A model generated the notes under the pieces. It searched no databases. It worked only from the letters and a program-made list of their open reading frames with translations, and was not told where the DNA came from. A stretch of DNA of 35,571 nucleotides from Fischerella sp. CENA71 (lineage in GTDB: Bacteria > Cyanobacteriota > Cyanobacteriia > Cyanobacteriales > Nostocaceae), in contig JANBVI010000052.1 in NCBI GenBank assembly GCA_024239075.1, positions 1-35,571 on the forward strand. Direction: 5' to 3'. Below, piece after piece: positions 1-35,571 of the stretch. A program made the translations under genes and the position numbers. Position 1 is the first letter of the stretch. Each line of letters starts with the position of its first letter.

Positions 1-11
1 TTTTTATGCTT

Positions 12-40
12 AAAAAGTGCAGTAGAGTACTGCACTTTTT
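12..40. terminator. Perfect 13-bp hairpin, likely (bidirectional) terminator
   Basis: Arms 12-24 (AAAAAGTGCAGTA) and 28-40 (TACTGCACTTTTT) are exact reverse complements around a 3-nt loop GAG. The arm ends give a T5 tract in either direction, as expected of an intrinsic terminator that works both ways. It lies about 170 bp beyond the stop codon of the minus-strand CHAT gene, so it plausibly ends that transcript. Termination itself is inferred. Confidence 0.75.
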
Positions 41-184
41 GAGCTAGCCTATCCCACGTGAAGTTTTTCTCAATCTGTTTTCTCTTGAGGGGTCTTACCC
101 CCTATTCGCCAGCTGTATCTTGAGAAAAGTCGGGGTTCTGGGCTTTGCGATTCTTACAAAATAAGATTGCTATAGTACTGATTC

Positions 185-202
185 TGAGGACTAAAGTCCT
201 CA
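185..202. repeat. Short palindrome next to the CHAT stop codon
   Basis: TGAGGACT at 185-192 and AGTCCTCA at 195-202 form a perfect 8-bp stem with a 2-nt loop. It begins 9 bp past the end of the minus-strand CHAT gene and has no T tract. I recall similar interspersed palindromes (TGAGGACTxxAGTCCTCA) from other cyanobacterial genomes, so it is called a repeat rather than a terminator. Confidence 0.5.
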
Positions 203-210
203 CTACAAAC

Positions 211-3069
211 TTATTGCCAGTTACCTACAACCACAAATGGCGCCCAAAAGTGGGGCTTGTTGTATGTATTGTCGTTCAGAAGAGCTAGTTGTGCTTTCTG
301 GAGTGCTTGTGCTTTGTTGATTTTAGTAGTCTTGGCATTTTCCAACTGACTATACAACTCACCCATGAGTTTAGCTGTGCTTTTATCTTCCACTGACCAT
401 AAACTTGCCATTGTACTACGCGCACCAGATCGCACCGCTACTCCCGCTAGTCCTAAAGCAGCACGTTGATCACCGATCGCTGTTTCACAAGCACTAAGAA
501 CCAATAATTCGATTGGACTACGGGAAATTAGGGCGTTATTTCGCAGTAGATTCCCTAACTGTTTAACATTCAAGCGTTGATCCCAAAACAAGATAAAAGT
601 CTCGTCAGCGATCGAACTAAATTGAGCATGAGTTGCTAAATGAACAATCGAAACATCTGAATTGAGAATTCGGTTTTGAATCTCTTTGATCGTAAATTTT
701 TCGTTCAGGAGTGGTTTAGGTGCAATTCCTAATTTTTCGATTTGGTTTAATTCTGATTCTACTTCATCTAATTCTTTAAAACCTTGATGTGGTTTGCTTA
801 TGCCTGCTGTGATGGCTTTGATATTAATGTCTGCTAGTGGTTTTGGATTAATGAGCTGCAACCCAGGAGTTAAAGCAATGGCATATTTTTCTAATAAATA
901 TTGTTGACCATCGTGCAGTACAGACATGGGAATATTTCTTAGTTTTTCATCCAAAACAAACACTAAGGTGTCAACTTTGCTGTTTTCTAAGTCTTGTTTG
1001 ATCGGTCTAATTAGCCAATCATATACTTTTTGGTACAAAGGCAAAGATTCTTCAAGCTTAGTATCAGGGTTTTTGAGAAAAGCCTGTATTTGTTCTACAG
1101 TCTCTTCTAATTCTTGTGTGTTGATTTGGGTACTGTAAAGACGTAGAATTCGCTCACTTTGAGATGTTTTATTTTGAGCTTTATTACTTTGAGATTGATT
1201 GGGTAGGCTGAGAATTACTTCTAAGGTGTCCTGATCTGGCTTTTGTTTATTTGACAAAACAATTGGATAAATTACTGCGGCGCTAGGGTCTACTTCATCG
1301 ATTTGTGTGCGATTTGCTTCTACACATGCTTCCCGGAAAAAGTTATTCAGTTCAGCCAATTGTAGAGATTCTAATACATCTCTGGCTTGAGTTAATTGTT
1401 TTTGTCTTTCTTCGTCTTTCCCGGCTTTTTTCAAGGATTGAGCATATTCCAATTCTAGTTCAACGAGTTGGCGATAAACCGGTTCTACACTAGCTCGAAA
1501 AGAAAACTGTACTTCTGGATTAACTGCTACTAAATCACTGCGTAATGACTGTAGAGAATTATAAGCTTTAGTTGAAGCTGCGATCGCATCTTGTAGATTT
1601 CCTTGCTTTCTGTGTATCCTGCCTAATTGCCAAAAATATTGATAGGATATGTGCGGTGATTCGAGACTCGAAACTATACTCAAAGCCTGTCTGGTATAGT
1701 TTTCTGCTTGAGATAAATCTTCTTGACTACCTCTTTGTTCATACAACGCACCGCGATTTCCAATCGCATAGGCTTCAGCTGGTTTGTCTCCTAATTTTTT
1801 AGCTTGGGTGGTTGCTTGCTCTAAAATTTGATCGATTTGGTTAAAACTTGGTAATTGTGAATCTTGCTTTTGCTGATATTTTTCGGGTTGAATTAGTTCT
1901 GCTAAACTTTGAGCATAGTTGATTTGCTCGTAAACTCCTGTCCGAGTAGGAGAAAATTGAACATTTTGAAGATTTAAAGATAACCAAAAAGCTTGTGCTT
2001 CTTTATATTTTTCTGGATCAGAGTTTGCCTGTTTTAATAATAGGCTAAGTTGATTTAGTTGTGCTTTTTGCCGTGTAGTTGGTGATGTCGTCAGCTTTGC
2101 TGCTTTGGTATAAGCATTTATCGCTTCTTGATAGTAATTTTCTCTGACGCGGCGTACTCTTTCATTTTCTGCTAGGGTTTTGGTTGTGTTACCAATACTG
2201 AGATAAGTGGCTGCTTGCTCTTGAGTAGAGTTTAATTTCTCAGCTAAATTTAAACTAGTTGCTAAAACGATTTGAGACTGTTCTGGCTGACCAATAAAAC
2301 GTAGTAATTCACCCAGACTTCTCAAAGCGATCATTGTAGTTTCAGAAGAAGATTTATTTGTAACTTTTTGGATTTTTTTCGTTAATTCTTCTGAAGATAA
2401 TTGATTAAAATCTTGACAACTGCTAACTCCAATCTCTGGATTTAAAACTTCTAATAAAGTTTTGCAAGCACGGGGAAAAAGACCCAAATCTTGCATAACT
2501 TGAGTTTGGTTAATTTTGTTTTGTGCTAATTTTGCAGGTTCCTTGATTTGACTATATATTTTCGCTGCTGCTTGCCAACTTTCAAGGCTTTGTGTCGATT
2601 GTCCGATGTCTCTTTGTAAATAGCCTTGAATATCTAAAGCCTGCGCCAAAATTTTCTGTTTGTCTTGACTTTGCGGCTGAATTTGCAGTACTACTAAACT
2701 GTCTTGACTAGCTTTGATCGCTTTTTCCCATTGTCCAAGTTGTTGATAAGTCAATGAGAGATTGCTCAAAGCCATTGCTTGATTTAAATTATCTTTTTGG
2801 GCAGAAAATGCAGACGCTGCTTTTTCCCAAACTGCTGCTGCTTCTTGAAACTGACCAGAACGGTATAACTGAGTAGCTTGGCTAACTAGCTGTTGTGTAT
2901 TTGTCTGAGTTTGCACAATTTGGGTTGCTTGTGAAACCTTAGCAATCACAGGTGGTGCTGTAGATGCAAAGATAAACAGCAAAATTGCCAGAAATAGCGA
3001 TCGCTTATGATAAAAGCTCTTAATTTGACTAATTAATTTGCGATTAATCTTCTTTTCTTTTGGTTTCAT
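211..3069 (-). CDS. Exported CHAT-domain protein with TPR repeats
   Basis: 952 residues. A basic N-terminal stretch and a hydrophobic segment (about residues 24-43, ending near PPVIA) look like a signal peptide or anchor. Residues about 55-560 are helical, with tetratricopeptide repeats (e.g. AATYLSIGNTTKTLAEN, YFWQLGRIHRKQGNLQDA). The C-terminal third is a CHAT domain, a caspase-like fold. The two catalytic positions are present: His814 in HLATHAQF and Cys861 in LSACETA, so peptidase activity is possible. It is the last gene of the minus-strand two-partner secretion cluster, 150 bp after the preceding haemagglutinin-type gene. This placement, which I recall from other cyanobacteria, suggests that it processes or handles the exoproteins or responds to envelope events; that role is inference. 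Identification of the domains is firm, the substrate unknown. Confidence 0.93.
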   Translation of the reverse strand: MKPKEKKINRKLISQIKSFYHKRSLFLAILLFIFASTAPPVIAKVSQATQIVQTQTNTQQLVSQATQLYRSGQFQEAAAVWEKAASAFSAQKDNLNQAMALSNLSLTYQQLGQWEKAIKASQDSLVVLQIQPQSQDKQKILAQALDIQGYLQRDIGQSTQSLESWQAAAKIYSQIKEPAKLAQNKINQTQVMQDLGLFPRACKTLLEVLNPEIGVSSCQDFNQLSSEELTKKIQKVTNKSSSETTMIALRSLGELLRFIGQPEQSQIVLATSLNLAEKLNSTQEQAATYLSIGNTTKTLAENERVRRVRENYYQEAINAYTKAAKLTTSPTTRQKAQLNQLSLLLKQANSDPEKYKEAQAFWLSLNLQNVQFSPTRTGVYEQINYAQSLAELIQPEKYQQKQDSQLPSFNQIDQILEQATTQAKKLGDKPAEAYAIGNRGALYEQRGSQEDLSQAENYTRQALSIVSSLESPHISYQYFWQLGRIHRKQGNLQDAIAASTKAYNSLQSLRSDLVAVNPEVQFSFRASVEPVYRQLVELELEYAQSLKKAGKDEERQKQLTQARDVLESLQLAELNNFFREACVEANRTQIDEVDPSAAVIYPIVLSNKQKPDQDTLEVILSLPNQSQSNKAQNKTSQSERILRLYSTQINTQELEETVEQIQAFLKNPDTKLEESLPLYQKVYDWLIRPIKQDLENSKVDTLVFVLDEKLRNIPMSVLHDGQQYLLEKYAIALTPGLQLINPKPLADINIKAITAGISKPHQGFKELDEVESELNQIEKLGIAPKPLLNEKFTIKEIQNRILNSDVSIVHLATHAQFSSIADETFILFWDQRLNVKQLGNLLRNNALISRSPIELLVLSACETAIGDQRAALGLAGVAVRSGARSTMASLWSVEDKSTAKLMGELYSQLENAKTTKINKAQALQKAQLALLNDNTYNKPHFWAPFVVVGNWQ

Positions 3070-3181
3070 TTTAATATTCCCAATAGTATTGTGAGTTGTG
3101 AGTTGTTTGTTGGTGATTAATGATCAGAAATCAGTGAACAGTTAACAGTAATTAATAGAATTTGATCACTGATAACTGTAC

Positions 3182-3203
3182 AGACGCGAGGTTCCTCGCG
3201 TCT
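3182..3203. repeat. GAGACG-type interspersed palindrome
   Basis: AGACGCGAGG, a TT loop, then CCTCGCGTCT: a perfect 10-bp stem. It lies between the CHAT gene and the preceding haemagglutinin gene. Related palindromes with the same ends and different but still pairing bodies occur at 30640-30660 and 33509-33530. Heptamer-like sequence (TGATAACTG variants) flanks it on both sides. Confidence 0.6.
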
Positions 3204-3219
3204 CTAACTGATAACTGAT

Positions 3220-6200
3220 TTAAAACGGTGCAGGACAAGACGCACTTGCTTTACTGTTGCGCTGAGAACCAGAGGTTGTGGGGTCATAGGCTGTAAGAAC
3301 CACTTCGCCTTTTTCGTTGAAGATCCATCCTTGAGCCGGGATAATTTCCTTAGTTGCAGTTTGAATTTTTGGTGGATTATTAGTTACATTTTGAGGATTA
3401 TTGCTACTAGTAATAGGCTGTAGTAAATCAACACGTACATTGTCACTGTTGAAACCGTCGTTAGGACCAGATGGGATACCACCGCGTCCGGTAACAATAA
3501 ATGCACTACCAGAACCTTTTTGACAGGGATTTTGAGCTATTTGGCTACTAGGATCTGTAGTATTTTCTGGTAATTCACTTAATCCTTGAGTCGGGTCAAT
3601 ATCTAATGTATTGAGATTAACATTGCCAGAAATACCGGATTCCGAACTGGCTGTAATATCGCTGAGGGGTGTAGAGAACTGACGCGGTTGAATACCAAAG
3701 ACAGAATCAGCTTGGATATTAATGTTACCTCCGTTACCCTTGAATGCGTCCGCTCTGATATCACTATTTTCCTGGGGTAAAGCTACGAGCAAACCAGTAT
3801 TAATATTGATGTTACCGCCATTACCAGCGCCCAGATTTCTGCCAGCAGTGGCAGATATCAGACTGTTACGGCGTAATAACAGGACATCTTTAATATCTAG
3901 GGTAATGTTACCGCCTGTAGCGCTACCGCTTTCAGCGGTGATTGTTCCCCTGTCTAGGGTAAGATTACCAGCTTTGAGTTCTATATTACCTGCCTCTCCC
4001 GTACCCGAACTGGTTGCGGAAATAATCCCACCATCTTTGATTGTGACTTGTTTAGGGTCAATGAAAATGCTACCGCCTTTGCCTGTGGAACCTGGGGCTG
4101 TGTTCGCAAAGATACCGCTTTGTGCGCCTTGGTTAGTAACGACATCTGTTGGTTCACCAAAGTTTCTAGCTTGCTCAAATCTTTGATTAAAGTTGGGGTC
4201 ACTACCACTAATAGTTAGATTGTCAGCAACCTTGAGGGTAATATTTCCAGCAGCGCCATTACCGCGAGAAGTTGTCAGTACTTGTCCACCACCAGTAGCA
4301 GTAAAGTTCTTGGCTTTAATAGTGATGCTACCCCCACTACCATCATTAGATGTTGATGCATCTACTACTGCGCCATCGGCAATCCTGAAATTACCTGTGT
4401 TAATAGTAATATTACCTGCTGCTTGAGGCTGAGTTGCTGTTGTTCCTCTTTCAGCGCTGGTAAATATTCCACTAGAGAATTGTGTCGAACCGATGCCAGA
4501 AATATCAATAAAATCTTTAGCATTGATGGCGATGTTTCCCGATTTTCCTTTTCCAGGGGGTAAACCGTTTACTTCGCGAAAAACAACAGCACCGATCTCA
4601 CTACCATTAGTGAGGGTGAGGGATTTGGCATCAATTGTAATATTACCTCCAAGTCCTTCACCACCTGCTTCTACATTGCTTCTGATTTGGCTGGAGTTAG
4701 TAAGTTTAATCGGACCATCAACCTGTATTGATATATCACCTGCATCACCTTTACCAGAAGTGCTGTTATTGATCAGAGCGCGATTTGTGACAAATAGTGA
4801 TCCTGCATTAATCGAAATGTTACCACCTTTGCGATCGCCAGCTGATTCAGGTACTATACCTCCAACAAGACTGGAAATTGCAGTAGAAAAATTATTACTG
4901 CCAACTCCATCAATTGAGAGTGTATCGCGAGCATTGATTTTGATTGCACCTGCATTTCCTTGTCCAAAAGTACTGGCGCTAATTCGAGCGCCATTTTTGA
5001 GAAAGAGGTTATTTGCACTCAGGTTAATACTACCGCCATTACCATTACCATTTGTATCTACCTCGCTAACAATGGCACTAGGATCTCTGTTACTTCCCAC
5101 TTCATCGATAATGGCATCTTTAATAATGTTAATGGTGATGTTCCCAGCATCTCCCTTGCTAAAAGTACTAGCAATTATTTGACCACCATTTGTCAAAGAA
5201 AGTGATCCTGCATTAATCGAGATGTCACCACCTTTGCGATTCCCAGTTGATTCAGGTACTACACCACTAACAAAACTGGAAATTGCAGTAGAAAAATTAT
5301 TACTGCCAACTCCATCAATTGAGAGTGTATCGTGAGCATTGATTTTGACAGCACCTGCATTTCCTTGTCCAAAGGTACTGGCGCTAATTCGAGCGCCATT
5401 TTTGAGAAAGATGTTATTTGCACTCAGGTTAATACTACCGCCATTACCATTACCATTTGGATCTACCTCGCTAGCAATGGCACTAGGTAGTTGATTACTT
5501 CCCACTCCATCGAGAATGGCATCTTTGAGAACGTTAATGTTTATAAAACCAGCATCTCCCTTGCTAGAAGTGTTAGCAAGAATTTGACCACCATTTGTCA
5601 AAGAAAGTGATCCTGTATTAATCGAGATATCGCCACCTTTGCGATTCCCAGTTGATTCAGAACCTTGAACACGACTAGCAATTTGAGAAGAAATATTATT
5701 GCTTCCAACTCCATCAACTGAGAGTGTATCGCCAGTCGTTATTTTGATAGCACCTGCATTTCCTTTTCCGAAGGTACTAGCACTAATTCGAGCGCCATTT
5801 GTGAGAAAGAGGTTGTTTGCACTAATTTCGATAGTACCCCCATTACCTTCGCCTGGGTTTACCGCTTCGCTTCCAACACCACTAGGGTTTCCGTTGCTTG
5901 CGACTCCATCAAAAATGGCATCTTTGAGAACGTTAATGTTTATAAAACCAGCATCTCCCTTGTCAAAAGTACTGGAATTCAATTGACTTCCCTCAGTCAA
6001 CAATAGTGAACCCGTTTTCACTTGGATATTACCTGCTTTACCTTCTCCCTCTGTTTGGGAACGCAGTCGAGAAGTACCTCGAACATTTAGAGATTCAGAA
6101 ATGTTCAAGTTAATATTGCCTGCATTTGGGGGGCCCTTTTCTCCTGTAAAGCCAGAAGTATTAGTAAATAATTGCGAGCCATTGTCTAGGGAAAGCGATC

Positions 6201-7686
6201 GCGCAGTAATGTCAATATCGCCTCCTTGGCCAGTACCTACTAGATCAACTCCAGATATGTTTGAATTGCCAAAAACAGAAGTAGTGACTGAGCTATTATT
6301 AAAGGAAACATTTGCATTCGGAGCATCAATAATTATTTTTCCTGCATTACCAGATGAAAAGGTAGCAGCTTGCAGAATAGAGTCACCACTAACGGAAACA
6401 GAATCAGAAGCTTTGATGCGGATATTTCCTGCGTTTCCTTGTCCAGCTGTGGAGGTAGCTAATCCCGCAAAGTTGGATAAAGATAGCGATCGCGTATTAA
6501 TTTCAATATCATTAGCACTACCTGTAGAGAAGGGATCAACACTGCTACCGATTCCGCTACCTTCTCCCTCTAATCCTTGCAAGGATACTTTATCTGTTGC
6601 TGTAATAGTTACTTTTCCTGCATTTCCTCCTCCAAAACTAAAAGAACCGATCACAAATCTACCAGTTCCTTCTAAACTATTGGCATTAATAATTACATTT
6701 CCTGCGTTACCTTGTCCTGAAGGAAATACTATATTTCTGATGCGACTACTAAAGTTACTATCTCCCTCAATTTTCACTGCTCCTGACGCATTAACGACAA
6801 TATCGCCAGCTTGAGCTGAAGGTGTTCCCAAACCTGATTCAATTCCAGCAACAATATCTCCACCCCCGGAGATATCTAAATTGCGAGCATTAACATTAAT
6901 ACTACCTCCGCCTCCACCAACTACATAGACTGTAGCCAAGTTTTGCAATGAGACATCGGCTTTTGCTACTGCGCTAGGAAAACTCAAGCTACCATCAGGA
7001 TTCAACCCGACGGTTCCTGCTTGTGATAATCCTCCTAGTTCAACTCTTGCTCCTGGTGCATACACAATTCCCCCATCTAAGCTGACGTTACCACCTACTA
7101 ATGCCAACGTCTTTCCTGATTGCACTCCAAAACCCAAAGTGTCTACATTATTAGTGATACTGCCAGGATTATCCCGAAATCGCAAACCGATGGGAATATT
7201 AATAGTTAGCTGTGGAACTGGTTGGGGATTGCTGGCACTGAATTCAAAGTTGTCAAATAATACACTATCGGCTGTAGTGCTAAAAAATGAACCACCACGC
7301 AGGTCTAAACTAGCATTTGGACCAAAAGAAATTCCTCTTGGGTTAATTAAAAATAGATTAGCGTTACCTAAAACACCAAGAACGCCTTGAATATTTGAGC
7401 GATTACCACCTGTAACTCTGGTGAGAATATTAGCAATACCAGCAGGATTGGAAAAATAAACACCTCTACCTGCATCAACGTTGAAATCTCGAAAACTGTG
7501 AAATAAATTTGAATTGCGAATCGCACCCCCATCAATGCGATCTATTCCATCAACAACGTTAGGATTCACAATAGAACTTTCGCTACCCAAGCTGGTATCC
7601 GGGGTAAGTTGGGCTATAGCTTTATGTATGGGTGCAAGATAGCCGAAAGCCAGTAGAGATAAGATGAGGAAGAAGAGCGATCGCAT
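3220..7686 (-). CDS. Filamentous haemagglutinin-type TpsA exoprotein (1488 aa)
   Basis: Signal peptide at residues 1-25 (hydrophobic core SLFFLILSLLAFGYL, cleavage near AIA-QL). Residues about 26-190 are a TPS/haemagglutination-activity domain with the landmarks ANLFLINPRGISFGPNA and SNPAGIANILTRVTGG. From about 190 to 1350 come Gly/Asn/Ser-rich beta-helix repeats; residues about 560-962 are three tandem copies of a ~135-residue unit. The C-terminal signature has Cys1388 (NPCQKGSGS), TGRGG, AQGWIFNEKGEVVLTAYDPT and Cys1484 near the end. The product should cross the outer membrane through the TpsB encoded upstream and act at the surface or be released, for example in adhesion or aggregation; the ligand is unknown. 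The start has AGGA 9 nt upstream, and a HIP1 site overlaps the start codon. Confidence 0.93.
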   Translation of the reverse strand: MRSLFFLILSLLAFGYLAPIHKAIAQLTPDTSLGSESSIVNPNVVDGIDRIDGGAIRNSNLFHSFRDFNVDAGRGVYFSNPAGIANILTRVTGGNRSNIQGVLGVLGNANLFLINPRGISFGPNASLDLRGGSFFSTTADSVLFDNFEFSASNPQPVPQLTINIPIGLRFRDNPGSITNNVDTLGFGVQSGKTLALVGGNVSLDGGIVYAPGARVELGGLSQAGTVGLNPDGSLSFPSAVAKADVSLQNLATVYVVGGGGGSINVNARNLDISGGGDIVAGIESGLGTPSAQAGDIVVNASGAVKIEGDSNFSSRIRNIVFPSGQGNAGNVIINANSLEGTGRFVIGSFSFGGGNAGKVTITATDKVSLQGLEGEGSGIGSSVDPFSTGSANDIEINTRSLSLSNFAGLATSTAGQGNAGNIRIKASDSVSVSGDSILQAATFSSGNAGKIIIDAPNANVSFNNSSVTTSVFGNSNISGVDLVGTGQGGDIDITARSLSLDNGSQLFTNTSGFTGEKGPPNAGNINLNISESLNVRGTSRLRSQTEGEGKAGNIQVKTGSLLLTEGSQLNSSTFDKGDAGFININVLKDAIFDGVASNGNPSGVGSEAVNPGEGNGGTIEISANNLFLTNGARISASTFGKGNAGAIKITTGDTLSVDGVGSNNISSQIASRVQGSESTGNRKGGDISINTGSLSLTNGGQILANTSSKGDAGFININVLKDAILDGVGSNQLPSAIASEVDPNGNGNGGSINLSANNIFLKNGARISASTFGQGNAGAVKINAHDTLSIDGVGSNNFSTAISSFVSGVVPESTGNRKGGDISINAGSLSLTNGGQIIASTFSKGDAGNITINIIKDAIIDEVGSNRDPSAIVSEVDTNGNGNGGSINLSANNLFLKNGARISASTFGQGNAGAIKINARDTLSIDGVGSNNFSTAISSLVGGIVPESAGDRKGGNISINAGSLFVTNRALINNSTSGKGDAGDISIQVDGPIKLTNSSQIRSNVEAGGEGLGGNITIDAKSLTLTNGSEIGAVVFREVNGLPPGKGKSGNIAINAKDFIDISGIGSTQFSSGIFTSAERGTTATQPQAAGNITINTGNFRIADGAVVDASTSNDGSGGSITIKAKNFTATGGGQVLTTSRGNGAAGNITLKVADNLTISGSDPNFNQRFEQARNFGEPTDVVTNQGAQSGIFANTAPGSTGKGGSIFIDPKQVTIKDGGIISATSSGTGEAGNIELKAGNLTLDRGTITAESGSATGGNITLDIKDVLLLRRNSLISATAGRNLGAGNGGNININTGLLVALPQENSDIRADAFKGNGGNINIQADSVFGIQPRQFSTPLSDITASSESGISGNVNLNTLDIDPTQGLSELPENTTDPSSQIAQNPCQKGSGSAFIVTGRGGIPSGPNDGFNSDNVRVDLLQPITSSNNPQNVTNNPPKIQTATKEIIPAQGWIFNEKGEVVLTAYDPTTSGSQRNSKASASCPAPF
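4801..6009 (-). repeat. Three tandem ~405-bp in-frame repeats inside the 1488-aa exoprotein
   Basis: Anchors at 4801, 5206 and 5611 (following AGTGA, with TCCTGCATTAATCGA or a close variant) are exactly 405 bp apart; the next equivalent point is near 6010 (about 399 bp). Each unit encodes about 135 residues of beta-helix containing motifs such as GARISASTFGQGNAGA and SIDGVGSNNFSTAISS. The two copies nearest the C-terminus are almost identical over long stretches and the third is more diverged, pointing to recent in-frame duplication. Confidence 0.85.
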
Positions 7687-7780
7687 AGTAGGTATCCTGG
7701 GATTTATGGTAGTATCTTGATCTTCTCTGTTGTTTATTAAACAGTGATTGAACTAGGAAATCTACTACTCTTAAAAAGCC

Positions 7781-10213
7781 TTAAAAACCAGCAGCACAAA
7801 CCGCAGCAGTACGAGAACTGCGTTGATAATTGTAGGCTGTGGGATCATAAGCTGTCAGAACTACCTCACCTTTGTTGTTAAATATCCATCCTTGAGCCGG
7901 GATAATTTGCTTGGTTTGGATAGTTGGCTGGTTAACAGATGATCTGCGGGAATTACTGCTGTTGGCAGTTGGCTTGACTAAATCAACGCGGACGTTGTCG
8001 CTACTGAAACCTTCATTCGGTCCAGGAGCAAAACCACCCCTTCCTGTGATGATAAATTCACTACCCGTACCTTTTTGGCAAGGATTTTGAGCGATTTGAT
8101 CTCTGGGGTCTGGTAAATTATTTGGTAATTCGACTAATCCTTGACTAGGATCAACATCTATGGTGTTGAGTTGCACAGTACCATTCAAGCTTGCATTTTG
8201 CCGGGAAATAGCTGTGATATCGCTGGTCGGTTGCTTTCTTGGGTCTAAATCTTGAGGACGTAACCTCTGCCAATCTTCACGAGTACGTACAAATAGCCCA
8301 AAAATACCATTAGAATTAATGATTACTTGTCCTCCCTGACCTTGATCAGCATTAGCGATAATGTCGTTGTTATCGAAGGGTTGGGCAATGATAAAGCCTC
8401 GGTTGTTCGTGAGAGTGTTAATGTAAATATTGCCACCATTGCCATTAATAGCGGCGGTAGAAATAAAACTTTCGCCACTCATGAACAAATAATCTTGGAC
8501 ATCAAGATAAATATCACCGCCATTACCTGAAGTTGCTTGTGCTGTAATACTTCCTTGATTTTCGAGACGAATTGTATCAGATGTAACTCTGACTTCACCT
8601 GCATTTCCAGTACCTTGACCATCGACAATAATTTTTCCCTGGTCTCGAATGATTAATTTGGGTGTTTTCAGGATCACAGTACCACCATCACCTGTTGTAT
8701 CGCTACCCAGGACTACACTAGATATCGCGCTACCCTCTCCGCTAATTTCTGTTGATTCGGAGGCTGTGATATCTAAGGTCGCTGCTTTTCCGGTGCTGAT
8801 TGTACCTGTAACTAGCTGTCCCCCATCTGTAATTTTTAACTGGCGCGTTTCTAAAGTTAACTTTGAACCTGAACCTGTACTATTAGACTGGACAATCGTA
8901 CCAATCGCAGTGGGTACGGTAAAACCTGCTACTGATAGCTTGCCTTTAATTTCTACAGATTCAGCAGCTTTGATAAATACATTACCTGCTGAACCTGCTC
9001 CGTAAGTATCAGCACCTATTTGTGAGCCACCCTGTGAGATTAACCTCTTGGCTTGAATAGTTAAATTGCTACCAGTGCCTGTACCACCAGGCGAAACAGC
9101 AGTGTATATGGTACTGGGGACTGAATCATTGGTTGAGATTCCGCTTACTTCCAAGGTACCAGTAGCATTAACGCTGACATTTCCTCCAGACTGAGAACCT
9201 GTAAAAGCAAAAATACCAGACCCATCGGTAAGTTTGATATTTCTTCCCTGTACTTGGATTTCTCCAGCACCCGCCTCACTACTACTATCTATTGAGGCTT
9301 TTTTGGTCAGAGAAATATCCCGGAAAGCTGGTACATTTGTATATCCTAGTTGCCAGCCTTTATCTACAGGAGTGATACTGACAAAACTTGAACTATCAAC
9401 ACTCCCAACTTCAATTCTGCCGCCATCTGCTAACAGATTTCCTCCTTCTAAATTGACATCACCCCCCACAAGAGCAAGAGTTTTACCGGGTTGCACTGCT
9501 AAACCAGGAGGAGGAGTTGAGTTTCTACTGAATTCTAAAAATTCTGGATTGAACTGGAGATTATTACCTGGCCCTTGAACGCCAATTGTTCCTGGATTAT
9601 CCCGAAAGCGCAATCCTATGGGAATGTTTATCGTTAGTTGTGGTGGTGCTTGAGCGTTACTGGCGCTAAATTCAAAGTTATTATCAAAAACAAAACTATC
9701 AGCCGTAGTCGCCAAAAAAGAACCACCCAAGTCTAAACGAGCATTTGAACCAAATAAAATCCCCTTCGGATTGAGTAAAAATAGATTAGCGTTACCTAAA
9801 ACACCAAGAACACCTTGAATATTCGAGGGATTCCCACCTGTGACTCTGGTAAGAATATTGGCAATTCCAGCAGGGTTGGAAAAATAAGCACCTCTCCCTG
9901 CATTCACATTGAAGTCTTGAAAAGAATGAAACAAATTTGACCCACGAATTGCACCCCCATCAATGCGATCGCTCTCAATACCTTTGATCACATCTGGGTT
10001 CACAACAGAACTTTCAGCACCCAAGCTACTATCTGGGGTTATCTGTGCTGTAGCTTTGTTTATAAATGCAAAACTGCCCAAAGTAAATAAGGGCAAGGTG
10101 AACAATAGAAGTGATCGCCAATAGTATTTTGTTTGGTAGTTTTTCTCAAAGACGAGCGATCGTTTTCGATTATTGATGTCAACTTTGTCTAAAATTAGTA
10201 GCATTTCAAACAC
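7781..10213 (-). CDS. Filamentous haemagglutinin-type TpsA exoprotein (810 aa)
   Basis: The 10213 start is a GTG; an ATG three codons later (10204) has AGGTG six bases upstream and is the better start (807 aa). A long basic N-region precedes the hydrophobic core (SLLLFTLPLFTLGSFAF) and the cleavage region ATAQIT, so this is an extended signal peptide. The TPS domain follows (GGAIRGSNLFHSFQDFNVNA, NANLFLLNPKGILFG), then beta-helix repeats (about residues 230-680). The C-terminal signature contains Cys712 (NPCQKGTGS), TGRGG, AQGWIFNNKGEVVLTAYDPT and terminal Cys806. It is shorter than its neighbours only in the repeat region. It lies 94 bp upstream of the 1488-aa gene on the same strand, and secretion is presumably through the shared TpsB. 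Confidence 0.92.
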   Translation of the reverse strand: MFEMLLILDKVDINNRKRSLVFEKNYQTKYYWRSLLLFTLPLFTLGSFAFINKATAQITPDSSLGAESSVVNPDVIKGIESDRIDGGAIRGSNLFHSFQDFNVNAGRGAYFSNPAGIANILTRVTGGNPSNIQGVLGVLGNANLFLLNPKGILFGSNARLDLGGSFLATTADSFVFDNNFEFSASNAQAPPQLTINIPIGLRFRDNPGTIGVQGPGNNLQFNPEFLEFSRNSTPPPGLAVQPGKTLALVGGDVNLEGGNLLADGGRIEVGSVDSSSFVSITPVDKGWQLGYTNVPAFRDISLTKKASIDSSSEAGAGEIQVQGRNIKLTDGSGIFAFTGSQSGGNVSVNATGTLEVSGISTNDSVPSTIYTAVSPGGTGTGSNLTIQAKRLISQGGSQIGADTYGAGSAGNVFIKAAESVEIKGKLSVAGFTVPTAIGTIVQSNSTGSGSKLTLETRQLKITDGGQLVTGTISTGKAATLDITASESTEISGEGSAISSVVLGSDTTGDGGTVILKTPKLIIRDQGKIIVDGQGTGNAGEVRVTSDTIRLENQGSITAQATSGNGGDIYLDVQDYLFMSGESFISTAAINGNGGNIYINTLTNNRGFIIAQPFDNNDIIANADQGQGGQVIINSNGIFGLFVRTREDWQRLRPQDLDPRKQPTSDITAISRQNASLNGTVQLNTIDVDPSQGLVELPNNLPDPRDQIAQNPCQKGTGSEFIITGRGGFAPGPNEGFSSDNVRVDLVKPTANSSNSRRSSVNQPTIQTKQIIPAQGWIFNNKGEVVLTAYDPTAYNYQRSSRTAAVCAAGF

Positions 10214-10289
10214 CTGGCTGATAATACTTTGGACAGTTAATAAATCAATTCACAAACAATTAACTGATTCCTGATAACTGATCACTGAT
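10214..10289. repeat. Heptamer-like spacer between TpsA genes
   Basis: The short gap contains TGATAACTGATCACTG and related variants, directly abutting the stop codon of the TpsA relic at 10290. Similar sequence is found at 3120-3220 and 11699-11740. No other signal is seen. Confidence 0.4.
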
Positions 10290-11535
10290 TTAATTCGGCG
10301 CAGGACAAGCTACAGTCGTTTGGGAATTGCGTTGAGGAATATTAGCTGTAGGATCATAGGCTGTAAGAAGCACCTCACCTTTATCGTTAAATACCCATCC
10401 TTGAGCTGGAATAATTGGCTTGGCTATGGGTTGGGTAGGCGACTGCTTAATAGTTAGACTTTGGAGATTACTGTTGCTAGTAACAGGTTTTACCAAATCA
10501 ACACGAGTATTATCGCTGCTAAAACTTTCATTTGGTCCAGGAGCAAAACCACCTCTTCCTGTGACGGTAAATTCGCTACCTATACCTTTTTGGCAGGGAT
10601 TTTCGGCAATGCGATCGCCTGGATCTGTAAGATTACCAGGTAATTCAACTAATCCCTGACTGGGGTCAACATCTGCGGCGTTGCTGAATCACAATATGAA
10701 TTATGCGATCGCCAGCAGTCTTAAGTGTTGCTCCCTCCAAACTTAGATCACCACCGACTAAAGCTAAAGTTTTATCCGATTCCGCCCGCAACCCATCTGT
10801 AGTATCTATCAGAGTGCTATTTTTCCTTAGTCCCTGACCATTACCTTGTACCTGAATACTTCCAGGATTATCCCGAAATCTCAAGCCAATCGGAATATTG
10901 ATACTTAACTGTGGCAATGTTCGCAAATCTGTGGCGCTAAACTCCAACCCGCCCTCAAATAACAAACTGTTAGCTGTTGTAGCGAAAAAAGAACCACTCA
11001 AGTCTAAACGAGCATTTTGTCCAAATAAAATCCCCTTCGGATTGAGTAAAAATAAATTAGCGTTACCTAAAACACCTAACCTTCCAAGAATATTTGAAGG
11101 ATTACCGCCTGTAACTCTGGTAAGAATATTGGCGATTCCAGCAGGATTGGAAAAATAAGCCCCTCTCCCTGCATTCACATTGAAGTCTTGAAAAGAATGA
11201 AACAAATTTGACCCAGGAATCGCACCTCCATCAATGCGATCGCTCTCAATACCTTTGATCACATCTGGATTCACAACTGAACTTTCAGCACCCAAGCTAT
11301 TATCTGGGGTTATCTGTGCTGTAGCTTTACCCAAAAACATCAAAATCATGAAGTTTGGTAAAAATAAAGCAATGACAACTAACAGATGTGATCTCTTGAT
11401 ATTCCCAACCTGATTAAAAGTAGGACTAATCTTTTCTTTCTCGGTAGATAAGAGAAACAGAGGTTTATGTCTGTATTTGTCGCAACCTTGAAGAGTTATG
11501 TAATTCCCTAATAACCCATGTTTTTTGCATAGCAT
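10290..11535 (-). pseudogene. TpsA-type exoprotein relic: beta-helix deleted and frame broken
   Basis: The 5' part (11535 to 10666) encodes a signal peptide and complete TPS domain, like its neighbours (GGAIPGSNLFHSFQDFNVNA, NANLFLLNPKGILFG), reaching LALVGGDLSLEGATLKTAGD. It then runs out of frame into RIIHIVIQQRRRC and a stop. In another frame, from about 10677 to 10290, lies the normal C-terminus: DVDPSQGLVELPGN, NPCQKGIGSEFTVTGRGG, AQGWVFNDKGEVLLTAYDPT and a terminal ACPAPN. Compared with the intact paralogues, the whole beta-helix (several hundred residues) is missing at a junction near 10675-10710. A strong Shine-Dalgarno AAGGAGG (11544-11550) still precedes the ATG, so a truncated 289-residue TPS-domain protein could be made. 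Pseudogene status is the likelier reading; a sequencing error could restore the frame but not the missing repeats. Confidence 0.85.
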
Positions 11536-11698
11536 AGTAGAGGCCTCCTTATTTCAGGAGAGTGATAAATCTCAACAAACAGTTATTCAGTTATCAGTTA
11601 TTTATTTGCTACAGAAAATCAAGGGTTAAAAATCCTTGTCTTGCGGTTTTTGTCTGTCTAGCTGCGGCTGAATATCACCTTGTGCAAGATATTAAATT

Positions 11699-11740
11699 TG
11701 ATAACTGATAACTGATAACTGCTCACTGATCACTGGTTAC
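11699..11740. repeat. Six tandem heptamers TGNNNAC overlapping a gene end
   Basis: Units TGATAAC x3, TGCTCAC, TGATCAC and TGGTTAC run head to tail. They cover the stop codon (11723-11725) and the last codons of the 1018-aa TpsA gene. This resembles the heptanucleotide STRR elements described for heterocystous cyanobacteria. Confidence 0.7.
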
Positions 11741-14700
11741 TGAACAAGCCGCAGTTGGTTGAGAAGTACGTCCCTGAGAAGAATGGGTGGGATCATAGGC
11801 TGTCAGAACGACTTCACCTTTTTTGTTAAATATCCATCCTTGAGCAGGAACAATATTTTTGGTGGTCTGACGAATCACTGGCGACTGATTAATTTTGAGA
11901 TTTGGGGAATTACTACTAGCAACAGGTTCTACTAAATCGACACGAGTCTCGTTACTGCTAAAGCTATCATTTGGGCTGGATGGTAAACCACCCCGTCCAG
12001 TAAAGGTAAATGAACTACCAGAACCCTTTTGACAAGGATTTTGGGCTATTTGATTTGTCGGATCTGTGATCTCATCTGGTAATTTTACTAAGCCTTGACT
12101 GGGATTAACATCCGTAGTGTTAATTTCTACTGTTCCATTGGACTCTAGTCCACGGTCAGAAGAAGCAGTGATATCACTATCCTTACTACGGAAGAGATAA
12201 TCAGCTTTAATAAATATATTTCCCCCAGAGCCTTGTTCGGCATTGGCGGTGATATCGCTATTTTCTAAGGCTACTAGATTACCAGTGTTGATATTGATAT
12301 TTCCACCCCCAACTGTACCCGTAGCATTAGTTGTAATATTGCTATTGCGACGCAAGATTAAATCACGGGAGTTCAGGGTTATATTACCTTGACCACCTTT
12401 AGTGTCGGCGGTAATTGACGCATTGTTATCTAGCCGAATGTCTTTAGCTGCTGTAACTTCTATATTACCTGCTCGTCCTGTGCCTTGACTACCGACATTG
12501 ATTTTTGCACCGTTGTTAACGAGTAAGCGTCCGGTTGTAATTTTTAAGCTTCCCCCTTGGGCTGGGGAATTTTGTAAGGTATAAGCGTAAATCCCGCTAG
12601 CAGCAGTATCAAGAGTTCCCAGTCTACTTTCTGCGTTTTGTCTAGCATTAATTTCCTTCTGACCGAACGCTATCTCATTTTTAATGTATTGGTTAAATGT
12701 TTGCTCAAATGTGGGGTTACTGCCTGAAATGGTGATGCGGTCAGAAGCATTGAGATTAATTGTACCTGCATTACCTTTGCTTGAAGCAGTGTTAAGAATT
12801 TTACCACCACCAGTAAACTCAATTACACGAGCGTTGACGGTGATATCCCCTCCCGGAAAAGCTGTTTGGGTTGTAGCTTTTAAGTTTCCTCCATTACTGA
12901 CACGCAAAGTATCAGCGTTAATAATAATGTTACCAGCAGGTCCATTGCCAATAGTGTTTGTTACCAATGTGCTGTATGCTGATTGTGGGCGACTTAATCT
13001 CATTAATGCCTGATCAGCAAATAATGGAGTAATGCCGGATATTTCAACTGTATCTGTGGCATTAACTTCAATCAGACCACCAAAGTTACCTGAAGATGGA
13101 CCACTTCCGCCCGTTGTCGCTGTTACTGTTGAACCATCAATAATAAACACTGACTGCCCGCCAATAGATATCTTGCCAGCATTTTCGGGTGTAGTTGTAT
13201 TACGGACATCAGCAAAAATAGCACTAGATTGAACTCTCACTGGACCTTTGGATCTCAATGTAACTGTGCTAGGATTCCCTCGACCGTAACCTGTGGCAGC
13301 AAGTTGACTATTGTTGGTTAAGCTTACTGAAGCATCGCCCTGCAATGATATTTTTCCAGCAGCAGCATTACTATTGTTGGTATTGACAGTGGTTACAAGA
13401 TTAGCGTTCGATAATAAAATAGAGCCTTTTGCAAGTAGTGAAATATTTCCGTCGCCTAATGCTCCATTACCTGCACTAAAAGTGGATATTACCTTGTTCT
13501 CACGGTCTACGGTTCCTGGTAAGCCTTCCCCAATCAAAGTGATATTACCATCGGCTGTGAGTGAAATTTTGCCACTACGCCCTGAACCAGAAATATCGCG
13601 GAAATTACTACTGGCATCAAGTGCAGGCTTATCTTCTGGAGGAGCTTTATCTAATGGCCAATAAACGGGATTACTGATGTAAATATCTCCTGCGGTGATA
13701 TTGATGTCACCAGCATTACTTTGCCTGCCGATAGTACGTGTGCGAATCCGTCCACCACCAGTCAGTTCCAAGTAATTGGCTTTCACATTGACGTCACCTG
13801 CGTCACCAATAGCATTTCGATTAGCAACATTTTCTACCAAGCTTTGTCCATTAATTTTAATTGCCTCAGTTGCATCAAGTGTGACGTTTCCAGGTACAGA
13901 TGTACGAGCTGTTAAGTTTGGTTTAATACCAGCAGATACAGTACTTCCGGTTTCTATATTTAAGTTTCGGGCAATGATATTCACACTACCCTTTCCTTGA
14001 TCTGCAACATCAATCCTGGAACCATTTTTTAGCAGTACATCTGCTCTGGTGATACCATTGGGAAAACTGAGATTACCATCAGGATTCAATCCTATAGTTC
14101 CAGCTTGTGTCAATCCTCCTAACTCAACTTTTCCTTCTGGTGCGATGAGGCTTCCTCCATCTAAGCTGACATTACCGCCTACTAGTGCTAGTGTCTTTCC
14201 CGTTTGTACTTGAAGAGAAGCGTTGTTGGTAATACTGCCAGGATTATCCCGAAATCTCAAGCCGATGGGAATATTAATAGTTAATTGTGGAACTGCTTGC
14301 GGGTTACTGGCACTAAATTCAAAATTATCGAATACTAGACTATCGGCTGTACTGCCAAAAAATGAACCACCACGCAGGTCTAAACTAGCATTCGGCCCAA
14401 AATAAATTCCTTTTGGATTGAGTAAAAATAAATTAGCGTTACCTAAAACACCAAGTCTTCCAAGAATATTCGAGGGATTACCACCAGTGACTCTAGTAAG
14501 AATATTAGCGATTCCAGCAGGGTTGGAAAAATAAGCTCCCCTCCCTGCATTGACATTGAAGTCTTGAAAAGAATGAAACAAATTTGAGCCACGAATCGCA
14601 CCGCCATCAATGCGATCGCTCTCAATCCCATTAATCACATCTGGATTTACAACCGAATTTTCTGTGCCACCTAAGTTGCCATCTGGAACAATTTGTGCTG

Positions 14701-14779
14701 TACTTCTATTCTGCGATACCAAAATGCTAAAAATAGTTGGCGACAACGTGAATAGAACTAGTAACCAAGAAAATTTCAT
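11723..14779 (-). CDS. Filamentous haemagglutinin-type TpsA exoprotein (1018 aa)
   Basis: Signal peptide (core WLLVLFTLSPTIFSILV, cleavage near STAQIV), then the TPS domain (GGAIRGSNLFHSFQDFNVNA, NANLFLLNPKGIYFGPNA) to about residue 195. Beta-helix repeats extend to about residue 890. The C-terminal signature has Cys916 (NPCQKGSGS), TGRGG, AQGWIFNKKGEVVLTAYDPT and Cys1012. The final residues (SVTSDQ) differ from the CPAPF/CPAPN-type endings of its paralogues because a heptamer repeat array has replaced the normal 3' end and supplies the stop codon. It is the first exoprotein gene after the TpsB gene (161 bp gap) and is likely co-transcribed with it. Surface or secreted location is expected; the specific ligand is unknown. 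Confidence 0.93.
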   Translation of the reverse strand: MKFSWLLVLFTLSPTIFSILVSQNRSTAQIVPDGNLGGTENSVVNPDVINGIESDRIDGGAIRGSNLFHSFQDFNVNAGRGAYFSNPAGIANILTRVTGGNPSNILGRLGVLGNANLFLLNPKGIYFGPNASLDLRGGSFFGSTADSLVFDNFEFSASNPQAVPQLTINIPIGLRFRDNPGSITNNASLQVQTGKTLALVGGNVSLDGGSLIAPEGKVELGGLTQAGTIGLNPDGNLSFPNGITRADVLLKNGSRIDVADQGKGSVNIIARNLNIETGSTVSAGIKPNLTARTSVPGNVTLDATEAIKINGQSLVENVANRNAIGDAGDVNVKANYLELTGGGRIRTRTIGRQSNAGDINITAGDIYISNPVYWPLDKAPPEDKPALDASSNFRDISGSGRSGKISLTADGNITLIGEGLPGTVDRENKVISTFSAGNGALGDGNISLLAKGSILLSNANLVTTVNTNNSNAAAGKISLQGDASVSLTNNSQLAATGYGRGNPSTVTLRSKGPVRVQSSAIFADVRNTTTPENAGKISIGGQSVFIIDGSTVTATTGGSGPSSGNFGGLIEVNATDTVEISGITPLFADQALMRLSRPQSAYSTLVTNTIGNGPAGNIIINADTLRVSNGGNLKATTQTAFPGGDITVNARVIEFTGGGKILNTASSKGNAGTINLNASDRITISGSNPTFEQTFNQYIKNEIAFGQKEINARQNAESRLGTLDTAASGIYAYTLQNSPAQGGSLKITTGRLLVNNGAKINVGSQGTGRAGNIEVTAAKDIRLDNNASITADTKGGQGNITLNSRDLILRRNSNITTNATGTVGGGNININTGNLVALENSDITANAEQGSGGNIFIKADYLFRSKDSDITASSDRGLESNGTVEINTTDVNPSQGLVKLPDEITDPTNQIAQNPCQKGSGSSFTFTGRGGLPSSPNDSFSSNETRVDLVEPVASSNSPNLKINQSPVIRQTTKNIVPAQGWIFNKKGEVVLTAYDPTHSSQGRTSQPTAACSVTSDQ

Positions 14780-14940
14780 TGTTAATTCTCACAGCGATCG
14801 TCACAACAAGCAAGAATTTTTTCTTCTGAACTCTCAATCTCCCTAAGTGAAGCAAGAACAGAACGCGAGCCACCAAACGAAAACACTACTGAAACCCTTA
14901 CCAATGACCAATGACAAATGACCAATGACAACTGACCAAT
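14780..14940. repeat. TpsB-TpsA spacer with a CAATGAC heptamer array
   Basis: From 14902 to 14940 the sequence is CAATGAC repeated with variants (CAATGAC, CAATGAC, AAATGAC, CAATGAC, AACTGAC, CAAT), ending at the TpsB stop codon. On the minus strand this reads as TTGGTCA-type units, matching my recollection of the STRR2 heptamer class. The remaining spacer shows no clear promoter or terminator. Confidence 0.65.
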
Positions 14941-16917
14941 CTAAAAGGGACTGTAATTGATTGAGAAATACAAACCTTGTTCTTGCAATGTCCGATCTCT
15001 GTCCCCTTCGACATCTATGAGAGGAACAGCATAGTCAAGACGAGCGCTAAATGTTTCACCCATTTGCCATTGCAAACCTAAGCCTGTACCAATTAAGGTA
15101 TTGGGGTCGGGAGTGGAACTGGAGTTGTCAGAGTTATTCCAGCCGACGCCAAAGTTGATAAAGGGTATAACTTGCAAAACTCCTTCTATTTGTCTTCTGC
15201 GCCAAACAGGAAATCTAACTTCAGCTGAAGCAAATAAGCCATTATCTGTTAAAAACTGATCTTGTCTATAACCCTTGACAGTTTGTAAACCTCCCAAACG
15301 AATCTGTTCGATGGGTACAAGGGATGTGCTTGCGAATTGCATTTCTGAACGCAATACCAGCAAAGTATCTGGTGCTAACAAGCGCACATACTGTCCTTGT
15401 CCTCGCCAAGCAAAATAGCGACTATCTGGAGCTTCGCTGTTGACGGTAGCATCAAGCCAACCTACACCAAGACTAAATTGCGATCGCAAAGCAAAGACTT
15501 GTTGAGAGTTGCGTTGGGTATATTCCTGAAAAAACCTAACTGTTGAGAGGCGCGTTCTTCCTTTGTCATCTGCACCCGCAGATAAAGGAAAGTTTTCTCC
15601 CAGTAATCTATTTTCACTTTGCTGTCTAGAGAAAGTTAAGCCGAGTGCGAATTCTTGAGTTGGAGTTTGGAAAATTGGCTGGCGTACATTCAGGTCTATG
15701 TAATAATAATCACCTGTAATATCAATTCGATCAAAGGGTGGTTCTACTACTGTGACAGCCGTTCTGCCTGTGTTAAAGCCTACAGTACCGTTGCGAGCAT
15801 TAATGGGGAATGCGTAACCTAAGTCAAAAGCGTTACTACCATCGCTGTTGATATATTCCAAAGAAAAGCGATCGCCAAAGCCCAACAGATTACCTTCACT
15901 CAGGTTAACACCCCGACGGAAAGTTCCCACGCTAGGATCACCAGCGTTATCAGCAAATATATCTACTTTAAAAGAATCTGCCTCTACAACATTCACTTCC
16001 AATAGACTCTGATCTGGACGTGAACCTGTAGATAATTCCGCAGAAATATTGGCAATTAAAGGATCAAGTTGCAGTAATTGCAGTGCTTCTAAAAGCTTTT
16101 CTCGATTTAAAGGCTTAGAGGTTGCTAAGGCGATGCGACTACGCACATAATTCGGTTGTAGACGCTTAGTACCCGTCACCTTGATGTCTTCTATACCACC
16201 TTCAATGATTTGAACTTTAACAACAGCACCTTCTCTTGCAAAAGTTTGCTCTGCTGGGATTACCGCACCGGAATTAATGTACCCCGCCTTGATGTATAGA
16301 TTAGTAATAATATTTTCAACTTGCAAAAGCTCGGCAAAAGTTATCGGTCGGTTAAGAAAAGGTTTTGTTGCTTCGCTTAACCGTTCATTACTAAATGCTG
16401 TGTTTCCTTGAAAATCAAATTTCTGAATTGTAATAGTTCCAGAAATTCCGGGAAGCGTTGGAGATTCTGGTGGTGGAGATGGAGTTGTATCTAAAGGAGG
16501 TGTAGGTGATGGTTGCGGCTTTGGGATTGGCTTTGGTGGTGGTGTAGGAGGAAGAGGACCAAGAACTTGCGATAAAATTAGGATTTTATCCAACTCTTTG
16601 TCTTGATTCCTGTCAACTAGTTCATGTAACTTATAAGCATTGGGAGGATTTGATTTGAGTCGAACATCATGATTGAGAAAATAATATTCGCTCCCAATTT
16701 CTGTATCGTTATTTTGGCTGATTTGGTTTTCTACAGCAGCTGTGGTATTTTCTAGCTGTGTGTTGATCTGTGTCTCGTGAGTTCCGACAGAAAAGTTGTC
16801 AGTCTTCAGAGCCTTCGATGCTAAGTTTCCAGCAGAAGCTTTCAAAGCAGAGAATGCTATTAAAACTTCCAAGAATAAAGAAACAGTTAAATTCAGTTTC
16901 CAATTGTGGTTATGCAT
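14941..16917 (-). CDS. ShlB/FhaC/HecB-family two-partner secretion transporter (TpsB)
   Basis: 658 residues. N-terminal signal-like segment (LNLTVSLFLEVLIAFSALKA), a spacer with a Pro-rich linker (about residues 118-155, PPTPPPKPIPKPQPSPTPP), a POTRA_2 domain (about 157-235, IQKFDFQGNTAFSNERL), a second POTRA-like region (about 236-312) and a 16-strand-type barrel to the C-terminus. The L6 loop motif VRGY of the Omp85/TpsB superfamily appears as VKGY (LQTVKGYRQDQFL), and the chain ends in Phe as expected for BAM-assembled barrels. It should translocate the TpsA proteins encoded just downstream, recognising their TPS domains through the POTRAs. It is the first gene of the minus-strand cluster and the only transporter gene seen for three intact exoproteins. 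Confidence 0.95.
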   Translation of the reverse strand: MHNHNWKLNLTVSLFLEVLIAFSALKASAGNLASKALKTDNFSVGTHETQINTQLENTTAAVENQISQNNDTEIGSEYYFLNHDVRLKSNPPNAYKLHELVDRNQDKELDKILILSQVLGPLPPTPPPKPIPKPQPSPTPPLDTTPSPPPESPTLPGISGTITIQKFDFQGNTAFSNERLSEATKPFLNRPITFAELLQVENIITNLYIKAGYINSGAVIPAEQTFAREGAVVKVQIIEGGIEDIKVTGTKRLQPNYVRSRIALATSKPLNREKLLEALQLLQLDPLIANISAELSTGSRPDQSLLEVNVVEADSFKVDIFADNAGDPSVGTFRRGVNLSEGNLLGFGDRFSLEYINSDGSNAFDLGYAFPINARNGTVGFNTGRTAVTVVEPPFDRIDITGDYYYIDLNVRQPIFQTPTQEFALGLTFSRQQSENRLLGENFPLSAGADDKGRTRLSTVRFFQEYTQRNSQQVFALRSQFSLGVGWLDATVNSEAPDSRYFAWRGQGQYVRLLAPDTLLVLRSEMQFASTSLVPIEQIRLGGLQTVKGYRQDQFLTDNGLFASAEVRFPVWRRRQIEGVLQVIPFINFGVGWNNSDNSSSTPDPNTLIGTGLGLQWQMGETFSARLDYAVPLIDVEGDRDRTLQEQGLYFSINYSPF

Positions 16918-17075
16918 TAAAACTTGATTAACTTTTATTAATTAAACTTAAATACCATAGAATATGGTTTGTAGTATAGAGAATCATAATAAAATTTAAC
17001 GAGGTAGTTTAGGAAACTAAAATGAAATATAGGTAGTTATAAAATATTGCTTTAAATGAAGGAATATATATTAAG
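16918..17075. promoter_or_regulatory. AT-rich divergent intergenic region, likely promoters for tpsB and kinase
   Basis: 158 bp between two divergent genes, strongly AT-rich, must hold the start signals of both, but I see no confident -35/-10 pair. AAGGA at 17059-17063 is a plausible ribosome-binding site for the kinase, 12 nt before its ATG. Confidence 0.45.
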
Positions 17076-19097
17076 ATGACGGAAGGCAACAACAATCTAT
17101 TATGTGGCCGCTACCAAATCATCCAAGAGCTAGGCAGGGGAGGTTTTGGCGTCACCTATTTGGCTACAGATACATCGTCTAATATATTGTGTGCAATTAA
17201 GAAACTAGATCCTCTCAATGCTGATCTAGAAACAGCTAAAAAATTCTTTCACAGAGAAGTTAATATATTAAATACTTTACAGACTAACCAGCAAGTTCCT
17301 AAGTTCTTTGACTACCTGGAAGAAGACAATAATTATTATATTGTCGAAGAATATATAGAAGGTACATCCTTAGCAGAACTAATTCATCAAAAATGGCCAG
17401 AATACACAGTAGTTAATTTCCTACAACAAATTTTATCAGTATTAGCATACTTACATGCAAAGAATATTATTCATCGTGACGTCAAACCCTCCAATTTAAT
17501 TATTAGAAAGGGAGACAACAGATTTGTCTTAATTGACTTTGGCTCTGTGAAAAAATTAGATAGTCAGTATCCATCCTCTCAATCATCAATCACACAAACA
17601 ATGATTGGGACTCCTGGATATGCTCCCTCAGAACAAATGGCAGGAAGACCACGTTTTAATAGTGATATTTATGCTTTGGGCTTAACAGCAATTCAACTAT
17701 TAACTGGAATGCACCCAAGAGAATTAAGATGGGACGAAAAAGATAATATCATCTTACCTAGCGATATTAATATTGAAGCTTCTCTGAGTGCGATTTTAGC
17801 CAAAATGGTTTATAACAACCCAGACCATCGGTATCAATCAGTAAATACAGTCATTGAGGATTTGAATAAAACGAAAATTAGTTCACCACCTACTCAACCA
17901 CCAACTTATTACACATCTGATCATCGAAGGGTAATTACTAATCTACGATTTATCAAAATTTGGCAAATTCCAGTTGTATTAATCTTAATAGCAGGAATAA
18001 TAGCTGCCATAGAATTTTTTCATCCATTTATACGACCTATATATTATTTACATGAAGCCAATACGCTGCTTGATGAACGCCAAGGAGAAGCAGCTCTAGA
18101 TAAATTTAACTCTCTCAAACAACTTCAACCCAACTCTCCCGAAGTTTGGAAAGGACGAGGCGATGCTTTGTTTCTTTTAGGACGAGACTTTGCCGCCTTA
18201 GAATCTTATAATAGAGCAATTTTTTTGCAACCAAAAGACCAAAAACTTTTAGTTAAGATTCTAATTAATAAAGGCAAAGTTTTATATAAACAACAAAATT
18301 ATCAAGAAACTTTAGATATTTATGAAAAAGCTTTAAAAATTGATGAAAATAATCCAGAAGCTTTGAGTGGAAAAAGTTTATCTCTATTAGCAACTGGGAA
18401 AAAACAAGAAGCGTTGCAGTATTTGGAACAACTAAAGCAAATTCGACCTGATGATCCCAGAATTTGGCAAGAGATTGGCTTTGCGATCGAACAATCACAA
18501 GGAAAACAAGCTGCAAAAGAATACTTTCAAGAAGCTCTTTCAACTTATGATGATATTCTCAGAACTAAAAACAATAATCCAATATATTGGACTGATAGAG
18601 GTTCAATATTACTTAAATTAAATCGTCCACAGGATGCACTTGATTCTTACGAAAAAGCTCTAAATATAGATAATAATTTTTATGAAGCTTTAATTGGTAA
18701 AGGTAACGCCTTAAATGTATTAGGAAAACCTAGTGAAGCTCTTTTTGCTTTTAAACAAGCTAGTAAAGTCCGTCCCCAAGATTATTTAGTTTGGTTTAAC
18801 CAAGGAATTTTACTCACACAAACCTTAAGAAATCACGAAGAAGCTATTAAAGCCTTTGATCAAACAATTGCACTCAAAGAAGATTTTCATCCGGCATGGA
18901 TAGGTAAAGCATTAGCATTGTTAGAATTGAAACGCTATCAAGAAGCATTAGTTGCCATTGAGAAAGCTAAAACTTTGCAACCAAAAGACCCAGATATTTG
19001 GGATATTCGAGGAGAAATTTTAAAGGGATTAGGTAAGCAACAAGAGGCAAATAATTCTTATTACCAAGCTGAAAAACTTAGGAGTGAGATGCCTTAA
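17076..19097 (+). CDS. Membrane-anchored Ser/Thr protein kinase with TPR repeats
   Basis: 673 residues. The Hanks-type kinase domain (about 10-275) has a glycine loop LGRGGFGVTYLA, Lys42 in CAIKKL, the catalytic loop HRDVKPSN with Asp135, Asp154 in DFGS and an activation segment ending GTPGYAPSEQ. A single membrane segment (about 298-318, PVVLILIAGIIAAI) follows, then about ten TPR units to the C-terminus (e.g. AALESYNRAIFLQPKD, DALDSYEKALNIDNN, EAIKAFDQTIALKED). All core catalytic residues are present, so it should be active. With the kinase cytoplasmic, the TPR part would face the periplasm. The substrate is unknown; its divergent position next to the secretion cluster allows, but does not prove, a regulatory link. 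Confidence 0.95.
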   Translation: MTEGNNNLLCGRYQIIQELGRGGFGVTYLATDTSSNILCAIKKLDPLNADLETAKKFFHREVNILNTLQTNQQVPKFFDYLEEDNNYYIVEEYIEGTSLAELIHQKWPEYTVVNFLQQILSVLAYLHAKNIIHRDVKPSNLIIRKGDNRFVLIDFGSVKKLDSQYPSSQSSITQTMIGTPGYAPSEQMAGRPRFNSDIYALGLTAIQLLTGMHPRELRWDEKDNIILPSDINIEASLSAILAKMVYNNPDHRYQSVNTVIEDLNKTKISSPPTQPPTYYTSDHRRVITNLRFIKIWQIPVVLILIAGIIAAIEFFHPFIRPIYYLHEANTLLDERQGEAALDKFNSLKQLQPNSPEVWKGRGDALFLLGRDFAALESYNRAIFLQPKDQKLLVKILINKGKVLYKQQNYQETLDIYEKALKIDENNPEALSGKSLSLLATGKKQEALQYLEQLKQIRPDDPRIWQEIGFAIEQSQGKQAAKEYFQEALSTYDDILRTKNNNPIYWTDRGSILLKLNRPQDALDSYEKALNIDNNFYEALIGKGNALNVLGKPSEALFAFKQASKVRPQDYLVWFNQGILLTQTLRNHEEAIKAFDQTIALKEDFHPAWIGKALALLELKRYQEALVAIEKAKTLQPKDPDIWDIRGEILKGLGKQQEANNSYYQAEKLRSEMP

Positions 19098-19515
19098 GTT
19101 GGGGGATAATAATGAAGGGAGACAAAAGACAAATTGTTCTTGCTTTCCGTTGCTTATGGGATTCGTTTTGGGAGTGAATAACTATCTCAGAAATAATCCG
19201 AATTAGAAACAGAGCGATCGCAATGCAATCTTTGAAAACTTTTTAGCTTAAATCGAGCAGAAGCTCCACACCTGACACCACAATGGTAAGCTCAATAGAT
19301 CACGCCGGCATCAACTGCTGGATGCGCTCTGTTCTTTTCCTAGCCAATTTGGATTCTGAGCAGTCCTGCCGAAAATAGAGAACTCCTGACTCTACAAATG
19401 AAGGGTATGATGCGTAATAAAGTCTGATTTTATTAAGTAACTAAGCAGAATTAATTACACAAACAACTGATAGAATATAATCAAAGTTAAATTTGCATAA
19501 AAATTAAGGTTTTAG
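19098..19515. other. Intergenic stretch, no gene seen
   Basis: 418 bp after the kinase. It contains one HIP1 site (near 19215) and a tiny open frame just after the kinase stop (MKGDKRQIV...), too short to support. No terminator, tRNA or repeat is recognised. Confidence 0.4.
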
Positions 19516-19665
19516 ATGTTCTTCATCAGAGAAATAAACCCTCTTTCTTTGATTAAATATCAATGGATTGAGCTCGATGCTTATTCTAGCTGGCAAACGT
19601 TTGTTGAATCTCTGGAAAAAATACTCAGAGAATTTGGACAAAACTATGTAATTAATTTTGAGTAA
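19516..19665 (+). CDS. Hypothetical 49-aa ORF, possibly a domain remnant
   Basis: ATG at 19516, stop TAA at 19663; begins MFFIREINPLSLIKYQWIEL and ends REFGQNYVINFE. No ribosome-binding site is obvious. The pattern (xxYQWIELDAYSSWQTFVESLEKIL) reminds me of the last strand and helix of TIR-like domains, so it may be the C-terminal tail of a lost larger gene. It ends 15 bp before the aminotransferase ATG, in another frame. I do not recognise it with certainty, and it could be non-coding. Confidence 0.3.
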   Translation: MFFIREINPLSLIKYQWIELDAYSSWQTFVESLEKILREFGQNYVINFE

Positions 19666-19680
19666 CTACTTACAGGAATA

Positions 19681-20829
19681 ATGGCGCAAACAGTATCAAT
19701 CAATAACAACCAGAGGTTGCAACTAAAACCCCTAGTCACACCAGAACGCTTACTTTTGGGTCCTGGTCCTTCAAATGCTCATCCCGCAGTTTTGCAAGCG
19801 ATGAATACTCCTCCGCTAGGCCATCTTGACCCAGCTTTTCTTGCAGTCATGGATGAAATCCAATCATTGCTGCGCTACGTATGGCAAACAGAAAACCCTC
19901 TCACCATCGCTGTTAGTGGTACGGGAACAGCAGCAATGGAAGCAACTATTGCTAATGCAGTAGAACCAGATGATGTTGTGTTAGTGGGTGTGATTGGTTA
20001 TTTTGGTAATCGACTTGTAGATATGGCTGGACGTTATGGTGCAGATGTGCGAACCATTACCAAGCCTTGGGGACAAGTCTTTTCTATAGATGAATTACGA
20101 ACTGCTGTACAAACTCATCGTCCAACTATTTTAGCTTTGGTTCATGCTGAAACATCCACAGGCGCACGTCAACCTTTGGAGGGAGTTGGTGAGCTGTGTC
20201 GTGAGTTTGGCTGTTTGCTGCTAATAGATACAGTTACAAGTTTGGGTGGTGTTCCCATATTTTTGGATGAATGGGGAGTAGACCTCGCTTATAGCTGTAG
20301 CCAAAAAGGCTTGGGTTGTCCACCGGGTGCTTCTCCTTTTACAATGAGTCCCCGCGCATTTGAGAAATTGCAACAGCGTCAAACGAAAGTAGCTAATTGG
20401 TATTTGGATATGACGCTGTTGAATAAATATTGGGGTAATCAACGAATTTATCATCACACAGCACCCATCAATATGTATTATGCACTCCGAGAAGCACTAC
20501 GTTTAATTGCCGAAGAAGGAGTAGAAAACAGCTGGCGACGTCATCAAGAAAACGTAGAATATCTCTGGCAGTCATTAGAAGAGATAGGATTGTCATTACA
20601 TGTACAGCGAGAGTACCGTCTACCAACTCTCACAACAGTCCGCATTCCTGAAGGCGTGGATGGTAAAGCGATCGCCCGACAGTTGCTCTTAGAGCATAAC
20701 ATTGAAATTGGTGGTGGTCTTGGTGAATTAGCTGGTCAAGTCTGGCGTGTTGGACTTATGGGTTTCAACAGTCGTAAAGAAAATGTAGATCGGCTTATAG
20801 AAGCTCTGCAACTGGTTTTGCCTAAATAG
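19681..20829 (+). CDS. Class V aminotransferase, alanine/serine-glyoxylate type
   Basis: 382 residues, the usual length of the family. Fold type I PLP enzyme: LLLGPGPSNAHPAVLQAM at the N-terminus, AVSGTGTAAMEA for the cofactor phosphate region, LLLIDTVTSLGG with the PLP-contacting Asp, and the Schiff-base Lys209 in SCSQKGLGCPPG. The C-terminal small domain ends with EIGGGLGELAGQVWRVGLMG. The expected reaction is transamination of glyoxylate to glycine with alanine (or serine) as donor, a step of photorespiratory glycolate metabolism in cyanobacteria. The amino donor cannot be settled from sequence. Start: ATG after TTACAGGAATA (AGGA). A hairpin follows the stop, so it is probably monocistronic. 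Confidence 0.92.
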   Translation: MAQTVSINNNQRLQLKPLVTPERLLLGPGPSNAHPAVLQAMNTPPLGHLDPAFLAVMDEIQSLLRYVWQTENPLTIAVSGTGTAAMEATIANAVEPDDVVLVGVIGYFGNRLVDMAGRYGADVRTITKPWGQVFSIDELRTAVQTHRPTILALVHAETSTGARQPLEGVGELCREFGCLLLIDTVTSLGGVPIFLDEWGVDLAYSCSQKGLGCPPGASPFTMSPRAFEKLQQRQTKVANWYLDMTLLNKYWGNQRIYHHTAPINMYYALREALRLIAEEGVENSWRRHQENVEYLWQSLEEIGLSLHVQREYRLPTLTTVRIPEGVDGKAIARQLLLEHNIEIGGGLGELAGQVWRVGLMGFNSRKENVDRLIEALQLVLPK

Positions 20830-20849
20830 AATTGCTTGGTATTTGACAC

Positions 20850-20879
20850 TCCCATCTGCATTTCAGCGATGGGATTTTT
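20850..20879 (+). terminator. Intrinsic terminator after the aminotransferase gene
   Basis: TCCCATC (20850-20856) pairs with GATGGGA (20868-20874), followed by TTTTT. It lies about 20 bp after the TAG of the aminotransferase gene, in the right orientation. Confidence 0.65.
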
Positions 20880-21073
20880 GCTTTGTAGAGATTCCAATGA
20901 ATTTACTCCACCTTCTTATCTCCTTTGTCTTTTTTGTCTCATTATCCCTTCCCTTTCCCTCTAAGTTAGACTGAAGTATAGCAGTAAACCCAGATAGCAA
21001 AATAGTGATCTGAAAACCACTGCACAGCCGGAATCAAGATTGTTGAGCAAATTAATTTGAGTGTTGATTAATA

Positions 21074-21868
21074 ATGTTACATCGCTTCTCAAAACAGGGA
21101 CTGATTTGTATTACTCAACCAAATCATGCTTGGCTTTCAGGTCAATTAGCACAAGTCTGGGGTAATGAATATTTTGGTGATTTTGTACCGAGAAAAGAAG
21201 TTTGTCTTGGTGCAGAACAACATGACATCGGTTGGATTCTTTGGGAAAAAGCCCCTACACTGAACCCTCAAACTGGTTATCCTTACAATTTTACAGAACT
21301 TTCTACTCAAGAACACATAAAGATTTGGTCACATGCTAGACAGTTGGCACTTGTATTGGGTAGATATGTAGCCTTGCTTGTCTCGCTACATGGAACAGGT
21401 TTGTATGAAAGATTTACAAATTGGCAAAACTCGCCAACCTCTACTCAAATAGTGCAGGAATTTCTCAAGCAGGAGTATCTTTTTCAAGAGCAACTCATCG
21501 CTAGTTTGAAAAAAGATGCATATTATGCAACCCAGGTTACACCGGAAATCATCACACGTAATAGAAAGCTAATAGAAATATGGGATGCACTTTCAATCAT
21601 CTTTTGTCAGGGAATGACTTCACAACAACAGTTGATTGACCATGTACCAACACTGAATAGTGATACTACTCTAGACTTGACCTTGTTAAGCAATCATGAC
21701 CATCATCAAGAAATAGTGATATCTCCCTGGCCTTTCCAGCAGAATGAAGTCACCCTAGTTTATGAAGGACAGCTTCTACGCCATATCTTCAGCAGTGAGA
21801 TAGCAATGCGAGAAGCTTTAATGGGTAATTATGGAGTGACTCTCACTACTACCTTAAAGCCAAATTAG
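21074..21868 (+). CDS. DUF3891 family protein
   Basis: 264 residues. It matches the DUF3891 pattern as I know it: SGQLAQVWGN near the N-terminus, an EQHDIGWILWE segment with neighbouring acid/His residues, and SLHGTGLYERF in the middle. Conserved His/Asp clusters of this sort suggest a metal-binding helical (HD-like) fold, but no activity is established to my knowledge. No signal peptide or membrane segment, so cytoplasmic. Start is ATG at 21074; no clear Shine-Dalgarno. It lies 244 bp after the aminotransferase gene, beyond that gene's terminator, and so is probably transcribed separately. Confidence 0.85.
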   Translation: MLHRFSKQGLICITQPNHAWLSGQLAQVWGNEYFGDFVPRKEVCLGAEQHDIGWILWEKAPTLNPQTGYPYNFTELSTQEHIKIWSHARQLALVLGRYVALLVSLHGTGLYERFTNWQNSPTSTQIVQEFLKQEYLFQEQLIASLKKDAYYATQVTPEIITRNRKLIEIWDALSIIFCQGMTSQQQLIDHVPTLNSDTTLDLTLLSNHDHHQEIVISPWPFQQNEVTLVYEGQLLRHIFSSEIAMREALMGNYGVTLTTTLKPN

Positions 21869-21898
21869 AGAGTAGTAGTTATTAGGTTCTTTGGTTAT

Positions 21899-22147
21899 CT
21901 AACCTCTTTTGCGTTGCCTAACTGGCTTTTTTGTGGTCTTTGATTTACCACGTGCTAACTTCAACTCCGCCTTTGACTGAGGCTTTGATGAATGGAGTTT
22001 TGGCGGTCGGCATCGTTCACAAAACAAAGGTCTAGAAGGATAACAAGTTCGTTCAACAACTAGGTTGCATCCTTTACATACGAAACGATAGACTCTTTGC
22101 CTAATAAGGCGAGTGTGAGCTTTAACAAAAACTTCCTTACTGTCCAC
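21899..22147 (-). CDS. Small zinc-ribbon-like cyanobacterial protein
   Basis: About 82 residues from a GTG at 22147, which has AAAGGA (22157-22162) nine bases upstream; a longer reading from TTG at 22171 is open but would place this ribosome-binding site inside the gene. Two CxxC pairs (CKGC and CERC, about 20 residues apart) point to a four-Cys zinc-binding fold. The C-terminus is very basic (KLARGKSKTTKKPVRQRKRG), suiting nucleic-acid or ribosome contact. I recognise the pattern as a conserved cyanobacterial hypothetical but know no function. It is head-to-head with the next gene, 34 bp between start codons. Confidence 0.75.
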   Translation of the reverse strand: MDSKEVFVKAHTRLIRQRVYRFVCKGCNLVVERTCYPSRPLFCERCRPPKLHSSKPQSKAELKLARGKSKTTKKPVRQRKRG

Positions 22148-22181
22148 CTGTCTATATCCTTTCAACAACAACGAAACTACT

Positions 22182-22883
22182 ATGGCTGATTTATCTGAGA
22201 TTCTTAGATTACTGGAAGCAGAACGCGATCGCTACATCTTAGAAACTGCTGATTTGGAACGTCGTCTATCTTTTATTCGCAACCAGATGAATGTCCTAGA
22301 AGCTCTTATTTCAGGGTACGCTCTAGAAGAGAAAATGAATCATATCCACAAGCGTTTACTTGAATCATCTACACAGGCATATCTAGAGGATAGCCTTCAT
22401 TCCCTTGAAGAAGAAGCAGAAGCGACGACACTTGATCAAAAACAAAAACAGAAATTAGACGATAAGACAAATTCACTTCTAACCACATCACCATCTACCT
22501 CAACATCAGATTCCAAAGATTCCAAATCTACTGCTCCTTCACCGGAGCAACCAGACATATCTGATATTCCCAAATTGAGTATTTCCAGAAAACCTGGTAC
22601 CTTACCTTTACTACCTGAATTTCAAGAATACTCCATACAAAATGCAATCTTGATTTTGATGCGTCAACGACCGGATTTACATTTCCACATTGATGCCATA
22701 GTACGAGATTTGTATGGTGATCAATTAACGCCCGATCAGTTTAAAACTGCTAAAACAAATGTTGGAAAGATGCTTTCCACAGGAGTACAGGCGGGAATGT
22801 GGTATCGAGTATTACAAGCTCATGGTGTTTACACCTTGAGATATGAAAAAGGAGTGACTAGCAGACCTCTACAAAGAAAATGA
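22182..22883 (+). CDS. Coiled-coil protein with C-terminal winged-helix-like (HARE-type) domain
   Basis: 233 residues. Residues about 1-85 are a charged coiled coil (LLEAERDRYILETADLERRL). A Ser/Thr/Lys-rich linker (about 90-135, e.g. TTSPSTSTSDSKDSKSTAPS) follows. Residues about 145-225 resemble a HARE-HTH/winged-helix domain: SIQNAILILMRQRPDLHFHI, then DAIVRDLYGDQLTPDQF and a final strand pair around VYTLRYE. The HARE-like family is associated with DNA-linked enzymes and possibly modified-base recognition; here it stands alone with a coiled coil, suggesting a small DNA-binding or adaptor protein. The divergent start lies 34 bp from the zinc-ribbon gene, so promoters must overlap the neighbouring gene. 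Function is inferred only. Confidence 0.7.
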   Translation: MADLSEILRLLEAERDRYILETADLERRLSFIRNQMNVLEALISGYALEEKMNHIHKRLLESSTQAYLEDSLHSLEEEAEATTLDQKQKQKLDDKTNSLLTTSPSTSTSDSKDSKSTAPSPEQPDISDIPKLSISRKPGTLPLLPEFQEYSIQNAILILMRQRPDLHFHIDAIVRDLYGDQLTPDQFKTAKTNVGKMLSTGVQAGMWYRVLQAHGVYTLRYEKGVTSRPLQRK

Positions 22884-23271
22884 TTAAGTATTCAATCATG
22901 CAGCCAATAGACGTATACATTTAATATGCAGGCGATCGCTCCAAAATTAGAGTCAAAACTGACTACATCACAATAATATGGTCTTGTTTGCTGCAAATCC
23001 ATCTGCGGTTCTACTTGAAAATCTTATAAATAGGTCGTTTAAAAGAATTAAGTTGCAAACAGATAGAAGGTACGAATGCCAAAACGCCAAAAAAAAAGAT
23101 GAGGTAGAAGCAAAAAACAAAAAAGGTGGTAAAGTAGTCAAGTGCGAAAGCCGAAAAGCAAGAGCCGAGCAAGCGAGTCAAAAAAAACAGAAAAAAAAAT
23201 CTGAAATAGTTGACAAAAAGAAAAGAGCTTACAGAGTTCGTGACCGAGCTAATGAAACTAAATCGCAATAA
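22884..23271. other. Gap with A-rich, purine-biased tract; doubtful 97-aa ORF
   Basis: An open frame 22978-23271 (plus) would give 97 residues ending in a Lys/Arg/Glu-rich low-complexity tail (SQKKQKKKSEIVDKKKRAYR). The opposite strand reads as a Phe/Leu-rich hydrophobic chain, an artefact of the same bias. About 23080-23270 is very rich in A and poor in pyrimidines. No ribosome-binding site or family is recognised; either strand may be non-coding. A HIP1 site lies at about 22933. Confidence 0.3.
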
Positions 23272-23748
23272 GCAGAAGTATTATCAACGAGGTCTGAGCG
23301 CTATGAAGCTTATCATGTCTGTATCCTAGCTATTTTTGTCGCCCCGTCAGCTGTTTACCCCGGTCAAGTTTACAGTACTCGATTTAGCCCCAAGGGTAAA
23401 TTGATTGCAGCTGCTACTAGAGATGGCAGAATTACTATTTGGAATACAAACGGTGATTTACTAAAAATCCTAGAAGGACATAGTGACATAGCTGATAATG
23501 TGAGTTTTAGTCCTGATGGAAAAACTCTTGCTAGTGCTAGCAGAGATGATTCGGTAATTTTGTGGAATTTAAATTTAGATGAACTAGAACAATCTGCTAA
23601 TTTGTGGAAGTCTGATTTAAATCAGGTCATGCAAAAAAGTTGTTATTGGGCAGGGCATTATGTTCAATATAATTTGAATGCTGTTAAAAATGATCAACGT
23701 CTTCAAAAAATGTGCGATGAATCTAATACTATTAGGCAACCATCATGA
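23272..23748 (+). pseudogene. WD40-repeat protein remnant (C-terminal part)
   Basis: One open frame from the TAA at 23269 to the TGA at 23746, with no ATG in frame before the repeat core. It encodes one WD40 blade and most of another: GQVYSTRFSPKGKLIAAATR, RITIWNTNGDLLKILEGHSD, VSFSPDGKTLASASRDDSVI and LWNLNLDEL. It then has a tail of the type that ends cyanobacterial WD40/STAND proteins (KSCYWAGHYVQYNLNAVKND). A propeller needs about seven blades, so this is the 3' relic of a larger gene. If anything is translated it would start at a TTG such as 23401. Its TGA overlaps the ATG of the Nudix gene (ATGA). Confidence 0.7.
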
Positions 23749-24833
23749 TACTCAAAAAAATATTACCAAAGTGGTTTTTCCCAGACTTTTTCCTTGACTG
23801 GAAACTAGAAAACTGGCAAGATATTTATAAGAACCAAACCGATTTATTAAATATATATTATCAAGGTTATTCTGTATTAATTCCACAAGTAGTGGTTTTT
23901 GACAACACAAAGGAAAATTTAGACTTAAGCAAAATTTGCTTTAAATTAACTTCTCATAAATTTCAAGTAGACAAGAGTCTGGAAAATGAGAAAATTTTTG
24001 AACTTTATAAAAAATTTATCTCTCTACACAAACGTAAGCTATTTAATGAGACTTGTCTGAGACTTGTTTCAGTAAAGTATGAGCAAGAATTAACAAATTC
24101 CAAATGTATCTTATTTCAAATCCAAGAAGCTGATTACTTTGATTATATTCAAACAAACCTGTGTTTAGATGCACAGTTAAACCAAAAGCATATCTCTTTG
24201 AGAAATAAGATTCATGTAGAATTGAATAATCATCAACTAGAAAAACTAGAAAATTCTCCATTAGCCAATATCTTGGGAATCAATATTTTGATATTGACAT
24301 CGGATGGGACAATAATTCTTCAAAAAAGGTCTGCTCATACTCTAGTTCGTCCTAATCAAATCTGTTCATCAGCTTCAGGAACACTAACAAAAGCAGATAT
24401 TCCAGATTATGACCAAAAATTCAGTGTTGAGAATTTATTACCTGCATTTTTTAGAGAAATGTTTGAAGAAATTGGACTAGAGCCGTCTAGAATTCCCAAC
24501 CACCAAGTCAAGTTTATCGGAGTCACCAGAGAGTTAATCAGAGGTGGACAACCGGAATTATTTTTGTCAGCATATATTGATTATGACAAGAATCAAGTGA
24601 TAGATGCTTATAGTCAAGCATTAGATAAATTTGAATCGAAATCTTTACTATTTTTTGAGATAGGTTCATTAGCTAATGAACCACTTGTTTCTATTGAACA
24701 AAAATCTAAATTTAGTGCCAAAATTGATGAGTTGATTCATAAGCATGAGAAAGCGATCGCAGTCCCTCTCATGACTCATTTAGCACTATGGTGCAGCTCA
24801 CGTCTTCAGGAGATTCAACATGAGATGTACTAG
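23745..24833 (+). CDS. Nudix hydrolase with a long N-terminal extension
   Basis: 362 residues. The C-terminal half (about 180-320) is a Nudix domain: ILTSDGTIILQKRS, then SSASGTLTKAD and the Nudix-box core REMFEEIGL beginning at Arg237, with the RE..EE.G metal-binding pattern intact; the box has an insertion between its Gly and the RE. The family hydrolyses nucleoside diphosphates linked to another moiety; the substrate cannot be told. The first ~170 residues are not recognised. The ATG overlaps the stop of the WD40 relic (ATGA), so it may once have been translationally coupled to a larger WD40 gene. The gene is AT-rich relative to the housekeeping genes nearby. Its stop codon overlaps that of the convergent secreted-protein gene. 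Confidence 0.8.
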   Translation: MILKKILPKWFFPDFFLDWKLENWQDIYKNQTDLLNIYYQGYSVLIPQVVVFDNTKENLDLSKICFKLTSHKFQVDKSLENEKIFELYKKFISLHKRKLFNETCLRLVSVKYEQELTNSKCILFQIQEADYFDYIQTNLCLDAQLNQKHISLRNKIHVELNNHQLEKLENSPLANILGINILILTSDGTIILQKRSAHTLVRPNQICSSASGTLTKADIPDYDQKFSVENLLPAFFREMFEEIGLEPSRIPNHQVKFIGVTRELIRGGQPELFLSAYIDYDKNQVIDAYSQALDKFESKSLLFFEIGSLANEPLVSIEQKSKFSAKIDELIHKHEKAIAVPLMTHLALWCSSRLQEIQHEMY

Positions 24834-25276
24834 CGAGCTTGTGTGATTCGTACATGCCTGCGATAAATATACCAAGGGCCTGTATCGGCATTCTGCTGAT
24901 CGCCGCATGTAATTGGATTTTGAAACGTTACTTCCCAGTAGGCACCAGGATACTCTATATTACCGAAGAACTTTGAGTTAAAATCATTTTCTCTAACTGG
25001 TTGCATACCTGTCGGAGGGCGAATAGATGAGACGAGAAATTCTCGACTTCGCCCGACATAACACCTTTCGCTATCCAAGTAAATGTCAGGTGCTTGCCTA
25101 TACCAGTTAACGCCCCTTTTAAAATATGTACCTTTAGATGCAGTAACCCTCAAATAAACCCTAGAATTAGTTTGAGAATACGCGGTATCGGAGATCATCG
25201 CACTCGATATTCCACATACTACACTCAAATACAAAAATACTCTTGGTAGATACAACCTAGTGCTACTAATACTCAT
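24830..25276 (-). CDS. Small secreted protein of unknown function
   Basis: 148 residues. N-terminal signal peptide (RVFLYLSVVCGISSAMI, cleavage likely near AYSQ-TN), then a compact domain of about 115 residues rich in aromatics and beta-prone stretches (RVYLRVTASKGTYFK, AYWEVTFQNPITCGDQQ) with two cysteines (in SERCYVG and ITCGD) that could form a disulfide. No family recognised. Convergent with the Nudix gene: both stop codons lie within the same CTAG (24830-24833). The upstream 195 bp holds its promoter, not identified. Confidence 0.65.
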   Translation of the reverse strand: MSISSTRLYLPRVFLYLSVVCGISSAMISDTAYSQTNSRVYLRVTASKGTYFKRGVNWYRQAPDIYLDSERCYVGRSREFLVSSIRPPTGMQPVRENDFNSKFFGNIEYPGAYWEVTFQNPITCGDQQNADTGPWYIYRRHVRITQAR

Positions 25277-25471
25277 ATTTGTAAATGGTCGGATTACTGA
25301 GTTCAGATAAGCAATATAGTAAACATCTTATACTGTAAATTAAAGATTGACACCGCCTAAAGGTGTAATAACACATTCATGAGGCGATAGTGTCGGACGC
25401 ATGTACTATGAAATACAAACTCTCATTTAGAAGCGATCGCGGCTCATGTTTACAGTTTAAGTATTTACAGT

Positions 25472-26392
25472 TTAAGAACGGCGCACATTTAAACAACACC
25501 ATTCTTTGCGTTTCCACAGAGTAGCAACCACCCATCCGTTTTTTTCTAAAGTATCAGCAACGGCTTTCGATTGTTCGACTAAAATACCACTGAATATCCC
25601 CCAAGTGCTGGGTTTGGCGATCGCACTCATTTGCGGAACTAGTTCGATAATTACTTCCGCTAGTATGTTGCATACTATACCATCAACTGGCGCAGTAATG
25701 AGTTTTTCGACAACATCTACACTACCTTGTGCCACAACTAAGCGTTCGGAATCAATCCCATTCATTAATAGATTTTCTTGAGTTGATTGCACTGCTAAGG
25801 GGTCAGTATCTACGGCGTAGACTTGCTTGGCTCCTAGTAGTAATGCTCCGATAGAAAGGATACCAGAACCACAACCAATATCCGCAATTACCGCATCTTT
25901 TGCTTGTTCTTTTTCTGCAAAAAAAGCAGCAGGGGCTTCGGAAAATCGCATTTCCAAAGATTCCAAACACAACTGAGTTGTAGCATGGTTCCCTGTACCA
26001 AAAGCCATACCAGGATCGAGGCGAATAATTAAGCGATCGCTATTTTCAGGAATTGGATACCAAGCAGGATTAATCAAAAAGTGATCGCCGATTTCTTGCG
26101 GTAGCCAGTATTGTTTCCAGCTACTTGCCCAATCTTGTTCGTCAATGAACTGCCAACTTATAGTAGGTTCAGTAACTTCCATACACAAGGCGTCTTGGCG
26201 CAACCACAGTGATAATGCTGCTAAATCCAAAAGTTGTGCTTGAAAAATCGGCAAATAACCCCTAACCAGACTGCGATTTCCCTTTTTTTCGCTTGCTGTA
26301 CCGCGACAGCCAAAATTCCCCAGTCGCCAAAAGACACTATCTTCTAGTTCTGGTTCACAAATAATTTGTAATTCCCACCAAGTGTTAGCCAT
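25472..26392 (-). CDS. prmA: Ribosomal protein L11 methyltransferase
   Basis: 306 residues from the ATG at 26392 ([11 protein letters not shown]). A longer in-frame reading from 26473 would add 27 residues encoded by low-complexity repeat DNA and is rejected. The N-terminal substrate-recognition domain starts at [20 protein letters not shown]. The class I SAM-dependent methyltransferase domain has [20 protein letters not shown], motif [19 protein letters not shown] (about residue 168) and [14 protein letters not shown] (NPPY-equivalent region). The enzyme trimethylates L11 in the cytoplasm. It lies upstream of nothing on its strand within 190 bp and just downstream of serA (164 bp), so the two may share a transcript. 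Confidence 0.95.
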
Positions 26393-26400
26393 ACGATTTA

Positions 26401-26556
26401 TTGGGGATTGGGGATTAGGCATGGGGAAAAGACGCGGTGACGCTGTGAAGTGGTGACACGGTGAATCAATCAAAAATATTCTCCGTGTCCCCGCGTCCCC
26501 GCATCCCCGCTTCCTCTTTGTACCTCTTCCCTGCTCCCCGTTCCCTATTCCCTCAT
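26401..26556. repeat. G/C-run heptamer repeats between prmA and serA
   Basis: TTGGGGATTGGGGATTAGGC (from 26401) contains TTGGGGA heptamers, the reverse of the CCCCAAT class (STRR1, as I recall). Further on, about 26481-26514, CCCCGCGTCCCCGCATCCCC runs in 7-8-bp steps, followed by CCCTGCTCCCCGTTCCC. The whole spacer is low-complexity repeat sequence. Confidence 0.6.
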
Positions 26557-28137
26557 TTAAAGTGTTACAGTGTACGCATCTCGAATTCCAGGTACTTTGG
26601 TAATCTCAGTCAAAATGCCATCGGGTAAGGGATCATCAAGACTGAGAACCATCACCGCATCACCGCGAACGATTTTCCGTCCTACCTGCATACTGGCAAT
26701 ATTGACATTAAAGCTGCCTAGTAGGGAACCAAGTTTACCAATAATTCCTGGCATATCTCGGTGTACAGTGAACAGCATGTGATGGCTGGGGGGAACGTTA
26801 ATTGGGAAACCGTCAAGGTTTGTGAGGCGGATTTCTCCATCACCTAACAAAGCACCTGTGACAGCATGAGTACCCAAAGAACCTGTGGCTTCTAAATGTA
26901 TTGAACCAGCATAGTCTTTGATTGCTGCATCTCGCGTTTCAATGACGCGAATTCCCCGTTCTTTAGCTTCGATGCTGGCGTTGACGTAGTTTACCCGTTC
27001 TCGCAGTGCTTGAAAAAGTAGTCCTTTGAGGGATGCGACTACCAAAGGCTGACTTTTGTTGGTTGCTAGTTCACCTTGTAATCTAACGTTGAGTAATTCT
27101 ACTCTACCGCCAGCTAGTTGTCCGACGAGATTACCCAAAGTTTCGGCTAACTGCATGTAGGGTTTGAGTTCTTCTAAGACATCTGGCCCCAATCCAGGAA
27201 TATTTACTGCCGATCGCGCTGGTAATCCTAACAGTACATCCCGGATTTGTTCAGCAACGTCAATAGCCACATTCACTTGCGCCTCTGTTGTGGAAGCACC
27301 CAAGTGTGGAGTCAGGATGACTTCTTTACCCAAAGACCTTAAACTCGATTCTCCCAATGGTTCTGAATCGAATACATCAAGGGCTGCACCCGCTATTTTA
27401 CCTTCTCTAATGGCAGTTGCGAGAGCTTCTTCATCAATGATGCCACCACGAGCGCAGTTGATGATTCTGGTGGTGGGTTTCATTTTTGCCAACATATTGG
27501 CATTAATTAAATGGGTGGTTTCTGGAGTTTTGGGAATGTGTAGGGTAATATAATCTGCTTGCTGCACCAATAAATCCATATCCACTAGCTGACAACCAAG
27601 CTGTTCAGCCCGGTCTGTGGAAATAAACGGATCATAAGCAAGCAATTTCATCCCCATTGCTTTAGCAACAGCAGCAACATGGGAACCAATTTTACCCAAA
27701 CCGACAATCCCGATAGTTTTTTTGTAGACTTCAGCACCCACAAAGGTTTTGCGATCCCATTCGCCACGTTTTACAGAAGCGTTAGCATCAGGAATATGAC
27801 GAGACAAAGACAGCATCATCGCTAGCGCGTGTTCAGCAGCAGCGATTGTGTTTCCTTCTGGAGAGTTGACTACCACAATCCCTTGACGAGTTGCAGCAGC
27901 AACATCCACATTATCTACACCCACGCCAGCGCGGCCTATAATTTTTAGCTGTGTCCCAGCTTCGATAATTTCTTTGGTGACGCGGGTTCCAGAACGAATC
28001 ATCAGTGCATCGTATTCACCAATGATTTGTACTAATTCTTCTGCTTTTAAGCCTGTTCTGACATCAACAGTAGCGACTTGGGATAAGATGTCGATCCCTG
28101 CTTGATCAATTGGATCGGAGACGAGAACCTTAGACAT
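26557..28137 (-). CDS. serA: D-3-phosphoglycerate dehydrogenase
   Basis: 526 residues, the long three-domain form. It catalyses NAD-dependent oxidation of 3-phosphoglycerate to 3-phosphohydroxypyruvate, the first step of phosphorylated serine synthesis. N-terminal substrate domain ([18 protein letters not shown]), NAD-binding domain with [13 protein letters not shown] (about 142-154), catalytic Arg in [13 protein letters not shown], catalytic His278 in LTPHLGAST. An allosteric-substrate-binding domain (about 315-450) follows, then a C-terminal ACT domain ([19 protein letters not shown], about 452-526) for serine feedback. ATG start; the gene is complete and unremarkable. Confidence 0.97.
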
Positions 28138-28799
28138 GATGATTGGTTTTAAGCTAGAGGTAATGCGATCGCTGGAATATTAAGTTTAATGTTTATGTGT
28201 ACCAGTTGAACCAACAATACAGACAACGTTGATTTAGCAGTCCAGCTAAACCTCTGGTTCAGCTTCCCTACTTTGCTTTTTGAGACTTGAGAGTAAACTT
28301 GACTTGCCTCTAACCCCATAAGTTTAAGTAGAGACGCAGAGATATCTGTCAGACTCTCTCGCTAAATATAAACCATCAATGGTGCAAATACCTATATATT
28401 TATTAAATATTCCAAAAGTAGAGGCATGACAAATAAGAACCCCCACTGCTTGGAGAAGTCCAGGTTCTGTGTCTACTACCTAATAATAAATTAATCTAAA
28501 TTAATCTATTCTTTGCTGTAATTTCGAGAGCGACATCACCAGCCACTACTATTCGCTTAAAAATTTGTCGATATTGCTTTGGCGTATAGAGATGTGTAGT
28601 CAGATACCGCAGAGGAATTTTGCATTTTTAACTACCAACAATGATATTACTGAATCCTATTTTTTTGAGTTTTAAAATATACGTATTTTTTCTATACCAA
28701 TTTTAGTTAAATCGACAGCAGCATATAACTATGGCTGTTAATTTTTGATATTTCATTGCAACCACAACCTTTTAAATATAAGGGTTTTGGGATTTTAAT
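28138..28799. other. Intergenic region with possible short gene relic
   Basis: 662 bp upstream of serA (minus) and of the calpain gene (plus), so it should hold both promoters; none is clear. On the minus strand, from about 28620 to the TAG at 28496, a 40-codon frame without a start reads IPLRYLTTHLYTPKQYRQIF and on to EITAKNRLI; it looks protein-like and may be a gene remnant of unknown family. Near 28438-28476 there is an interspersed GAACCC...GGGTTC-like sequence. A HIP1 site lies near 28167. Confidence 0.35.
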
Positions 28800-30599
28800 G
28801 TGCCAAAAATTATTAATTTAACACTTTCTAAATATACAGTTATGCCAGCAGATTTTGCAGGTAACAATTTAACTAATTCTCGAAATGTAAATGTTACTTA
28901 TATCAACCAAACCTTTAGAGATTGGGTAGGAAAGAGTGATAAAAACGATTACTATAGTCTCAACCTCAGTAATCGTAGTAGCTTAAATCTAGTTGTTGAT
29001 GGTTTGTCAAACGATGCTAATTTACAATTAGTAAATAGTAATGGTTCTGTAATTTCAGGTTCTTACAATAGTAAAAAAAAGGCAGAGTCTATCAGTACAA
29101 CTTTAGATGCTGGCACTTACTATATCCGAGTTTACCGAGTCAATAAGAAGAAGAGTACTTACTACAACTTAAAAGTTTCTGGCAACGAAGCACCACAATC
29201 ATTACAATTAAGCACTAGTAAAAGCACTTATCAACAAGGCGAAACAGTTAGTCTCAAAAACATCAGTGTATTTGATGGAAATGGTGCAGCTGACTTAGCA
29301 CGAGTAGATTTTAGTTTGCAAAAAAACGGTGGTGAATGGCAAGATATCAGCGATGTAGTGAATTTTATTGCCAATAGTAACGACAACCGCTACGCCAGTT
29401 TTGAATACAGTTTATCTGGTCTTGATGCAGGCAATTATGTATTATCAGCAAAAACCTACGATAAATCAGGTGCTAGTACAGACACCATACAAACTAGTTT
29501 TGGTATTATACCTGTTTCTACTCAAGACTGGTTTGACTTGAACATTCAAGATACAGGTATACGTGAGACTGCAAGGTGGCGTTTTACAGATAATGTTCTT
29601 GATCGCAATGATATGATTGCTATTTTTCGAGAAGCAAAAGATAGCAGTGTAGTTGACAGTAGTGAATTAACTGATTTGCGTACACTAGTTAATAATTCTT
29701 CTTCGTTAAGAATGCCAGATTATGTACGTGTTTTATCGAACAAAGTAGTTAATTATGATCTTGCTAATCAAAATTATCAAGGAAATACGCTAGGTAGTTT
29801 GTATGCAGGTAGCAGTGATATTCAAATCGAGAACTTAATTAGTAAGTGGTTTTTGGGTAGCGATCGCCCCACAACTTCCTACAATTATCAATACGCTAAT
29901 GGTTCTCTGTTTCAAAATGGCGCTACTTATCAAGATATTAAACAAGGTAGTCTGAATGATTGCTTTTTCCTCACAGGTTTAGCAGCAACTGCTTTCCGTT
30001 CACATAGCATGATTGAAAATATGTTTATTGACAACGGTGATCAAACTTTCACCGTGCGTTTTTACAATCATGTAATTGCTGATTATGTGACGGTAGATAA
30101 ATATTTACCCACCAATCAAGAAGGATATTTTATTTACGCCAATCAAGGCAATTACTACGGAAACTCTAATAATGAATTATGGGTAGCTTTAGCTGAAAAA
30201 GCTTACGCTCAACTTAACCAATCTGGATGGATTTATCAAGATAATACCAATTCTTATAATGGTATTAATAATGGTGGTTACGTCAGTGATGCACTCACAA
30301 ATATCACAGGATTAAAGACTTCTCTTGCCAATCTGCTTAATTTTAACTCAGTAGTGAATGCTTTCAATTCTGGGCAAATGATTGGTTTGAGTACAAAATC
30401 AACCGTGGTTAATGCAAATATTATTGCTAGTCATGCTTACGCATTAGTAGGTTACAATTCTTTAACCCAAATGTTTACACTGTTTAATCCGTGGGGTATC
30501 AATAACGGTACATCTAAACCGGATATGCTCGAACTGTCTTGGGATCAAATTGAAGCAAACTTTAGCTATTGGGATGCAACAACTAATAATATTGTTTAA
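28800..30599 (+). CDS. Calpain-like C2 family cysteine peptidase with PPC domain
   Basis: 599 residues from GTG at 28800 (an internal ATG at 28842 is an alternative). Residues about 35-135 form a bacterial pre-peptidase C-terminal (PPC) beta domain (KNDYYSLNLSNRSSLNLVVD ... AGTYYIRVY). An Ig-like stretch (about 140-240) comes next. The C-terminal half is a calpain catalytic domain with the triad Cys388 (QGSLNDCFFLTGLAA), His545 (SHAYALVGY) and Asn563 (LFNPWG). All catalytic residues are intact. There is no Sec signal peptide; PPC-bearing cyanobacterial proteases may leave by other routes, so location is unsettled. A hairpin with a T-run follows the stop. The next gene is also a peptidase and shares a short N-terminal motif with this one. 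Confidence 0.9.
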   Translation: MPKIINLTLSKYTVMPADFAGNNLTNSRNVNVTYINQTFRDWVGKSDKNDYYSLNLSNRSSLNLVVDGLSNDANLQLVNSNGSVISGSYNSKKKAESISTTLDAGTYYIRVYRVNKKKSTYYNLKVSGNEAPQSLQLSTSKSTYQQGETVSLKNISVFDGNGAADLARVDFSLQKNGGEWQDISDVVNFIANSNDNRYASFEYSLSGLDAGNYVLSAKTYDKSGASTDTIQTSFGIIPVSTQDWFDLNIQDTGIRETARWRFTDNVLDRNDMIAIFREAKDSSVVDSSELTDLRTLVNNSSSLRMPDYVRVLSNKVVNYDLANQNYQGNTLGSLYAGSSDIQIENLISKWFLGSDRPTTSYNYQYANGSLFQNGATYQDIKQGSLNDCFFLTGLAATAFRSHSMIENMFIDNGDQTFTVRFYNHVIADYVTVDKYLPTNQEGYFIYANQGNYYGNSNNELWVALAEKAYAQLNQSGWIYQDNTNSYNGINNGGYVSDALTNITGLKTSLANLLNFNSVVNAFNSGQMIGLSTKSTVVNANIIASHAYALVGYNSLTQMFTLFNPWGINNGTSKPDMLELSWDQIEANFSYWDATTNNIV

Positions 30600-30929
30600 A
30601 AAGTAAAATCTCAGCGTACAGATTGATAAAAAATTTTAGAGACGTTGCACTGCAACGTCTTTTCCTATTGGGAAACCACACCAATAACCATAACTGATCT
30701 GTATTGACGTCAAATTGAAATTATTTTTCATTTATACTCAAGCGATCGCTACAATATTTGAGTTGCTCAATATACAAAATTTTTGTTTATATTTTCATTT
30801 CTTGAATTATCAAAGTACAACCAAATTATTTGTAAAATAACTAGCATTTTTGCTGCTGATTATATAGTAATTATTGGCAAAGAGGGAGATGTTTTAATGC
30901 CATAAATCTTTTCAAAGGAGAAAATACTT
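30600..30929. other. Intergenic region between the two peptidase genes
   Basis: AT-rich. Contains the terminator-like palindrome at 30640-30663, a HIP1 site near 30742, and the strong Shine-Dalgarno AAAGGAG (30914-30920) of the subtilisin gene. Nothing else is recognised. Confidence 0.5.
30640..30663 (+). terminator. Palindrome with T-run after the calpain gene
   Basis: AGACGTTGCA (30640-30649) and TGCAACGTCT (30651-30660) are exact complements, followed by TTT. It belongs to the same GAGACG-ended palindrome family as 3182-3203 and 33509-33530, here placed where a terminator is expected, 40 bp past the stop. Confidence 0.6.
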
Positions 30930-32789
30930 ATGCCCAATCAAAATCATAGTCAAAACATATTTGATGATCACGGGCTAAATATTACTCCTAAATACTCAGC
31001 AAATGATTTCAGTTCTCCAGATGATTATTACTTGCGTCACAGTAATCGCAGTAGCTTTCAAACAACTGAAAATACTTTAGAATCAGATGTTAGTAGTCAG
31101 CGACAAAAAAATAGTAAATCGAAAAATTCTGTTCAAGCAAACGCAGTAGATTTAGTCATCCAAAACGCCTTTGCTCCTAGTGTGGCAAACGTAGGTAGCA
31201 CTATTCAAGTTTCTTATCAAGTAAAAAATAAAGGTAAAAATAGTGCTGGATTTAACTATACAGATTTTTATCTTTCTAAAGACAAAAATATTAGTAGTGA
31301 TGACTCTCTTTTAGGTTGGAACTGGCTTGGTAGTATTGGTGCTGGTAGTTATACTTCTCAATCTCAAAATGTAACTATAGATAGCAATCTTGCGCCAGGA
31401 AACTACTACATATTGTATAGAGCCGACGCTTTAGATAATGTACTAGAAATCAGTAACACAAATAACGTTTTCGCACGGGAAATTACTATTACCAAGACAG
31501 CAAGTGGAGGATATAATTCTACTTCCGGTTATGGCTTAATTAACGCTTCTAAAGCCGTAGCTAAAGCTAGCAATCAAAATACCTTTGCTGATGTTCCTGA
31601 CTTGGGTGGAAATAACTGGGGTGCTGATTTGGTAAAAGCACCAGAAACTTGGGCAAAGGGGTACACTGGTAAGGGCGTAGTTGTGGCTGTTTTGGATACC
31701 GGCGTAGATCATAATCACCAAGACTTGAGTTCTAATATTTGGACAAATAGCAAAGAAATTGCTGGTAACGGCAAAGATGATGATGGCAACGGTTATATTG
31801 ACGATTACTACGGTTGGAATTTTGACGGCAACAACAACAGTACTTTAGATGTCAACGGTCATGGTACTCACGTCTCTGGTACTATTGCTGGAGTGAACAA
31901 TGGCTATGGTGTGACTGGTATTGCCTATGACTCTAAAATTATGCCAGTCAAAGTTTTAGATGACGAAGGCTCAGGTTCTTATAATGCGATCGCCAATGGA
32001 ATTTACTACGCTGTAGATAATGGCGCTGATGTCATTAACTTAAGTTTGGGTGGTGGACGTTCTAACGATACACTCCAAAAAGCAATTGAATATGCCAGCA
32101 ACAAAGGTGTTATTGTAGTCATGGCAGCTGGTAACGATGGTAGTTCACAACCAGCCTATCCTGCTCGTTATGCAGACAAATATGGAATTGCAGTTGGTGC
32201 AGTAGATCAAAATAAAAATCTTGCAGACTTCTCTAACCGTGCAGGAGCAAAACAACTGACTTACGTCACCGCACCCGGAGTGAATATTTATTCTACACTT
32301 CCAGGTAACGAGTATGCATCTTATAGTGGTACATCAATGGCTACTCCCCATGTTGCGGGTGTAGTTGCTTTGATGCTGAGTGCTAACCCTAACTTGAGTG
32401 ATGCTCAAATACGTCAAATTCTCGCAGAAACATCAGGAAATACCACAACCCAAGCTGCAAACTATAACGTAAATACCAGTTCTGTTACAGAAACGAAAGC
32501 TAATAGCCTAAATTATCACACTAGTGTGACTGCTGTTTCTAGTTTTGATAATATTACTTCACCTTGGATTCGTAGCTATACAAATAGAGATATTGTGACT
32601 TCTGCTAGCAATCCCAATTTTATAAATGAGAATCAAAATAATATTTTGCCAAACTCATCTGCATGGTCACAATTTTGGCATGATTATAAGAACAGTGTAA
32701 TTGGTGATAACAGCACTAGTACAAGTAGTTATGATGATTCGGAAACAAGAAGTATAATAGAATCCAAAATTATGACGAAAACTTCTTAA
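30930..32789 (+). CDS. Subtilisin-like S8 serine peptidase with CARDB domain
   Basis: 619 residues, ATG after AAAGGAG. Residues about 28-42 (DDYYLRHSNRSSF) match the start of the PPC domain in the preceding calpain. A CARDB adhesion-type domain (about 70-188, VDLVIQNAFAPSVANVGSTI) follows. The S8 catalytic domain (about 225-485) has Asp256 (VAVLDTGVDHNHQDL), His311 (GHGTHVSGTIAG) and Ser469 (SGTSMATPHVAG); LSLGGG and AAGNDG complete the family pattern. Asp-rich loops (GKDDDGNGYIDD) suggest calcium binding. The last ~130 residues are Ser/Asn-rich and unassigned. No Sec signal peptide. The catalytic triad is intact, so it is probably an active protease; substrates are unknown. Confidence 0.93.
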   Translation: MPNQNHSQNIFDDHGLNITPKYSANDFSSPDDYYLRHSNRSSFQTTENTLESDVSSQRQKNSKSKNSVQANAVDLVIQNAFAPSVANVGSTIQVSYQVKNKGKNSAGFNYTDFYLSKDKNISSDDSLLGWNWLGSIGAGSYTSQSQNVTIDSNLAPGNYYILYRADALDNVLEISNTNNVFAREITITKTASGGYNSTSGYGLINASKAVAKASNQNTFADVPDLGGNNWGADLVKAPETWAKGYTGKGVVVAVLDTGVDHNHQDLSSNIWTNSKEIAGNGKDDDGNGYIDDYYGWNFDGNNNSTLDVNGHGTHVSGTIAGVNNGYGVTGIAYDSKIMPVKVLDDEGSGSYNAIANGIYYAVDNGADVINLSLGGGRSNDTLQKAIEYASNKGVIVVMAAGNDGSSQPAYPARYADKYGIAVGAVDQNKNLADFSNRAGAKQLTYVTAPGVNIYSTLPGNEYASYSGTSMATPHVAGVVALMLSANPNLSDAQIRQILAETSGNTTTQAANYNVNTSSVTETKANSLNYHTSVTAVSSFDNITSPWIRSYTNRDIVTSASNPNFINENQNNILPNSSAWSQFWHDYKNSVIGDNSTSTSSYDDSETRSIIESKIMTKTS

Positions 32790-32908
32790 CCGAACCGTAT
32801 TAATCTATATTTACTGCACTAGTATAAAAATATTTTTACCAAATCTAAGTAATTGAGGAACTTACGCTAGCATACTTGGTAAAAGTATGAAATAAATCCT
32901 CTAAATCA

Positions 32909-33322
32909 ATGGATATCGCTTTACTAGTCAAAATTTTAGCGCCCTGCTTGCCATTCCTGATGAATGTGGGCAATAAAGCTGTAGAAGGTGCATCTCAAAA
33001 AATAGGTGAAGATGTGTGGAACAAGGGAAAAGCAATTTGGGGTAAGTTAAATCCGCAAGTAGAAGCAAAACAAACAGCGCTAGAAGCAGCAACCGACTTA
33101 GCAAATCATCCAGAAGACGAAGATTTGCAAGCAACTTTGCGCGTACAACTCAAGAAAATCTTAGAAAACGACACAGCACTAGCAGCAGAAATCACCAAAA
33201 TTTTGCAAACCGCATCCTCAACCCAGCCAACAGGTGACAATATTCAAATTAGTGGTCAATCCTACGACCAAAGTACATTAAAGCAGGTAGGGAAAATAGA
33301 AGGAAACCAAGTTAGTTTATAA
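32909..33322 (+). CDS. Putative BELL-domain cell-death effector with C-terminal amyloid-type motif
   Basis: 137 residues. Seen: a hydrophobic N-terminus (MDIALLVKILAPCLPFLMNV), an amphipathic helical body (NKAVEGASQKIGEDVWNKGK, LQATLRVQLKKILENDTALA), a Ser/Thr/Pro hinge (about 101-108), and a short C-terminal beta-prone tail, residues 108-137, containing DNI, QS and QVGKIE and ending V.L. Known: BELL proteins of multicellular bacteria are small helical, putatively membrane-acting effectors carrying a C-terminal BASS motif that matches one at the N-terminus of an adjacent NLR. Here the tail aligns without gaps to residues 9-38 of the NB-ARC gene downstream. Inference: this is the effector of an NLR-effector pair. 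The family assignment rests on pattern memory, the motif match on the sequence. Confidence 0.75.
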   Translation: MDIALLVKILAPCLPFLMNVGNKAVEGASQKIGEDVWNKGKAIWGKLNPQVEAKQTALEAATDLANHPEDEDLQATLRVQLKKILENDTALAAEITKILQTASSTQPTGDNIQISGQSYDQSTLKQVGKIEGNQVSL

Positions 33323-33375
33323 GTAATATCACTTATCTAACCTTGATATAATTTAATGCAGACGCCTGCAATCGT

Positions 33376-33459
33376 AATGTAACGCGATGCATTAACAATG
33401 TAGGACGATACATTAACAATGTAACGCGATACATTAACAATGTAGGGCGATGCATTCGT
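33376..33459. repeat. 21-bp tandem repeats, each a small palindrome (4 units)
   Basis: Units begin at 33376, 33397, 33418 and 33439, each of the form AATGTA-nnnCGA-T(G/A)CATT-AAC (the last ends CGT). The AATGTA and TACATT/TGCATT halves pair, and the six bases between are AACGCGA-like or GGACGA-like. A partial unit follows from 33460. Confidence 0.75.
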
Positions 33460-33508
33460 AATGCAATACCAATTTGAAAAAAGAATGCGACAGATAAATT
33501 CTGTTGTA

Positions 33509-33530
33509 GAGACGCGATAAATCGCGTCTC
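33509..33530. repeat. GAGACG-type interspersed palindrome
   Basis: GAGACGCGAT, an AA loop, then ATCGCGTCTC: a perfect 10-bp stem. It has the same outer bases as the palindromes at 3182-3203 and 30640-30660 but a different pairing interior. Confidence 0.65.
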
Positions 33531-33658
33531 ATATTATGAATGTGTCGCAAACATTTTTTGAATCGGTATAAGGCGATGCATTCGTAATCTAGGTGAATAC
33601 AGAACCTCTCGAATGTTCAAAAATCCGCCTGCGATTAAAATCACAGTCTCATAGCTAA

Positions 33659-33676
33659 AGTCTGCTTCAGCAGACT
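33659..33676. repeat. AGTCTGCT/AGCAGACT palindrome
   Basis: AGTCTGCT (33659-33666), a TC loop, then AGCAGACT (33669-33676): a perfect 8-bp stem without a T-run. I recall similar elements dispersed in cyanobacterial genomes. Confidence 0.5.
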
Positions 33677-33728
33677 GCTTGATTTGTTTGAGTTTAGGAC
33701 TAGCCTTTTGGTGGTGTAATGTAGTTTT

Positions 33729-33796
33729 CTTGGTGTCTTGGTGTCTTGGTGTTTCAAAAATTAATTGTTTAACCACCAAGACACTAAGACACGAAG
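33729..33796. repeat. Long inverted repeat built of GGTGTCTT units
   Basis: The arm 33729-33751 is CTTGGTG plus TCTTGGTG repeated. The arm 33774-33796 is its reverse complement at 21 of 23 positions, with 22 bp between. It ends 58 bp before the NLR start codon and would form a strong hairpin in RNA. Its role (terminator, attenuator or mobile repeat) is open. Confidence 0.65.
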
Positions 33797-33854
33797 GTGA
33801 AAAGAAAAATATATGAGCTTTTTTCTTGTCTTCTAAGACTCTCTGTTCTCATCC

Positions 33855-35571
33855 ATGACAGAAGCAAACAACCCGGACAATCCCGATAATATCAATCTTG
33901 ATGCAACTGCTCACGAACAGAGTCAGGTAACTCAAGTTGGCAAAATCGAAGCAACAACAGTTGTGTTGAATGCAGCACAATTAGAACTGGTAGAAATACT
34001 AGAACGCAGTAGCAAAGCACAATCAGCAGGGGTTCTCAAGGCGGGAAATCCTTGTAAAAGTTTAGCTTATTGGCAGGGACGCACAACAGAAATTGCTCAA
34101 TTGCAGCAGTGGTTAAATGATCCAAATGTTGCTTTAATTGGCATTGAAGGCATTGGTGGAACTGGAAAATCAATGCTAGCTGCCAAAATTTATGAAGAAA
34201 TCGCAGGTTTCCCCAAACGATTTTGGGCTGATGTTGGTAGTGGTGCTGTTTTTAGTGAATTTGCACGGCGCATACTGAGTGAGTTTGACTGTCCGATTCC
34301 AGAACAAGAGTCACAACTCATCGAAGCTTTAGTGAAGTGTCTGCAATCTGGGCAATATTTATTGATTATTGATAACTTAGAAAGTTTATTACAACCGGAT
34401 AGACAATGGGCTAGTCAATTCTACGGTGAGTTTTTCAACTATTGGCTAGAATATGGCAACAACAGTACAGTAGTTGTCACCACCAGAGAACGACCGCAAG
34501 AGGGAAAATTTACATGGCTACCTCTTTCTGGTTTAAAAGTAGAAGAGGGAACAGCACTACTCACAGCATTGGGAATTGGCGGAGATTTAGAGAATTTTGT
34601 CACATTAGTAGATGGACATCCTTTGCTGTTGCGGTTAGTAGCAGATTTAATTAAAGAAGAATACCCACAACACCCGAATTTAGAACATTTAGCAGATTTG
34701 GGATTAGGAAATTTACAAGAGTTGTTAACAAACCCAAAAGTAGTTGGTTTGCATCGCCGGGAAAATGTGGGGATGGTGTTGGTCTTGGATGCTAGTTTTG
34801 AGCGTTTGAGTGATTTGCAAAAAACACTGTTACTCAACGTTAGTGTTTATCGGAGTGCTTTTGATCAGGTAGCAGCAGCTGCTTTGTTAACAGGAGATGG
34901 ACAGGTAGATATTAAGAAAGAATTGAGAAACCTGGTGAAGCGTTCCTTTTTGTTAGAAACATTCAACAATCAGCGAAAGTATCAGTTTCAGCCAGTGGTG
35001 TTGGAGTATGTGCGCTACAAAGCAGGCGATCACACAGCAGCACATCAACAAGCTATTTATCATTATCTCAAGAATATAAAACAAAAACCTTGGCACACCA
35101 TAGAAGATGTTAAAGAATATCTAGAAATTTTTTATCATTGGTATCAACTAGAAAACTATGACTCAGCATTTAATATCTTAAGAGCCTGCGATGACTTTTT
35201 AACACTGCGAGGTTATTACACTGTCAAAGTTGATGTATATGGGCAATTGATAGCGGCTTGGGAAAAAATAGGAGACAGAGAAAACTTGCATTCTTGCGCT
35301 TCTCTGACTTCGTTAGGTAATGCTTACAATTCCCTGGGAGAATATCAAACGGCGATAAACTTCCACCAGCAATCTTTAGAAATAGCAACACAAATAGGTG
35401 ATCGTTCTGGACAAGAGGCTTCTTTAGGCAATTTGGGTGTTGCTTACAAATCTCTGGGAGAATATCAACAGGCAATACAGTTCTACAAGCAATCTTTAGA
35501 AATAGCGACACAAATAGGCTGTCTCTTGATCACATCTACGCACAGCTCCACCGGTAGAGGAATGGCGAATG
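33855..35571 (+). CDS. NB-ARC/TPR NLR-like STAND protein with N-terminal amyloid-type motif, truncated by an IS end
   Basis: Starts ATG at 33855; 555 codons in the native frame to the junction at 35518/35519, the frame then staying open to the window edge. Residues 9-38 carry the motif shared with the upstream 137-aa protein (DNI, QS, QVGKIE, V.L). After a short linker and AYWQGRTTEIAQLQQWL comes an NB-ARC NTPase: Walker A GIGGTGKS with Lys105, Walker B YLLIIDNLE with Asp173, a sensor-like VVVTTRE and HPLLLRL. A winged-helix-like region follows (SFERLSDLQKTLLLNVSVYR). From about 490, TPR units SLGNAYNSLGEYQTAINFHQ and SLGNLGVAYKSLGEYQQAIQ would form the sensor array. Known role of the class: ligand-triggered oligomerisation. 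Inferred: the motif then seeds the upstream effector. Homology to the TPR repeat stops exactly at 35518, where a transposon-like end begins, so this copy is probably broken. Confidence 0.85.
   Translation, partial: MTEANNPDNPDNINLDATAHEQSQVTQVGKIEATTVVLNAAQLELVEILERSSKAQSAGVLKAGNPCKSLAYWQGRTTEIAQLQQWLNDPNVALIGIEGIGGTGKSMLAAKIYEEIAGFPKRFWADVGSGAVFSEFARRILSEFDCPIPEQESQLIEALVKCLQSGQYLLIIDNLESLLQPDRQWASQFYGEFFNYWLEYGNNSTVVVTTRERPQEGKFTWLPLSGLKVEEGTALLTALGIGGDLENFVTLVDGHPLLLRLVADLIKEEYPQHPNLEHLADLGLGNLQELLTNPKVVGLHRRENVGMVLVLDASFERLSDLQKTLLLNVSVYRSAFDQVAAAALLTGDGQVDIKKELRNLVKRSFLLETFNNQRKYQFQPVVLEYVRYKAGDHTAAHQQAIYHYLKNIKQKPWHTIEDVKEYLEIFYHWYQLENYDSAFNILRACDDFLTLRGYYTVKVDVYGQLIAAWEKIGDRENLHSCASLTSLGNAYNSLGEYQTAINFHQQSLEIATQIGDRSGQEASLGNLGVAYKSLGEYQQAIQFYKQSLEIATQIGCLLITSTHSSTGRGMAN
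35519..35571. mobile_element. End of an IS50/Tn5-like insertion sequence (partial)
   Basis: CTGTCTCTTGATCACATCT at 35519-35537 matches, from memory, the IS50 (Tn5) inside end at 18 of 19 positions. The second TPR copy continues as expected up to ACAAATAGG (35510-35518) and then departs from the first copy, which has TGATCGTTCTGG there. IS50-group elements duplicate 9 bp of target, so ACAAATAGG is the predicted duplication. The remaining 34 bp to the edge show no transposase. A library adapter artefact is possible but the sequence differs from the Nextera mosaic end at three bases. Confidence 0.6.

Follow-up and report, generated by a model that had tools for sequence, protein, structure and literature searches.

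The window analysed here, a contig of 35,571 nucleotides from Fischerella sp. CENA71 taken as a whole, ends in a small gene followed by an NLR gene, and the question it raises is whether the two proteins work as executor and receptor, coupled through a motif that both of them carry. Bacterial NLR amyloid signalosomes of the BELL/BASS kind were reportedly described by Dyrka et al. 2020. These systems are treated in PMC7889193, PMC8086366, PMC9815663 and PMC12261475, and the same layout of effector and NLR has been described for bacteria, cyanobacteria included (PMC7889193, PMC9815663), so the concept invoked in the initial annotation of this locus is an established one. Comparison of layout, motif and module suggests that the window pair is quite probably a signalosome of this kind, in which the steps from trigger sensing and oligomerisation to amyloid templating and membrane damage are the inferred part.

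The gene pair and its shared motif

All the features described here lie on the forward strand. The effector gene (ORF, 32909..33322) encodes a protein of 137 aa, made up of a BELL-like module and a C-terminal motif, and is separated by an intergenic spacer (33323..33854) from the NLR gene (33855..35518). The latter is incomplete and cut by the contig end, with an ORF (33855-35570, 572 aa) that is still open where the contig stops. Homology to the NLR of a relative, L033 from the filamentous cyanobacterium Fischerella sp. PCC 9431, whose homologue has 881 aa, stops at 35519, and the first 19 of the last 53 bases (35519-35571) recur at the ends of contigs C39, C55, C65 and C68 of the same assembly, so the NLR is truncated by the contig. 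These 53 bases, in which the same 19 bases are also found internally in contigs C39, C62 and C74, lie outside the NLR gene and are probably a remnant of a sequencing-library adapter. The reading of the partner as an NB-ARC/TPR protein was confirmed by Pfam, which found an NB-ARC domain at residues 77-212 (34083..34490; PF00931, E 1.2e-10) and TPR repeats at residues 482-552 (35298..35510; PF13424, E 2.5e-16).

The motif occupies residues 108-137 of the effector (33230..33319), with the core QVGKIE, and residues 9-38 of the NLR (33879..33968), each being recognised by its identity to the other. As initially annotated, the two stretches align without gaps with 13 of 30 residues identical, and different codons are used at eight of these 13. 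The local alignment score between effector tail and NLR N-terminus was 66. When the tail was shuffled 20,000 times and realigned to the NLR N-terminus, this value was never reached (maximum 46), while shuffling the whole effector against the whole NLR reached it in 2 of 5,000 cases (maximum 74). Compared with the relatives L033 and L034, the effector tail shows no non-synonymous and three or four synonymous changes, and on the NLR side the core of the close relative L038 is QVAKIE versus QVGKIE. The two places of the window pair are the only strong occurrences of the motif in their own genome, the third match having an E of 1.16.

The effector module

The effector consists of a conserved helical module of about 105 residues with a hydrophobic N-terminus, followed by a swappable C-terminal tail. 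In the window, the module covers residues 1-105 (32909..33223), as delimited by alignment, AlphaFold2 and hhalign, and its hydrophobic segment with conserved prolines covers residues 3-17 (32915..32959; Kyte-Doolittle, alignment). Homologues (E 0.001 or better) were found in 64 of 193 family genomes, that of the window included, with the closest named relative in Fischerella sp. PCC 9431 (98%). Six columns are invariant across the 31 aligned module sequences, P12, P15 and L17 among them, and the Kyte-Doolittle mean over the 15 residues 3-17 is 2.27, the next best value beyond residue 25 being 0.67. The AlphaFold2 model places helices within residues 3-101, with pLDDT mostly between 80 and 90 except at residues 21-30, and leaves the tail with its motif disordered. 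Fold comparison gave no match of any weight, and profile alignment to actinobacterial NLR-adjacent modules gave an hhalign match of 97.9% (E 3e-13, 74 columns). This actinobacterial setting is the one where BELL was described (PMC7889193).

It appears unlikely that the module serves as an adaptor and not as a membrane killer, leaving the killing to another part such as the CHAT protease to which it is fused in some relatives. A long N-terminal extension ahead of the module is indeed carried by 12 of the 75 effectors, the single extension scanned being a CHAT domain (E 1.3e-8), but none is present in the window protein or in 62 of the 74 others, and a hydrophobic N-terminus was seen in all nine effectors examined. 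The window pair resembles BELL/BASS systems in the adjacency of its genes, in the position of the motif at the effector C-terminus and NLR N-terminus, in its small, predicted helical effector with a hydrophobic N-terminus, and in its NLR partner with NB-ARC and repeats. The layout is likewise that of fungal NWD2/HET-S and PNT1/HELLP, to which it is likened by description, where the motif at the N-terminus of an NLR templates that at the C-terminus of a membrane-acting partner (PMC7889193), though the motif families differ in the literature.

Matching of tails to receptors across the family

Across relatives the module is conserved while the tails swap. The tails of the 75 effectors fall into nine classes, some of them overlapping, and the tail class matches the adjacent NLR N-terminus in eight of the nine, class B being the exception. 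The mean score was 54.9 with the own NLR versus 28.0 with others in 41 non-redundant pairs (0 of 10,000 permutations), and 67.3 versus 34.0 in the 31 pairs left without class B (again 0 of 10,000). In class A, to which the window belongs, 20 of the 22 effectors adjoin a P-loop NLR (≤900 bp away, same strand) and the motif is present in all 20 of these NLRs, so the expected co-conservation in homologous adjacent pairs was borne out; the effectors L039 and L052 have no motif-bearing NLR in the downstream stretch examined. The window motif was located at 42 places in 21 of 186 family genomes and is confined to such pairs in the searched genomes, with exactly two places forming one pair in 16 genomes and four places forming two pairs in G004.

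The covariation of the two motifs that had also been proposed did not appear within the class. Among 12 non-redundant class-A pairs, 7,450 of 10,000 permutations scored at or above the own NLR, as did 6,926 of 10,000 with all 20 pairs, and in the set of 41 non-redundant pairs the own NLR was the best or tied match for only nine effectors. As the own NLR is no better a match than other members of the class, there is no fine covariation and the matching is by class only.

Chance as the source of the motif match is refuted by the shuffles, the class-matching permutations and the pairing of the motif across genomes. Thirty residues is a short stretch and a tail might be copied to a neighbouring gene, yet a coincidence or a simple tail duplication devoid of function is highly improbable given the shuffling result, matching that holds over 31 non-redundant pairs and eight tail classes, and an effector tail free of non-synonymous change against two relatives.

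The likeness of the Q-V-G core to RHIM holds only loosely. The RHIM tetrad is hydrophobic-Q-hydrophobic-G, while the window core is K/T-Q-V-G, with no hydrophobic residue before Q; other class-A effectors and NLRs also lack this first hydrophobic residue, and three NLRs have SVG, MVG or QVA. The core of BASS3, for which the Frankia peptide ORT49035.1 is given in PMC8086366, is V-Q-V-G. In common with BASS3 and RHIM-related motifs, the window motif shows a G/A-x-x-V stretch after its Q-V-G core; unlike BASS3, it has a charged or polar residue in place of the first V (KQVG/TQVG), and its next hydrophobic pair lies further away.

It is also conceivable, at rather low probability, that the motif makes a non-amyloid homotypic contact, such as a short paired beta-strand or a binding peptide, and recruits the effector with no fibril templating. 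Class matching and pairing require only homotypic recognition, and the charged residues KIE lie inside the core; however, the Frankia BASS3 peptide and a Methanothrix NLR motif aggregate in an amyloid-like manner (PMC8086366), and the window motif is disordered in the model and short like known amyloid signalling motifs. Under the favoured amyloid reading, for which we infer a defence role, the NB-ARC/TPR protein would sense a trigger via its repeats and then oligomerise, gathering the N-terminal 30-residue motifs and thereby nucleating a cross-beta assembly. This assembly might template the corresponding motif at the C-terminus of the 137-aa protein, and the hydrophobic N-terminal helical module of the gathered effectors would enter the membrane, so that the cell is killed or stopped.

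Sister loci with a predicted frameshift junction

Class B comprises 20 loci with the same kind of pair in which the second motif copy is absent. Their effectors all end in a slippery heptamer directly before TAA (CCCAAAG in 19, AAAAAAG in one), and in all 20 the NLR reading frame is open across the effector stop in the -1 frame; a frameshifted BELL-tail-NLR fusion is therefore predicted. C_CCA_AAG, beside A_AAG after A_AA, is described as highly shift-prone in E. coli (PMC5009743), and X_XX.A_AA.G heptamers as the most proficient in prokaryotes (PMC4066793). Class-B relatives carry heptamers like those of programmed -1 frameshifting on X_XXZ_ZZN, but unlike known cases the stop codon directly follows the heptamer, and the protein predicted to result is a fusion of immune effector and receptor. 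The absence of a second motif copy and the -1 frameshift signal joining the genes also set these loci apart from BELL/BASS systems. The window pair has no such link, since its NLR frame is closed by a stop 514 nt past the last effector codon and the effector end (last 7 nt TAGTTTA) holds no slippery heptamer.

An NLR in class B that starts independently past the effector stop, at ATG/GTG/TTG or a non-standard start and with translational coupling in place of a frameshift, seems fairly improbable. Such a reading would fit the ATG/GTG/TTG found in the NLR frame 41-50 nt past the effector in 14 of the 20 loci, and the gap differences by codon position (66, 102 and 13; pairwise, 16 of the 20 loci), which are fewest at the third position, a pattern that coding constraint does not usually leave. 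Three features oppose this reading: the other six loci lack any ATG/GTG/TTG ahead of the conserved SLAYW region, the peptide stretch encoded in the gap aligns to the N-terminus of class-A NLRs, and X_XXA_AAG stands directly before TAA in all 20 loci and additionally in L092, whereas, among 55 other effectors, one has any X_XXY_YYZ heptamer at that site, as do 2 of 188 neighbouring ORFs.

With the frameshift preferred, the family probably wires one executor/receptor pair in two interchangeable ways, the motif being encoded twice, as in the window, or once, with a -1 frameshift that places BELL-tail before the NLR. A -1 slip on C_CCA_AAG or A_AAA_AAG at the effector stop would put the whole BELL-tail unit ahead of the NLR, and the ribosome would yield both free executor and executor-receptor fusion with the same tail, in a ratio set by the slip rate. 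Class B couples its NLR with no second motif copy, so receptor and effector can be joined by other routes than one protein templating another. Switching appears repeated: the NLR-core tree shows both wirings intermixed, with 11 changes, and both occur in the single genome G088, where L050 and L066 are 91% identical in the NLR core and 95% in the module.

Taken alone, the window pair is a further member of a described bacterial class, and the variant sits in its sister loci. The family amounts to a natural swap: sensor cores that are closely related have either a templated partner or a predicted covalent one made by frameshifting, and this makes it testable whether the amyloid motif merely brings effector and receptor together. 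Our literature search found no description of a -1 frameshift joining such an effector and NLR; if confirmed, and as far as that search reaches, adjusting how much immune receptor is made relative to its executor would be a new use of -1 frameshifting. Downstream of the heptamer, the arms TTGCTGT/ACAGCAA were observed in 15 of the 20 class-B loci, and the z-scores of the putative downstream RNA structure range from -3.35 to 0.74, with values ≤-2 in six of the 20.

Motif match and extent of the two genes

Both reading frames of the pair were found where the initial annotation had placed them, with the 137-aa effector at 32909..33322 and the NB-ARC/TPR gene (the NLR) at 33855..35518, both on the forward strand. 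The ungapped match it described between effector residues 108–137 and NLR residues 9–38 was reproduced, with 13 of 30 residues identical and eight of these 13 encoded by different codons. The alignment scores 66. When the effector tail was shuffled 20,000 times and aligned to the NLR N-terminus, no score exceeded 46; under a harsher setting, in which the whole effector was shuffled against the whole NLR, 2 of 5,000 trials reached the observed value. Compared with two close relatives, the window's effector tail has no non-synonymous and three or four synonymous changes. The likeness to RHIM that had also been proposed holds only loosely, the cores in the window being KQVG and TQVG, and the glycine is not absolute, as the NLR side reads QVAKIE in the relative L038. 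Tails with VQIG or IQIG occur on some actinobacterial module relatives (L171, L178). The published BASS3 peptide of Frankia has GVQVG (PMC8086366), in contrast to KQVG and TQVG in the window. Within the spacer between the two genes, short direct repeats with cattaacaatgta units lie at 33370-33470.

The NLR of the window comprises an NB-ARC domain and TPR repeats and, judged by sequence comparison, is incomplete, because homology to Fischerella sp. PCC 9431 (L033), in which the homologous NLR has 881 residues, ends at base 35519. The first 19 bases of the remaining stretch, 35519-35571, are seen again in this assembly, both at contig ends (C39, C55, C65 and C68) and in contig interiors (C39, C62 and C74); inside C39, they are followed by what we take to be Illumina P7 sequence. 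The stretch is probably a sequencing-adapter remnant, the other possibility being the end of a mobile element; it falsely lengthens the NLR frame by 17 residues.

The helical module and its relatives

Homologues of the 137-aa protein were detected in 64 of 193 family genomes, including that of the window, and a search with the profile of the module alignment (A2) found matches in 27 of 386 phylum-wide genomes. A total of 79 places were fetched with their flanks; once duplicate, broken and distant copies had been discarded, the set came to 75 effectors, the window's included. Conservation is confined to residues 1–105, the module, while the remaining tail is variable; tails were sorted into nine classes by text patterns of our own making, with five tails left without a class. 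A structure model predicts a helical module and a disordered tail. The N-terminal segment of the module proved hydrophobic in each of nine sequences inspected; within it, P12, P15 and L17 are invariant across the 31 rows of A2. Long N-terminal extensions are present on 12 of the 75 effectors, and a scan of one extension identified a CHAT protease domain (E 1.3e-8).

In actinobacteria, the module profile found relatives in 3 of 296 phylum-wide genomes, including that of locus L037. The relative in genome G300 adjoins an NB-ARC-like gene and, used as a query within its order, matched 43 of 245 genomes. Profile comparison of the actinobacterial set with the cyanobacterial module returned 97.9% probability (E 3e-13, 74 columns). 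This NLR-adjacent actinobacterial setting is the one described for BELL, and it is therefore strongly suggested that the module is identical with BELL. Amyloid signalling in bacteria, chiefly actinobacteria and cyanobacteria, has been described as involving BELL effectors and ten families of BASS motifs (PMC7889193, PMC9815663, PMC12261475, PMC8086366, PMC7885112). The window pair fits every defining BELL/BASS layout feature checked, a check of layout that stands apart from BELL homology proper and from a BASS profile match. By such a reading, the pair would act through amyloid templating and membrane killing, possibly with defence as its purpose.

A further module protein, 149 aa long and distantly related, is encoded by the window's genome on contig C66 (L120:4382-4831, profile E 1.9e-6); it has another, repeat-like tail, no NLR adjoins it, and a zinc-ribbon-looking protein follows. 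Just upstream of the pair, on the same strand, are a calpain-family protease with a PPC domain (28800-30599) and a subtilase with a CARDB domain (30930-32789); frames similar to these in size and start stand upstream in the close relative L034.

Pairing of tails and NLRs by class

In 64 of the 75 loci, the effector is followed on its strand, at no more than 900 bp, by a P-loop gene. Over 41 non-redundant pairs, tails scored 54.9 against the N-terminus of their own NLR and 28.0 against others, and the own value lay above all 10,000 permutations; without class B, the sister loci with a predicted frameshift, the figures were 67.3 and 34.0 (31 pairs). Only 9 of the 41 effectors matched their own NLR best, alone or in a tie, because class members resemble one another. 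Within class A, that of the window, own pairs scored 53.5 and others 54.5, with 7,450 of 10,000 permutations at or above the own value, so that these 12 pairs gave no sign of fine covariation and pairing is therefore by class. Some tail classes overlap, C with D and H, and E with I.

Co-conservation of the motif in adjacent pairs, as the initial annotation expected, was observed: an NLR accompanies 20 of 22 class-A effectors, and all 20 carry the motif. Its strong occurrences in the window's genome are two, both in the window pair, and a search of 186 family genomes gave 42 places in 21 genomes, largely confined to such pairs, with exactly two copies in 16 genomes, four (two pairs) in G004, three in G033 and one in three others. 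Two of these single copies belong to effectors lacking a motif-bearing NLR downstream within the stretch examined (L039, L052) and one is a fragment in G125. This fragment (G125:C105:34473-34544) is a relic with a stop codon, in a genome without a module match. The effectors of L039 (the same as L034) and L052 are intact in sequence; in the former locus, the NB-ARC part is absent and TPR sequence, partly masked, is located near the effector. In G033, the third place belongs to a further NLR (L111) in which a class-E motif precedes a class-A-like one, as if able to address two effectors. Motifs may also move between NLR cores, since L049 and L115 carry the class-A motif on a core that, by eye, is unlike the window's.

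A predicted frameshift at class-B junctions

Class B comprises 20 loci with the module of the window and an NLR of the window's type (72% core identity in L074), in which no motif stands at the start of the NLR frame and the effector has a conserved terminal tail of its own. In each of the 20, the NLR reading frame runs on upstream past the effector stop, in −1 relative to the effector, as far as an in-frame stop 10 to 31 nt before the effector end, and the last seven bases before the effector TAA form an in-frame slippery heptamer (CCCAAAG in 19, AAAAAAG in one). The slippery-junction loci are L055, L056, L058-L064, L066, L069, L070, L074, L076, L078-L081, L083, L100 and the earlier set-aside L092, which likewise has the heptamer directly before TAA and an NLR open in the −1 frame. 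Among the other effectors, just 1 of 55 terminates in any X_XXY_YYZ heptamer, as do 2 of 188 neighbouring genes on the plus strand. Of 22 occurrences of CCCAAAGTAA on both strands of 679,061 bp of fetched DNA, 20 are class-B junctions, L092 included. C_CCA_AAG, beside A_AAG after A_AA, is described as highly shift-prone in E. coli (PMC5009743), and X_XX.A_AA.G heptamers as the most proficient in prokaryotes (PMC4066793).

In six of the 20 loci, the NLR frame has no ATG, GTG or TTG before the conserved SLAYW region. When the junction is read through the slip, MAFFT aligns the class-B tail at the position of the class-A NLR motif and the stretch after it with the class-A NLR N-terminus. Strong matches to the class-B tail number 20, spread over 19 of the 186 family genomes; all lie in effector-length frames (106–156 residues) and none on an NLR, and a 21st match (E 0.006) is a fragment. 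The motif is thus encoded twice per class-A system and once per class-B system. These features lead us to predict a programmed −1 frameshift joining BELL effector and NLR, which would operate in cells. However, a possible start codon lies 41–50 nt after the effector in 14 of 20 loci, and the gap is least variable at third codon positions (66, 102 and 13 differences by position, 16 of 20 loci). Arms of a possible downstream hairpin occur in 15 of 20; across the full set of 20 loci, z-scores range from −3.35 to 0.74. No report of frameshifting in bacterial NLR or antiphage systems was found among the open-licence papers listed by the searches.

The two wirings interleave on the trees. The tree of NLR cores (35, taken from 40 class-A or class-B loci that have an NLR) requires 11 A/B changes, at least seven of them forced by well supported branches; wiring is hardly clustered, as 179 of 500 shuffles of the labels required no more changes. 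The module tree, built from 74 effectors over few columns and with many weak forks, requires 8 changes for A and 5 for B; here the labels are clustered, with 0 of 500 shuffles as low. In genome G088, the class-A pair L050 and the class-B pair L066 share 91% identity in the NLR core and 95% in the module. Closely related cores stand behind both junction types, and we read this as evidence that the frameshift does the same job as the second motif copy, namely bringing executor and sensor together; this backs a recruiting role for the window motif but is no proof of the amyloid step. Two explanations, movement of the junction as a cassette and exchange of the NLR cores behind it, fit the trees equally well.
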